IMG/VR virus record: IMGVR_UViG_3300044616_001090
Location: 1-47,058 of that record
Origin: a virus
Length of the DNA stretch: 47,058 nt
Strand: one strand, 5' to 3'
Shown: in pieces, positions 1 to 47,058 of the stretch
Layout: each line of letters starts with the position of its first letter
Numbering within the stretch: the first letter of the stretch is position 1
Translations under genes and position numbers: made by a program
Notes under the pieces: model-generated
The model's input: only the letters and a program-made list of their open reading frames with translations
Databases searched by the model: none
What the model was told of the DNA's origin: nothing

Positions 1-2
1 AT

Positions 3-71
3 ATTAATGATGAATCATTAAAATCATATAAAGATTCTCACAAAAAATTCGTTAAAGACACTAAATTATAA
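3..71 (+). CDS. 3' end of an unidentified gene cut by the window edge
   Basis: One plus-strand frame is open from the left edge and ends with TAA at 69-71, one base before the ATG at 73. The 22 visible residues are polar and Lys/Asp-rich, ending in KFVKDTKL. The tight junction with the next gene is typical of this genome. The visible part is too short to identify a family, and it could be a chance open stretch. Confidence 0.4.
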   Translation: MNDESLKSYKDSHKKFVKDTKL

Positions 72-72
72 T

Positions 73-351
73 ATGAGAATAATAATAACCGAAGACCAAA
101 AAAATAAAATTATGAATAGTAATGATTGGGTGGAAACAAACGGTAAATTAATTAAAACATTTTATTTTAAAGATTATAAGGAAGTTATGTCATTTACTAA
201 TGAGGTGATGAAAATTGCTAACAAACAGAATCATCACCCTGATATGACAGTTCATTACGATAATGTGAAGTTATCTATTACAGACCACGATAAGGGTAAG
301 GTATCCGATAAGTGTCATAAATTTGTTAATGAGATAAATAAAATTAAATAA
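73..351 (+). CDS. Pterin-4a-carbinolamine dehydratase-like protein
   Basis: A 92-residue protein matching the pterin-4a-carbinolamine dehydratase (PCD/DCoH) fold along its length. It has the family signature N-HHPD at about residues 53-57, a preceding aromatic FYFKDY strand, and a second conserved His (ITDHD, about residue 72). In cells the enzyme dehydrates 4a-hydroxytetrahydropterin; some homologues act as dimerisation cofactors. I recall PCD genes being reported in marine T4-like phages, so a phage copy is plausible. The start is preceded by an AT-rich stretch without Shine-Dalgarno. It sits one base before the next gene, suggesting an operon. The substrate in phage infection is unknown. 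Confidence 0.8.
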   Translation: MRIIITEDQKNKIMNSNDWVETNGKLIKTFYFKDYKEVMSFTNEVMKIANKQNHHPDMTVHYDNVKLSITDHDKGKVSDKCHKFVNEINKIK

Positions 352-352
352 C

Positions 353-1105
353 ATGAAAATCATTGTTTCAAAGGAAGATAAAGAGTATATAAACGAATGT
401 ATTAAATCAGGCGAGGTTTTAAGAGAAGACCTTACGAGGTGGTTTAAAGAGAAGTGGGTAGATGTTAGTAAAAAGGTAGATGGTAAACATCCTCCATGTG
501 GTAGAAAGGATGCCGATGGTAAATCGTATCCAAAGTGTAGACCCTCAAAAAAAGTATCAAAAGAAACACCAAAAGTTGCATCTTCTTATGATAAGAAGGA
601 GAAAAAAGCTATGACGTCACAAAAAAGAAGAGCAGAAAAGAAAGAACCAAAAGTGGGTAAAGGTAATAAACCAACAATGACTAGATTTGATGAGAGTATA
701 GAAAAAATACTAATAATACAAATATCTGAAGAACAGTTTGAAAGATTGTTCGAGTACAACGAAGAAACTCCAGTTTTAATTTATGAAGATGAAGATGGTT
801 CGGTACAAAATACAAACTACGAGTCTAACGAAAACCTTTTAAATGAGGCTGAATATCAAGGACGTAAAGTTCAATTAGGTAAAATCATGCAAGGTGATAT
901 TAAGAAATTTAAGGTTTATGTTAAGAACGATAAAGGTAAAGTTGTTAAAGTAAACTTTGGTTTTGGTGGTAAATCTGCTAAAGGTAAAAGAATGGTTATT
1001 AAGAAAAACAATCCTGAGAGAAGAAAATCATTTAGAGCAAGACATAATTGTTCAAATCCAGGTCCACGTTGGAAACCAAGATATTGGGCTTGTAGAACTT
1101 GGTAA
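353..1105 (+). CDS. Basic Cys-containing protein of unknown function, two conserved segments
   Basis: A 250-residue protein. The N-terminus (MKIIVSKEDKEYI) resembles the short motif that begins several proteins here. Residues 23-70 form a Lys/Pro/Cys-rich segment (REDLTRWFKEKWVDVSKKV, then HPPCGR and PKCRPSKK) that resembles DUF5872-type phage proteins. A charged linker follows. The last 85 residues are a compact basic domain ending in RARHNC...GPRWKPRYWACRTW, with paired Cys and several Trp. Its place near capsid genes fits a virion or assembly role, but the strand is opposite. I do not recognise an enzyme motif. The stop meets the end of the convergent dCMP deaminase gene with no gap. Confidence 0.6.
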   Translation: MKIIVSKEDKEYINECIKSGEVLREDLTRWFKEKWVDVSKKVDGKHPPCGRKDADGKSYPKCRPSKKVSKETPKVASSYDKKEKKAMTSQKRRAEKKEPKVGKGNKPTMTRFDESIEKILIIQISEEQFERLFEYNEETPVLIYEDEDGSVQNTNYESNENLLNEAEYQGRKVQLGKIMQGDIKKFKVYVKNDKGKVVKVNFGFGGKSAKGKRMVIKKNNPERRKSFRARHNCSNPGPRWKPRYWACRTW

Positions 1106-1549
1106 TTAATAGAAATTTACCTCAATTCCACATTCAAGGAGGAGTTTATATGCCTTTGTTTGTGATTCCCCCCATTTCTCCTTATTTTTTGTTGTACATA
1201 TGTGTTTACAATGAACAGATTTAATTCCCGTATTTACAATACCTCTAGCACAGTCCATACATGGTAATCCCGATGTTAGGTATATTGTGGAACCTTTTAA
1301 GGGTGTACCCACACGAGCAGCATTATAAATTGCGTTACGTTCAGCGTGTTCAAACCAAAAGTACTTTTCGGGTCTTTCCTGACGTTCTTCCTTTGAATCA
1401 TCCATTCCTCTTGGAAATGAATTATAACCCGTAGAAAGTACCTCATTATCTTCCCCAACGATAACCGCACCTATCTGTGTAGATTTATCTTTTGATTTTA
1501 ACTTAACTTGTTCCGCAATTCCTAAAAAATATTCATTCCAATTCATCAT
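1106..1549 (-). CDS. Deoxycytidylate (dCMP) deaminase-like zinc enzyme
   Basis: A 147-residue member of the cytidine/deoxycytidylate deaminase family, similar in size to ComEB/T4 Cd. The zinc site is complete: HAE at residues 68-70 (metal His and catalytic Glu) and PCMDC at 96-100 with two Cys ligands. The substrate-side segment TGYNSFPRGMDD is as in dCMP deaminases. The enzyme converts dCMP to dUMP, feeding dTMP synthesis during phage replication. The ATG overlaps the stop of the upstream gene (ATGA, 1546-1549), indicating translational coupling. Function is confident; nucleotide level (dCMP versus CMP or tRNA) is from family resemblance. Confidence 0.9.
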   Translation of the reverse strand: MMNWNEYFLGIAEQVKLKSKDKSTQIGAVIVGEDNEVLSTGYNSFPRGMDDSKEERQERPEKYFWFEHAERNAIYNAARVGTPLKGSTIYLTSGLPCMDCARGIVNTGIKSVHCKHICTTKNKEKWGESQTKAYKLLLECGIEVNFY

Positions 1550-1842
1550 ATTAATTTTTGTGTTGATATGTAATATATCCTATCCGACGCATATAGACCT
1601 TTAAGTGACGCCTCTTTCTTTTCCACTAACTTACCCATTTGAATTAAATGAGGTCCGTTTTTAAGGTCTATACCCACCAAAAAACGACCTTCCCACTTTT
1701 CATAGGTTGTTTCACGTATGTATTTCCCTTCATCGTCCATTTTCAGATGTTCAATCATTACATCTTTCTTATTTTTACATGTAATCCCCCTCTCATCTAT
1801 GAGTTTGGTTAAAACGTCTAATCGTAGGTTATCGTATTCCAT
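1546..1842 (-). CDS. Small protein with SAP-like N-terminal motif
   Basis: I place the start at the ATG at 1842 (98 residues, MEYDNLRLDVL); an upstream ATG in frame would add a hydrophobic, AT-encoded stretch that overlaps the terminator region. Residues 1-35 (LRLDVLTKLIDERGI...NKKDVMIEHLK) fit the helix-extension-helix SAP motif, which binds AT-rich nucleic acid. The rest (YEKWEGRFLVGIDLKNGPHLIQMGKLV) is not recognised. It overlaps the dCMP deaminase start by four bases, so the pair is probably co-translated. The SAP call is by eye. Confidence 0.6.
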   Translation of the reverse strand: MEYDNLRLDVLTKLIDERGITCKNKKDVMIEHLKMDDEGKYIRETTYEKWEGRFLVGIDLKNGPHLIQMGKLVEKKEASLKGLYASDRIYYISTQKLI

Positions 1843-1874
1843 TTTACAAATATAGTCTTTTTTTATAAATAAAA

Positions 1875-1905
1875 AAACCCCCACATTTCTGTGAGGGTTT
1901 CTTAT
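1875..1905 (-). terminator. Terminator after the major capsid gene
   Basis: On the minus strand an 11-position stem (one mismatch) with a GAAA loop is followed by a run of seven T. It lies about 20 bases past the capsid gene stop and matches a strong rho-independent terminator that insulates the abundant capsid message from the two small genes beyond. Confidence 0.85.
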
Positions 1906-1920
1906 TATGATAAATTAAGA

Positions 1921-3687
1921 TTATCTTAATGTATCCAAACTGAATGTAGCCAATCCATGTACATCAATTACACCGAAGTAACGGTTGTTCACCATTTTCT
2001 TCGCGTATCTTGTCATGATACCTTTGATAGGAGTCATGTTGAATGGGTTATACATTGTTGGAGTTAATTGTAATGGTACGTATGGAGCGTAAACATAACC
2101 AGCGTCTAACAATGACTTACCTTTATGTCCAATCAAGATTTTACCTGCTGGGAAGTAAGGGTCACGGTAAACTTGGTAACGTCCTGCTAAAGAACCTACC
2201 TTCTCAATACCCATGTTGTATTGATCTTGCTCAGGATGAGCGTTAGATACGTGGAAATACTCTAAATCATCAAATACTGCAGAAACTTCTGAAGATACAA
2301 CAATCCAGTTAGCACCACCTCTAAGGGTTGTTTTGTGGATTTGAGCTGAAACTTGGTTAATCTTAGTGATTAAAGTTTGGTTCCAATCTTTTTGAGTGTA
2401 ACCAGCATATGCGTTACCGCCGTTACCGTATTTCCACTCATTGTAATCCCATTTAGCTTTCCATGCTGCACCTTTACGTAAGTCACGTAAGATTTCACGG
2501 TCAACTTCAGCGGCGATTTGCTCTGATAATAAAGCTGTTAATTCAGCTTCAGCGTCGATGTTGTGGAATGCACTAACATCTTGTGCTAATTCTGGAGACC
2601 AAGAAGCTCTTAATTTTCTTTCAGTTACAGAAACTGTTACTGATTCTAAATCAAAAGATACTTCACCGATTTGATCTTCAAATTCTAAGTTAGCGTAAGT
2701 TCTCCAAGTAGCTCTGAATTCAGATGCTGTTAATGTTGAACCTGTTACTTCGTAATCAGTATAACCAGCAGTTGCACTGTATTTTTGTAAATCAACTTGT
2801 ACATAAATTAAACCGTCAGCATCACAAACATCGTAATAACCACCTGTGTTTGAACCAGCTCCGTATGATTTAGCACCATATTCTACGATACCCTTACCGT
2901 ACTTTTGAGTAACGATATTGATAGGTAAGTTGTCAGCTGCTGTTACACCTAAGAAAGCTTGTAAATTAGCGTCAGTTGTAACAACTTGTAAAGAAGCTAA
3001 GAATTCTTCAGAATCCATTTCGTGACCATTTGGTCCGATTAATTTACCAGCACCACCTGAAGTGAAACCTGATAAAGCTAATACAACATATGATTTAGTG
3101 GTACCTGTAGCAACTGAAGCTGCAGTTGTAACTGCACCATTTGAGAATGTTGCAATACCGATAGAAGTACCTGTTACAACGTCAAAAGAACCTTTTGAAT
3201 AATCAAAAAGACCTTGGTCGTTTGCGTCAGATGCTTCATAAAAACGATCGTAAAGATTTCTAGTTTGTCCAGTATAACCAACATTTGGATCGTTGTTATC
3301 TGTTACACCGTTAGGTCCGCTATATGGAGAATAGTGACCGTTTGCGTTTCTATCTTGAATTTTAGGTACGAAGAAGAACAATTTACCGATTGGTAAGTTC
3401 ATTGCTTGTACTGAAACGATATCGTTTGCTAATAATTTAGAGAATACACGACGGATAATTGGGAAAACTACTGTCTCAAAAGAACCACTAGCATCAGATA
3501 CTGCTGCTTCGTTGATTAAGTGTGACGCTTGGTTTTCATACAATTGCGCGATGTTATCTTTTTGGTGACCTTCAAGACCTTCTAAAAAGCCTAATTCGTC
3601 CCATTTTTTGATGGTATCTTCTTTGATAACTCTAAGGTGCTTAAGACCGATGTTACCTACCATTCCTGATTCTAATAATGCTCCCAT
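1921..3687 (-). CDS. Major capsid protein, T4 gp23-like
   Basis: A 588-residue protein. The N-terminal third has the gp23 pattern: KKWDELGFLEGLEG, then AQLYENQASHLI, then FETVVFPIIRRVFSKLLANDIVSVQAMNLPIGKLFFF. The middle (about 130-300) is rich in Gly, Ser, Thr and Ala and may hold an insertion domain. The C-terminus (PYVPLQLTPTMYNPF...RYAKKMV) is also gp23-like. The residues before about 65 resemble the T4 pro-segment removed by the prohead protease, which is encoded nearby. It forms the head hexamers. Codon choice is less extreme in AT than in its neighbours, as expected for a very highly expressed gene. It is preceded by the scaffold gene and followed by its own terminator. Confidence 0.95.
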   Translation of the reverse strand: MGALLESGMVGNIGLKHLRVIKEDTIKKWDELGFLEGLEGHQKDNIAQLYENQASHLINEAAVSDASGSFETVVFPIIRRVFSKLLANDIVSVQAMNLPIGKLFFFVPKIQDRNANGHYSPYSGPNGVTDNNDPNVGYTGQTRNLYDRFYEASDANDQGLFDYSKGSFDVVTGTSIGIATFSNGAVTTAASVATGTTKSYVVLALSGFTSGGAGKLIGPNGHEMDSEEFLASLQVVTTDANLQAFLGVTAADNLPINIVTQKYGKGIVEYGAKSYGAGSNTGGYYDVCDADGLIYVQVDLQKYSATAGYTDYEVTGSTLTASEFRATWRTYANLEFEDQIGEVSFDLESVTVSVTERKLRASWSPELAQDVSAFHNIDAEAELTALLSEQIAAEVDREILRDLRKGAAWKAKWDYNEWKYGNGGNAYAGYTQKDWNQTLITKINQVSAQIHKTTLRGGANWIVVSSEVSAVFDDLEYFHVSNAHPEQDQYNMGIEKVGSLAGRYQVYRDPYFPAGKILIGHKGKSLLDAGYVYAPYVPLQLTPTMYNPFNMTPIKGIMTRYAKKMVNNRYFGVIDVHGLATFSLDTLR

Positions 3688-3716
3688 TTTAAAATATTTT
3701 GGTTTTTGTTTTTTAT

Positions 3717-4934
3717 TTATTTTATTTTCTTCATCATCTCCTTAATTCTACTGAATTGTGGATTCTCATAAGCTTTTGACTCAGATAATACATCTGTAGA
3801 AGAAGAAGTTGTTGGAGTGTTAGAGATTTTTTCTGCCACAGTTTCGGTAACAGTTGTTTTAGTACCTAACTCTGACTTTATTGTTGAGAACAAACTTTTA
3901 GATTCGTTCATCGTTGAAACCGAATCAAATCTCTTTAATATGTTCAATTTCTCTTGTTTTGTAGTTGAATGTTCAGTGAACAAACGTGTAGCGTAAGCTA
4001 AGTTTGCGTTAAACACAGCAACTTCATTTAATTTTTCTTTGAATAAAATAAGAGCCTTCTTGTACTCAGCATTTTGCTTTTTCAAGTTTTCAACTTCTTC
4101 ATTCATTTCATGACGACCAGCTTTAAACTTTTTACCTTGATTTGCAGGTACTCTAACGTCATTTGCGAAAGTACGAGCGGCTTCAGTAGCTTCAACTTCT
4201 TTAGGTTCTTCTTCTTTTGATTCACCTTCAGTAGCTTCAACTTCTTTTTCTTCTTCCATCTCTTCTTCTTCCATTTCAATTTCGTAGATAGTTTCTTCTT
4301 CAGTTTCAGATTCTTCTTCAGATGGCATCATTTCTTCTTCCATTCCTAATTCTTCTTCAACTTCAGATTCTCCTTCATCATCAAGTTTGATGATGTACTC
4401 GTCATCAGCTGTTTCAAACTCAACATTGTTTCCGTCTTTTTTAACTACAATACCATCTTCTGGTTTCATAGCCTTAAACACTTTCAATACTTCTTCATCA
4501 GAAGCACCTGTCATGTCCATAACGTCTTCGTCATCCATACCCATATCGTCAGAAGGTAATTCTAATGAATCTTCAGAATCCATAGATTCTTCATCACCCA
4601 TTTCATCACCACCAACTTCTGAATCTAATGACTCAATGTCTTTACTTGGTTCGTTATCGAGGTCGTCCATATTTTCAGCGTCATCAGCTTCAGCATCATC
4701 TGCTTCAGCATCGTCGTCTGACATATCATCTGTGTCCTCTTCGTCAGAAGTTGGTTGTTCAGAAACCTCAGTTTCGTCTTCAACTTTCTCCTCTTCTTCC
4801 AATGATTCTTTAAGCAAGTCCTTAAGTTCTTCCTTCATAGTTGAAGCAAGTATACCTTTTGCGTTTTGCTTTACTGCTTCTTCAAGATTTTGTACTTGAA
4901 GTAACGCTTGTTCTAAAATAGATTTTTCAGTCAT
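3717..4934 (-). CDS. Prohead core scaffolding protein, T4 gp22-like
   Basis: A 405-residue, extremely acidic protein lying between the protease and capsid genes, the place of gp22 in T4. Residues 1-45 are helical (ILEQALLQVQNLEEAVKQNA). Residues 45-260 are almost entirely Glu, Asp, Ser and Met with Glu/Ala repeats. Residues 275-345 form a coiled coil (NEEVENLKKQNAEYKKALILFKEKL) followed by ATRLFTEHSTTKQEKLNILKRFDSV, the part most like phage core proteins. Such proteins fill the prohead and are then digested. The acidic stretch is much longer than in T4 gp22. The reverse strand shows Ser-rich open frames that are only shadows. Confidence 0.82.
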   Translation of the reverse strand: MTEKSILEQALLQVQNLEEAVKQNAKGILASTMKEELKDLLKESLEEEEKVEDETEVSEQPTSDEEDTDDMSDDDAEADDAEADDAENMDDLDNEPSKDIESLDSEVGGDEMGDEESMDSEDSLELPSDDMGMDDEDVMDMTGASDEEVLKVFKAMKPEDGIVVKKDGNNVEFETADDEYIIKLDDEGESEVEEELGMEEEMMPSEEESETEEETIYEIEMEEEEMEEEKEVEATEGESKEEEPKEVEATEAARTFANDVRVPANQGKKFKAGRHEMNEEVENLKKQNAEYKKALILFKEKLNEVAVFNANLAYATRLFTEHSTTKQEKLNILKRFDSVSTMNESKSLFSTIKSELGTKTTVTETVAEKISNTPTTSSSTDVLSESKAYENPQFSRIKEMMKKIK

Positions 4935-4960
4935 TGTGAAAATTTATTGTTTTTATTATA

Positions 4961-4969
4961 TATAAATAC
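4961..4969 (-). promoter_or_regulatory. TATTTATA box upstream of the scaffold gene
   Basis: Read on the minus strand this is GTATTTATA, 26 bases before the ATG at 4934, within the shared context CGTGTATTTATA. It is one of a set of identical boxes upstream of genes on both strands; probable phage late promoter by inference. Confidence 0.5.
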
Positions 4970-5021
4970 ACGAGATTTAAGAAAAACTCGGTTTTTAAAT
5001 ATTCCAGCCCTTATAAAATTA

Positions 5022-5705
5022 TTATTTAGATAAAAATTTATCCAAACCACCCATTAATTTCACCATTCTATCGTCCAATGATGGTTTCTTTTCTTCAGAT
5101 TCTTGGTATTGTTCTCTCTCAGATGGGTCAGCAAAAACGTATGCCCCTGGTGTAGATGGTGAGGATACTAAATCAAAACACACCAATTCAAAATCTTCTT
5201 GAACTATGTTTTGTCCTTTTATATTTTTTAACGAACCTACTCCTCTTGATGATATACCTAATGTTGCACCATTCATGATTAACATTGCCGCTTGATCTCC
5301 TTTAGTAGACACAATACCCATCTTTCTCCAACCTGGTGATGTGAATAGTTTTATCTTACCCATAAGGATTTTACCATCCCACCATGTTTCTAAAATTGAA
5401 TGGGAAACTCTATCTAAATCAATAAGTGAAGAAGAAGGGTGGTTTAATTCATTTAATGCACCACCCTTTTTAATAAGTGTTTGATATTTTTCGTTTTCTC
5501 TCTTTAATAGAACTTCGGGATAAATTCTTCCGTTCTTATTGGGAGTGTCATATTTTTGTAAAACGGCGTAAAGGATTAAATCTTGTGAAAAATCCATTTC
5601 CTTAGCCTCTCTAATGATTTGTTTGTTCTCTTCTGGAGATACGTGTCCAGCATCAAATTCAATTAAAATTCCGTGTCCAGTATCTTTAGGTCCTAATATC
5701 TTCAT
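5022..5705 (-). CDS. Prohead maturation protease, T4 gp21-like
   Basis: A 227-residue protein matching the herpes/T4-type prohead serine protease fold. The probable catalytic His is His89 in ELNHPSS and the probable nucleophile Ser152 or Ser153 in GISSRGVGS; VCFDLVSSPSTPGA follows, as in other gp21 proteins. The N-terminal segment NGRIYPEVLL is also typical. It cuts the capsid and scaffold proteins during head maturation. The order portal, protease, scaffold, capsid (reading along the minus strand) is that of T4. About 20 C-terminal residues are charged and may be self-cleaved. Confidence 0.92.
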   Translation of the reverse strand: MKILGPKDTGHGILIEFDAGHVSPEENKQIIREAKEMDFSQDLILYAVLQKYDTPNKNGRIYPEVLLKRENEKYQTLIKKGGALNELNHPSSSLIDLDRVSHSILETWWDGKILMGKIKLFTSPGWRKMGIVSTKGDQAAMLIMNGATLGISSRGVGSLKNIKGQNIVQEDFELVCFDLVSSPSTPGAYVFADPSEREQYQESEEKKPSLDDRMVKLMGGLDKFLSK

Positions 5706-5721
5706 CTATAGATTTTATTAC

Positions 5722-5730
5722 TATAAATAC
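5722..5730 (-). promoter_or_regulatory. TATTTATA box upstream of the protease gene
   Basis: Minus-strand GTATTTATA ends 16 bases before the ATG at 5705, in the context CCGTGTATTTATAGTAAT, nearly identical to the box at 4961. Inferred late promoter. Confidence 0.5.
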
Positions 5731-5743
5731 ACGGATATCCCTA

Positions 5744-6169
5744 TTATTTTTTTGATTTATAAAAATTGAATAATTTTTTATCATTTAACCCTTTATCAAT
5801 CACATTAATTAATACGTCTTTTACGTTATTTTTTATTTCCTTTGACTTTACATCAAATTGTCTATCAACGTATAATGTGATTTCAAGGTTCATAAATGAC
5901 CTCTTTTCCATTTTAATACCCTTAGTCCTAATGTCTAAATCAACAATACATTGTTGTTTAAATAATGGATTTTTTAAATTATAAATTATTTCTTTTACTT
6001 TACGTCTTGATTTATGTATTGTGACGTCAAAGTCATCTGTTTCATTCTCAGGTTGTAACCAAGAGTTGAATTTTAAATAAATGGTTTTAAGATTTTTAAA
6101 ATCTACGGTACCGTAACCGATTTTTACTTCATCGTAAGTCCCTAATGGGATATACTTACCTGTTTTCAT
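5744..6169 (-). CDS. Hypothetical protein between portal-side and protease genes
   Basis: A 141-residue protein, rich in Lys and aromatic residues. It has two halves that look beta-rich (VDFKNLKTIYLKFNSWLQ; SFMNLEITLYVDRQF) and a helical, basic C-terminus. No enzyme motif is visible. Its position inside the head block suggests a small assembly or virion protein, in the place where T4 encodes gp67/gp68-type core proteins, but no sequence resemblance to those is seen. Confidence 0.6.
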   Translation of the reverse strand: MKTGKYIPLGTYDEVKIGYGTVDFKNLKTIYLKFNSWLQPENETDDFDVTIHKSRRKVKEIIYNLKNPLFKQQCIVDLDIRTKGIKMEKRSFMNLEITLYVDRQFDVKSKEIKNNVKDVLINVIDKGLNDKKLFNFYKSKK

Positions 6170-6261
6170 TAATTCATAATATTATTAACATTTTATGGTG
6201 TTAATAAAAAAATACACAAATTTTATTACAATTCCAAAATTATTTTCATATATTCGCAATA

Positions 6262-6269
6262 TATTTATA
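6262..6269 (+). promoter_or_regulatory. TATTTATA box upstream of the bS21 gene
   Basis: TATTTATA lies four bases before the ATG at 6274, on the plus strand, in the same orientation relative to the gene as the minus-strand copies. A TATATTCG sequence at about 6249 also partly fits the host TAnnTTTG box, so which is used is unclear. There is no Shine-Dalgarno before this start. Confidence 0.45.
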
Positions 6270-6273
6270 AATT

Positions 6274-6465
6274 ATGATTATAATAAACTTAAACAACGAA
6301 AAAAGTATTGAATCTGCTTTAAGAACTTATAAACAAAAAGTTCAAAAAACAAAACAAATTCAAAAATTAAGAGAAAGACAAGAATTTGTAAAACCTTCAG
6401 TTAAAAAAAGAACTGAACGTTTAAAAGCGATTTATGTACAACAAATAAAAAATGGTCTTAGTTAA
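6274..6465 (+). CDS. rpsU: Ribosomal protein bS21 homologue
   Basis: A 63-residue basic protein with the full bS21 pattern: MIIINLNNEKSIESALRTYKQK, then LRERQEFVKPSVKKRTERLKAIYVQQ. Length equals cellular bS21. bS21 sits on the 30S platform near the 3' end of 16S rRNA. Published work on Flavobacterium ribosomes shows that bS21 helps bury the anti-Shine-Dalgarno tail, so a phage version could change which mRNAs are translated. It is the only plus-strand gene within a 15-kb minus-strand block and has its own start signals and a terminator that includes its stop codon. Identification is firm; effect on the host is inferred. Confidence 0.93.
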   Translation: MIIINLNNEKSIESALRTYKQKVQKTKQIQKLRERQEFVKPSVKKRTERLKAIYVQQIKNGLS

Positions 6466-6476
6466 GACCATTTTTT
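6447..6476. terminator. Perfect inverted-repeat bidirectional terminator containing two stop codons
   Basis: A perfect 14-base inverted repeat (arms 6447-6460 and 6463-6476) around GT, with A tracts on one side and T tracts on the other, terminates both strands. The bS21 stop (TAA, 6463-6465) and the stop of the convergent gene (6458-6460) both lie in the stem, so the two coding regions overlap by eight bases inside the hairpin. Confidence 0.9.
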
Positions 6477-7195
6477 AATTCTGATAACCTGTAGTAGTTA
6501 TATCTTGAAGGTGACATTTCATTCACTTCCTTTTTAACATTATCTAATTTGTTTTTCAATTCCAAATCATTTGATTCTGTTAATAAACTATCAACCTTAG
6601 TTAAAACCGATTCTTTTAATTCTTCAGTTTGTTTTGTTAAATCCTCATATGATAATGAAAGTATAGTCTTCAATTGTCCTTGTTGTTCCTCATTTAATGT
6701 ATTAGAATAAAGAACATTAAAGTTGTTTGCTAAAACAGCATGTAATAAATTTTCATTTGAAATTACTTTAGACTCTCCAATAACTTTAGTTTCTTTTTTA
6801 GTTGTTAAATGATCAACTAATTTTTTCTTCGCAATAACTTTACTCTCAATATTAGATAATGTGTCCTTAACCATTAATTGGTCTAAGGATTCATATAAAT
6901 CATTTGTTGAAATTTCAATGTCACCTAATTTCACATCTAATGATTGACAAAATTCAAGTAAGCTATTATTTTGTTGACTCAACATTGTTTCTACCCCCTC
7001 AACAAATAATTTAGCGGTTTCTTTATCTTCAATATACTTGTTTTCAATTTCCTCATAGAACAAATACATTTCTTTAAAATCTTTATTTTCCTTTATTGTT
7101 GATAAAATGTCTCTAACTTCGGATTTATTTTCTTTAGTATAAGATTCCGTAATTTTAGTTAACATTTTAGTTTTTAGTGTTCCAAATTTGTTCAT
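6458..7195 (-). CDS. Hypothetical helical protein next to the portal gene
   Basis: A 245-residue protein made mostly of charged amphipathic helix (KSEVRDILSTIKENKDFKEMYLFYEEIENKY; EDLTKQTEELKESVLTKVDSLL). It has few aromatic residues and no catalytic motif. It starts two bases after the portal stop, so it is probably translated with it. A chaperone, neck or core role is possible from position only. The C-terminal PSRYNYYRLSELKNGL is compact and may be a binding tail. Confidence 0.65.
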   Translation of the reverse strand: MNKFGTLKTKMLTKITESYTKENKSEVRDILSTIKENKDFKEMYLFYEEIENKYIEDKETAKLFVEGVETMLSQQNNSLLEFCQSLDVKLGDIEISTNDLYESLDQLMVKDTLSNIESKVIAKKKLVDHLTTKKETKVIGESKVISNENLLHAVLANNFNVLYSNTLNEEQQGQLKTILSLSYEDLTKQTEELKESVLTKVDSLLTESNDLELKNKLDNVKKEVNEMSPSRYNYYRLSELKNGLN

Positions 7196-7197
7196 TT

Positions 7198-9018
7198 TTA
7201 ATCGTTTAAAATATCATTCAATTTATTTTCTATTTCATAAATATTACGTTGAGCCTTATCCATATCAAATAAGTCATTAAAACTTTGTTTTTCTTCTCCC
7301 AACATACCTAATATCTTTGATTTTTTAGATTTAGTAGATTCACTTAATGGTTCGGCCCCACCTTCGGCCGGTGGAGGTGGTGCTCCTCCACCTAAATCCA
7401 TTCCACCCATATCACCTGCAGCTTCAGCAGATGCCGCTTCCATTGCCTTTTCTCTCTCCTCTTCAGGAATACCATATTTCTTATCAACCTCATCAAATAA
7501 ACCAGAACGTTTAATAACATTTTGTGTGTTTGTTAATTCAAATCCTAATGCACGTTCTAAACGTTGTTGTTGTAAATCTAACAACACTTCACTTTCACTC
7601 ATACCAAGAATATTTTTCTTAGCCCACGTATGTGATACAGGTAATATACCCATTTGAGATTGGTCAGATGTTGCGTCTTTATATAACGTAATTTTTTCTT
7701 TCCATTGTTCAATTTTCAACAAATCAGATTGTGCTGATGGATTGGTTAAAGACAATGTAAAATTATTTAATTCATCTTCCATACCTAAAAGGTATAAATG
7801 AATTAATGCAATTTTATTTAATTCTTGTATTAATGATTTTTGAATTCTATTAATTGTTCTTGCGAAACGAATATCCATCATCGCTAAACTCTTACCTTCA
7901 CCAACAACTTCTTCAAAACCTAAAAATGCTTTTGGAATACGTAATGCTGCAAGTAACTTCTTTTGAATATATTCAATATCGGCAATTTCACCTAAGTTTT
8001 GTGCTCCGGGTAATGTTTCAATTGGATTTGTTTGTGACGGATCACGAACAGGAATGAAATAGTCTTGGTCAACTGCCATTTGATTATATCTCATATCCAC
8101 CTGTCCATTATTTGGATTTTGAATTTGGTCTCTTTTGAATTTGTTTGCAACACGTTGTACATATGGTTCAATATCTTTATCGTCCATATTTCCAACAAAT
8201 ATTTTAAATACACGTCTTTCAGGTGCTCTTGATGTTCTATAAATTAACATCGCATCTTCAGCAAGTAAAAGTTGTTTCCAAATTCTTCTAATCTTATCTA
8301 ACATAGAAGTTCCATAAGGAAGTTTTCTATCATCACCTAATAATCTAAAGTGTGCAATTTCCCATGCTTGAAATTCCATATCTTTATTTTTCCACATAAA
8401 TCGTAATTCACGACTTGGCATTTTTGAATCTGCAATTTGTCCATGGTTTCTTGCAGATGCACCTTCAATTCTTTCTATTTCAATATTTGGTAATTGTTGA
8501 CAACCAACAATACCTTTTTCAGGGTCTAATTTTAAATAAACAAAATCATCACCATACTTACAAACACCTCTTGCCCACATTTGTAAGTTGGTATTAATAT
8601 CTAATTTATTATTAAATAAATCTTCTAATAGTCCTTTAATTCTATCTGACTCGGAATAGACTGTAAGAATTTCACCTTTCTCCGACATAGTTGTTGACTC
8701 TTCTGCGTAGATATCTAATGCGGCGGAAATTTCAGGAGTAAACTCCATAGATTCATAGTCATAATATGCCGCTAATCTATTTGGTTCATAATAAACCGAT
8801 TGATTATATAGAGATTGGTCTAATTTTGCCCATTTATCAGCAACGTATTGGCTTTGTTTCGCCTGTAACATTGCATTCTCATAATCTTCTCTATTATCTG
8901 TTTTTAATAATTCGTCTTTGTTAAAATTAAATGACGGAGTGTTCTCCTGTTTTACTTGACCAGGAAACCCAAACATTTTAGTTAGTTTCTGAAAGACGGT
9001 TAAATTTTGATTTGCCAT
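7198..9018 (-). CDS. Portal vertex protein, T4 gp20-like
   Basis: A 606-residue protein with the gp20 pattern: an N-terminal arm, then YYDYESMEFTPEISAALDIYAEESTT, MWARGVCKYGDDFVYLKLD, and the wing/crown segment RAPERRVFKIFVGNMDDKDIEPYVQRVANKFKRD. The long helix region AALRIPKAFLGFEEVVGEGKSLAMMDIRFARTINRIQ is also diagnostic. The dodecameric portal is the gate through which the terminase packages DNA. The last 90 residues are a Gly/Pro/Ala-rich linker (DLGGGAPPPPAEGGAEPL) plus a charged tail, longer than in T4. It is followed directly by the helical gene at 6458-7195. Confidence 0.93.
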   Translation of the reverse strand: MANQNLTVFQKLTKMFGFPGQVKQENTPSFNFNKDELLKTDNREDYENAMLQAKQSQYVADKWAKLDQSLYNQSVYYEPNRLAAYYDYESMEFTPEISAALDIYAEESTTMSEKGEILTVYSESDRIKGLLEDLFNNKLDINTNLQMWARGVCKYGDDFVYLKLDPEKGIVGCQQLPNIEIERIEGASARNHGQIADSKMPSRELRFMWKNKDMEFQAWEIAHFRLLGDDRKLPYGTSMLDKIRRIWKQLLLAEDAMLIYRTSRAPERRVFKIFVGNMDDKDIEPYVQRVANKFKRDQIQNPNNGQVDMRYNQMAVDQDYFIPVRDPSQTNPIETLPGAQNLGEIADIEYIQKKLLAALRIPKAFLGFEEVVGEGKSLAMMDIRFARTINRIQKSLIQELNKIALIHLYLLGMEDELNNFTLSLTNPSAQSDLLKIEQWKEKITLYKDATSDQSQMGILPVSHTWAKKNILGMSESEVLLDLQQQRLERALGFELTNTQNVIKRSGLFDEVDKKYGIPEEEREKAMEAASAEAAGDMGGMDLGGGAPPPPAEGGAEPLSESTKSKKSKILGMLGEEKQSFNDLFDMDKAQRNIYEIENKLNDILND

Positions 9019-9022
9019 TCTA

Positions 9023-9031
9023 TATAAATAC
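9023..9031 (-). promoter_or_regulatory. TATTTATA box directly upstream of the portal gene
   Basis: Minus-strand GTATTTATA ends four bases before the portal ATG at 9018. If it is a promoter, the message would be leaderless or nearly so. Confidence 0.45.
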
Positions 9032-9072
9032 TTTTCTTTATAATATAAACTAAAAACTTGACATTAGGAAGA

Positions 9073-10851
9073 TTATCTACGACCCCCAAATAACCAAGAA
9101 TGTTCCCTATATGTTTCTTTATTAACGTTCATTTGTCCATTTTGATGTATGTTGTGTCCCATACCATCAATACCCATTGCACCTATTTGGTCAAATGCAG
9201 TCCCATATGAATAATGTGATTTGTTAACTTCATAAGTTCTTTCTGACATAGTCCAAGATTCTAACATGGCCTTATTTGCATTTTCACTTTTTTGTAACTG
9301 ATTGAAACAGGTATCCGCAGCATAAAGAGCCATTGATAGACTCATAATTGCATCATCATGAGCACCTTTCATGTGGTCAGGTCTACCGTTGATATAGACA
9401 AAGGTATTTAATTCATTCAATAATCTACTTGACCTTACCGCAAATCCTTTTCTTAATTGTTCTTCAAAGGCCGCAACTATCTGAGTACGTTTATTGTTAA
9501 AACTAATACCAGGTATTTTATCCATCGCCTTTTTATTATACTCCCAAATGTTTTGAGTATTAATACCGTCAATATAAAGATTTTTATAATTCATTTCTTG
9601 CAACTTTCTTGATGTTGCAACACCCATACCACCTGTTATGTCAGTAACAATAAAAGCACTATATAAAATACCCCATTTGTATGCTACTGAGGCTAAATCA
9701 TCTGGCGGTATTTTACCAATATATTCAGCAACCTGTTCTCTTTCATCAAAATCTACAATACTAATAGATGAAAAATCTTCACTATCACCTCTACTAACAT
9801 CAACTCCCATAATATAACGATGACCTTGTATTGGTTCTTTCCATTGCCAAAATGTTCCCTGCATGTATTTTTCAATAGGGATACGAATCATATTCTTAGC
9901 GATATTCTCTTGGACATCACCCGGTATAACACCATCTCCCGAACCTAAAAAGTCACATTCCAATTCCTGTGCAATCTTACGTCTATCGTATTTAAATTTC
10001 TTAGACATAGACTCAAACCAAGATGAATATGGTTTATAACCCAATTCAATATATTCATTATATTTTTCTGAATCAAAATCTTTTATTACAACTTCATCAT
10101 CATTATATTGTTCTCTGTTTAACATGTAATGACAAATGTCATTACATTTAACCCAATGTAAATCTTTAGTATAACGAGGGTCATTAAACCATCTTAAGTC
10201 GGTAATGTGAAAATCATTAATACCACGTAATGCTTGATCATAAACACCGTAATATATGGGGTCATAACCATTTGGTGTGGAGATAAGAATAATCTTACCA
10301 CCCGTTGATAGGGACGCCATAGATGCCGCCCAAAAATCATCACCTGCTTCAATATATGCAGCCTCGTCAAATACAAGTATTGTTGGTGTATAACCACGAA
10401 GGGCATCCGCCGATGTTGCAACCGCCTTAACTTCACAACCATTATTTAATCTAAATCTACTTTCAGAGTTTTTATCAGGTGAAAACCCAACATTAATCCA
10501 ATCAGGCCACTGTTCTAAAAAGTGACGAACTTTATTCGCCATTTCCACCGCCGTATCTCGTTTGTTTGCAATTAGTAGAACTCTTTCAGGTTCATCAGGT
10601 TTTGCGGTTTGTAATTTCTTTGAAATCCATGCCGCAGTTACCGTAGTAACCCCTGCCTGTCTATATTTTCTTGTAATGTTCTCATTGTACTTTTCATAAT
10701 CCTCAATCAATTGAATTTGGTCGGGAAACAATTGTAACGGAACATATTTTTTTTGTGTATTATCGTAAGTCTGTAAATATGTTTTTAACGCATAAGGTGC
10801 GTCTTTCATTATTCTTGCATATTCAATTAACTGTTCTGCTCTACTATTCAT
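9073..10851 (-). CDS. Terminase large subunit, T4 gp17-like
   Basis: A 592-residue packaging motor. The ATPase half has a variant Walker A loop (KYRQAGVTT, residues 62-70, with Ala-Gly-Val in place of the usual Gly-Lys-Thr spacing seen in other families, close to the gp17 type SRQLGKTT), Walker B ILVFDEAAYIE (Asp162, Glu163) and a coupling segment LISTPNG. The nuclease half has the RNase H-like first acid in IMGVDVSRGDSEDFSS (about 350), TDITGGMG and a last acid in KGAHDDAIMSLSMAL. It cuts concatemers and pumps DNA into the head through the portal. The absence of the usual Lys in the P-loop is worth noting, since Arg64 or a nearby residue must serve. Confidence 0.93.
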   Translation of the reverse strand: MNSRAEQLIEYARIMKDAPYALKTYLQTYDNTQKKYVPLQLFPDQIQLIEDYEKYNENITRKYRQAGVTTVTAAWISKKLQTAKPDEPERVLLIANKRDTAVEMANKVRHFLEQWPDWINVGFSPDKNSESRFRLNNGCEVKAVATSADALRGYTPTILVFDEAAYIEAGDDFWAASMASLSTGGKIILISTPNGYDPIYYGVYDQALRGINDFHITDLRWFNDPRYTKDLHWVKCNDICHYMLNREQYNDDEVVIKDFDSEKYNEYIELGYKPYSSWFESMSKKFKYDRRKIAQELECDFLGSGDGVIPGDVQENIAKNMIRIPIEKYMQGTFWQWKEPIQGHRYIMGVDVSRGDSEDFSSISIVDFDEREQVAEYIGKIPPDDLASVAYKWGILYSAFIVTDITGGMGVATSRKLQEMNYKNLYIDGINTQNIWEYNKKAMDKIPGISFNNKRTQIVAAFEEQLRKGFAVRSSRLLNELNTFVYINGRPDHMKGAHDDAIMSLSMALYAADTCFNQLQKSENANKAMLESWTMSERTYEVNKSHYSYGTAFDQIGAMGIDGMGHNIHQNGQMNVNKETYREHSWLFGGRR

Positions 10852-10854
10852 ATA

Positions 10855-10862
10855 TATAAATA
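10855..10862 (-). promoter_or_regulatory. TATTTATA box directly upstream of the terminase gene
   Basis: Minus-strand TATTTATA ends three bases before the ATG at 10851, just after the terminator of the previous gene. A fresh promoter at this place makes sense. Confidence 0.45.
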
Positions 10863-10864
10863 TA

Positions 10865-10888
10865 AAAAAAGGGAGTTAAAACTCCCCT
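10865..10888 (-). terminator. Terminator between the 537-residue gene and terminase
   Basis: On the minus strand the hairpin GGGGAGTT/AACTCCC is followed by seven T. It begins four bases after the stop at 10893. Confidence 0.8.
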
Positions 10889-10892
10889 TTAT

Positions 10893-12506
10893 TTATCTTG
10901 TACCATTTGGTAATTCATCATCCTCATCTTCTTCATTTTCATCATCTTCATCAGATAGACGAACTCCTGGTATATTTTTTAATAGATTTAATAAATCATC
11001 GTCTGATGTTTCATCATTTATGTCATCTAATTCTTCTTCATATTTTGCAATTGCATCTTGATAATCTTCGTCCGCCAACATTTTTTCTATTGATGATACT
11101 AAGGTTACTATAATCTGTTTTGCTTTCGGAGTACCTGCAATAATTTCTTTCATTAAAGATAAGAATTTACGAGCAGGTAATTTATAAATGTAACTTTGTA
11201 CCCAATGCTGTAATTCAATTTTTTGGTCAGGGTCAATTACTTCAGTTGGATGTGCAAGTCTATATCTCTGCCAAATTGATGGGCCTAATCTTAAATCCCA
11301 CATTTCATATTCCAAAACATCTTCATATTGTTTTACTCTTTCAATAAAATCAACGTGTCTCGGATTTGATGAATCGTAACCAGGAAATGTACTACCATGT
11401 CCAGCAATAACTTTCTGAATACCCTTCATAGTTTCATGAAATAGAACTGGAAAATTAATACCGTAAACATAAACCTGTGGTTTTGATAAATCAATTTCAT
11501 TTCCTAATGTATCAACATTATTTTCTTGTCCTCCATCGTCATCTCCACCTTCTTCATCATCCCCACCCTCATCTCCACCTTCTTCACCATCACTAGGAAA
11601 TTTAACATCCGCCTTACCAGCAATAGAACTTTGTAATGCAACCACTTGTTGGTCTGACATATGCCAATAATTTGTGTCATTTATTGACATCATTGTTGCA
11701 TATAAATCCATAATATCGGTACCACTTGGAGTTTCAGGTACAATTTGTCTGATTCTGTCTGCAACATATTTGTATAAATTATATGCAGAATGTGCCGCCC
11801 CTTGAGTCATTGCATTTATTAATCTTCTCTTAGCTCTCTCTAAATCAAAATTTTCTAACTTACTTACATAATCCTGTTCCACTTCCATATCATCAATATC
11901 ATTTACATTCATTGATTGTGGATTTTCATCACCTACTTCAGGTGCCTCAGGGTTTTCATTATCTTGTTTATGTAAAAAATCATCAGTTGGAATTCCTCTT
12001 CTACCACTTATTGAAATTAATTTAACAAATATATTTACACTATCTTGTGGTATTTTATATAAATTAAAAACCGATTCTGCCGCTAATCTTTCTAATTCTT
12101 CCTTATGTTCCATCTCTGCAGAATCAACTTCATGAACCGCGTTCATCATGATAGTTAATAAATTATTTGCATCAATTCCAGTCGCTTCTTTTACTCTTCT
12201 AATAATTTCTTGGTACGTTTCGGAAGCCAACATTTCTTGGAAATTTTGATTTCCTTGACCAGAAGGTAAAGGGACTTTTTTTATTGGAGTATCTTGTCTT
12301 TGTAATTTGTTTTGTATATCAACATTAGGTCTCTCGTTAAAAGGAACCTCAACCTCAATACTTTTTGGATTGTCGTCGTTCTCTTCTCTGTTTGGATCAT
12401 AATTTGGATTTGGTCTTCTCACATTAAGTGACCTTGGAAATTCCATTGGCATCTCATTCAATTTTTGTTCTACCAAATATAATAAATCTTTCTTTGATAT
12501 TTTCAT
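10893..12506 (-). CDS. Large acidic probable virion/assembly protein
   Basis: A 537-residue protein not matched to a named family. It opens with MKISKKDLLYLVEQKLNEMP, a short helix motif like the (I)TKxxLxxIIxEE start found in many proteins of marine T4-like phages. A Pro/Asn-rich linker follows (residues 25-85), then helical regions, an Asp/Glu/Gly-rich insert (about 310-335) and a final acidic tail. The segment YVYGINFPVLFHETMKGIQKVIAGHG looks folded and could be a conserved core. It has its own terminator and sits beside terminase, which suggests a structural role. Confidence 0.6.
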   Translation of the reverse strand: MKISKKDLLYLVEQKLNEMPMEFPRSLNVRRPNPNYDPNREENDDNPKSIEVEVPFNERPNVDIQNKLQRQDTPIKKVPLPSGQGNQNFQEMLASETYQEIIRRVKEATGIDANNLLTIMMNAVHEVDSAEMEHKEELERLAAESVFNLYKIPQDSVNIFVKLISISGRRGIPTDDFLHKQDNENPEAPEVGDENPQSMNVNDIDDMEVEQDYVSKLENFDLERAKRRLINAMTQGAAHSAYNLYKYVADRIRQIVPETPSGTDIMDLYATMMSINDTNYWHMSDQQVVALQSSIAGKADVKFPSDGEEGGDEGGDDEEGGDDDGGQENNVDTLGNEIDLSKPQVYVYGINFPVLFHETMKGIQKVIAGHGSTFPGYDSSNPRHVDFIERVKQYEDVLEYEMWDLRLGPSIWQRYRLAHPTEVIDPDQKIELQHWVQSYIYKLPARKFLSLMKEIIAGTPKAKQIIVTLVSSIEKMLADEDYQDAIAKYEEELDDINDETSDDDLLNLLKNIPGVRLSDEDDENEEDEDDELPNGTR

Positions 12507-12537
12507 TTTCCTTATAATATTTTGAAAATACTTCTAC

Positions 12538-13569
12538 TTATTTTTTTGTTAATTCAGCCTGAGGTCCTGGTTTTGGTTTAGGACCTGGATTGAATGGGGT
12601 GTGTCTTGGTTTAGTAGGTTTGGTAGTTGGTTTTGTTGTTGGTTTTGGTTTCGTTGTTGGTGCACTCTCCGCTTGTGGACCCGGATTTGGTTTAGGACCT
12701 GGATTTAATGGATTGTGTTTAGGTTTACCAGGTTTTGTATCTGGTTTAGTGGTTGGTTTTGTTACAGGTGAAGTACTATTTTCGTTATTTTGCATTTTCT
12801 TAATAGATTTTGATGTTAGAAAATCAGGTAAGAGTATTTTCTCAGAAATAACCTCATTATTTAATTTAGTTTGGATAAGTTCCATAATTTCATTCTTTGA
12901 AGTAAAGCTATGAAATTGTTTTGTTTCTACCAAATTTTTTACCCAATTTTTTACCTCACTAACTTCTTCTTTTTTATCTGAATGTCTAAAAATACCAACT
13001 GTAGTATGTTTACCCCAAAGTTTTGTTTGAGTTTTATCCGTTTTTGGATTTTTTACCGTTACATCAGATTTACCTGATGGCGTTTTCGCTCCTGAAGATA
13101 CACTGACCACCACTAATTTAGAACCAATTAAAATGTCTCCTTTTTTCAATTCGGAAACTTTAACTGTCATTCTCTCTTTATTATCACTTACCTCCTCATC
13201 TAAATGAGTATGGTCACATTTACAATCTTTTTTATCTTCACCACAATCAGGACATTTATCTGTAGATTTCTTTTTCTTCAATAATTTAAAGTCTTCCGCA
13301 TCAATTTTACCATTCTTATTAGCGTCAATTTTCTTTTGTCCACCTTTTAATTCCTTTTCTCTTAATTCAACGTTTAAACCTTGGTCTGTCATTTTTTTAA
13401 CATCCATAGGATTTGTACTTGTTTTTGGCATTACAACACTACCTTTTTTAACCTGCTCACTTAATATTCTTTCAGATAAGTCAGTCAATTGTTTATCGGT
13501 AAAATTAACCAATGTTTTTTCTGAGAAACCTTCGTTCATTAATTTCTCAACGATTTCATTTCTTTTCAT
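12538..13569 (-). CDS. Protein with EF-hand-like loop, Cys-rich knuckle and Pro-rich repeats
   Basis: A 343-residue multidomain protein. Residues 1-40 are a helical start (RNEIVEKLMNEGFSEKTL). At about 80-94, DANKNGKIDAEDF has the spacing of a calcium-binding EF-hand/dockerin loop. At 104-120, CPDCGEDKKDCKCDH resembles a zinc knuckle. At about 130-205 is a small beta domain (VSELKKGDILIGSKLVVVSVSSG...TKLWGKHTTVGIF). The C-terminal third carries two copies of a repeat with TTKP units, NPLNPGPKPNPGPQAE and TPFNPGPKPKPGPQAE. Lys-Pro repeats suggest an extended, flexible arm. Function unknown. Confidence 0.6.
   Translation of the reverse strand: MKRNEIVEKLMNEGFSEKTLVNFTDKQLTDLSERILSEQVKKGSVVMPKTSTNPMDVKKMTDQGLNVELREKELKGGQKKIDANKNGKIDAEDFKLLKKKKSTDKCPDCGEDKKDCKCDHTHLDEEVSDNKERMTVKVSELKKGDILIGSKLVVVSVSSGAKTPSGKSDVTVKNPKTDKTQTKLWGKHTTVGIFRHSDKKEEVSEVKNWVKNLVETKQFHSFTSKNEIMELIQTKLNNEVISEKILLPDFLTSKSIKKMQNNENSTSPVTKPTTKPDTKPGKPKHNPLNPGPKPNPGPQAESAPTTKPKPTTKPTTKPTKPRHTPFNPGPKPKPGPQAELTKK
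12550..12770 (-). repeat. Two tandem coding repeats of about 110-120 bases (Pro-Lys-Thr rich)
   Basis: Near-identical DNA and protein blocks encode NPGPKPxPGPQAE preceded by TTKP units, once around 12550-12660 and once around 12670-12770. The third-position similarity indicates recent duplication by slippage. Confidence 0.65.
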
Positions 13570-13967
13570 TATTCTTCGTTTTTTATTTCTTCGTTTAGTA
13601 GTGTGTAACCTCTTCCTTTTAATTTTTTATTTACAGATTCAACCGACTCACCAAATTTAAATGTTAATCTTTCAAATTCGTTTTCAAAATCAAATTTTTC
13701 CCACGCCATTGAAACTACCCCATCTACAGCATCAATAACTCCGAAATAATCGGAGTCTTGAACTAATTCTAATTTTAAATCTGTATTTTTTAATAACCCA
13801 ACCAAATTTACATATTCTACGTCAGGTGATTTACTTCTTTGTGTTGCAGATGCCGGTATTTGGAACCAATCTCCCATATCAATTTCAAAGGTTTCACTAA
13901 AAATAAATTCATATTGTTTTTGACCTTTGTAATCTGAACCAATTTCATTGATATAGATTAGATGCAT
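13569..13967 (-). CDS. Conserved-looking phage hypothetical protein
   Basis: A 132-residue protein with an ordered mix of beta segments: MHLIYINEIGSDYKGQKQYEFIFSE, MGDWFQIPAS, KLELVQDSDYFGVIDAVDGVVSMAWEKFDFE, RLTFKFGESVESVNKKLKGRGY. I recall similar proteins (with EFIFS and SD-F-xxxDAVDG) in T4-like phages of aquatic bacteria, but no function is known to me. It starts one base after the stop of the gene at 13969 and its stop overlaps the next start, so it is in an operon with its neighbours. Confidence 0.65.
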   Translation of the reverse strand: MHLIYINEIGSDYKGQKQYEFIFSETFEIDMGDWFQIPASATQRSKSPDVEYVNLVGLLKNTDLKLELVQDSDYFGVIDAVDGVVSMAWEKFDFENEFERLTFKFGESVESVNKKLKGRGYTLLNEEIKNEE

Positions 13968-13968
13968 T

Positions 13969-14928
13969 TTACTTAAAGTATTTGTGTAAGGTGCTGTTGA
14001 TACTGTTGTTGATTTCTTTTTTGATTTCGTCTAAATCTAACTCTTGAATATCTTCGTCACCTTCTTCTTTAATTGCATATTTTGATAAATCAATTTCATT
14101 TGAATCAACTGGTGTGTTAATGAACTCATCTAAAGCTGCCATTGAGTCGTACTCAGCAACTTCTTGTTCAGGTTCTACAGCTGGTTCTTCAGATGGAACT
14201 TCCGCAGTTGGTTCTTCTCCACCTACTTCTTCTTCTCTTTCAAACTTCTTACCAATTTCTTCAATATCTTCATCGTCTAATTTATCTAAATCAACTGCAG
14301 AAATAATCATATTCAAAATATATTTGATATCATCACTTTCCATTTGGTCTTGTAAATCTCTTAATTCTTGACCTAACTTACCTGCAAATTTTTGAGCTTC
14401 AGCCATATAAGATGACCTTTTACTACCTTGTTCACCATCTACTGATGGAGTTTCCATTCCTGGCTCTTCATCCGGTACTTCTGCAGTTGGTTCTGCTGGT
14501 GGAACATCGCCCATTGCATCCGCCTCAGGTGCTGGTGGCATATCCATAGATGGTTCAGCCATTGGAGCTTCCTGTTGAGGTTTGTTTTGTTTTAAAACAT
14601 ATTTTGTGGCTTCCTGTAATTCTTCTTGTCCTCTCAATAATTCCATTCTTTTTAAAGCTTCGGCATATGAAGAAAACTTATTTTTATTCTTCATAAACAT
14701 TCCACCGATATAATCAAGTGAAGATTCGTTTAATCCTCTTTTTACATAATAACCGTCTTTTTCTTTAACGATACCATATAAACCACCTGTTGTTGATTCT
14801 TTAACCAACTCAGGTTTAGATGATGATGAACTTTTATTGTTGTTTTTGTAGTATGTTAATTCAAGGATTCTTTTTAATTTGTCGTCCCCGTTTAATTTTT
14901 CACTACCAAGTGGTTTTAAATCTCCCAT
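13969..14928 (-). CDS. Acidic Pro/Glu-rich probable structural protein
   Basis: A 319-residue protein. Residues 1-100 are basic and folded-looking (GDDKLKRILELTYYKNN, GLYGIVKEKDGYYVKRGLNESSLDYIGGMFM). Then comes a Pro/Glu/Met linker (105-165), a helical block (MAEAQKFAGKLGQELRDLQDQMESDDIKYILNMII), a second Glu/Pro linker, and a helical tail. The repeating PTAEVP(D/S)EEP units occur twice. The mix of acidic linkers and helices resembles core or tail-completion proteins of large phages. No firm family. Confidence 0.55.
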   Translation of the reverse strand: MGDLKPLGSEKLNGDDKLKRILELTYYKNNNKSSSSSKPELVKESTTGGLYGIVKEKDGYYVKRGLNESSLDYIGGMFMKNKNKFSSYAEALKRMELLRGQEELQEATKYVLKQNKPQQEAPMAEPSMDMPPAPEADAMGDVPPAEPTAEVPDEEPGMETPSVDGEQGSKRSSYMAEAQKFAGKLGQELRDLQDQMESDDIKYILNMIISAVDLDKLDDEDIEEIGKKFEREEEVGGEEPTAEVPSEEPAVEPEQEVAEYDSMAALDEFINTPVDSNEIDLSKYAIKEEGDEDIQELDLDEIKKEINNSINSTLHKYFK

Positions 14929-14964
14929 TTTTAATAAATTGTTAAGATATACTTATTCTTATCC

Positions 14965-14973
14965 TATAAATAC
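14965..14973 (-). promoter_or_regulatory. TATTTATA box upstream of the 13969-14928 gene
   Basis: Minus-strand GTATTTATA lies 36 bases before the ATG at 14928 in the 73-base gap after the nucleotidyltransferase gene. Part of the same set as the other boxes. Confidence 0.4.
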
Positions 14974-15001
14974 ATAGATATATAGAAAAAAATAGGTCTA
15001 T

Positions 15002-15781
15002 TTATTGTGTTATAGACAATTTCTTATCTACAATGTCCGTTTTTAGTTTTAAAAGTTTTTGTATATAACCATTTCTACGTAGTAATTTGAAGGTTAAGTT
15101 CTCATATGAGTACTCTCCACCGGATTCAAGACCACTTTGTCTAAACTCTTTTATTTTCTTTCTTAGTATTTCAATTTGAGGTAAGACGTCTTTTTTACTT
15201 CCAAGATTAATCAATTTATCAATCTTTTTAGCGTACTCCTCACCCTTTTCTAAAATTTTCCTATCGTCAATATTTGGTTTCTTTTGTTTAGGTTCAACTA
15301 TCCATTCATTATGTAATATTGAATATACACCTGAAGATATATGTTCTTCATTCACGTCTTGGACATATACTTCCACATCAAAACCTTTGATTTTTACATC
15401 ATGATTGTTGTTCCAAACGTTTTTCTTTGCATCAAAAAACTCTTTAATTATATTATGTAAGTAAACGGTGTCCTTATTTTTAGAACCATCAAATTCATCA
15501 AAATCAATTAAAATATGTAAATCAACATCTGAAAATTGTGACCAATTGTAGTTTGCTAATGATCCTGTAAGTACAATATCGTGAATAAAAAATTCAATAC
15601 CGAAGGTGCCAATAAAATCGTCCGATATCTCTAAAAGTTTTTTTCTAATATCATCACGCATTTTATATTCCTTATCTGTTAATTCAAAAATATTATCAGA
15701 TAAAGTTTCCTTTGATTTAAATGACTTAACAATTTTTTTGTCAAGTTCTTTGTCTTCAATTAATTCCTCAAATAAACTCAT
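15002..15781 (-). CDS. Nucleotidyltransferase of the polymerase-beta superfamily
   Basis: A 259-residue protein with the GS-(X)n-DxD signature: LTGSLANYNWSQFSDVDLHILIDF, giving Gly73-Ser74 and the metal ligands Asp85 and Asp87. A likely third acid is in GFDVEVYVQD (about 135). The N-terminal 55 residues and the C-terminal helices (KILEKGEEYAKKIDKLI) frame this core. Such enzymes transfer nucleotides to proteins, RNA or small molecules. The target cannot be told from sequence; toxin-type MNT and tRNA-adding enzymes share the motif. The start overlaps the KTSC gene stop (ATAATG type junction at 15781). Confidence 0.8.
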   Translation of the reverse strand: MSLFEELIEDKELDKKIVKSFKSKETLSDNIFELTDKEYKMRDDIRKKLLEISDDFIGTFGIEFFIHDIVLTGSLANYNWSQFSDVDLHILIDFDEFDGSKNKDTVYLHNIIKEFFDAKKNVWNNNHDVKIKGFDVEVYVQDVNEEHISSGVYSILHNEWIVEPKQKKPNIDDRKILEKGEEYAKKIDKLINLGSKKDVLPQIEILRKKIKEFRQSGLESGGEYSYENLTFKLLRRNGYIQKLLKLKTDIVDKKLSITQ

Positions 15782-16023
15782 TATAATTTTTGGTACTTAT
15801 GTGCTTTTCCGATATTCTCGTTAAAGAACTTCCCCTGAGACTCAGCCATTCTAAATTTAGTGAACTTAGCCCAAGGTACTTTATTGTATACATAAATACT
15901 TCCGTTATTGAAAGTAACGGTTAAATCCTCCGTTTCAGTATTATACGAAGCATTTTTAAGATTTGATGATTGAATGGTAATCTCTATAATCTTACCTTCA
16001 ATTTTTTCTGATATTATACCCAT
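15781..16023 (-). CDS. KTSC-domain protein, copy 1
   Basis: An 80-residue protein with the KTSC pattern: SSNLKNASYNTETEDLTVTFNNGSIYVYNKVPWAKFTKFRMAESQGKFFNENIGK. The name comes from a conserved Lys-Thr-Ser-Cys set in lysyl-tRNA synthetase-associated forms, although the function of the domain alone is not established. Its end overlaps the nucleotidyltransferase start by one base. It is about half identical to the next gene upstream, so the two arose by duplication. Confidence 0.85.
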   Translation of the reverse strand: MGIISEKIEGKIIEITIQSSNLKNASYNTETEDLTVTFNNGSIYVYNKVPWAKFTKFRMAESQGKFFNENIGKAHKYQKL

Positions 16024-16062
16024 AATGTATGTTTTATAAATTATAGTTAATAAATATCAAAA

Positions 16063-16089
16063 AATAAACCCCTCATTTAGAGGGGTTTA
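16063..16089 (-). terminator. Terminator between the two KTSC genes
   Basis: The minus strand has AAACCCCTC, a short loop, GAGGGGTTT and then ATTTTTT. It lies a few bases after the stop of the upstream copy (16095) and separates the two duplicates into different transcripts. Confidence 0.8.
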
Positions 16090-16094
16090 ACTAC

Positions 16095-16346
16095 TTAAAT
16101 ACTTTTTACCTTTTTATAGGTGAAGTTCTTTGAAATATTTTCATTGAAGAACTTTCCTTGTGATTTCGCTAATCTAAACTTAGTGAAAGTTGTTGATGGA
16201 ACTTGTTTGTACTCATAAGCCGTTCCGCTGTTAAACAAAACTCTTAAATTTTCATTTAGCGTATCATAAGACGCAGACTTAAGACTGGTTGATTTAATTG
16301 ATGTGTAAATCATTTTACCAGAGATTTTTTCATTTTTTACTGACAT
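16095..16346 (-). CDS. KTSC-domain protein, copy 2
   Basis: An 83-residue paralogue of the gene at 15781: STSLKSASYDTLNENLRVLFNSGTAYEYKQVPSTTFTKFRLAKSQGKFFNENISK. The shared parts are the beta strands (ASY, L-V-FN-G--Y-Y--VP) and the SQGKFFNENI end. It has its own promoter region and terminator, so the copies can be expressed at different times. Function unknown. Confidence 0.85.
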   Translation of the reverse strand: MSVKNEKISGKMIYTSIKSTSLKSASYDTLNENLRVLFNSGTAYEYKQVPSTTFTKFRLAKSQGKFFNENISKNFTYKKVKSI

Positions 16347-16413
16347 GGTGTATAAATTTTATATTGTAATTTACACAAAATAATTCGTAAAAAAAAATTT
16401 TAATAGACTTTTT

Positions 16414-16770
16414 TTAGTTCAGTGAAATAAGTCTTTCCAAACTCTTTTTCTTATCAATTGGTAATGTGAGTGTTAGGATACCATTTTCAACTTTACCCAA
16501 AATATCTTTTTCTTTTACATCGTCAGGTATTGAATAGCTCTTTATGAAACTACCAACAAAATGATTACGATTGTCCGAATCAGACTTTTCGTAGGTGATT
16601 TTCAAAACACCTTCTTTAGTCATAATTTTCAAATCATCTTTTGTTAGGCCAGGAACACTCAATGAAATTAAGTACTCTGTTTCAGTTTTTTCAATGTTAG
16701 TTTCAGGAGTTGATAAAAATCCCTTAGTATCAAATCCTCTGTAAAACGGGTCTTTAAATAATGTAATCAT
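16414..16770 (-). CDS. Small heat-shock protein, Hsp20/alpha-crystallin family
   Basis: I start the gene at the ATG at 16770 (118 residues, MITLFKDPFYRGF); an earlier in-frame ATG at 16812 adds an AT-encoded stretch that overlaps the promoter box. The alpha-crystallin domain spans residues 25-115 (EYLISLSVPGLTKDDLKIMTKEGVLKITYE, FIKSYSIPDDV, GKVENGILTLTLPI), including the GxLTLTLP closing motif. The C-terminus lacks an obvious I-x-I tail, so oligomer form may differ. It holds unfolded proteins for refolding or degradation. It lies opposite a ClpC-like unfoldase, an appropriate partner. T4-like marine phages often carry Hsp20. Confidence 0.9.
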   Translation of the reverse strand: MITLFKDPFYRGFDTKGFLSTPETNIEKTETEYLISLSVPGLTKDDLKIMTKEGVLKITYEKSDSDNRNHFVGSFIKSYSIPDDVKEKDILGKVENGILTLTLPIDKKKSLERLISLN

Positions 16771-16809
16771 AATATATAATTTTTTATTTCTTATAATCAA
16801 AATTTTTAC

Positions 16810-16817
16810 CAAACATA
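16810..16817 (-). promoter_or_regulatory. Host-type -7 box for the Hsp20 gene
   Basis: The minus strand reads TATGTTTG, an exact TAnnTTTG, 39 bases before the ATG at 16770. No clean TTTG is seen at the usual upstream spacing. Confidence 0.5.
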
Positions 16818-16871
16818 TTTTTTAGACAAAATGTCCTATTAATTAAAAGTATTTTGACACTTTGACATAGA

Positions 16872-16903
16872 TTTGTTTTTTAGTATTATTTGTGTTATGT
16901 TTG
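16872..16903 (+). promoter_or_regulatory. Bacteroidota-type promoter for the ClpC-like gene
   Basis: TTTG at 16872-16875, a 20-base spacer, then TATGTTTG at 16896-16903. The published Bacteroidota vegetative consensus is TTTG-N19-TAnnTTTG. The ATG is 24 bases further at 16928. Close repeats of TTTGACA lie just upstream (16857-16867) and may be an operator or an alternative upstream element. Confidence 0.65.
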
Positions 16904-16927
16904 TATAGTAAACTAAACTTATAGCAT

Positions 16928-18958
16928 ATGTCAGTAGATTTTTTTGAAGATGGACCAACCACAAATCCTAAAAAAGGACGTAAAGGTTCTACAACCCCTA
17001 TCTTAGATAACTTTTCTCGTGATTTAATTAAGATGGCGGAAGAGGGTAAAATTGACCCTGTAGTTGGTAGGGATAATGAAGTAAAAAGAATTGCACAAAT
17101 TCTTTCTCGTAAAAAGAAAAACAATGCGGTTATCGTTGGAGAATCGGGTGTCGGCAAATCCGCACTTGTTGAAAAACTCGCATTAATGATTTACAAAGGA
17201 GATTGTCCACCAAATTTATTGGACAAAAGATTGGTTGCTCTTGATTTAACTTCCTTAGTTGCCGGTACAAAATATCGTGGTCAATTTGAAGAGAGGATAA
17301 AAGCAATTATTAATGAATTACAAGAATCCCCGAATGTAATTGTCTTTATTGATGAATTACATACAATGGTTGGGGCAGGTAATGCGAGTGGTGCGATGGA
17401 TGCAGCTAACATTCTTAAACCAGCTTTGGCTCGTGGTGAAATGCAATGTATTGGTGCAACAACATTTGATGAATTTAAAAAACATATTGAAAAGGATTCC
17501 GCATTGGTTAGACGTTTTCAAAAAGTTATTTTAAAAGAACCGACTATTGACGAAACAATTGAGATTCTAAAAAACTTACGTGATTCTTATCAAGGATTTC
17601 ATAAAGTAGAATATGAAGAAGGCGTTTTGGAAACAATTGTAAAACTTTCACATCGTTATATTACGGACAGACAATTTCCTGATAAGGCAATTGATGTATT
17701 AGACGAATTAGGTTCTGAAAAAAGAGTTTCATCTAAAGTTCCTGAAATTATTGAGAAATTAAAAAAGGAAATTGATTCTGTAAGAGATAAGAAAGTACAA
17801 GTAGTAAAAAGTCAAAATTATGAACAAGCGGCCAAACTAAGAGATGAAGAGAAAAAAATTGTAACTAAATTAGAAGAAGAAAAGATTAAGTGGTCTAACA
17901 AACAAAAAAACAATAAAATACCAATCACAATTGATGACGTATATGAAATTGTTTCTGAAATGACCGGAGTACCTATTACAAAATTAGATACGAAAGAAAC
18001 TCAAAAACTTTTAAACATTGAGGAAACACTTTCATCTAAAGTTATTGGACAAGATGAGGCGATTGCAACAATATCAAAATCAATTAGAAGAAATCGTGTT
18101 GGTATCAAGGAAGCAAATAAACCAATCGGTTCATTTATCTTCATTGGTTCAACTGGTGTGGGTAAAACATTTTTAGCCAAATCAATTGCTGAAATTTTAT
18201 TCGGAGACCCAAATAAAATCATCCGTGTTGACATGAGTGAGTATATGGAAAAACATAATGTATCAAAATTGATTGGTTCACCACCAGGATATGTTGGTTA
18301 TGATGAAGGTGGTCAGTTAACTGAAAAAGTTAAGAACAATCCATTTTCTGTAATCTTGTTTGATGAAATTGAAAAGGCTCATAGAGATGTCTTTAATATT
18401 CTTTTACAAATTTTAGATGAAGGACATTTGACCGATTCCTTCGGTAGAAAAATTAATTTCACTAACACGATTGTTATAATGACTTCTAATGTGGGAGCTA
18501 AAAGAGTTTCTGAATTGGGAGGTGGAGTTGGATTCTCAACGACATCAAGTGAAAATCAAAAAGTTGAGGTTAGGAAAACTATGATACAAAAGGCCTTAAA
18601 ACAACAATTTAATCCTGAGTTTTTAAATCGTATTGATGATGTTATTTTATTCAATTCATTAAACGAAGAAACGTTGAAAAAAATAATTAATCTTGAAATG
18701 GTTAGATTAAATAATAGATTGAAAGATAAAGGATATAAAATCACCTTTGATAAAACTGTAATCAATAGAATTTACGAATTGAACAAACAAGAAGAATACG
18801 GTGCTCGTCCTTTAAAAAGAATCATACAAAATTTATGTGAAGATTTTTTAAGTGAGGAGATTTTAAAGGGTAACATAATTGAAGATGAGTCTGTTACAAT
18901 AAAATATAAGAATGATGTCTTATCAATAAATAAATCAGCTAAAAAAGTCATTGAATAA
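16928..18958 (+). CDS. ClpC/ClpA-like AAA+ protein unfoldase lacking the N-domain
   Basis: A 676-residue two-ring Hsp100 protein. Ring 1: GESGVGKS (71-78), VIVFIDELHTMVGAG, sensor region ATTFDEFKKHIEKDSALVRRFQ. A short middle segment (SQNYEQAAKLRDEEKKI) resembles the UVR motif of ClpC rather than the long ClpB coiled coil. Ring 2: GSTGVGKT (407-414), VILFDEIEKAH, and arginine finger NRID. The loop GGGVGFST (VGF at 534-536) stands where ClpA/ClpC dock ClpP, so it may feed the host peptidase. The N-terminal adaptor domain of cellular ClpC (about 140 residues) is missing, which implies different substrate selection. Confidence 0.9.
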   Translation: MSVDFFEDGPTTNPKKGRKGSTTPILDNFSRDLIKMAEEGKIDPVVGRDNEVKRIAQILSRKKKNNAVIVGESGVGKSALVEKLALMIYKGDCPPNLLDKRLVALDLTSLVAGTKYRGQFEERIKAIINELQESPNVIVFIDELHTMVGAGNASGAMDAANILKPALARGEMQCIGATTFDEFKKHIEKDSALVRRFQKVILKEPTIDETIEILKNLRDSYQGFHKVEYEEGVLETIVKLSHRYITDRQFPDKAIDVLDELGSEKRVSSKVPEIIEKLKKEIDSVRDKKVQVVKSQNYEQAAKLRDEEKKIVTKLEEEKIKWSNKQKNNKIPITIDDVYEIVSEMTGVPITKLDTKETQKLLNIEETLSSKVIGQDEAIATISKSIRRNRVGIKEANKPIGSFIFIGSTGVGKTFLAKSIAEILFGDPNKIIRVDMSEYMEKHNVSKLIGSPPGYVGYDEGGQLTEKVKNNPFSVILFDEIEKAHRDVFNILLQILDEGHLTDSFGRKINFTNTIVIMTSNVGAKRVSELGGGVGFSTTSSENQKVEVRKTMIQKALKQQFNPEFLNRIDDVILFNSLNEETLKKIINLEMVRLNNRLKDKGYKITFDKTVINRIYELNKQEEYGARPLKRIIQNLCEDFLSEEILKGNIIEDESVTIKYKNDVLSINKSAKKVIE

Positions 18959-19596
18959 TGAAAAAAAAATTATGGATTTTTGGTGACTCTTTTTCGGTTC
19001 CATTTAAAAAAGTTGCAGATGTTCATCCATATATCCCATATAAAGGATATCTCCCAAAAATACATTCAGATATTATCTCGGAAAAGTTAGATATGGAGAT
19101 AATGGATATGTCACATGGTGGATCATCAAACTATGATATTTTTCATACCTATGTAAAGTGTATGCGTGAAATTAATGAAGATGACGTGGTAATTTTTGGT
19201 TGGACTCAAATAATAAGATTTAGAATTGCATCTAAACGTAATGATTTCTATGATGTAATTATTGCTGTTGTTGAACATATGAAAGATTTGATTGATATAC
19301 CTAGTAAATCTTTATGGGATATCACGGTAAATCGTTCTAACAATTCAATATATTATGATGAACTTTGTGATTTTATAAAAATTATAAAACAATCAAATCC
19401 AAAATGTAAAATTCTACATTGGACATGGGTTGAACCAATTTTTAAAGACAATTTTGAAAATAACTTTTATAATTTACTTATTCCTTTTAAGAAATATAAA
19501 ATGATAAAGGAAGAAACAAATAATAATGTTGATGATTTCCATTATGGGGAACATGCACATGCTGAGTTGGCTGAAGATTTATTAAAATTTTTGTAA
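18958..19596 (+). CDS. SGNH-hydrolase-like protein A
   Basis: A 212-residue protein with SGNH blocks: WIFGDSFSV (Ser11), GGSSNYDIF (54-62) and a final DDFHYGEHAHAEL with candidate Asp and His. The internal run VVIFGWTQIIRFRIAS and HWTWVEP are shared with the gene at 44280, so they are paralogues. The family hydrolyses esters or modifies sugars; no substrate can be named. The ATG overlaps the unfoldase stop (TAATG), so the two are translated together. No signal peptide: it is cytoplasmic. Confidence 0.75.
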   Translation: MKKKLWIFGDSFSVPFKKVADVHPYIPYKGYLPKIHSDIISEKLDMEIMDMSHGGSSNYDIFHTYVKCMREINEDDVVIFGWTQIIRFRIASKRNDFYDVIIAVVEHMKDLIDIPSKSLWDITVNRSNNSIYYDELCDFIKIIKQSNPKCKILHWTWVEPIFKDNFENNFYNLLIPFKKYKMIKEETNNNVDDFHYGEHAHAELAEDLLKFL

Positions 19597-19643
19597 ATAC
19601 TTTATTTTTTTTAAAAATTATATATATTTATATTCTTATAGGT

Positions 19644-19651
19644 TATCTTTG
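19644..19651 (+). promoter_or_regulatory. TATCTTTG box before a small RNA or leader
   Basis: TATCTTTG is an exact TAnnTTTG. No coding start follows before the hairpin at 19711, so it would drive a short untranslated transcript. A TATTTATA box lies just upstream at 19625-19632. Confidence 0.5.
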
Positions 19652-19656
19652 CCGAT

Positions 19657-19739
19657 TTCCTTTTCGTTTTTTTCATAAGTAAGTAGGGTTGAACCTACCG
19701 AAAGACCTTAAACCCCGACAACTCGTTGGGGTTTTTTAT
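19657..19739 (+). ncRNA. Candidate small RNA of about 80 nt
   Basis: The stretch between the TATCTTTG box and the T-run has no good reading frame. It holds a U-rich lead, a 5-bp hairpin GTAGG/CCTAC around 19683-19698, and a terminator hairpin. It may be a free small RNA or an attenuator leader for the lipoprotein, but the lipoprotein has its own promoter after the terminator, which favours an independent RNA. No known family recognised. Confidence 0.45.
19711..19738 (+). terminator. Strong terminator of the small RNA
   Basis: A 9-bp stem (AACCCCGAC/GTTGGGGTT, one G-T pair) with loop AACTC, followed by a six-T run. Confidence 0.85.
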
Positions 19740-19745
19740 TAGAAT

Positions 19746-19776
19746 TTTGTTTTCTGACTTATTTTTCATATATTTA
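19746..19776 (+). promoter_or_regulatory. Host-type promoter for the lipoprotein
   Basis: TTTG at 19746-19749, exactly 19 bases, then TATATTTA at 19769-19776 (one mismatch to TAnnTTTG). The ATG is only six bases on, so the message would be almost leaderless. Confidence 0.55.
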
Positions 19777-19782
19777 CTTTAT

Positions 19783-20013
19783 ATGAAAAAATATACATTT
19801 ATTTTAGCTTTTGGTGCTATGTTAGCATTGACAGCATGTGGTTCAGGGTCAACCGCAACAGAAACAACTGACTCAACGGTATCTACAGTTGATACAACAG
19901 TAGTACCAGTATCAGACTCAACATCAGTACCCGTACAAGGTGGTGCAGGTGGGGGTGTGGTAGATGAAAATGGTAAGAGTGATTCACATTCTGCTGTTGA
20001 AGAAATTAAATAA
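19783..20013 (+). CDS. Small exported lipoprotein
   Basis: The start at 19783 (76 residues) gives a canonical signal: MKKYTFILAFGAMLALTAC, with lipobox LTAC. An earlier in-frame start would add a hydrophobic stretch and overlap the promoter. The mature part is Thr/Ser/Val-rich, low complexity (TETTDSTVSTVDTTVVPV) and ends with GGAGGGVVDENGKSDSHSA. It is flanked by terminators, making a single-gene unit. A surface lipoprotein made by a phage may affect adsorption or superinfection; there is no direct evidence. Confidence 0.75.
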   Translation: MKKYTFILAFGAMLALTACGSGSTATETTDSTVSTVDTTVVPVSDSTSVPVQGGAGGGVVDENGKSDSHSAVEEIK

Positions 20014-20020
20014 GAAATTT

Positions 20021-20051
20021 GGGGTTGGAAAATCTCTAACCCCTATTTTTT
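20021..20051 (+). terminator. Terminator after the lipoprotein gene
   Basis: Stem GGGGTT/AACCCC with an 11-base loop and a TATTTTTT tail, eight bases after the stop. Confidence 0.75.
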
Positions 20052-20068
20052 AACTTTAAATCTCTCCT

Positions 20069-20497
20069 ATGGATAATGTAAACGAAACACAAGGCGAATT
20101 AATATTATTACGAGGTTTACCTGGTTCAGGTAAATCAACATTAGCAAAAATTATCTTACAACTTAGAAGTACGGACGAACCTGAAGTTTTATCTGCTGAT
20201 GATTTTTTTGAAGATAAAGAAGGTGATTACAATTTTGATGTGACTAAATTAAAAGAGGCACATAACTACTGTCAGTTTAGGTGTTCTGAAAGAATGAGAC
20301 AACAAAAGGCTAGAATTGTTGTTGCAAACACTTTTACTCAAGAATGGGAAATGGATGAATATTTTAAAATGGCTGAAAGATACAATTACAGAGTTCATAC
20401 AGTAATTGTTGAAAATAGACACGGGAATGAAAATGTCCACGGAGTACCCGAAGATAAACTTCAACAAATGAAGGATAGGTTTCAAATCAAATTATAA
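20069..20497 (+). CDS. P-loop kinase, polynucleotide-kinase-like
   Basis: A 142-residue single-domain kinase: Walker A GLPGSGKS (16-23), SADDFF (42-47) with the conserved Asp of PNK-type kinases, FDVTKLKEAHNYCQ, and the Walker B-like strand ARIVVANTFTQEWEM. It most resembles the 5'-kinase half of polynucleotide kinases and N4BP2-like proteins. There is no attached phosphatase domain. It starts an operon with an RNA ligase, an SGNH-like protein and a cyclic-phosphate receiver protein, so a role phosphorylating 5'-OH ends of cut RNA is likely. Confidence 0.82.
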   Translation: MDNVNETQGELILLRGLPGSGKSTLAKIILQLRSTDEPEVLSADDFFEDKEGDYNFDVTKLKEAHNYCQFRCSERMRQQKARIVVANTFTQEWEMDEYFKMAERYNYRVHTVIVENRHGNENVHGVPEDKLQQMKDRFQIKL

Positions 20498-20510
20498 GTG
20501 AGTCAATTTA

Positions 20511-21650
20511 TTGAATCTTATTTTAAATCACAATACCCACCTCAAAAAACACCACTCAAAAACTGTGTTAACCACATTAGAAAAATATTACGAAAATGGT
20601 TTGTTACATAAACAAACCCACCCAACTCTTGATTTAACTATTTGGAATTACTCACCAAAAGTTCAATATGAAAGATTGTGGGATGATATTACCATACAAT
20701 GTCGTGGATTAGTTACAAATTCAAAAGGTGATATTGTTGCAAGACCATTTAAGAAATTTTTTAATTACGAAGAACATAAACCAGAAGATATTCCAAATGA
20801 ACATTACGAAGTGTATGAAAAAATGGACGGTTCTTTAGGTATTCTTTTTAATTATGAAAATGAATGGGTAATGGCAACTCGTGGATCATTTACCTCACCA
20901 CAAGCAATTAAAGGAAAAGAACTATTAGAGAAATATAATTTCAAAAGATTACATACTAATTACACATACTTGTTTGAAATAATTTACAAAGAAAATAGAA
21001 TTGTATGTGATTATGATTATGAAGATATTGTCTTATTAGGTATGATTGAAACAAAGACAGGAAACGAAGTTAATATTCATAACAACAACGAAGATATTCG
21101 TTTTAAAAATATGATTTCCAATATTGGATTTCGTGTTGTTATGTTATATAAAACATGGGGGGAGACTTATGATTTATTAAAAGAAGAAATACAAAAGGAT
21201 AGAGAAGGATATGTAATTAAATTTAAGAGTGGTTTTCGTATGAAAATTAAAGGAGAAGAATATAAAAGATTACATAAAATATTAACAAATTTTTCATCCA
21301 AAGATATTTGGGAATTAATGAAAGAAGGAAAACCTTTAGATGAATTTTTAGATAGAGTTCCTGACGAATTTTACAAGTGGGTTAAACAACAAGTAAGTTC
21401 TTTTGAATATGCCAAATATAGAATTAGGGAACATTGTGGTAAGATACATGATTATTTTAGATATGGAAAATATGGAGATGTATATCCCGAACCAACAAAA
21501 AAAGACTTTGCATTACATTTAGAAAAATGTAATACCGAATCACACTATAAATCAATATTATTTGCAATGTGGGATGGAAAACCATATGAACATATGATTT
21601 GGAAGATAATGAAACCTAAATACGAAAAACCATTTAAGAAAGACGAATGA
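20511..21650 (+). CDS. RNA ligase, T4 Rnl1-like
   Basis: A 379-residue ATP-dependent ligase. The adenylated Lys is Lys104 in YEKMDGSLG (motif I, KxDG). Other motifs: RGLVTNSKGDIVARPFKKFFNY before it, YTYLFEIIYKENRIV (III), EGYVIKF (IV) and MKIKGEEYKRLHK (V). It seals RNA breaks such as those made by anticodon nucleases. No ATG exists before motif I, so a TTG at 20511 is the best start; it keeps the family N-terminus (TTLEKYYENGLLHKQTHP). Another frame from GTG at 20498 is open for only 37 codons. The stop overlaps the next start (ATGA). Confidence 0.9.
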   Translation: MNLILNHNTHLKKHHSKTVLTTLEKYYENGLLHKQTHPTLDLTIWNYSPKVQYERLWDDITIQCRGLVTNSKGDIVARPFKKFFNYEEHKPEDIPNEHYEVYEKMDGSLGILFNYENEWVMATRGSFTSPQAIKGKELLEKYNFKRLHTNYTYLFEIIYKENRIVCDYDYEDIVLLGMIETKTGNEVNIHNNNEDIRFKNMISNIGFRVVMLYKTWGETYDLLKEEIQKDREGYVIKFKSGFRMKIKGEEYKRLHKILTNFSSKDIWELMKEGKPLDEFLDRVPDEFYKWVKQQVSSFEYAKYRIREHCGKIHDYFRYGKYGDVYPEPTKKDFALHLEKCNTESHYKSILFAMWDGKPYEHMIWKIMKPKYEKPFKKDE

Positions 21651-22468
21651 GAAATATTGCACTATTTTCCGGCGGTTCGGTGACTTTAGGACTTGGTTTG
21701 GAATTGGAACTAAGACCGAAATATAATGATCATCAATGGTTGAGTGAAAACGGACTTATGTTACCATTAGAAAGAGAGAAAGAAGATGAAGAATACTGGA
21801 AAAATTATAGATATTCAAAAATCGTATCTGATGAATTAGGTTTAATTGAATATAACGTACATGACCATCACGACAAACAAATAGGTGGAAATTCAATTGA
21901 TACAATATGGTTAATTAATAGGAATATAAAAAAATTTTCGGAATTACTTAATCAAGTAAAATATGTTTTTTTAGATATTGGATTTATTAGATGGTGGGAC
22001 GAGAATTTACATGGAATGGATAACCCAAATAATTTACCTAACACAATTAACGAAGTTATTGATTTTATTAATAATCCAAATAGTGATTATGGTGCAACAT
22101 TTACCGCACTACAATGGTTAGAAAAATTAGATGTTGATACATATTGGGATGAGACAATAAAAAAATATTACGACTTAAAAAACCTTTACCCTGAAATACA
22201 ATTTATCATTACTCCTTGGGTTTTTAATGGTGAAGATACATTGATGAATAAAAAAATAGATGATGAATTAAAAAATGATATTGTTTTGTTTGATGAAGAA
22301 AAATCAATGTTTAATTTTTTAACTAAAAATAAGTTGATGGTTGGTGATGTTGCGAAGGGTTTTAATGGTAATTATAGATATACTTATAAAGACATGCACC
22401 CTTCAGTTGATGGTCATAAAAAAATTGCAGAAATATTAATTAAATTTATAAATGAAAAAAAACGATAG
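21647..22468 (+). CDS. SGNH-hydrolase-like protein B within the RNA-repair operon
   Basis: A 273-residue protein. Block I is LFSGGSVTLG, with Ser instead of the usual Gly-Asp-Ser; GGNSIDTIW gives the Gly/Asn block; the last block YKDMHPSVDGHKKIAEIL has Asp and His in the catalytic spacing. The middle is Trp/Tyr-rich. Being between the ligase and the cyclic-phosphate protein with overlapping ends (4 and 17 bases), it may act on RNA ends or a small molecule rather than lipids. That is inference from context. Confidence 0.65.
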   Translation: MRNIALFSGGSVTLGLGLELELRPKYNDHQWLSENGLMLPLEREKEDEEYWKNYRYSKIVSDELGLIEYNVHDHHDKQIGGNSIDTIWLINRNIKKFSELLNQVKYVFLDIGFIRWWDENLHGMDNPNNLPNTINEVIDFINNPNSDYGATFTALQWLEKLDVDTYWDETIKKYYDLKNLYPEIQFIITPWVFNGEDTLMNKKIDDELKNDIVLFDEEKSMFNFLTKNKLMVGDVAKGFNGNYRYTYKDMHPSVDGHKKIAEILIKFINEKKR

Positions 22469-22934
22469 GTTAAGACTTTATTTGGATGATGTTAGAATTC
22501 CGCTCGGTGAAGATTGGATTTTAGTGAGAAATTATGATGAATTTGTTGCTAAAATAAAATTACATGGTTTAGGTTCATTTGAAGTCATATCTTTAGATCA
22601 CGATTTAGGTGAAGGAGCAATGACGGAATATTACACCAACACCAAGAAAAATTTTGAATTAGATTACAGTAGAATTCCTGAAAAAACTGGCATGGACTGT
22701 TGTAGGTATTTGGTTAGTGAAAGTATGAATGAAAAAATACCTTTACCTCAAATATACGTACATTCAGCAAACCCAATCGGTAGTGCAAATATGATGGGTT
22801 ATATTAACAATTATTTAATGAATCAATCATTACCTCAGACATGTGTTAGAGTTAAAATTGAACACACAATAGATGAAAAAGCTCAACTTACACCTGAAGA
22901 AAGGAAAAAGAAATGGGATAAGAATAAAGAATAA
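22452..22934 (+). CDS. Cyclic-phosphate processing receiver-like (cREC) protein
   Basis: A 160-residue protein with the receiver-like core LRLYLDDVRIPL, WILVRNYDEFV, ISLDHDLGEG (47-55) and ...TGMDCCRYLV, then LPQIYVHSANPIGSANMMGYI. The conserved Asp and His residues are those proposed for opening 2',3'-cyclic phosphates in RNA repair clusters described by comparative genomics. It overlaps the preceding gene by 17 bases. With kinase and ligase it would form a complete end-healing and sealing set. The activity is a prediction. Confidence 0.8.
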   Translation: MKKNDRLRLYLDDVRIPLGEDWILVRNYDEFVAKIKLHGLGSFEVISLDHDLGEGAMTEYYTNTKKNFELDYSRIPEKTGMDCCRYLVSESMNEKIPLPQIYVHSANPIGSANMMGYINNYLMNQSLPQTCVRVKIEHTIDEKAQLTPEERKKKWDKNKE

Positions 22935-22957
22935 TTTTTTAATTTAAAAAATTGTAT

Positions 22958-22965
22958 TATCTTTA
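22958..22965 (+). promoter_or_regulatory. TATCTTTA box before the 107-residue gene
   Basis: One mismatch to TAnnTTTG, 30 bases before the ATG at 22996. No clean TTTG at the right distance. Confidence 0.35.
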
Positions 22966-22995
22966 TAACCCTAAACTAACCTTAACTAAATTTTG

Positions 22996-23319
22996 ATGAA
23001 AAATCTTAAAACTAAACCTCACAAAGAACTGATAATCAAAGGTAAATACAAAGAATTTAGTGACTTCTATGAAAAAAATAAAGAAATCATCTATAAGTCA
23101 ATTATTGAACTTTTTGGTGAGTTTAAAACTTCAAAAGAAGAAACATTAATTTTACATCTGTGGGCTAAAATTGATGGTATGGAATGGGACACTGAGTTTA
23201 GTTTTTCACGTCAAGAATCGGTAGTTTTGAGTAGGGATATATTACCTTATTTTGAGGAAAATGAAGATTATGAGGTGTGTGCTGAAATTTTAAAATTAAA
23301 AAAAGAATTGACTTTATAA
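22996..23319 (+). CDS. Hypothetical cytoplasmic protein
   Basis: A 107-residue protein starting at the ATG at 22996; a TTG directly before it is less likely. It has alternating charged and hydrophobic segments (FSDFYEKNKEIIYKSIIELF; TLILHLWAKIDGMEWDTEFSFSR; SRDILPYFEENEDYEVCAEILKLKKEL). No known motif. It stands alone between a weak promoter and a terminator. Confidence 0.6.
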   Translation: MKNLKTKPHKELIIKGKYKEFSDFYEKNKEIIYKSIIELFGEFKTSKEETLILHLWAKIDGMEWDTEFSFSRQESVVLSRDILPYFEENEDYEVCAEILKLKKELTL

Positions 23320-23377
23320 AAAAACTTATTTAAATTTATAATGTATCAGGAGAGAGGTACATTTTATTTTTTGTCAT

Positions 23378-23409
23378 ATCCCCGTAGTTTTTACTTCGGG
23401 GATTTTTTT
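23378..23409 (+). terminator. Terminator at the convergent junction
   Basis: Stem ATCCCCG/CGGGGAT with a 12-base loop and a seven-T run. The T-run overlaps the stop region of the minus-strand barrel gene. Confidence 0.8.
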
Positions 23410-24838
23410 ATAAGGTCATTCTACTACCAATCAAGAAGTTATGTAAAATAGGGCTATATGGTTGTGTGGACCCATTCATTCTATAGTTAAAACTAAATCC
23501 AAATCTTTTACTTAATTTATAATCAAAAGAACCTCCAACCAAATATCCTGCATGTCTATTAACCATACTTACTCCCGTAACTGTGTTATAAGATAATGGT
23601 GAAGACATAACAAATAATTGAGGTGATATAGAAAGTTTCTTTGAATAAGCATATGGTTTAGTCCAAAAAGCAACTGCGGAACTTACAACACTATAATTAA
23701 ATTTACCTTTTTCATCCTTAATAAATAAATTTACAACACCAATATTATATCCATAAGTTCCAAATTTAGGATGTGGTTTTATGTAGGTATATCCGAGTAA
23801 ACCCATATAATTACCATTCAAATATGCGGTTGTAACACCATAAGAATGAATAGCATTTAATTTACCACCACTAAAGTCCATTTTGGTATAACCACCACCT
23901 AATGCAAATTGTTTTAGGTTACTCCATATAATAGCATTTGCAGAAAATGATTCGTCACCCATTAATGATGACTTACTCCAACCTAACCCTAACATTGAAC
24001 CAAAACTTTTATCTGCGTTTTGAGCTACAGTATAATCTGAGGCAATTAACATAGGATTTAATACACCACTTTTCTTTTTTTCTTTCTTGTCTTCTTTTTT
24101 GTCCTTCTTCTCCTCTTTCTTTTCCTCTTTCTTCTCTTCTTTCTTTTCTTCAGATTTTTTCTCTTCTTTTTTTTCCTCACTCTTACTTTCTGATTTTTTT
24201 TCTTCCGATTTACTTTCAGATTTAGATTCACTCTTTGTTTCAGATTTTGATTCCGACGATGATGATGAACTACTTTCAGTCTTTGATTCAGAAGATGATG
24301 ATGAACTACTAGATGATGAACTACTAGATGATGATGAACTACTAGATGATGAACTACTAGATGATGTTGTACTTGAACTTGATGTTGCAGCAGAACTACT
24401 TGATGCTGATGAACTTGCGGCGGTTGATGCTGATGAACTAGCGGCGGTTGATGCAGACGAACTTGCAGCACTACTTGCGGCGGATGATGCAGCATTACTT
24501 GCGGCTGTTGATGCGGCGTTACTCGCCGCGGTCGCCGCCGCTTGTGTAACCGTATTTTGTATTGTTTGTTGAACTACCTGATTTGTTGGACAGGCCATTG
24601 AGTTGTATGTTGCATAAGTTGTTTGTAACCATAATTGTAATTGTCCTGTTTGAACTTCTAAAGGTGTAAATGTTTTACTTTGATTATAAAAAGACACAAA
24701 TGCATTACCACTAATATAAGTTGTTGTTGCAACTTTAACTTCACCTGTACATTTATCAATAAATGTTTGTGTAAATGTTTGAGATTTAACAGATAAACTA
24801 GTAAAAATAATAATAACAAATAAAATTAATTTTTTCAT
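23408..24838 (-). CDS. Exported protein: low-complexity Ser/Ala then Glu/Lys region and outer-membrane barrel
   Basis: A 476-residue protein. A signal peptide (MKKLILFVIIIFTSLSVKSQ) is followed by a small domain with CTGEVKVATTTYISGNAFVSFYNQSKTF. Then come about 45 residues of Ala/Ser/Asn repeats, a Ser block and about 60 residues of Glu/Lys/Ser repeats. The last 220 residues form a transmembrane beta-barrel-like domain (GSMLGLGWSKSS; ALGGGYTKMDF; ISPQLFVMSS; SFDYKLSKRFGFSFNYRMN) ending in a strand. This part resembles the protein at 30588. The repeats may span peptidoglycan. Its end overlaps nothing; its start overlaps the upstream stop by one base. Confidence 0.75.
   Translation of the reverse strand: MKKLILFVIIIFTSLSVKSQTFTQTFIDKCTGEVKVATTTYISGNAFVSFYNQSKTFTPLEVQTGQLQLWLQTTYATYNSMACPTNQVVQQTIQNTVTQAAATAASNAASTAASNAASSAASSAASSSASTAASSSASTAASSSASSSSAATSSSSTTSSSSSSSSSSSSSSSSSSSSSSSSSESKTESSSSSSSESKSETKSESKSESKSEEKKSESKSEEKKEEKKSEEKKEEKKEEKKEEKKDKKEDKKEKKKSGVLNPMLIASDYTVAQNADKSFGSMLGLGWSKSSLMGDESFSANAIIWSNLKQFALGGGYTKMDFSGGKLNAIHSYGVTTAYLNGNYMGLLGYTYIKPHPKFGTYGYNIGVVNLFIKDEKGKFNYSVVSSAVAFWTKPYAYSKKLSISPQLFVMSSPLSYNTVTGVSMVNRHAGYLVGGSFDYKLSKRFGFSFNYRMNGSTQPYSPILHNFLIGSRMTL
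24050..24540 (-). repeat. Low-complexity coding repeats (Ala/Ser, Ser, Lys/Glu)
   Basis: Short tandem units encode Ala-Ala-Ser-Asn or Ala-Ser-Thr repeats, then poly-Ser (mainly AGT/TCA-type codons), then Lys-Lys-Glu and Lys-Ser-Glu units. Such DNA changes length by slippage. All reverse-frame open stretches here are shadows. Confidence 0.8.
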
Positions 24839-25572
24839 TAGTTATGTTGTAGTTTTTCTTGATAATCTTTTATAGTAAATGGACAGTATATTGAATACCT
24901 TACATCATCCACTAAATTCAAAGTAACATCATGTGTTAAATTATGTTTCTGATGTTCTATAATAATACAATTTTTATAATTTGGAATAACATTAACAATA
25001 TCATCTTGTTTAAATAATCTTAACAATGACCCTTGTTCCTCTGTTCTATCTCCGTTTAAGAAAAATAAAATAGTGAATAATCTTTGTCCATCAGGATCAT
25101 TATCTTGATGTTTTTTAATAAATGAATTTTTCGGGTAGATATTAATGTGACCTATCATACTTTCTTGATATTCTGATTTAATTCGTTTACCAAATAAATC
25201 AAATATAATATTATTATGTGCCTTTTTTATATAATCATAAATTCCAACTTTTCTAAATGACTCATTTGAATAAGTTAGAAAAAAATTAAAATAATCGTCG
25301 TCATTAAAATCATATTCTTTATTTAATTCAGATAGAAATTGAAAATCATTAAACGTTATATATTGTTTACTAATAATTTCATTATATCTTATATAATCTA
25401 TTTCTTTAACTTTACTTTGAACATTTTCAGACCAACAAAGAAATCCTAAAGTAGTTTTAATTTCACTTAAATCAACGTCAAAACTCATAATTTTTTCATC
25501 CAAAGAAATCATTTCTTCTTCGGTCAAATAATTTTTTAATTCACATATTTTATAATCAAAATTTATTTCCAT
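24838..25572 (-). CDS. 2-oxoglutarate/Fe(II) oxygenase-like protein
   Basis: A 244-residue protein. The C-terminal half has a prolyl-hydroxylase-type core: IKKHQDND (His-x-Asp metal ligands), QRLFTILFFLN, GSLLRLF, PNYKNCIIIEH, then the distal His in HNLTHDV and a basic residue (DVRYSIY) for 2-oxoglutarate. The N-terminal half is helical. Substrates could be protein, nucleotide or lipid. It lies in the envelope operon with one-base overlaps to both neighbours (TAATG), so it may modify the secreted proteins. Confidence 0.8.
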   Translation of the reverse strand: MEINFDYKICELKNYLTEEEMISLDEKIMSFDVDLSEIKTTLGFLCWSENVQSKVKEIDYIRYNEIISKQYITFNDFQFLSELNKEYDFNDDDYFNFFLTYSNESFRKVGIYDYIKKAHNNIIFDLFGKRIKSEYQESMIGHINIYPKNSFIKKHQDNDPDGQRLFTILFFLNGDRTEEQGSLLRLFKQDDIVNVIPNYKNCIIIEHQKHNLTHDVTLNLVDDVRYSIYCPFTIKDYQEKLQHN

Positions 25573-26399
25573 TATTTGTTATTTAATCCTATTGATATTT
25601 GATTATAATTCCTAATTGGGTCTCTATCTAATTTTAATGTGAAGAATTTGAAATCTCTTATAATACCAAATTTAACTGTTGTGAAATTTGTATTTGATTT
25701 AGGAAAGGAAATACCACCTAAATCATCTCTACCTTGGTATCTAATAATTTCATTTCCAAATCCAACCATTCCATGAACCCCTAATTTACCAAATCTTTTA
25801 CCTCCACCGAGATATAGTGTACCTTCTTTTAGAAAATCATTTTTACTTAATGTAAAATCTACTTCATTAATTTTACCGTTTGGATAATATTGGTTGCGAT
25901 CAATTTCATAGGTCATAACGTAATCAACAATAAAATATCCTTTATTACCACCTACGGCACCCCAAAAAGAAGCTTGATTGTTATTTGTATGTCCAATACC
26001 CAAAGTATAATATGTCTCCTTTTTAACAGTATCTCTTTTTCCATTTTCATAAACACGAACTACACTTCTATGTCTCCATCCAAAATCATCATACCATATA
26101 TAAGGAAAAGGTTGATACCAACCCCAATTACCCCACATTAATCCATATGGGTTTAGTAAATTACCTCTCCACCTTCTTACTAATGGTTGATTAGGTACTC
26201 GTTGTCCTGGTCTAATTGGTTCTGTTTGAGTTCTCCATCTACTAACCTCATTTCTTTGTGAAGTTGATGGTTGGATTCTTGGTGTTGTTGTTCTTTGTTG
26301 TGAATTATTTCTCCAAGAACTTACCTGAGCATTTAACATTATTGAACAAAATAATATTAAAATCAAAATTAAACCCGTAATTAACAAAAATTTTTTCAT
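25572..26399 (-). CDS. Exported barrel-like protein with Trp/Arg-rich N-terminus
   Basis: A 275-residue protein. An N-terminal hydrophobic signal ends at LNAQ. Residues 25-75 are low-complexity with repeated SSWR/SRWR/RRWR units and Pro/Gln/Arg. A Trp/Tyr-rich segment follows (MWGNWGWYQPFPYIWYDDFGW). The final 150 residues show alternating strands (YYTLGIGHTNNNQASFWGAVGG; GTLYLGGGKRFGKLGVHGMVGFG; FTTVKFGIIRDFKFFTLKLDRD) typical of an outer-membrane barrel. Translational coupling to both neighbours. Function not known. Confidence 0.65.
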   Translation of the reverse strand: MKKFLLITGLILILILFCSIMLNAQVSSWRNNSQQRTTTPRIQPSTSQRNEVSRWRTQTEPIRPGQRVPNQPLVRRWRGNLLNPYGLMWGNWGWYQPFPYIWYDDFGWRHRSVVRVYENGKRDTVKKETYYTLGIGHTNNNQASFWGAVGGNKGYFIVDYVMTYEIDRNQYYPNGKINEVDFTLSKNDFLKEGTLYLGGGKRFGKLGVHGMVGFGNEIIRYQGRDDLGGISFPKSNTNFTTVKFGIIRDFKFFTLKLDRDPIRNYNQISIGLNNK

Positions 26400-26575
26400 A
26401 TGCTTTTAGTTAAAATTGTAGTTAATAAATAACCTGTTATTATTGGGAATGGTGAGAAAATTAAGAAAAAAAACAATAATCTCCAAACTAATGGGTCAAC
26501 GTTTGTTATCTGACTTAATCCACTACAAACTCCAAAGAAAACCTTATCATCATATATTCTGTAAAACTTTTTCAT
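26396..26575 (-). CDS. PspC-domain membrane micro-protein
   Basis: A 59-residue gene found by reading the 200-base gap. The protein is MKKFYRIYDDKVFFGVCSGL...DPLVWRLLFFFLIFSPFPIITGYLLT. It has the complete PspC pattern: KKFYR, D-K-V-FGVCSGL, a D-P-L-V-R segment and one transmembrane helix. PspC proteins sense or respond to envelope stress in the phage-shock system. The stop overlaps the next ATG (ATGA, 26396-26399). A TATTTATA box lies three bases upstream of its start. Confidence 0.85.
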   Translation of the reverse strand: MKKFYRIYDDKVFFGVCSGLSQITNVDPLVWRLLFFFLIFSPFPIITGYLLTTILTKSI

Positions 26576-26578
26576 AAC

Positions 26579-26587
26579 TATAAATAC
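26579..26587 (-). promoter_or_regulatory. TATTTATA box for the PspC gene
   Basis: Minus-strand GTATTTATA ends three bases before the ATG at 26575 and just after a terminator, so it would start the transcript for the next four genes. Confidence 0.5.
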
Positions 26588-26589
26588 TA

Positions 26590-26613
26590 AAAAAGGGGTT
26601 ATTCAACCCCTTT
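26590..26613 (-). terminator. Terminator at the end of the FeoA-like gene
   Basis: Minus-strand stem AAAGGGGTT/AACCCCTTT with a four-base loop and T-run; the stop codon of the FeoA-like gene (26599-26601) is inside the hairpin. Confidence 0.8.
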
Positions 26614-26832
26614 CAAACATATTCTATCTAATTCCTCTTGTCTTAAAGCTACCACAGAGGAAACATTATCATTTTCGGTTAATATATTAACCGTATATAA
26701 CCCTAATCTTTTTTCGCCAAATTCAATTCTTTCACCTGTAATAAACCCCATTTCCATAAGTCTTATTCTTAAACATGGGGCACATCTTTCACAATTTTCA
26801 GGTTGTGGAACATCTACAACTTCGTATTTCAT
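26599..26832 (-). CDS. FeoA/SH3-like small protein
   Basis: A 77-residue protein: CERCAPCLRIRLMEMGFITGERIEFGEKRLGLYTVNILTENDNVSSVVALRQEELDRICL. The pattern R-L-x-x-M-G-F-x-x-G and the later VALR-xEL match FeoA-type SH3 domains found with ferrous-iron transporters. A CxxCxxC cluster at the start is an addition that could bind metal. FeoB is not in the window. It starts at the stop of the CsgG-like gene (one-base overlap), so it belongs to the envelope operon. Confidence 0.7.
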   Translation of the reverse strand: MKYEVVDVPQPENCERCAPCLRIRLMEMGFITGERIEFGEKRLGLYTVNILTENDNVSSVVALRQEELDRICLKGVE

Positions 26833-27551
26833 TATTTTGTGAATATACCTTTTTTAATCATTCTATCAAGAATATTAGCAACCGCAATATCTAATGCTTT
26901 TTTGGTTGAAATACTGATAGTTGATTGATTAAATTTTATTGGGTCTATTGTTGCGTCGGATAATAGAGTTAATTCTCTTGTTGTTTTAGCTTCACCTAAA
27001 CCAGAACCTGCAAATACTAATCCTGTCTCGGCATCGGTAAAACGAACTTGTAAACCTATACGAGTTACCATATTATCTTGTACACCGTTTTTAAGGTTTA
27101 CGGTTTCATCCTCCGATATTGAATAATCATAACACTCTATGGTAACAAAATACTTTGCCAAATTGATTTTACCGCGTCCATCCAATTTATTCTCGGATAT
27201 ACCTGCTTGTGATGCTTTAAATTGGAGAACCATCCTATTTTTTATCTCGGTTTGACTTTCAGTAAATTTGAACCTGTTTAGGTTTTCAAGGTATTCCATA
27301 GAAATATTAGCAACACCCAAACCCACACGTTTTTCCTTTAGTTCTGGATACATTTCATAAACTTCGTCAGAAATACCACATTTAAGGATTTGAACGGGTA
27401 TTTGAGGTCCGTCATAATCTAAGTAAGCACTTATGTCTCTTTTCTTTTCAAAGTCCGCCTTAAAGTCCTCTGTCTTAGTTTTACCTATTGTTTGACTATT
27501 TGCAACAAGACTTACGAAACAAACAACTAATAATATTAATAATTTTTTCAT
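26832..27551 (-). CDS. CsgG-like exported protein 1
   Basis: A 239-residue protein. The signal peptide ends at VANSQ. The mature part has the pattern of CsgG and related outer-membrane proteins: VGLGVANISMEYL, then RMVLQFKASQAGISE, then TRIGLQVRFTDAETGLVFAGSGLGEAKT, and a final helix with KKALDIAVANILDRM. CsgG forms a pore for curli subunits, and CsgG-like genes have been reported in phages, possibly in lysis or secretion. No Cys for lipidation follows the signal, unlike true CsgG. A second CsgG-like gene is at 36031. Confidence 0.65.
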   Translation of the reverse strand: MKKLLILLVVCFVSLVANSQTIGKTKTEDFKADFEKKRDISAYLDYDGPQIPVQILKCGISDEVYEMYPELKEKRVGLGVANISMEYLENLNRFKFTESQTEIKNRMVLQFKASQAGISENKLDGRGKINLAKYFVTIECYDYSISEDETVNLKNGVQDNMVTRIGLQVRFTDAETGLVFAGSGLGEAKTTRELTLLSDATIDPIKFNQSTISISTKKALDIAVANILDRMIKKGIFTK

Positions 27552-27565
27552 ATATTATTTTAATT

Positions 27566-27772
27566 TTATTTTTTTGAATACCAAATGTTATCTGGATTAT
27601 TTTTAAATGTTCCGTCAAATTTCCATGTTAAGTAGTTTCCTATTTTTGTGTTTAATTTAGGATTTACAAAAGTTGTAACCAACATGAAGATTTGGAACGA
27701 TAACCCAAAAATAGTCCACCCAATTACTGAATACAGTAAACCATGTACAATTTTTTCTTTTATATTTTTCAT
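27566..27772 (-). CDS. Single-pass small membrane protein
   Basis: A 68-residue protein with a short basic start (MKNIKEKI), one long hydrophobic helix (LLYSVIGWTIFGLSFQIFMLVTTFV) and a polar tail. Its topology would fit a small lysis or regulatory protein. No family. Confidence 0.55.
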   Translation of the reverse strand: MKNIKEKIVHGLLYSVIGWTIFGLSFQIFMLVTTFVNPKLNTKIGNYLTWKFDGTFKNNPDNIWYSKK

Positions 27773-27784
27773 ATATTCTTTTTT

Positions 27785-27798
27785 TATAAATATAAATA
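27785..27798 (-). promoter_or_regulatory. Doubled TATTTATA box
   Basis: Two overlapping copies of minus-strand TATTTATA (27785-27792 and 27791-27798) lie 12 bases before the ATG at 27772. The second overlaps the T-run of a terminator. Confidence 0.4.
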
Positions 27799-27822
27799 AA
27801 AAAAGGGAGTTTTTAAACTCCC
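27798..27822 (-). terminator. Terminator after the two-helix membrane gene
   Basis: Minus-strand stem GGGAGTTT/AAACTCCC followed by seven T, seven bases after the stop at 27829. Confidence 0.85.
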
Positions 27823-27828
27823 AATTTA

Positions 27829-28101
27829 CTAACCTTCTTCAGATTCAGCATCTAATTTGTTCTTATCGTGTTCCGCCTTTCTATTGATGTATTTATCAAC
27901 CGAAGCGATACCAAATGATCCCAAAGTAATTACCAAAAATCCGTTAAAAATATATTCATTGATTAATAACTCTTTACCCATCCAACCTGTAATAAGGTCT
28001 ACGAATAAAGCAATTACCATCATAGTGAATGACAAGAAACCAACTACTGATTTTTCGTTGATGTCATTGTTGTCTTTAAATAATTCTTTCCAAAATCCCA
28101 T
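27829..28101 (-). CDS. Two-helix membrane protein, holin candidate
   Basis: A 90-residue protein with a basic/charged start, two membrane helices (VVGFLSFTMMVIALFVDLITG and EYIFNGFLVITLGSFGIASV) and a charged tail. Size, two-helix hairpin and the NEKSVVGF...DLITG pattern resemble small holins of Bacteroidota phages. It lies in a group of small membrane genes. No lysin gene is recognised nearby, so the role is tentative. Confidence 0.55.
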   Translation of the reverse strand: MGFWKELFKDNNDINEKSVVGFLSFTMMVIALFVDLITGWMGKELLINEYIFNGFLVITLGSFGIASVDKYINRKAEHDKNKLDAESEEG

Positions 28102-28129
28102 GTTTATTTATTTTTTGTCTTTATGTTTA

Positions 28130-28729
28130 TTACCCTTCCATATGGTCATCGGGGTCTGGGTCCTTAATTTTACCACACTTTAGACACTCTAAATCACCAT
28201 CACCGTCTGAGTCACCCCAAACGTGTTCACATTGTCTATGTGCGAAATATTCGTCAATTTTACCATCTCCGTCAAAATCTAAACCATCCATAACACCATC
28301 ACCATCCTCATCAATTTCAACACCTTTCTTTTCTACTTTTGGTGTTTCAACTTGTATAACTTCCTCTACAGATGATTCAGATAAAACTAATGGTGCGGTT
28401 GACATTGGTACTATTGGTGTATTTGGTCCATCATTAGTGTTACTTAATGAAACACCGTCTTCTTCGTCCATTTTTTGAACTAACATTTTATCCTTATCGG
28501 TGTCACTAAACCAATAGTCAATAATTTTACCATAACTACCAATAAATGCACCCAATAACAATAATAGAAGTTCTTTCCATTCACCTTCAATTGCGGATTT
28601 ATTTAGGATTGCCCCAAATATACCCATAATGATTATCATGAATCCACCTAATACGATGGCAGTAATGAACCATCTACGTTTCATCATATTACTTAATAAT
28701 TCCTTAAATCCACTTGGTTGTTCTGCCAT
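28130..28729 (-). CDS. Membrane protein with Asp-rich calcium-loop repeats
   Basis: A 199-residue protein. Residues 18-68 contain two membrane helices (WFITAIVLGGFMIIIMGIFGAIL; LLLLLLGAFIGSYGKII). The rest is soluble: a linker, then DEDGDGVMDGLDFDGDGKIDE and DSDGDGDLECLKCG, which have the Asp spacing of EF-hand/thrombospondin-type calcium loops, with a C/H cluster (CEHVW, CLKC). It could be a holin-like or envelope anchor protein that binds calcium. No specific family. Confidence 0.55.
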   Translation of the reverse strand: MAEQPSGFKELLSNMMKRRWFITAIVLGGFMIIIMGIFGAILNKSAIEGEWKELLLLLLGAFIGSYGKIIDYWFSDTDKDKMLVQKMDEEDGVSLSNTNDGPNTPIVPMSTAPLVLSESSVEEVIQVETPKVEKKGVEIDEDGDGVMDGLDFDGDGKIDEYFAHRQCEHVWGDSDGDGDLECLKCGKIKDPDPDDHMEG

Positions 28730-28751
28730 TCTCTTTTTTTTTATAAATTAA

Positions 28752-29057
28752 TTACCATTTTGGTGCTTCTTCTTTAAACTCATCACCTTCTTTCTTCTTA
28801 GGTTTTGGTTGTTCTTTAACAGTTTCTTTTTCTTTAATAATAACTGTCTTACCACCCGCAGCTTGTTGTTGTTGGTTTGAGTTTGTAATGTTGATTACAG
28901 GTGCTGCTTGTTGAACGGGAGCCTCTTTTTCGTCACCACCTGTTAATTTTGTTGTAAACCAACCACCTACACCTAATGTGATGGTACTTACTAAACCGAT
29001 TATGATGTTCTTAATTGAACCACCTGTACTTTCTGATTTTTCTTGTTCTTCTGCCAT
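28752..29057 (-). CDS. Small membrane-anchored protein with basic tail
   Basis: A 101-residue protein: acidic start, one membrane helix with Gly (IIIGLVSTITLGVGGWF), then a Gln/Ala/Lys/Glu-rich tail (NQQQQAAGGKTVIIKEKETVKEQPKPKKK). An N-in, C-out or hairpin arrangement is possible. Lies between two other membrane genes. Spanin-like roles are conceivable but not supported by motifs. Confidence 0.5.
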   Translation of the reverse strand: MAEEQEKSESTGGSIKNIIIGLVSTITLGVGGWFTTKLTGGDEKEAPVQQAAPVINITNSNQQQQAAGGKTVIIKEKETVKEQPKPKKKEGDEFKEEAPKW

Positions 29058-29117
29058 TGTATTTTTTTTAATTTTTTATTTTATTTAATTATCATCCTAA
29101 TACTCAAGTGTTTAATA

Positions 29118-29801
29118 TTATGAACCAAACGCTTTAGTAAATCCTTCAGGACAAGTTTTTTTACATATTAAATCTGCAATAACAGGTGCAATTGCTGCCC
29201 CAATTGCGATACCAACACCAGCCGGTGTTGCCCATAACTCTGCCGAATCTAAACTTTTAGCTAAACAATTTGAAATTATATTTTTTAATAATGTATGATC
29301 TACACTATCACTAACAAATGGTATTAGTAAAAATCCATTTGTTATAATTTCACTCATTTCCCCCACTACCGCAACTTTAACCGCCATGCTAGTAATAGTT
29401 GATGCCATTACCGATAGAGTAGTTGATGTTGCCACCGCAGTTGGGTTTGCGGGTTCTGGTGTAAATGCATAAACAACTCCCGCTGAGATTGCAGCAGTTA
29501 CTGCTATATTACAAGCATTTGCGTCCACCCAATTGTATGCGTCTATTACACCTTCTTTTACTTCTTCATAAACCTCTGTCAATACTGGCATAACTTCTTC
29601 ATCCCACTCTCTACCCACCACATCTTCAAGTCTATGATTTATTTCAGGATGGTCGTGAATATATCTTATTGCTTTATTGGTAAGTCCCCATGTGTCACAT
29701 GATGAACAAGGACCATCTCCACCAAATCCATACCATCTTACATAATTATCACCACAATCTGAGCGATGATAAACAACTCCGTCTCCGTTTCTGTCTGCCA
29801 T
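29118..29801 (-). CDS. Multi-helix membrane protein with Cys-rich ends
   Basis: A 227-residue protein. The first 40 residues contain MADRNGDGVVYHRSDCGDNY and DGPCSSCDTWG, with Cys/His spacing like a metal knuckle and an Asp-Gly loop. Residues 60-95 are a charged helix. Then three to four hydrophobic segments (ACNIAVTAAISAGVVYAF; SVMASTITSMAVKVAVVG; ITNGFLLIPFV; VGIAIGAAIAPVIADLI), and CKKTCPEGF at the end. No signal peptide. No recognised family. Confidence 0.55.
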   Translation of the reverse strand: MADRNGDGVVYHRSDCGDNYVRWYGFGGDGPCSSCDTWGLTNKAIRYIHDHPEINHRLEDVVGREWDEEVMPVLTEVYEEVKEGVIDAYNWVDANACNIAVTAAISAGVVYAFTPEPANPTAVATSTTLSVMASTITSMAVKVAVVGEMSEIITNGFLLIPFVSDSVDHTLLKNIISNCLAKSLDSAELWATPAGVGIAIGAAIAPVIADLICKKTCPEGFTKAFGS

Positions 29802-29831
29802 AATTTTTGTTTTTTATATACTATAATTATC

Positions 29832-30200
29832 TTATAATTTGTTAAAATCAGTGATTCCTATCATATTACCGGCAGCACCATATACGGCAATTCTATATCC
29901 TGAAGATGGTAATGATGAAGTGTACACCTTTAATATATTATCACCTGACTTTACATCGCTTGTTGATTTAGACACTACTCTATTTGCAATATCAAAGATT
30001 CTGATAGTAACAGTCTGAGATGTTTCACTTTTTATGTTCATTGAAACTTCACTTGTTACAAATGCAGTTTGTAATTTTAATCCTGATAAACTAGCAATTT
30101 TTAAATCATCACTAATTGATTGGGGAGGCGTTGGAAAATCTGTTTTTCTACATCCTACAAGGAGAATTAAACCAAAGAGTACGAGAGATACTTTTTTCAT
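29832..30200 (-). CDS. Lipoprotein 1 with a sorting-domain-like beta fold
   Basis: A 122-residue protein with a lipoprotein signal (VLFGLILLVGC) followed by RKTDFPTPP. The mature part VSMNIKSETSQTVTIRIFDIANRVVSKSTSDVKSGDNILKVYTSSLPSSGYRIAVYG resembles the Ig-like C-terminal sorting domain of type IX secretion cargo. Lacking a passenger domain, it may be a minimal surface protein. The next gene is a relative with the same GCRKT-xPTPP start. Confidence 0.7.
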   Translation of the reverse strand: MKKVSLVLFGLILLVGCRKTDFPTPPQSISDDLKIASLSGLKLQTAFVTSEVSMNIKSETSQTVTIRIFDIANRVVSKSTSDVKSGDNILKVYTSSLPSSGYRIAVYGAAGNMIGITDFNKL

Positions 30201-30213
30201 TTTTTGTTATTTT

Positions 30214-30588
30214 TTAATTTATAATTATTCTTGTTTTACCTATCTGTTGATTATTTTGATCCTTTAAAACGACACTTAGGTATTTTGTCGGTAAGGTTTT
30301 TGTAAATATTTTAAGTGAGTTTACTCCGATTTTACCCGTGAATCTTTCCTTGGTGACAACTTGATTTTGAACCGTATCAATCATTGTCAAAGTATAAACA
30401 CCAACTGTGGTTAAATTAAAATTAATAATATCCCCATTTTTAACGTTGTTTTCGGGTGAATTAAAAAATTCTTTATTTATCGGTGGTGGTGTTGGAATAG
30501 TCTGTGTTTTTCTACAACCACTAAATAATATTGTAAATGTGGTTAATAAATAAATTACTACGAATAATATTAAATCATTTTTACTCAT
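30214..30588 (-). CDS. Lipoprotein 2, paralogue of the preceding one
   Basis: A 124-residue protein: hydrophobic helix ending TILFSGCRKTQTIPTPPP (lipobox FSGC), then an Ig-like mature part (GDIINFNLTTVGVYTLTMIDTVQNQVVTKERFTGKIGVNSLKIFTKTLPTKYLSVVL). The GCRKT and TPPP parts and the strand order are shared with the gene at 29832. It overlaps the barrel gene by one base (TAATG), so they are translated together. Confidence 0.65.
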   Translation of the reverse strand: MSKNDLILFVVIYLLTTFTILFSGCRKTQTIPTPPPINKEFFNSPENNVKNGDIINFNLTTVGVYTLTMIDTVQNQVVTKERFTGKIGVNSLKIFTKTLPTKYLSVVLKDQNNQQIGKTRIIIN

Positions 30589-31481
30589 TAAAATTGAAAG
30601 TTTGTTCCTATCATAAACATTATTGGGTTACTTTTTTTATAACCAACTGATTCTGATAATTTATCCCAAGTTGTGTTATATCTAATATTTGTATTCAACA
30701 CAAATCTTTTAGTTATTTTCCAATCAATAGATGTACCATAATATAAGTCCAAATTGAAATCCTTTAAATATGCTAAATCCGATTCAGTATCATCTTTAAA
30801 TACTTTGTAGATATCACTCATTGCGAATATCTGTGGTGAGATGTTTACTCTCTTTGTTTTCAATGTATAAGTGTACATCATCATACCTCTATAACTTATT
30901 TCACTTGATGCCGGTATCATTGGATATATTAAATCTTTAAAATCACCATTTTCATCAACCGTATATTTTCCTTCCCATTCACCTTGATAAGTTCCCCAAA
31001 ATGATTTTGATGCTGTTAAACTATAACCGAATGTTCCATACTTTTTTGTTCTAAACACATCTATAAAAGATAGGTTAATATCTTTTTGGAAATCAAAGTC
31101 CGTAGAATAAAATGTTTGTATTGTTGTTGTTCTTTTTTCTGTATTTCTACTAAGTCCATATCCCACACCATAATAGTTCCATATAGGATTTATTGATGCT
31201 GCAAATGAATGTCCCCATTGACCATTCATAGATGATTTATGATACCCTAAATTAAGAGTAGTAGATACTTGTCTACCAATTACACCTATTGAAAGGTTTG
31301 ATGATGAAAGAACATCCTTTGAAAAATTAACATAGGATTGTAATATACCCACATCGTTCCAATCATCACTTTCTCCAAATAATTCTTTTGGTGATAGTTG
31401 TAATGTATCAGGTTTTTGTATTTGTGCGTTTGATACAAATCCAATTAAAACCAACGATATGATTAATAATATTTTTTTCAC
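30588..31481 (-). CDS. Outer-membrane beta-barrel protein, relative of the 23408 barrel
   Basis: A 297-residue protein with signal MKKILLIISLVLIGFVSNAQ. It shows long alternating strands (STTLNLGYHKSSMNGQWGHSFAASI; RVNISPQIFAMSDIY; LNTNIRYNTTW) and ends with a Phe (IGTNFQF), the usual barrel end signal. Shared with the 23408 protein: KxGTxGY, ISPQxFxMS and D-K-T/SKRF. It lacks the low-complexity insert. Surface receptor, porin or lysis function is unknown. Confidence 0.7.
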   Translation of the reverse strand: MKKILLIISLVLIGFVSNAQIQKPDTLQLSPKELFGESDDWNDVGILQSYVNFSKDVLSSSNLSIGVIGRQVSTTLNLGYHKSSMNGQWGHSFAASINPIWNYYGVGYGLSRNTEKRTTTIQTFYSTDFDFQKDINLSFIDVFRTKKYGTFGYSLTASKSFWGTYQGEWEGKYTVDENGDFKDLIYPMIPASSEISYRGMMMYTYTLKTKRVNISPQIFAMSDIYKVFKDDTESDLAYLKDFNLDLYYGTSIDWKITKRFVLNTNIRYNTTWDKLSESVGYKKSNPIMFMIGTNFQF

Positions 31482-31486
31482 TTACT

Positions 31487-31780
31487 TTACAGGTTTAATA
31501 GTTTATTTCTCATCTCTTTATAAAAAACACCATTAATACTATACGAAGTAAGATAATCTTTTCGTTTTTCAGATGTTAGTGTGTTATCAAGTAACCATTT
31601 TTCAGTTTCAATATCATCTATTAGATAAGCCACTTCCATATAATCTTCTTCTTGCACAAGTTGAAAATTATTAGACCAGTTACGAGGAGCGAAATACCAA
31701 CACTTAACATTTACGATTTTATATTTTCCACTTTTAATGATAAAATTCTTCATTTCATCATATCCAAAATTAAATTCCAT
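31487..31780 (-). CDS. Hypothetical cytoplasmic protein
   Basis: A 97-residue protein, MEFNFGYDEMKNFIIKSGKYKIVNVKCWYFAPRN..., with no signal peptide, many aromatic residues and mixed charge. It is the only probable cytoplasmic protein in this stretch of exported ones. The MKNFIIKSGKYKIV segment could also be an alternative start. No known motif. Confidence 0.5.
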   Translation of the reverse strand: MEFNFGYDEMKNFIIKSGKYKIVNVKCWYFAPRNWSNNFQLVQEEDYMEVAYLIDDIETEKWLLDNTLTSEKRKDYLTSYSINGVFYKEMRNKLLNL

Positions 31781-31792
31781 AATTTTTAATTT

Positions 31793-34381
31793 TTATTTCA
31801 TTATTACTTTTAATGTTTTTCCACCTTTATTAACCGCATCCATAAGTCCAACTGAAATTAAACCGAATATATTTTCCAACTTTGTTTTTGTTGTAAATGA
31901 TAATTTATATTCAGTTGTATTATCTAAAATTCCACCATCCGTTATTAGAGAACCTAAATTAATATAATTCCCTTTGTCCGTCGCATAGTTAGTTGGTAAT
32001 CCTTTTGTTTTATATATTACATTATTAAACTTTAATAAATCATTATCGTAATTTAACTTAAACTGTGTCCCCACCAATTCTTGTTGTAATGGGTCTATTG
32101 TAATATATACATAAACACTATCTCCCACGATTTCAGACATAATTGATGAGTTTATTTCATTTGATATTGGGGTACTCATCGATGTTCTAACCGACATTGT
32201 TGTTATGTTATTTGAAGGTGGTGTTGCTGAATGTGATAAATTCACATCACCTTTCCAACTCACAGATAAATTGTAATTGTAATTCAACACATTATCCAAT
32301 AAACTAAATGAATATGATTTACCTTTGTATGATGTAAATGAACTCCATGTTGATTTACCAATTAAATTATAGATTGAGTCTGGAATTACTTTTATAGTAT
32401 TATCCAAAGTATAACTGCTAACTAAATCATTTACACCCGTTAAATTTTGTAATAATTTATATGTATCCACTTCATTGAATACACCATTATCATCCACATC
32501 TGCATTTATATATTGAATACCATATCCAAATTCATTACCACTTTGATTACCAAATAAACCCTTATTAGATAATTCCTTAAATGCCAAATAAACATCCGAT
32601 ACTGTTACAATGTTATTATATAATGTTTTTAATTGTACATTATCATATTCATTTAATTCCATTTTGTGTTGTTTGTATGTACCTAATTGTGAAAAGGTAA
32701 ACTCACTACTTACTCCGTAAAATCCATTGCCTTGTCTTATAAATGATGAAAATGATGAACCCGTAAAATTAAATTGGGTTGGTGTATTAATCCAATAATT
32801 TGCCCAATATATGTCTTCACTATCAAATGTTACATTTCCATCCCACAAATCAAATAATTTTAGTGATGATACATTATTTGGTGATACGTTGGTTCCATCA
32901 AATTCTCTCTTATCAATCCCAACTCTATATCTTTGATTTGATGCATCGTAGTCATATATCACACACCATTCAACTTGGCCAGGTGATGATATTGCCTTGT
33001 ATGAAGATGGTTGAGATACAAATTGATAACTCAATCCCCATCCACCCCATTCTGACGTTGTGATTCCATTACGGGTTGAACCTAAATAACTACTTTTTCC
33101 CTCAACTATTTTAATATAAATTTCTTTTGTTTGTCCGATTGTTAAAACTCCTGCGTGAACTGCCATAGCGGGTATATAAGAGTCACTTGTATAAATGTCC
33201 GTTCCCCATCCACCACCACTTGCTCCAATTGTTGTTAGTTTATAGACCTTACCAATATCAGCAGAACTAAATTGTGTCATATCATTTGTACCCGGCGTTA
33301 ATTGAATTGCGGTTGAAAATATCTTTGCAGTATCTATTTGATTTGAAAGATATACTTTACCCAATCCACTTAATGATTTATAAGAACCACCGGCTACCCA
33401 TGTTGATGTCGCATCGCTTCTATTAAATAATCTTGCTGAAAATTTACTTTTATCAGTTGCTCCACCAAATGTAAAATTGAATAATGCTTTTATTGTTTCT
33501 CCGTTTGAATGAACTACACTGTTAGTATAAAATTCGGTAAATGTTGCATCATCAGGATTGGTCCAAGTTCCATATTCAATTACATAAGGGCAACTAAATC
33601 CATTCGGTAAATCATTCCATTGAGAACCGTTCCATTTTGTTACCGCATAATCTTCGTTACCACTATTGTTTGGTTCACCAGGTGCCCAGTTATTGTACTG
33701 TCCTTGTATATTACCCGCAGTTTGTCCGTTTGATGTTTTGATTAAAGTTCCCTTTTCAGGACCAGCATCAATTTTCCATTGGCCTTCTGTTTCTTCATCC
33801 GTTAGTGCAAACCAAATGTTTGTTTGTGGTACATTATTAAATACAAACGCATCTTCATCTGCCGAAGTTATTGTTACTAAATATCCAGTCTGTCCTTTAA
33901 ATGTAGTATTTAATGCCGCTGCTCTTGCACCCGTATAGCTTGTTCCTGTTGATATTGGTCTATAAAAGTGTCCGTTTGTTCCATTGTAAAAGAAACCAGT
34001 TGGATTTATAGTTGCTGCGACTGATATGACAATATCACCCGAAATAGAACCTGTGTTAATTTTTAATGATGCCAATGCCGTATTGATATTTGCCATTGTT
34101 CCGGTAAACACCAATTTAGTTTTATTACCAATCATATTGAAACCACTTGCTGCGGTTAGACCTGTGTAAGTGTTTAAATAGAATGTTGTTCCTGCTGGTG
34201 GTGATACTAAACTCACCGATGCTAATAAAGTTGCGGTTGAATTAAATCCAGTTAACTCAAATCCACTAGCATCTTGTCCCGTCGTATTGACAGTAAATGA
34301 TTTAGGGTCTGGTGCCGAAACCGACTGACCAAACCCTAAAAATGATATAAATAAAAATAATACTATTAATAGTTTCTTCAT
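31793..34381 (-). CDS. Large secreted C-type-lectin-like protein with dockerin/cohesin-like end
   Basis: An 862-residue protein. Signal ends at FLGFGQ. Residues 30-130 are beta-rich. Residues 135-275 form a C-type-lectin-like domain (GARAAALNTTFKGQTGYLVTITSADEDAFV; WAPGEPNNSGNEDYAV; WNDLPNGFSCPYVIEYG), with EPN and WND in the calcium/carbohydrate loop. A long middle follows. At 640-665 DVDDNGVFNEVDTYKLLQNLTG has a dockerin-like calcium loop. The last 120 residues (GTQFKLNYDNDLLKFNNVIY...) are cohesin-like. The C-terminal half resembles the 34385 protein. Binding of cell-surface sugar is inferred. Confidence 0.75.
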   Translation of the reverse strand: MKKLLIVLFLFISFLGFGQSVSAPDPKSFTVNTTGQDASGFELTGFNSTATLLASVSLVSPPAGTTFYLNTYTGLTAASGFNMIGNKTKLVFTGTMANINTALASLKINTGSISGDIVISVAATINPTGFFYNGTNGHFYRPISTGTSYTGARAAALNTTFKGQTGYLVTITSADEDAFVFNNVPQTNIWFALTDEETEGQWKIDAGPEKGTLIKTSNGQTAGNIQGQYNNWAPGEPNNSGNEDYAVTKWNGSQWNDLPNGFSCPYVIEYGTWTNPDDATFTEFYTNSVVHSNGETIKALFNFTFGGATDKSKFSARLFNRSDATSTWVAGGSYKSLSGLGKVYLSNQIDTAKIFSTAIQLTPGTNDMTQFSSADIGKVYKLTTIGASGGGWGTDIYTSDSYIPAMAVHAGVLTIGQTKEIYIKIVEGKSSYLGSTRNGITTSEWGGWGLSYQFVSQPSSYKAISSPGQVEWCVIYDYDASNQRYRVGIDKREFDGTNVSPNNVSSLKLFDLWDGNVTFDSEDIYWANYWINTPTQFNFTGSSFSSFIRQGNGFYGVSSEFTFSQLGTYKQHKMELNEYDNVQLKTLYNNIVTVSDVYLAFKELSNKGLFGNQSGNEFGYGIQYINADVDDNGVFNEVDTYKLLQNLTGVNDLVSSYTLDNTIKVIPDSIYNLIGKSTWSSFTSYKGKSYSFSLLDNVLNYNYNLSVSWKGDVNLSHSATPPSNNITTMSVRTSMSTPISNEINSSIMSEIVGDSVYVYITIDPLQQELVGTQFKLNYDNDLLKFNNVIYKTKGLPTNYATDKGNYINLGSLITDGGILDNTTEYKLSFTTKTKLENIFGLISVGLMDAVNKGGKTLKVIMK

Positions 34382-34384
34382 AAA

Positions 34385-36034
34385 TTATTCTATTGTCAAA
34401 TCAACTTTCTTACCCAAACCATCAACTGCATCTGCTAATACAAAAAAGAATAATCCTGCAGTATTAGTTAATTGAACTTTAGGAGTGAAAATTAATTTAT
34501 ACGGTGTTCCTACTTTGATTCTTGATGTTTTTAATTGATCAATTGAACCAAATGTTAATCTACCATCTTTGTGAGTTGAGAAGTTTGTAATTGTACTTCC
34601 CGCATCAAATATTACATTATCCAAAGTCAATCTACTTTCGTCATAATTCATTATAACTTGTAAACCAGCCAATCCTTCTTTTGTCAACGTTGCAGTTAAT
34701 ATAACTTTACCATTTTCTAAAGTAGAGTTGATACCCAATGTTGCTTTTTCAAATGTAGGTTGAGTATATGACATTGATTTTACTGAAAATGATTGGAAGT
34801 TTCTATCGTTTATTGAATTTGTAAAATTACCTTGTGTAATTCTAGTTGCAATTGTGTCAGGATGTGATGAGTGTGACCAGTTTAAATCACCACCCCATGC
34901 AAATACTGCATCAACAGTTTGTGATGGAGCCGTAATGTATACTCTATTCTTAGTAACACCATCTAACCAACTTTGATTCAATAAACCACTATGCCATCTC
35001 CAAGAAGTTGCTGTTGATGTTGGAATGAATGCATTTGTTGACACATCTTGTCCGATTACGTGTGCAAATAAGTTATATGAGTCAGATTCGTTAAATGTCA
35101 TATCGTTTTTTGTTACATTACCTATTTTTCTTTCTAAAACAGGTCTTGTAAAGAAGTTTGCAGTTCCACTAATATCAGTTTGAGAGTGTCCTAAGAATGC
35201 TTTATATGCATCTGAAACTGTGATTACGTTGTTCATCCAAGTCTTTTGGGAAGCGGGAGATACAAATACACCAACACTATCACCGACTTTAACACCCGAT
35301 GTGAATATTGCCTCACCACTTGCATCCAATGCTTTTTGTGTGATTGGTTGTTGTGACCAATCAATATCACCACTACCATCTGTTTTTAATCTCATCAATT
35401 GAACATTGTGGTCGGAAATTGTATATCCTTGTGGAAATAATACTCTAACTTTGAATTGAGATGTGTTACCTACCACATTGGTTAAAGATATGTTTGTTGA
35501 ACTTCTTGTAATCGGTGAAATATACTCATCTGTTGCATTAATTGAATATGCCAAATCTAATTTATGAATATTATTATATGTGTTTTGATCTTTTAATACA
35601 AATTTTTGTGTGGCAATATCACCATTAATTGAGGCGTCAGCTCTTTGAATTGTTAATTGTCCAACATTCCAATCAGAATTTACCACATATCCCCAAGGTG
35701 TAACTTGATATTGTGCATATAATTGTGTATCCACAATATTTGCTGCCGGTGTAAATTTGTAATTATCCCAACCTGTATAGAATGTTTGTGTTGAACTACC
35801 TTGTGTAAAAGTGGTACTATTTGGTACCATTGACAATGCTTTATTATTAAAAGAGTATCTTAACCAAAAATAACGAGGTGTTGTTGTCCCTCTATTAATT
35901 GTATATTTAACCGTTAATGTATCTCCGACTTTTAAACCTGTAGTTGGAGTTATAGATTGGTTAATTGTTAATTGGGCAAATGATGATAGGGACATTAATA
36001 AAAATAATCCCATTAATAATGTTAGTTTTTTCAT
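34385..36034 (-). CDS. Secreted beta-rich protein sharing its C-terminal half with the lectin protein
   Basis: A 549-residue protein with signal MKKLTLLMGLFLLMSLSSFAQ. The first 230 residues are beta-sandwich-like (VKYTINRGTTTPRYFWLRYSFN). From about 270, VSDAYKAFLGHSQTDISG...ESDSYNLF and GGDLNWSHSS correspond to VSDVYLAF...EVDTYKLL and KGDVNLSHS in the 31793 protein. The last 110 residues (GLAGLQVIMNYDESRLTLDNVIFDAG...LTFGSI) are the same cohesin-like unit. It follows the CsgG-like gene with four-base overlap and is followed by the lectin gene, an operon of secreted proteins. Confidence 0.7.
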   Translation of the reverse strand: MKKLTLLMGLFLLMSLSSFAQLTINQSITPTTGLKVGDTLTVKYTINRGTTTPRYFWLRYSFNNKALSMVPNSTTFTQGSSTQTFYTGWDNYKFTPAANIVDTQLYAQYQVTPWGYVVNSDWNVGQLTIQRADASINGDIATQKFVLKDQNTYNNIHKLDLAYSINATDEYISPITRSSTNISLTNVVGNTSQFKVRVLFPQGYTISDHNVQLMRLKTDGSGDIDWSQQPITQKALDASGEAIFTSGVKVGDSVGVFVSPASQKTWMNNVITVSDAYKAFLGHSQTDISGTANFFTRPVLERKIGNVTKNDMTFNESDSYNLFAHVIGQDVSTNAFIPTSTATSWRWHSGLLNQSWLDGVTKNRVYITAPSQTVDAVFAWGGDLNWSHSSHPDTIATRITQGNFTNSINDRNFQSFSVKSMSYTQPTFEKATLGINSTLENGKVILTATLTKEGLAGLQVIMNYDESRLTLDNVIFDAGSTITNFSTHKDGRLTFGSIDQLKTSRIKVGTPYKLIFTPKVQLTNTAGLFFFVLADAVDGLGKKVDLTIE

Positions 36035-36546
36035 TTCTTATTTAAAAATATTTTATCAACAAGTGAAACACATGTCTTCTTGATTGCGGAAGACAATGCC
36101 TGTTGGTTTATTTGTCCACTTCCTTCGTCAGTGATTAACGTTGACGTGGAAATTTCTGAACTTGACTCTTCAGCTACCACCTCTTTTAATTTTTTACCTG
36201 ATTTATCGGTGATAATACCTTTCATTATTACCAATGTTTCTTCAACATTAGAATGGAATACTGAAACGTTTCTTTTAGTTTTATTAACGTCAAAAAATAA
36301 TAAATCAACGTTTAATAAAACATCAGCTTCACTACGTACCTCTACGATTGTGAAGTCCTTATCCTGTAAAATTTCTTCAAAAATGTTTTTAACTCCGAAA
36401 GCTAAGTTTCGGTTAGACGTCATACGTCCGATTTTGATTTTGTTCTCAACGCCAGATATGTACACTTTTTGCGTGTCCTGAGCAAATGAAGAGAATGCCA
36501 AGAACAAAGTACATAAAAGGAGAGAGAGTCCTTTTATTTTTGTCAT
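36031..36546 (-). CDS. CsgG-like exported protein 2
   Basis: A 171-residue protein. Signal ends at AFSSFAQ. The mature part: VYISGVENKIKIGRMTSNRNLAFGVKNIFEEILQDKDFTIVEVRSEADVLLNVDLLFFDVN..., then VIMKGIITDKSGKKLKEVVAEESSSE and a helix QQALSSAIKKTCVSLVDKIF. The order fits the CsgG/LpoB-type fold but is shorter than the 26832 protein. It is the first gene of the secreted-protein operon, so it may form or regulate their export. Family assignment is less sure than for copy 1. Confidence 0.5.
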   Translation of the reverse strand: MTKIKGLSLLLCTLFLAFSSFAQDTQKVYISGVENKIKIGRMTSNRNLAFGVKNIFEEILQDKDFTIVEVRSEADVLLNVDLLFFDVNKTKRNVSVFHSNVEETLVIMKGIITDKSGKKLKEVVAEESSSEISTSTLITDEGSGQINQQALSSAIKKTCVSLVDKIFLNKK

Positions 36547-36606
36547 ACCAATAAATACTTTGAATTATAGGACTGATAAGAATCATTAATAATTTTTTGG
36601 TTATAT

Positions 36607-36637
36607 TTTGTTTTGTTAAAATAATTCCATATATTAA
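36607..36637 (+). promoter_or_regulatory. Promoter candidate for the PhyH-like gene
   Basis: TTTG at 36607-36610, 19 bases, TATATTAA at 36630-36637 (two mismatches to TAnnTTTG). The ATG is at 36657. The opposite strand of this 110-base gap carries GTATTTATT before the CsgG-like gene. Confidence 0.45.
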
Positions 36638-36656
36638 TATCATTAAATGAATAATT

Positions 36657-37439
36657 ATGGGAAATTTTAAACATCTTACGGAATTAGAAATCCAACAAAT
36701 GACCTTTGATTGGAGATACCGTGGGTTTACCACATTAGAGCTTCTAACAGAAGAAGAATGTGATGAAATCAACGACGAACTTGAACGTTTACGTCAAGAG
36801 AGAAAAGGAACAACTACCGATGATGGTAAGGAATGGGGTGAGTGGGATCCATTTGCATATCCACACAAGTTGTCGGACAAATTAGCGAAACTATATGCTC
36901 ATCCTAAGTTAATTGAAGCTTGTGAGTTCTTAATGGAAGGTGAAATTGTAGGGATGCAGAGTTGGTGTTACTTTAAACCTCCAGGTCAATTGGGAAGAGA
37001 TATGCACCAAAATGCATTTTACACAGGTTGTAAACACAATGAAATCATTAATACAGCATTAGCGTTAGATAACCACGATGCGGGTAATGGTTCAGTTTGG
37101 AATTACGAAGGTTCACATAGATTACCAACCTTACCAATCGAGGTAGACGAGGAAAGAACTAAAACCAACCCATCATTTTGGAGAAACGAACGCGGTAAAC
37201 CATGTGTAATGCCCGAAGGACACGATTTTCGTAAAGTAGAAGGTATTCTTAAAAAGGGTCAATGTGTATTATTACACTCACATTGTGTACATGGTTCTGA
37301 AGCGAATACCTCAAATAGAATGAGAAGAAACTTTTTAGGAGGATTCTTAAAGAAAGGTGCTTATTACAATCAAGGAAATCATATGAAACGTGAACCAATT
37401 GATATGTACGAATTGAGAGACAAACATTGGGGAGAATAG
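36657..37439 (+). CDS. PhyH-like 2-oxoglutarate oxygenase with altered metal motif
   Basis: A 260-residue protein of the phytanoyl-CoA dioxygenase type: YRGFTTLELLTEEECDEINDEL, MQSWCYFKPPGQLGRDMHQNAFYTG, ALALDNHDAGNGSVWNYEGSHRLP, GQCVLLHSHCVHGSEANTSNRMRRNF. The distal His and the Arg for 2-oxoglutarate are present. The usual His-x-Asp is His-Gln-Asn (HQN), so one metal ligand is replaced. It may use a nearby Asp or be inactive. Substrate unknown. Own promoter and terminator. Confidence 0.8.
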   Translation: MGNFKHLTELEIQQMTFDWRYRGFTTLELLTEEECDEINDELERLRQERKGTTTDDGKEWGEWDPFAYPHKLSDKLAKLYAHPKLIEACEFLMEGEIVGMQSWCYFKPPGQLGRDMHQNAFYTGCKHNEIINTALALDNHDAGNGSVWNYEGSHRLPTLPIEVDEERTKTNPSFWRNERGKPCVMPEGHDFRKVEGILKKGQCVLLHSHCVHGSEANTSNRMRRNFLGGFLKKGAYYNQGNHMKREPIDMYELRDKHWGE

Positions 37440-37460
37440 TGATATATTGGTATATTAGTA

Positions 37461-37489
37461 ACCCTCACCCTAAAAAGTGAGGGTTTTTT
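37461..37489 (+). terminator. Terminator after the PhyH-like gene
   Basis: Stem ACCCTCAC/GTGAGGGT with an 8-base loop and a T-run. Confidence 0.85.
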
Positions 37490-37531
37490 GTAAAAGATTA
37501 AGAATAATTTTATATATCCGAATTTATTAAT

Positions 37532-37539
37532 TATCTTTG
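37532..37539 (+). promoter_or_regulatory. TATCTTTG promoter box upstream of the HNH/tRNA cluster
   Basis: Exact TAnnTTTG. The region at the -33 position is TTTA, one base from TTTG. Same octamer as at 41134 and 19644. Confidence 0.55.
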
Positions 37540-37550
37540 TAAAATAAGTG

Positions 37551-37559
37551 GTTCTTTGA
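37551..37559 (+). promoter_or_regulatory. boxA-like antitermination element
   Basis: GTTCTTTGA followed by CATATGG, 11 bases after the promoter box. It matches the leader element I know from Bacteroidota rRNA operons (GTTCTTTGACAT), where Nus factors bind. It precedes the tRNA and structured-RNA cluster. Confidence 0.6.
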
Positions 37560-37599
37560 CATATGGATTTTGAACCGATTACCTGATATTTATTATCAT

Positions 37600-38124
37600 A
37601 TGGTAATCAATTCAAATAAATGTAAAGAATGTTCAGTAGAAATACCGAACGGACGAAAATTTTGTGGTAGTAGTTGTGCCGCAAAATTTAATAACAAAGC
37701 ATACCCTAAGAGAACTCACGGTAGAACAAAACCAAAGTGTCTGAATTGTGGTAATGAAATAAATGGTAGGTACGATAGAAAATACTGTAGTAATAAATGT
37801 CAAAATAATAAAACACAAAAAGACATTTTAAATAAAGTACAAAATGAAGAATTTGATAAACTTGGTAACAAAGCATCAATAGATAGAACTAGTAAAAAAT
37901 ACCTAATTAAAACATACGGAGAAAAATGTATGAAATGTGGTTGGGATGAGATAAATAAATGGACAAAAAAGGTACCAATTGAATTAAATCACATTGACGG
38001 TAATCCTGAAAATCATTCATTAAACAATCTTGAATTAATATGTCCTAATTGTCATTCTCTTACAGAATTTAATAAAAGTAGAGGTAAGGGTAGAAAATGG
38101 AGAAAAACTATATTTTTAAAATAA
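37600..38124 (+). CDS. HNH endonuclease with zinc ribbons
   Basis: A 174-residue protein starting at ATG 37600; a TTG at 37570 could add ten residues. Two N-terminal zinc knuckles: CKEC/CGSSC (8-26) and CLNC/CSNKC (47-67). The HNH core is CMKCGW (110-115), ELNHIDGNPENHSLNNLELICPNCHSL (128-154), with His131, Asn143/144 and His152. It is a free-standing nuclease, perhaps a homing endonuclease that targets the RNA gene cluster. The tRNA-Thr begins directly after its stop codon. Confidence 0.87.
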   Translation: MVINSNKCKECSVEIPNGRKFCGSSCAAKFNNKAYPKRTHGRTKPKCLNCGNEINGRYDRKYCSNKCQNNKTQKDILNKVQNEEFDKLGNKASIDRTSKKYLIKTYGEKCMKCGWDEINKWTKKVPIELNHIDGNPENHSLNNLELICPNCHSLTEFNKSRGKGRKWRKTIFLK

Positions 38125-38209
38125 GCCAACTTCGCATAGATGGTCGAGTGCACCTGATTTGTAATCAGGAACAGAAATGACATCGGGGGTTCGAATCCCT
38201 CAGTTGGCT
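38125..38209 (+). tRNA. tRNA-Thr(UGU), with a 15-nt variable region
   Basis: Acceptor GCCAACT/AGTTGGC (7 bp), D stem GCAT/GTGC, anticodon stem CCTGA/TCAGG with loop TTTGTAA (anticodon TGT), T stem GGGGG/CCCTC with loop TTCGAAT. The variable region AACAGAAATGACATC is 15 nt, long for a Thr tRNA. CCA is not encoded. It begins the base after the HNH stop, so it must be cut from a longer transcript. Confidence 0.85.
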
Positions 38210-38211
38210 CA

Positions 38212-38568
38212 ACAGGTGACGACGGTGGTGTGACCCCACTGTCTATAAATCCCAAAAGATCCGTTTGAATCTAGATGTAGAACGGTGAGGGTAGAGTTAC
38301 TATAAGTTGGAGTAATTAACCATTAAACGAAAAGTAACCACAGACTATGTCTGTTATGATGTACATAGATGGTACGAAAAACCTGTAACTTTTTGAAACT
38401 AACTCAACGAGGACTTTGTCAACCAGAGCAATGACTCGGATGGTGCAACTTAAGTTGGGTTGGAATCAAACATTAATGTGATAATCACTCCGATTTTTAA
38501 TCGGTAAGCACCCGGCAGTAACACCGGGATGGCAATGTGGTTATTAAGAGGTAAGGAAAAGACTAATA
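38212..38568 (+). ncRNA. Structured non-coding RNA between tRNA-Thr and tRNA-Met
   Basis: No convincing reading frame covers these 357 bases. There are clear hairpins: an 8-bp stem GACGGTGG/CCACTGTC at 38221-38243, CAGAC/GTCTG at about 38342, CCGA/TCGG with a 7-base loop at about 38491, and CCCGG/CCGGG at about 38512-38530. The 14-base motif at 38309 is repeated in the next spacer. Not a tRNA, RNase P or 6S RNA that I recognise. Confidence 0.6.
38309..38322 (+). repeat. 14-base motif GGAGTAATTAACCA, copy 1
   Basis: Exact match to the sequence at 38970-38983, in the other inter-tRNA spacer. Could be a shared RNA fold or protein site. Confidence 0.7.
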
Positions 38569-38641
38569 GGACTTGTAGCTTAATGGTTGAAGCAGCACAC
38601 TCATAATGTGAAGATTATAGGTTCGAGCCCTATCTGGTCCA
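38569..38641 (+). tRNA. tRNA-Met(CAU)
   Basis: Acceptor GGACTTG/CTGGTCC has one T-T mismatch; anticodon loop CTCATAA gives CAT; T arm ATAGG-TTCGAGC-CCTAT is perfect. The first anticodon-stem pair is G-A. It could be initiator, elongator or, if lysidine-modified, Ile; the sequence cannot decide. CCA is not encoded. Confidence 0.85.
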
Positions 38642-38689
38642 CAAAAAGGTTTGATAATTTAATATATTTTGTATATATTATAAAATAAT

Positions 38690-38775
38690 GGAGAGATGGT
38701 AGAGTTGGTCTATTGCACCTGACTTGAAATCAGGAGACTGTCAAAGGTCCGTGGGTTCGAATCCTACTCTCTCCG
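38690..38775 (+). tRNA. tRNA-Ser(UGA)
   Basis: Acceptor GGAGAGA/TCTCTCC, anticodon stem CCTGA/TCAGG with loop CTTGAAA (anticodon TGA), long variable arm of about 16 nt as expected for Ser, and T arm with TTCGAAT. CCA not encoded. Confidence 0.92.
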
Positions 38776-39038
38776 CTGTAGAGTTTGCCCGTGGTAACGG
38801 TCTAATAGGGAAACCTTTTAGACTTCTCGCGTCAAAACCCAAAACACTGACCTACTGGTGCTTGGGCTAAATGTAGAAAAAAAACGGGATATTTTTTAAT
38901 CACAAATAAAAATGTGAGTTATAATAAAGTAGCCAATTATAAGCCAACATAAAGCTGTTGGATACAGACGGAGTAATTAACCAGAGTATAGTGCAACAAT
39001 TGTGATATTCTAACAAATACCCATTTGAGTGATTATTT
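38776..39038 (+). ncRNA. Structured non-coding RNA between tRNA-Ser and tRNA-Glu
   Basis: These 263 bases have no open frame. Hairpins: CCGT/ACGG at about 38790; GTCTAA-AGG-GAAA-CCT-TTAGAC with a GAAA tetraloop at about 38803-38832; CCCAA/TTGGG at about 38846-38875; TCACA/TGTGA at about 38900-38920; CCAAC/GTTGG at about 38944-38961. It carries the second GGAGTAATTAACCA copy. Confidence 0.6.
38970..38983 (+). repeat. 14-base motif GGAGTAATTAACCA, copy 2
   Basis: Exact match to 38309-38322, also located some way upstream of a tRNA. Flanks are not similar. Confidence 0.7.
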
Positions 39039-39110
39039 GTTCTTGTCGACTAAGGGTTAGGTCACCTCCCTTTCACGGAGGTAATACGGGTTCGAATCCC
39101 GTCGGGAATA
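39039..39110 (+). tRNA. tRNA-Glu(UUC)
   Basis: Acceptor GTTCTTG/CGGGAAT (several G-T pairs), anticodon stem CCTCC/GGAGG with loop CTTTCAC (anticodon TTC), T arm ACGGG-TTCGAAT-CCCGT. CCA not encoded. The next gene's ATG is three bases further. Confidence 0.9.
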
Positions 39111-39112
39111 CA

Positions 39113-40096
39113 ATGAATGCGACTAACTACTTACGTAAGAATAACATTAATGAAAATTCAAAACTACTGATTGGTATTGGAGATAGTTTTTGTGCGGGTT
39201 CAGGTTCCGAGTCAATTGAAACTTGGGAAAGAAATGGTTGGGACATTGAAAAAGTTAGATATGATAAAATCGGTCAAGACGAATCATATGAAAATTCATT
39301 TGTAAATCAAATTTGTAAAAAACATTTAAAAGATTACACACCAGTCAATTTAGGAGTATCGGGTAAAGGAAATAGATTTGCAATTCGTGAATTATTTTTA
39401 AATCCAACATTAAATTTAGAAAAAGCAAAAGAAAAAATTGTAATATTTGTGGTTTCAGGATTTGATAGATTGGATGTCGTTAATGATATTGTTGAAAAGT
39501 ATGGTAGATCAAATCATTCAACAACACTTTGGCCAATATATAACCATATTAAAAATAAGGTTGGTTATAGTGAGTTAACTACCAATTCAGGAGAAAGTAT
39601 ATACAATGAAAAATTTGTTGTTTCAGAATTAATTGTAGATTTTTTGACTTTATTTAATTGGTGTGAATTAAATAATTCTAAATTATTATTTGTTAGTGGT
39701 TTTACACCAGAATTAAACATGGAACATTTTTTAAGATGGTTAGTTACAGATAATGATATGGATTTTGATAAAACATTGGCTAGTAAATTAGTATCTAAAA
39801 TACCTTGGCACAGACAAATAAAACCAATGGGTTTTGATTGTATAACTTCAATGTTACTACATCTTGAAAATAGGGACGATTTAATACCGTATTATGGATT
39901 TAGAAACTTTAAACCAGAAAAATTAACTGAATATGGTTATATGTCTAAATGTCAACACCCAACAAAAAAAGGACATGAATTGTTATGTGATTTAATATAT
40001 GATGAGATTAAAAATTATGATAATGTTGAACAACCTAACTTTTATGAACTGTGTTTGGATTATTATAAAAAAAGAAAAACAAATGGTTTAATTTAA
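39113..40096 (+). CDS. SGNH-hydrolase-like protein C
   Basis: A 327-residue protein starting at ATG 39113; an earlier start would run through tRNA-Glu. Blocks: LLIGIGDSFCAG (Ser near residue 26), VNLGVSGKGNRFAIREL, and the last block SKCQHPTKKGHELLCDLI with the candidate His. It is larger than the other copies, with a helical middle. No signal peptide. Placed directly after the tRNA array, so it is likely co-transcribed. Confidence 0.7.
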   Translation: MNATNYLRKNNINENSKLLIGIGDSFCAGSGSESIETWERNGWDIEKVRYDKIGQDESYENSFVNQICKKHLKDYTPVNLGVSGKGNRFAIRELFLNPTLNLEKAKEKIVIFVVSGFDRLDVVNDIVEKYGRSNHSTTLWPIYNHIKNKVGYSELTTNSGESIYNEKFVVSELIVDFLTLFNWCELNNSKLLFVSGFTPELNMEHFLRWLVTDNDMDFDKTLASKLVSKIPWHRQIKPMGFDCITSMLLHLENRDDLIPYYGFRNFKPEKLTEYGYMSKCQHPTKKGHELLCDLIYDEIKNYDNVEQPNFYELCLDYYKKRKTNGLI

Positions 40097-40132
40097 TTTT
40101 GAATTTTGATTTTTTTTTATTATATTACTAAA

Positions 40133-40483
40133 GTGAAACCACAACTATATAATTTATTAATTTCCTTTTTACTTTTTACTGTAGGGTCAATCGGTCATTG
40201 GTATATTCTATATTGGCAATTTAAAATGAACAATTGGATTAAAACTCCATGGCCTTATTTAATATCTGTCGGTTGTGCTTTTATATGGATAATGGCTTCT
40301 CATTATGGTGTTAAGGCTTTTAATGGTGAAATGTGGAGTAATAGATTTGTGTTCTTTGTTACGGGTATTATGGTTGCATCGTTTTTATATCCAATACATT
40401 TCGGTCAACCAATAACAATTAAAACAATTGTACAATTAATTTTGGCATTAACCATTATTATTATATCATTATTTTGGAAATAA
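40133..40483 (+). CDS. Four-helix membrane protein
   Basis: I prefer the GTG start at 40133 (116 residues); a TTG at 40106 or an ATG at 40220 are alternatives. Hydrophobic segments: LYNLLISFLLFTVGSIGHWYIL, PWPYLISVGCAFIWIMASHYGV, RFVFFVTGIMVASFLYPI and TIVQLILALTIIIISLFW. Four helices and size suggest a small DMT/DUF486-type membrane protein. Substrate unknown. Confidence 0.6.
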   Translation: MKPQLYNLLISFLLFTVGSIGHWYILYWQFKMNNWIKTPWPYLISVGCAFIWIMASHYGVKAFNGEMWSNRFVFFVTGIMVASFLYPIHFGQPITIKTIVQLILALTIIIISLFWK

Positions 40484-40496
40484 AAAATTATAAGTT

Positions 40497-40727
40497 ATGT
40501 TTATAGGTTATTATGTTATTTGTGTTATTTATTGTTTGTATCAGTTGTTTAAAAATTTAGACAAAAGATATTCTAACGACCCAACAGGTGGTTCACCAGA
40601 ATTAGATACTATCATGGTTATCGTTATGGCTTGGATACTTGCTCCTGTTGATATTTCATTAACATGGATTCGTTGGTATAGGGAAGCTGAAGAAGCAAGA
40701 AGAAGACAAGGTAGTAGATTTTTATAA
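40497..40727 (+). CDS. Small membrane protein
   Basis: A 76-residue protein with two hydrophobic helices (GYYVICVIYCLYQLF; IMVIVMAWILAPVDISLTWI) and a basic tail (WYREAEEARRRQGSRFL). It lies 13 bases after the four-helix membrane gene, so they may be partners. Confidence 0.55.
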   Translation: MFIGYYVICVIYCLYQLFKNLDKRYSNDPTGGSPELDTIMVIVMAWILAPVDISLTWIRWYREAEEARRRQGSRFL

Positions 40728-40731
40728 GATA

Positions 40732-40856
40732 TGGGACTCCGATGGAAGTCCGCAAGAAGAATAGATGTTTTTCGTCCATCAAATATCAATAGTGCTGACC
40801 GCTACGGAGATACAAGACAGAAGTGAAGGAACTGTTCCTATTGATTATTTTGTTTT
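40732..40856 (+). ncRNA. Candidate small structured RNA
   Basis: The gap of 166 bases has no gene. A GGACT/AGTCC hairpin at 40735-40750, an alternative GATGGA/TCCATC pairing (40741-40746 with 40775-40780), and an 8-bp stem ATCAATAG/CTATTGAT (40785-40792 with 40838-40845) enclose GC-richer sequence, then a T-rich end. Could be a 3' UTR element or a small RNA with terminator. Confidence 0.4.
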
Positions 40857-40893
40857 TTAACAAAAAATTCCTATATTATTAAAAATAGAAAAT

Positions 40894-41106
40894 ATGAAGT
40901 GTTTAAAAAATACTAAAACTGGAAACATCATTAGAGTAGATGAAAAACAAGCTTATCAAATGGTGGGTAACACATGGAAATACACAACTAAAACAGAGTG
41001 GAAAGGTGTAGCATCTCCATCCCCAAAAGAGAATGTTGAAGTTGGTCACGACCAAGGAGGTTCTTATGAAATTAAGAAAGAAAAAAAATCTAAGAAAGTT
41101 TCTTAA
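40894..41106 (+). CDS. Hypothetical small basic protein
   Basis: A 70-residue protein: MKCLKNTKTGNIIRVDEKQAYQMVGNTWKYTTKTEWKGV, then a polar Lys-rich tail. The N-terminal pattern (K-L-x-N-x-x-T-G-x-I-x-R-V...WKY-x-x-K-S/TEWK) is one I associate with small phage proteins. Function unknown. Confidence 0.6.
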   Translation: MKCLKNTKTGNIIRVDEKQAYQMVGNTWKYTTKTEWKGVASPSPKENVEVGHDQGGSYEIKKEKKSKKVS

Positions 41107-41133
41107 TAATTTCTTTTTTTGAAAAATGTTTCT

Positions 41134-41141
41134 TATCTTTG
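41134..41141 (+). promoter_or_regulatory. TATCTTTG promoter box of the giant RNA
   Basis: Exact TAnnTTTG, 28 bases after the stop of the small gene. There is a TTG at 41119 but the spacer is only 12 bases, so the upstream part is unclear. Confidence 0.55.
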
Positions 41142-41159
41142 TTAAAGAAACAAGAAATA

Positions 41160-41168
41160 GTTCTTTGA
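41160..41168 (+). promoter_or_regulatory. boxA-like element at the start of the giant RNA
   Basis: GTTCTTTGA, identical to 37551-37559 and 18 bases after the -7 box. Fits an antitermination signal for a long untranslated transcript. Confidence 0.6.
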
Positions 41169-41179
41169 ATAAAAATATT

Positions 41180-42047
41180 GGCCGTCTATAGTCAATAAAA
41201 TAAACCACGAAAGTGGGATAAAGTGAGGAGTCCTTGGTTGGGACAAATTGCGGATTCATTAATGGATCTCAAGTAGACAAGTGGAATATCATTTAACCTG
41301 AAGTAGTGAGGGTAACTCCGTAGCGAAAGGGTTGGATGACCAAGCAATCCGAGTTGTTTGGTTGAGATGGGAACATCAATAAGAATAATCCATAGAATTC
41401 ATGTAAGAAATATAGTTATCCAATTATATTATTGCGTAATTCAATATAATGGTGGTCTTAAAACCGTAGCGTCGTAAGATGGAAGGTATGACAAAAAACA
41501 GGTGGTGCTGTTAGTGTCCTTGACTAAATCCTACCAAGGGTTTAATCTTGAAGGAAACCAAAAATATGATGGCAGGGATGTCATATCGGGTAGTTTAGTA
41601 TCGAGTCGCCCAAAAGGTGATTTGGCTGGTCACGAACCGCTACCTGGATAATTCGGAAACTAAATTTTTATTATCGGTATAAAAATCAATAATTAAAAGA
41701 AAAAGTGTTCGTGCGTAATGTCCGATAGGTCACTACATAGTTGTGAGGGGTTCACAGCCATAAAGGGTCTCAAGCCCAATATGATTTTTAAGAAAGTTCT
41801 CTAAACCCGCAAGGTTGAGTCAGGTCGGCAGATTTGATGAGTGATGAGTACTAATAGAGTAGGGTGTTACGAAAGGATTGGTTAATCTAATTGACCGTGA
41901 CTGAAACTTACTAATCAAAAGTTAGTGGAAATAAGGGGAATCAAATAATCCTTTTAAAGAGTTTCGTTAAGACATGTATTCTCAATGTTTTATTTTCTTT
42001 GTTTAGAAAAACAAAGTGGTGGTGAATGTATGTAAAACCATACGGCC
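41180..42047 (+). ncRNA. Giant structured non-coding RNA (about 870-900 nt)
   Basis: No plausible reading frame covers this region. The ends can pair: GGCCGT at 41180-41185 with ACGGCC at 42042-42047, extended by three more pairs past a mismatch. Inside are many GC-rich, evenly spaced segments and several GNRA-type hairpins: CCAC-GAAA-GTGG at 41205-41216, GAGG-GTAA-CTCC at about 41308-41321, CCC-GCAA-GG at about 41806. It has its own promoter, boxA-like site and terminator. Size, phage context and nearby tRNAs fit the GOLLD/ROOL class of large ornate RNAs; I cannot confirm a family without a covariance search. Confidence 0.72.
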
Positions 42048-42058
42048 TATACAAAATT

Positions 42059-42086
42059 AAGTCAGAAGAAATTCTGACTTTTTTTA
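42059..42086 (+). terminator. Terminator of the giant RNA
   Basis: Perfect 9-bp stem AAGTCAGAA/TTCTGACTT with GAAA loop and a seven-T run. Confidence 0.9.
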
Positions 42087-42119
42087 TGTATATTCAAAAA
42101 AAATTAGTATATTAGTGTT

Positions 42120-42869
42120 ATGAGATTAGTATGTATATCAGATACTCACAGCCTTCATCATCAGATGGAACATTCTTTACCAAAAGGTGATGTGTTAATC
42201 CATGCGGGAGATATCTCAAACAAAGGTGGTGAAAAAGATGTTACCGATTTTATTCAATGGTTTCAAAAATTAGGTGGGTGGGATCAAAAAATATTCATAT
42301 CGGGTAATCATGATTATTGTTTTGAAAGAATTAATAAACCCTCTTATAAGGGTATGTACGATTGGTTAGGTCATTCAATGTCACCTGAGAACTTGTCACA
42401 ATCTGATGTGACTTATTTGGAAGATAGTTCTTTTACTATTGAAACTCCTGAGTTCTCAAGACCTATTAAATTTTATGGTAGTCCTTGGCAACCTTGGTTT
42501 TATGATTGGGCGTTTAATTTACCGAGATTAGGAATTGAATTACAAGAAAAATGGAATATGATTCCTGAGGATACCGATGTGTTAATTACACATAGTCCAC
42601 CAAATGGACATGGTGATTTAGTTAATAATTGGAGACAACCAAATACAAACGTTGGTTGTGAATGTCTAATAAATAGAATTGGTGAAATCAATCCATTGGT
42701 AAATGTGTTTGGACATATTCATGAAGGTTATGGTGTTACATATGGTGGTAAAACTTTGTTTGTTAACGCCGCAATTTGTACCACCGGATATGAACCAACC
42801 AATAAACCAATCGTGATTGACTTAGTTGAAATAAACGGAAAAATAAACGCGGTATATGTCCAAGAATAA
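42120..42869 (+). CDS. Calcineurin-like metallophosphoesterase
   Basis: A 249-residue protein with all family motifs: SDTH (7-10), HAGDIS (28-33), GNHDYC (62-67), ITHSPPNGHGD (near 162) and FGHIHEGYG (near 199). Such enzymes cleave phosphodiesters or phosphomonoesters, including cyclic nucleotides, RNA ends or nucleotide signals. With the RNA-repair genes, an RNA 2',3'-phosphodiesterase role is one option. It overlaps the next gene by 14 bases. A TATATTAG sequence is 5 bases before the ATG. Confidence 0.9.
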   Translation: MRLVCISDTHSLHHQMEHSLPKGDVLIHAGDISNKGGEKDVTDFIQWFQKLGGWDQKIFISGNHDYCFERINKPSYKGMYDWLGHSMSPENLSQSDVTYLEDSSFTIETPEFSRPIKFYGSPWQPWFYDWAFNLPRLGIELQEKWNMIPEDTDVLITHSPPNGHGDLVNNWRQPNTNVGCECLINRIGEINPLVNVFGHIHEGYGVTYGGKTLFVNAAICTTGYEPTNKPIVIDLVEINGKINAVYVQE

Positions 42870-43536
42870 TGAAGTGGTAAGTGTAGTAATATCCACAAGA
42901 AATATAGACGATGAGTATTTGAAACACGTTGAAAAGATGTTTTCACATCCCAAAACCGAAATACTAATTTACGAAAATGATGGGGTTAATTCTTTAACTG
43001 AGATTTACAATATTGGATTAAAAGAATCTAAAAATGATATTGTTGTTTTTATGCATGACGACCTTATTTTAGAGACTCCAAACATGACTCCAAAGATTGT
43101 TAAGTTATTTGAGAAACATTCTGAATATGGAATTATTGGAATTGCCGGAACGGATAAATTAACGAGTGGAAGATGGTGGGATAACCGTGAAAATATGTTT
43201 GGGGTTGTTGGTCATATTCACGAAGGTAAAAGACACGTTAATCACTATTCTAAAGGGGTATTTAACGATGTTCTTAAGGATGTTGTAATTGTGGATGGTT
43301 TATTCTTTATGGTCCGTAAAAGTCTTCTAAAGAAGGAATTTAATGAAGATTTTAAAGGTTTCCATTTCTATGACATTCCGTTTTGTGTTGAAAACAAATT
43401 TGAAGGGGTTAAGATTGGTTTAACGACCAAATTTGGAATCACTCACAAATCTGTGGGTATAACCAATAAACAATGGGAAAAGAATAAACTATTATTTGAG
43501 GCGTTATTTGAAAAACAATTACCCTTGACAATTTAG
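42856..43536 (+). CDS. Glycosyltransferase-2-like protein
   Basis: A 226-residue protein: VSVVISTRNIDDEYLKHVEKM, then ILIYENDGVNSLTEIYNIGLKESKNDIVVFMHDDLI (FMHDD is a DxD-like metal site at 65-69), a loop with GRWWDNRENMFG and a final DVVIVDGLFFMVRKSLL. It is the nucleotide-sugar binding half of a GT-A fold. The acceptor could be DNA, capsule or protein. It is translated with the phosphoesterase gene. Confidence 0.8.
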   Translation: MSKNNEVVSVVISTRNIDDEYLKHVEKMFSHPKTEILIYENDGVNSLTEIYNIGLKESKNDIVVFMHDDLILETPNMTPKIVKLFEKHSEYGIIGIAGTDKLTSGRWWDNRENMFGVVGHIHEGKRHVNHYSKGVFNDVLKDVVIVDGLFFMVRKSLLKKEFNEDFKGFHFYDIPFCVENKFEGVKIGLTTKFGITHKSVGITNKQWEKNKLLFEALFEKQLPLTI

Positions 43537-43548
43537 TCATTTTTGATA

Positions 43549-43556
43549 TATTTATA
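43549..43556 (+). promoter_or_regulatory. TATTTATA box before the small membrane gene
   Basis: Plus-strand TATTTATA, 14 bases before the ATG at 43571, oriented as in the minus-strand examples. Confidence 0.45.
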
Positions 43557-43570
43557 TAAAAACATACGTT

Positions 43571-43783
43571 ATGATGTACATTATTTTAGGTTTACTTATG
43601 GCAGCTGGTGTTGCATTTTTATTAATGAAATCTGGTAAGATTGAAGACAAGAACGGTAATAACGTTCCTGATAAATTGGAACCAATGGTTGAAGAAGTTG
43701 TTGAAGCCGTTAAAAAGGTTAAGAAAACTGTTAAGAAAGTAACTGAACCAGTTAAGAAAAAATCAGCAAAAAAGACTAAGTAA
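43571..43783 (+). CDS. Small membrane protein with Asp/Asn loop and Lys-rich tail
   Basis: A 70-residue protein. One membrane helix (MMYIILGLLMAAGVAFLLM), then EDKNGNNVPDKLE, whose spacing is like a calcium loop of the thrombospondin-type-3 kind, and a Lys/Val-rich helix (EAVKKVKKTVKKVTEPVKKKSAKK). Probably a basic membrane-anchored tail. Own TATTTATA box and terminator. Confidence 0.6.
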   Translation: MMYIILGLLMAAGVAFLLMKSGKIEDKNGNNVPDKLEPMVEEVVEAVKKVKKTVKKVTEPVKKKSAKKTK

Positions 43784-43809
43784 TTAATTTTAGTTTAATA
43801 TAGTTTATT

Positions 43810-43841
43810 AAGGGTTAAAATTTGTTTTTTAACCCTTTTTT
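43810..43841 (+). terminator. Terminator before the tmRNA
   Basis: Stem AAGGGTTAAAA/TTTTAACCCTT with a short T-rich loop and T-run. Confidence 0.85.
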
Positions 43842-43861
43842 ATCTATTTTCGTTTTACTAT

Positions 43862-44265
43862 GGGGATGCTTTGGATTTGACTGGCGTTTATATAGTAAAT
43901 GGGCACGTAGTCAGAATTCATCTATGACTTAAATCCACGGTGAAGAAAATCAAACGGCAACGTTTACAACAACATGGAAATTGCAGGTATCCTTGCAACT
44001 TCTAAAGTAGCAGCCTAACTAAGTTAGCCTCCTATGCGGGTCGATGTACATATAACCTAGGAACAGAAGTACTTACGGTGTGATACCACCTCAGAGTGTC
44101 AAAGGTATCGTTCAGAGTACTACCTTAAGTGAACTCTACACAGTTATTGGTAACGATGTAAAAATAGAAACCATTTATTTGTCTGTTGTGAATAACAGAA
44201 TAAACGTGTAGTCCATTTATGTTATGGCGATTAGGACACGGGTTCGACTCCCGTCATCTCCACCA
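43862..44265 (+). ncRNA. ssrA: tmRNA (SsrA)
   Basis: The tRNA-like ends are clear: GGGGATG (43862-43868) pairs with CATCTCC (44255-44261), followed by A and an encoded CCA; the T arm ACGGG-TTCGACT-CCCGT precedes it. The 404-nt length and the TTTGGATTTGACTGG start are typical. The tag reading frame ends GTA-GCA-GCC-TAA at 44007-44018, giving a C-terminal KVAA. It rescues stalled ribosomes by tagging and releasing products. A GGTGAAGAA start typical of Bacteroidota tags occurs at 43939 but in another frame. Confidence 0.95.
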
Positions 44266-44271
44266 AAAATT

Positions 44272-44297
44272 AAACCCATCTAAATGATGGGTTTTTT
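44272..44297. terminator. Bidirectional terminator between tmRNA and an SGNH gene
   Basis: Stem AAACCCATC/GATGGGTTT with a TAAAT loop; T-run on the plus side and an A-rich side that gives T on the minus strand. Confidence 0.8.
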
Positions 44298-45227
44298 GTT
44301 TTCACCTATAATTTCAATCAAAGTCTTTGATAATTCTTTATGACCATTTCTACTATAATGTATGTCCTTTACATTCCCTTTAGTTTCATCTTTAATTGTT
44401 TCATATTTGAAATATGGTATCATCAATTTGAAACATTCTTTTTTATGGTTTGTTGTGTTATAAATTTTTGGATTAAAGTTTCTATTAATTTCGCCATAAA
44501 TAGATAATGGACAGATTTCTCTATTAACCAAAAATATTTTTTTGTTTTGATTTACTAAAGATTTTATCTCATTTAGGTCTATTGGATTAATTAAATCAAA
44601 TAGATAATCACAACTTCTCGTTATTGCGTTTTTAACATTAATATCTATATTTTTCCATGTATCCGCAATCATTATTCTCTTCATCTCAATATCTTCAGAT
44701 GACCATATATTATCCCCGATATGAGTTTGAGGTTCAGACCAAGTCCAATGATATGTGTTAATTCCATTTAATAGTTTATTAATAACTTTGATGTTATTTG
44801 ATATTTCTTTCCACCATATATTATATGAATCACGATTTACAGCAATTTCATGTGTTGATTGTAAATTAACGTCATCATTCTGTTTAGGTACAGATGTAAA
44901 TGGAAGTACGTCAACAAATGTATTATTTTGTGATGCAATTCTAAAACGATTAATTGACGTCCAACCAAAAATAACTAAATCGTTTTTTGATATGTTTTCA
45001 TAATTTTCTAAAAAGGTATCAAATATCGTATAATTTGAACATCCCCCCAATGAATAATTACATAATTGATAGTCATAATGATTTGCAATTAATTCACAGT
45101 AACTTTCAGGTATTTCATTAATTACTTTATAATAATCTAAAAACCAAGATGAATTGGATTCTTTATGTTGTTTAAATGTTACGGAAAAGGAATCTCCAAA
45201 TACGTGTATTTTAGGTTTTATTATCAT
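44280..45227 (-). CDS. SGNH-hydrolase-like protein D, paralogue of protein A
   Basis: A 315-residue protein: IHVFGDSFSVTFKQ, SLGGCSNYTIFDTF, DLVIFGWTSINRFRIAS, HWTWSEP, and a last block YETIKDETKGNVKDIHYSRNGHKEL. All of these line up with the 18958 gene, so they share ancestry. It is longer because of an insert (about 195-250). No signal peptide. The stop lies in the bidirectional terminator. Confidence 0.78.
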   Translation of the reverse strand: MIIKPKIHVFGDSFSVTFKQHKESNSSWFLDYYKVINEIPESYCELIANHYDYQLCNYSLGGCSNYTIFDTFLENYENISKNDLVIFGWTSINRFRIASQNNTFVDVLPFTSVPKQNDDVNLQSTHEIAVNRDSYNIWWKEISNNIKVINKLLNGINTYHWTWSEPQTHIGDNIWSSEDIEMKRIMIADTWKNIDINVKNAITRSCDYLFDLINPIDLNEIKSLVNQNKKIFLVNREICPLSIYGEINRNFNPKIYNTTNHKKECFKLMIPYFKYETIKDETKGNVKDIHYSRNGHKELSKTLIEIIGENKKPII

Positions 45228-45244
45228 ATATTCTATACATATCC

Positions 45245-45350
45245 ATAAAACAACAAAAGGTCCGAAGACCCTTTGCCGAGATTTAGAATACCTCCTTTTC
45301 GTTTATAGAGTTATCATTTAATGGCGACCAAACCAATTAAACTCTATAAA
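45245..45350. other. Intergenic hairpin region
   Basis: Two inverted repeats lie in the 133-base gap. AAAGGTC-CGAA-GACCCTTT at about 45257-45276 has one bulge. A perfect 11-bp arm pair, TTTATAGAGTT (45302-45312) with AACTCTATAAA (45340-45350), encloses 27 bases. Neither has a good T-run in the right place, so these may be an mRNA-stability or processing element or a protein site. There is no coding frame. Confidence 0.5.
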
Positions 45351-45360
45351 TAAATATCTT

Positions 45361-45894
45361 TTATTTCTTATTTAAACGTTCTTTTAGAACTTTTTTTACA
45401 GTTTCTTTTACTACTTTTTTATTGGCAGATTCGTTTTGTTGTTGAGCATCCCTAACCGTTACTTTATCATATATTGTTTTACTTATTTCCCCTTTCTTTT
45501 CGTTAGACCCACCAAAGTAACCATATGCTTCCAATGCATTCATTAACTCATCACCAAAAATGTCACCATATCTATCACCAAAAAGACTTAAATTCATTTG
45601 TCCTATTTTAGTGTTTTTACAACCGTATGTCCAAGGATATGTGTTTTCATCACAAGGTTTCCAAGTAAAAGCCTTTTTTGGATTTTGTGTTGATGGATAT
45701 TTTGTGACGTAATTTGTTGTTACTGTTTTCTCTTGTGTATCATTTAACCCAAGTTCCTGTCCGTATTTTTTGTAAAAACCTTTCACCCCTTCAGGAGTTG
45801 ACATTCTTTTTTTAAATTCTTCGTAGGTGTATGTACCCATGTCATATTTGGATGACAATAAATCCCACAATTTTTTTATTTCTACTTCATTCAT
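45361..45894 (-). CDS. Possible peptidoglycan-binding protein
   Basis: A 177-residue protein. Residues 80-125 (CDENTYPWTYGCKNTKIGQMNLSLFGDRYGDIFGDELMNALEAYGYFGG) have the pattern of PG-binding domains: YP-YG-x-N-x-K-I-x-x-L, a D-G-x-F-G segment and A-L-x-x-x-GY. The rest is helical and basic. Such a domain could hold a tail or lysis protein to the cell wall. No catalytic domain is present. Confidence 0.5.
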   Translation of the reverse strand: MNEVEIKKLWDLLSSKYDMGTYTYEEFKKRMSTPEGVKGFYKKYGQELGLNDTQEKTVTTNYVTKYPSTQNPKKAFTWKPCDENTYPWTYGCKNTKIGQMNLSLFGDRYGDIFGDELMNALEAYGYFGGSNEKKGEISKTIYDKVTVRDAQQQNESANKKVVKETVKKVLKERLNKK

Positions 45895-45897
45895 TAT

Positions 45898-45905
45898 TAT
45901 AAATA
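45898..45905 (-). promoter_or_regulatory. TATTTATA box before the possible PG-binding gene
   Basis: Minus-strand TATTTATA ends three bases before the ATG at 45894, as for terminase and PspC. Confidence 0.45.
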
Positions 45906-45911
45906 TTATTT

Positions 45912-47058
45912 TTAAAAGTTAGAATCAAATTTTGGTTTAGGTTTATCTTGAATTGAACTTTTTACCGCTCCCGTTAAACTATCCAAATTAATATTTGGTA
46001 CGTTTTCTTTTAGTTTTTCAATAATTTGAGTTCCTTCTACATCTTTTTTAACTGAATCCATCAAAGCCTTTTCTTGACTCTTCATATTTTTTAATGTTTG
46101 GTCAACAATAATTTTCTTTTCTTCATCACTTTTCTTTGTCCAATCTGTCATATTTGCGAGAGCTAAAAGTGGAGACCAACCTGGTATTGTGGTTAATTTT
46201 TCCGCAAAGAAACCAAAATTATTTAGATAGTTTTTTAAGGTATTTGGAAAAAAATTCACAATATTATTGGACCAATTCATATTTGTTTCAACGTACTTTT
46301 GGAAATTACTTTTTTCTCCTTTTTTATATGGACCTTTTAATATTTTATTATCTAAAATATCACTAACGGTTTGTAATGACGATGTAACAATCGGATAAAC
46401 AACAGTTGCAAAAATTAATTTATCTCCGATTGTTTTTCCAACAAATTTTGCACCTCCATATACTCTAATTGTTTGTTTCATTTCATCAACAGTTCTTGGA
46501 TCCCATTGAAGAAGTACATTAGCTAATCTTTCAAATGTTGTTTTGCTATAAAAATCTTTTTTAAAGGGGTTTAATTTCAATGCCGCGTCAATTTTATCAA
46601 AAATTACTTTAGGTGGTTTAGTTAATTCCCCTTGGAAGTATTTAACAAATTCTTTATATCTTTTATTATTCCATCCATTTTTACCCATATTATCCGAAAA
46701 ATCTTTAGGTAATTTTTTAGATAATTCTTGCCATAAAATACGATGTTCCATCTTATCTAAAGAAATCAATTGTTCAAATAATCGGTTTAATTTTTTAAAC
46801 TCATCTTCGGTTCCTCTAATATTTTTTTTCTTTGCAACAATATCGTTTGTTACTTTAATAACTTCTCTTTCAATATCATCATATTGCTTGTAATAATTGT
46901 AATGAACATCTTTAAAAATTTTTCTTATTACCGGTAAATCGGTTATTGATAATTTTAAACCTTTTAAAAAATCACTTACTATTTTTGATGTTGTAAAATC
47001 TCTCGTAACAACTTTATTAGCACTATTAACATATGAATCGGCAAAAATTTTATAAATT
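45912..47058 (-). CDS. Large hypothetical protein, 5' end outside the window
   Basis: The frame is open from the stop at 45912 to the window edge, giving at least 381 codons, so the apparent start near 46769 (a TTG) is not the real one. It is mainly helical, with charged segments and a hydrophobic stretch (GDKLIFATVVYPIVTSSLQTVSD). The C-terminus is basic. No known motif is seen. A virion or tape-measure-like protein is possible only from size and composition. Confidence 0.7.
   Translation of the reverse strand, partial: IYKIFADSYVNSANKVVTRDFTTSKIVSDFLKGLKLSITDLPVIRKIFKDVHYNYYKQYDDIEREVIKVTNDIVAKKKNIRGTEDEFKKLNRLFEQLISLDKMEHRILWQELSKKLPKDFSDNMGKNGWNNKRYKEFVKYFQGELTKPPKVIFDKIDAALKLNPFKKDFYSKTTFERLANVLLQWDPRTVDEMKQTIRVYGGAKFVGKTIGDKLIFATVVYPIVTSSLQTVSDILDNKILKGPYKKGEKSNFQKYVETNMNWSNNIVNFFPNTLKNYLNNFGFFAEKLTTIPGWSPLLALANMTDWTKKSDEEKKIIVDQTLKNMKSQEKALMDSVKKDVEGTQIIEKLKENVPNINLDSLTGAVKSSIQDKPKPKFDSNF

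Follow-up and report, generated by a model that had tools for sequence, protein, structure and literature searches.

The window, that is, the whole 47,058-nucleotide stretch of viral DNA that was analysed, carries a single GOLLD RNA of about 810–870 nt, a known kind of RNA with a two-domain layout like that of env-38 GOLLD. A conserved promoter–boxA leader lies ahead of it, and an intrinsic terminator follows (Table 1). On neither strand does the RNA fully enclose an open reading frame of at least 60 aa, in line with the initial annotation. The nearest one (40903–41259, minus strand) shares just about the first 80 bases with the RNA. The region was also said to be richer in GC than its surroundings, and its 37.3% compares with 30.2% and 32.6% in the flanks, a level equalled by 3.4% of 870-nt windows. 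The RNA strand folds more strongly than shuffled sequences (z −3.1). At its downstream end, the terminator claimed earlier is a stem-loop at 42059–42080, followed by the T run; it is retained in the close relative L007.

Table 1. Features of the GOLLD locus and of the second promoter–boxA leader, in window coordinates.
Feature	Position	Strand	Basis or remark
Bacteroidota-type −7 promoter element TATCTTTG (TAnnTTTG)	41134..41141	+	conserved position relative to boxA
boxA GTTCTTTGA	41160..41168	+	exact in most non-redundant GOLLD leaders
GOLLD 5' domain	41178..41585	+	outside the Rfam model; repeated double-sided compensation; fixed spacing
Pseudoknot, 5' arm GUCUA	41184..41188	+	pairs with 41274–41278
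Pseudoknot, 3' arm UAGAC	41274..41278	+	pairs with 41184–41188
GOLLD 3' domain	41586..41988	+	full RF02032 match; compensated pairs
Helix across linker, 5' arm CACGAAC	41631..41637	+	pairs with 41707–41713
A/U-rich linker	41657..41704 (approximate limits)	+	length and sequence freely variable in the alignment; same site as the env-38 linker
Helix across linker, 3' arm GUUCGUG	41707..41713	+	pairs with 41631–41637
Intrinsic terminator	42059..42087	+	terminator scan; 9-bp stem, GAAA loop, T run
Second leader: TATCTTTG and boxA GTTCTTTGA	37532..37539 and 37551..37559	+	heads the tRNA cluster 38125–39111

Four tRNAs and a tmRNA lie within 4 kb of the GOLLD, in agreement with the context described initially, and the virus record that carries it also holds terminase and protease genes, which marks the RNA as phage-encoded. 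The phage is probably a large, tailed one with a host among the Bacteroidota. Its terminase has nearest matches below 30% identity, among them Flavobacterium phages and also a Microcystis phage. The promoter, the boxA and the terminase agree with the proposal of a divergent Bacteroidota member, and the host is inferred from them.

The surroundings of the tRNA genes hold several further elements. The boxA leader of the tRNA cluster is immediately followed by a 184-aa reading frame (37570–38124) with zinc-finger-like and HNH-like motifs; its Pfam match is weak (DUF2116), and it looks like a homing endonuclease inside the tRNA operon. An ORF-poor stretch between tRNA genes (38211–38568) is 74–95% identical in a dozen related phages, has no Rfam match besides tRNAs and is possibly an unknown RNA. 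A second conserved inter-tRNA stretch (38777–39038), likewise not assigned to any RNA, has GGAGTAATTAACCA in common with it. Before a small ORF, the non-coding segment 40727–40885 is kept over its first ~60 bases in about a dozen relatives, with a GGACTCC/GGAAGTCC hairpin within these bases, and gave no match in Rfam.

The RNA was classified by a cmscan search of the whole window against Rfam 15. Positions 41586–41988 match the Rfam GOLLD model (RF02032) over its entire length (1–416 of 416), scoring 300.8 bits where the gathering score is 150 (E 3.2e-85). The covariance-model search proposed at the outset thus assigns the class; since the Rfam model represents the 3' half of GOLLD only, this match covers one of the two domains. 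A blastn search of phage records located the 5' half in two phage genomes from metagenomes (634 and 642 kb), each with an adjoining GOLLD match. A 28-nt pattern from the 5' half matched at least 120 viral stretches and a pattern from the 3' half matched 119. The two occur together in 164 locus strands at a spacing of 635–711 nt, and the 5' motif is present at every 3'-pattern locus having more than 900 nt upstream. A 5' domain without its 3' partner was considered for 19 loci where the short 3' pattern seemed absent and was rejected, as 18 of them show GOLLD on the expected strand and above the Rfam threshold. The exception, L132, has no GOLLD match and carries two copies of the 5' motif, one near the contig end. 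Two other loci, L004 and L006, were set aside as chance matches of a first DNA pattern. Outside the viral set, the 3' pattern found zero matches in genome contigs, and no GOLLD was found among 148 Bacteroidota genomes in a search run without a positive control.

Upstream of the RNA, the leader is of the rRNA type and is a strongly conserved, newly noticed part of GOLLD loci. Each leader was searched over the 160 nt ahead of the 5'-domain anchor, with random windows of equal length for comparison. Exact GTTCTTTGA is present in 191 of 214 GOLLD leaders, or 105 of 119 once near-duplicates are removed, and in 246 of 20000 random windows (1.2%); the boxA-like site of the initial annotation is hence a conserved element. 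Hairpins of at least 5 bp occur in the 36 nt before boxA in 133 of the 191 leaders, against about 54 in mononucleotide shuffles. The sequence TAnnTTTG is the −7 element of Bacteroidota promoters. Of 105 non-redundant leaders, 85 contain it in the 70 nt ahead of boxA, compared with 6% for random windows; its usual places are −36 to −34 and −26, the latter being its place in the GOLLD leader of the window. As for the promoter itself, TATCTTTG stands exactly at the start noted earlier and in a conserved position, whereas a generic sigma-70 scan returned no more promoters than in shuffles; it is therefore the Bacteroidota-type motif, at its conserved place, that carries the promoter call. No report linking GOLLD to boxA was found in the part of the literature that was searched, which lends weak support to its novelty. 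Six loci (L139, L141, L160, L163, L175 and L207) additionally carry a boxA-led, ORF-poor element about 410–420 nt before GOLLD, with a conserved GAGGAAAGTGACTACGGGAC motif; the element of L139 has no match in Rfam.

The same motif is found well beyond GOLLD. In the 16S leaders of Bacteroidota, G[TA]TC[TA]TTGA occurs in 74 of 112 cases versus 1.5% of random windows, and exact GTTCTTTGA in 43 of 112 versus 0.8%, the exact sites lying 75–184 nt before the 16S start. Among 108 GTTCTTTGA sites of these phages that are unconnected with GOLLD, 39 have a tRNA or tmRNA gene within 700 nt downstream, versus 3.7% of random positions, and several of the remaining sites lie ahead of tmRNA-like sequence unreported by ARAGORN. 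The window itself contains a second leader of this kind ahead of its tRNA cluster (Table 1). No boxA precedes the tmRNA gene of the window, and none is recognisable at GOLLD in one phage each of Acinetobacter, Streptococcus and Mycobacterium, so that boxA does not define GOLLD as a class. In phage DSS3_MAL1 (L356 590–600), a GGAACC/GGTTCC hairpin is followed by GCTCTTTGACA, some 130 nt ahead of a tRNA–GOLLD–tmRNA cluster, a hint of distinct boxA forms in other host lineages. Given this variant and the GOLLDs lacking boxA, the pattern is lineage-dependent. At two loci, L126 and L179, GOLLD sits inside very large phage tRNA arrays with more than 15 tRNA genes, and L126 has several boxA sites, each 17–30 nt before a tRNA.

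These distributions bear on the possibility that GTTCTTTGA is not a boxA, being instead a part of the promoter or initially transcribed region, or an element for the processing or folding of GOLLD. Such an explanation could draw on the position of GTTCTTTGA, which is set relative to a promoter-like element, and on the fact that Nus binding to it is deduced from the motif. It is nevertheless unlikely. Between boxA and GOLLD lie anywhere from about 25 to 150 nt, which argues that the motif is not part of the GOLLD fold, and GTTCTTTGA also stands ahead of tRNA and tmRNA genes and is the motif of Bacteroidota 16S leaders, a sequence of boxA type.

Further support for a structured RNA comes from an alignment of 74 non-redundant sequences, for which the consensus was computed with RNAalifold. 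Counting a pair as compensated when it shows at least two double-sided compensations, and without correction for phylogeny, 87 of 120 predicted pairs qualify in the 5' domain and 72 of 102 in the 3' domain, so that the homologue alignment proposed at the outset yields covarying pairs in both halves. Compensatory changes recur in many sequence types. The alignment thereby supplies a covariation-supported model of the GOLLD 5' domain, which is absent from the Rfam model. The GUCUA/UAGAC pseudoknot has 99.2% standard pairs and 55 compensatory cells, where shuffles average 16.6, and the CACGAAC/GUUCGUG helix, which spans the linker, has 100% standard pairs and 77 compensatory cells, where shuffles average 19. 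The pairing of the RNA's ends first suggested, GGCCGT with ACGGCC, was rejected as a closing helix: it is unconserved, with exact complementarity in 3 of 74 relatives when 1.5 would be expected with tails dealt at random, and the overlapping GUCUA forms the covarying pseudoknot instead. Overall, homology, covariation and the conserved leader bear out the initial description of a giant, structured phage RNA, equipped with a promoter-like element, boxA and terminator; the absence of reading frames, the GC content, the terminator, the boxA and the tRNA/tmRNA context stand, and the end pairing falls.

Whether such an RNA assembles is informed by env-38 GOLLD, which forms a 14-mer RNA cage by cryo-EM (PMC12286853). 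Its layout consists of domains 1–420 and 421–833 and a linker at 497–538 that is disordered inside the cage (PMC12286853). By analogy, the RNA of the window may likewise assemble into a hollow cage. A scan for switching self-complementary loop dinucleotides, which served as a kissing-loop test, found zero, a result that speaks neither for nor against a cage. The RNA could alternatively be a degenerate or monomeric relative of GOLLD that has lost the ability to form cages. This reading appears improbable, because phages of diverse kinds keep the helices paired through extensive compensatory change and because the published layout is matched in both cage domains and in the linker. That the locus encodes a new class of giant RNA, or ROOL, OLE, HEARO or a self-splicing intron, is a reading with next to no probability: it could appeal to the 5' half, which lies outside the Rfam model and was therefore unplaceable for a reader without tools, but the GOLLD match is full-length at twice the gathering score, whereas ROOL, OLE, HEARO and group I/II introns have zero matches at the gathering threshold anywhere in the window. 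Of the two classes suspected at first, GOLLD is accordingly confirmed and ROOL is not, and the RF02032 match together with the covarying 5' domain at fixed spacing identifies a single GOLLD RNA, contradicting the idea of a new class.

The region 41134–42087 is thus read, with a probability of roughly three in four, as a GOLLD transcription unit in which a boxA–NusB–S10 leader precedes a cage-forming RNA that belongs to a stable-RNA programme. Transcription would most likely start just downstream of TATCTTTG, and the nascent leader would expose boxA and recruit the host's NusB–S10 antitermination complex of the rRNA type. RNA polymerase loaded in this way could transcribe the roughly 870 nt of untranslated and strongly structured RNA without being terminated by Rho, and would stop at the hairpin terminator. 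The transcript is predicted to fold into its 5' and 3' domains and, judging from homology with env-38, may assemble into a hollow cage with the A/U-rich linker inside. GOLLD would be one product of a stable-RNA programme, together with the tRNAs and tmRNA of the phage, and this programme presumably supports translation at the time of infection.

For Bacteroidota phages more generally, it seems fairly likely that GOLLD, tRNA arrays and tmRNA belong to one stable-RNA regulon with a promoter–boxA leader in the style of rRNA operons, in which the host antitermination complex is used to produce, and perhaps co-transcriptionally fold, a giant RNA. GOLLD cages consist of RNA only and are larger than the ribosome. 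Published hints about GOLLD include co-location with tRNAs, an increase during lysis and a ribosome pull-down (PMC12286853); as a role for the cage, an interaction with ribosomes or tRNAs is favoured, if only tentatively. An rRNA-type boxA before GOLLD, tRNAs and tmRNA would, if true, explain how long untranslated phage RNAs are made without Rho termination, and it would group GOLLD with translation-related stable RNAs. The boxA leader would also offer a direct experimental handle on GOLLD in cultivable Bacteroidota systems.

Compared with known systems, the RNA resembles ROOL in being a large phage-associated RNA cage near tRNA islands and differs from it in sequence and fold, with no ROOL match in the window. 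The likeness to env-38 GOLLD is closer: the two domains measure about 408 and 403 nt, a variable linker occupies the corresponding site, and the RNA is encoded next to tRNAs in a phage. It differs in its source lineage, here phages probably of Bacteroidota, and in its conserved promoter–boxA leader, while a closed multimer is known only for env-38. The text of the cryo-EM paper contains no mention of boxA, antitermination or Bacteroidota (PMC12286853). The third comparison is with rRNA operons, for which the function of boxA and NusB/S10 is established (PMC4807359). Counting against the antitermination part of the reading, it has been argued that what Nus factors chiefly do at the rRNA of E. 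coli is something other than antitermination (PMC4807359). The phage leaders differ in that the downstream RNA is a phage cage RNA, a tRNA array or a tmRNA, and their Nus dependence is a prediction. They share with rRNA operon leaders the same succession of a promoter element, often a hairpin, GTTCTTTGA and then a long untranslated RNA.
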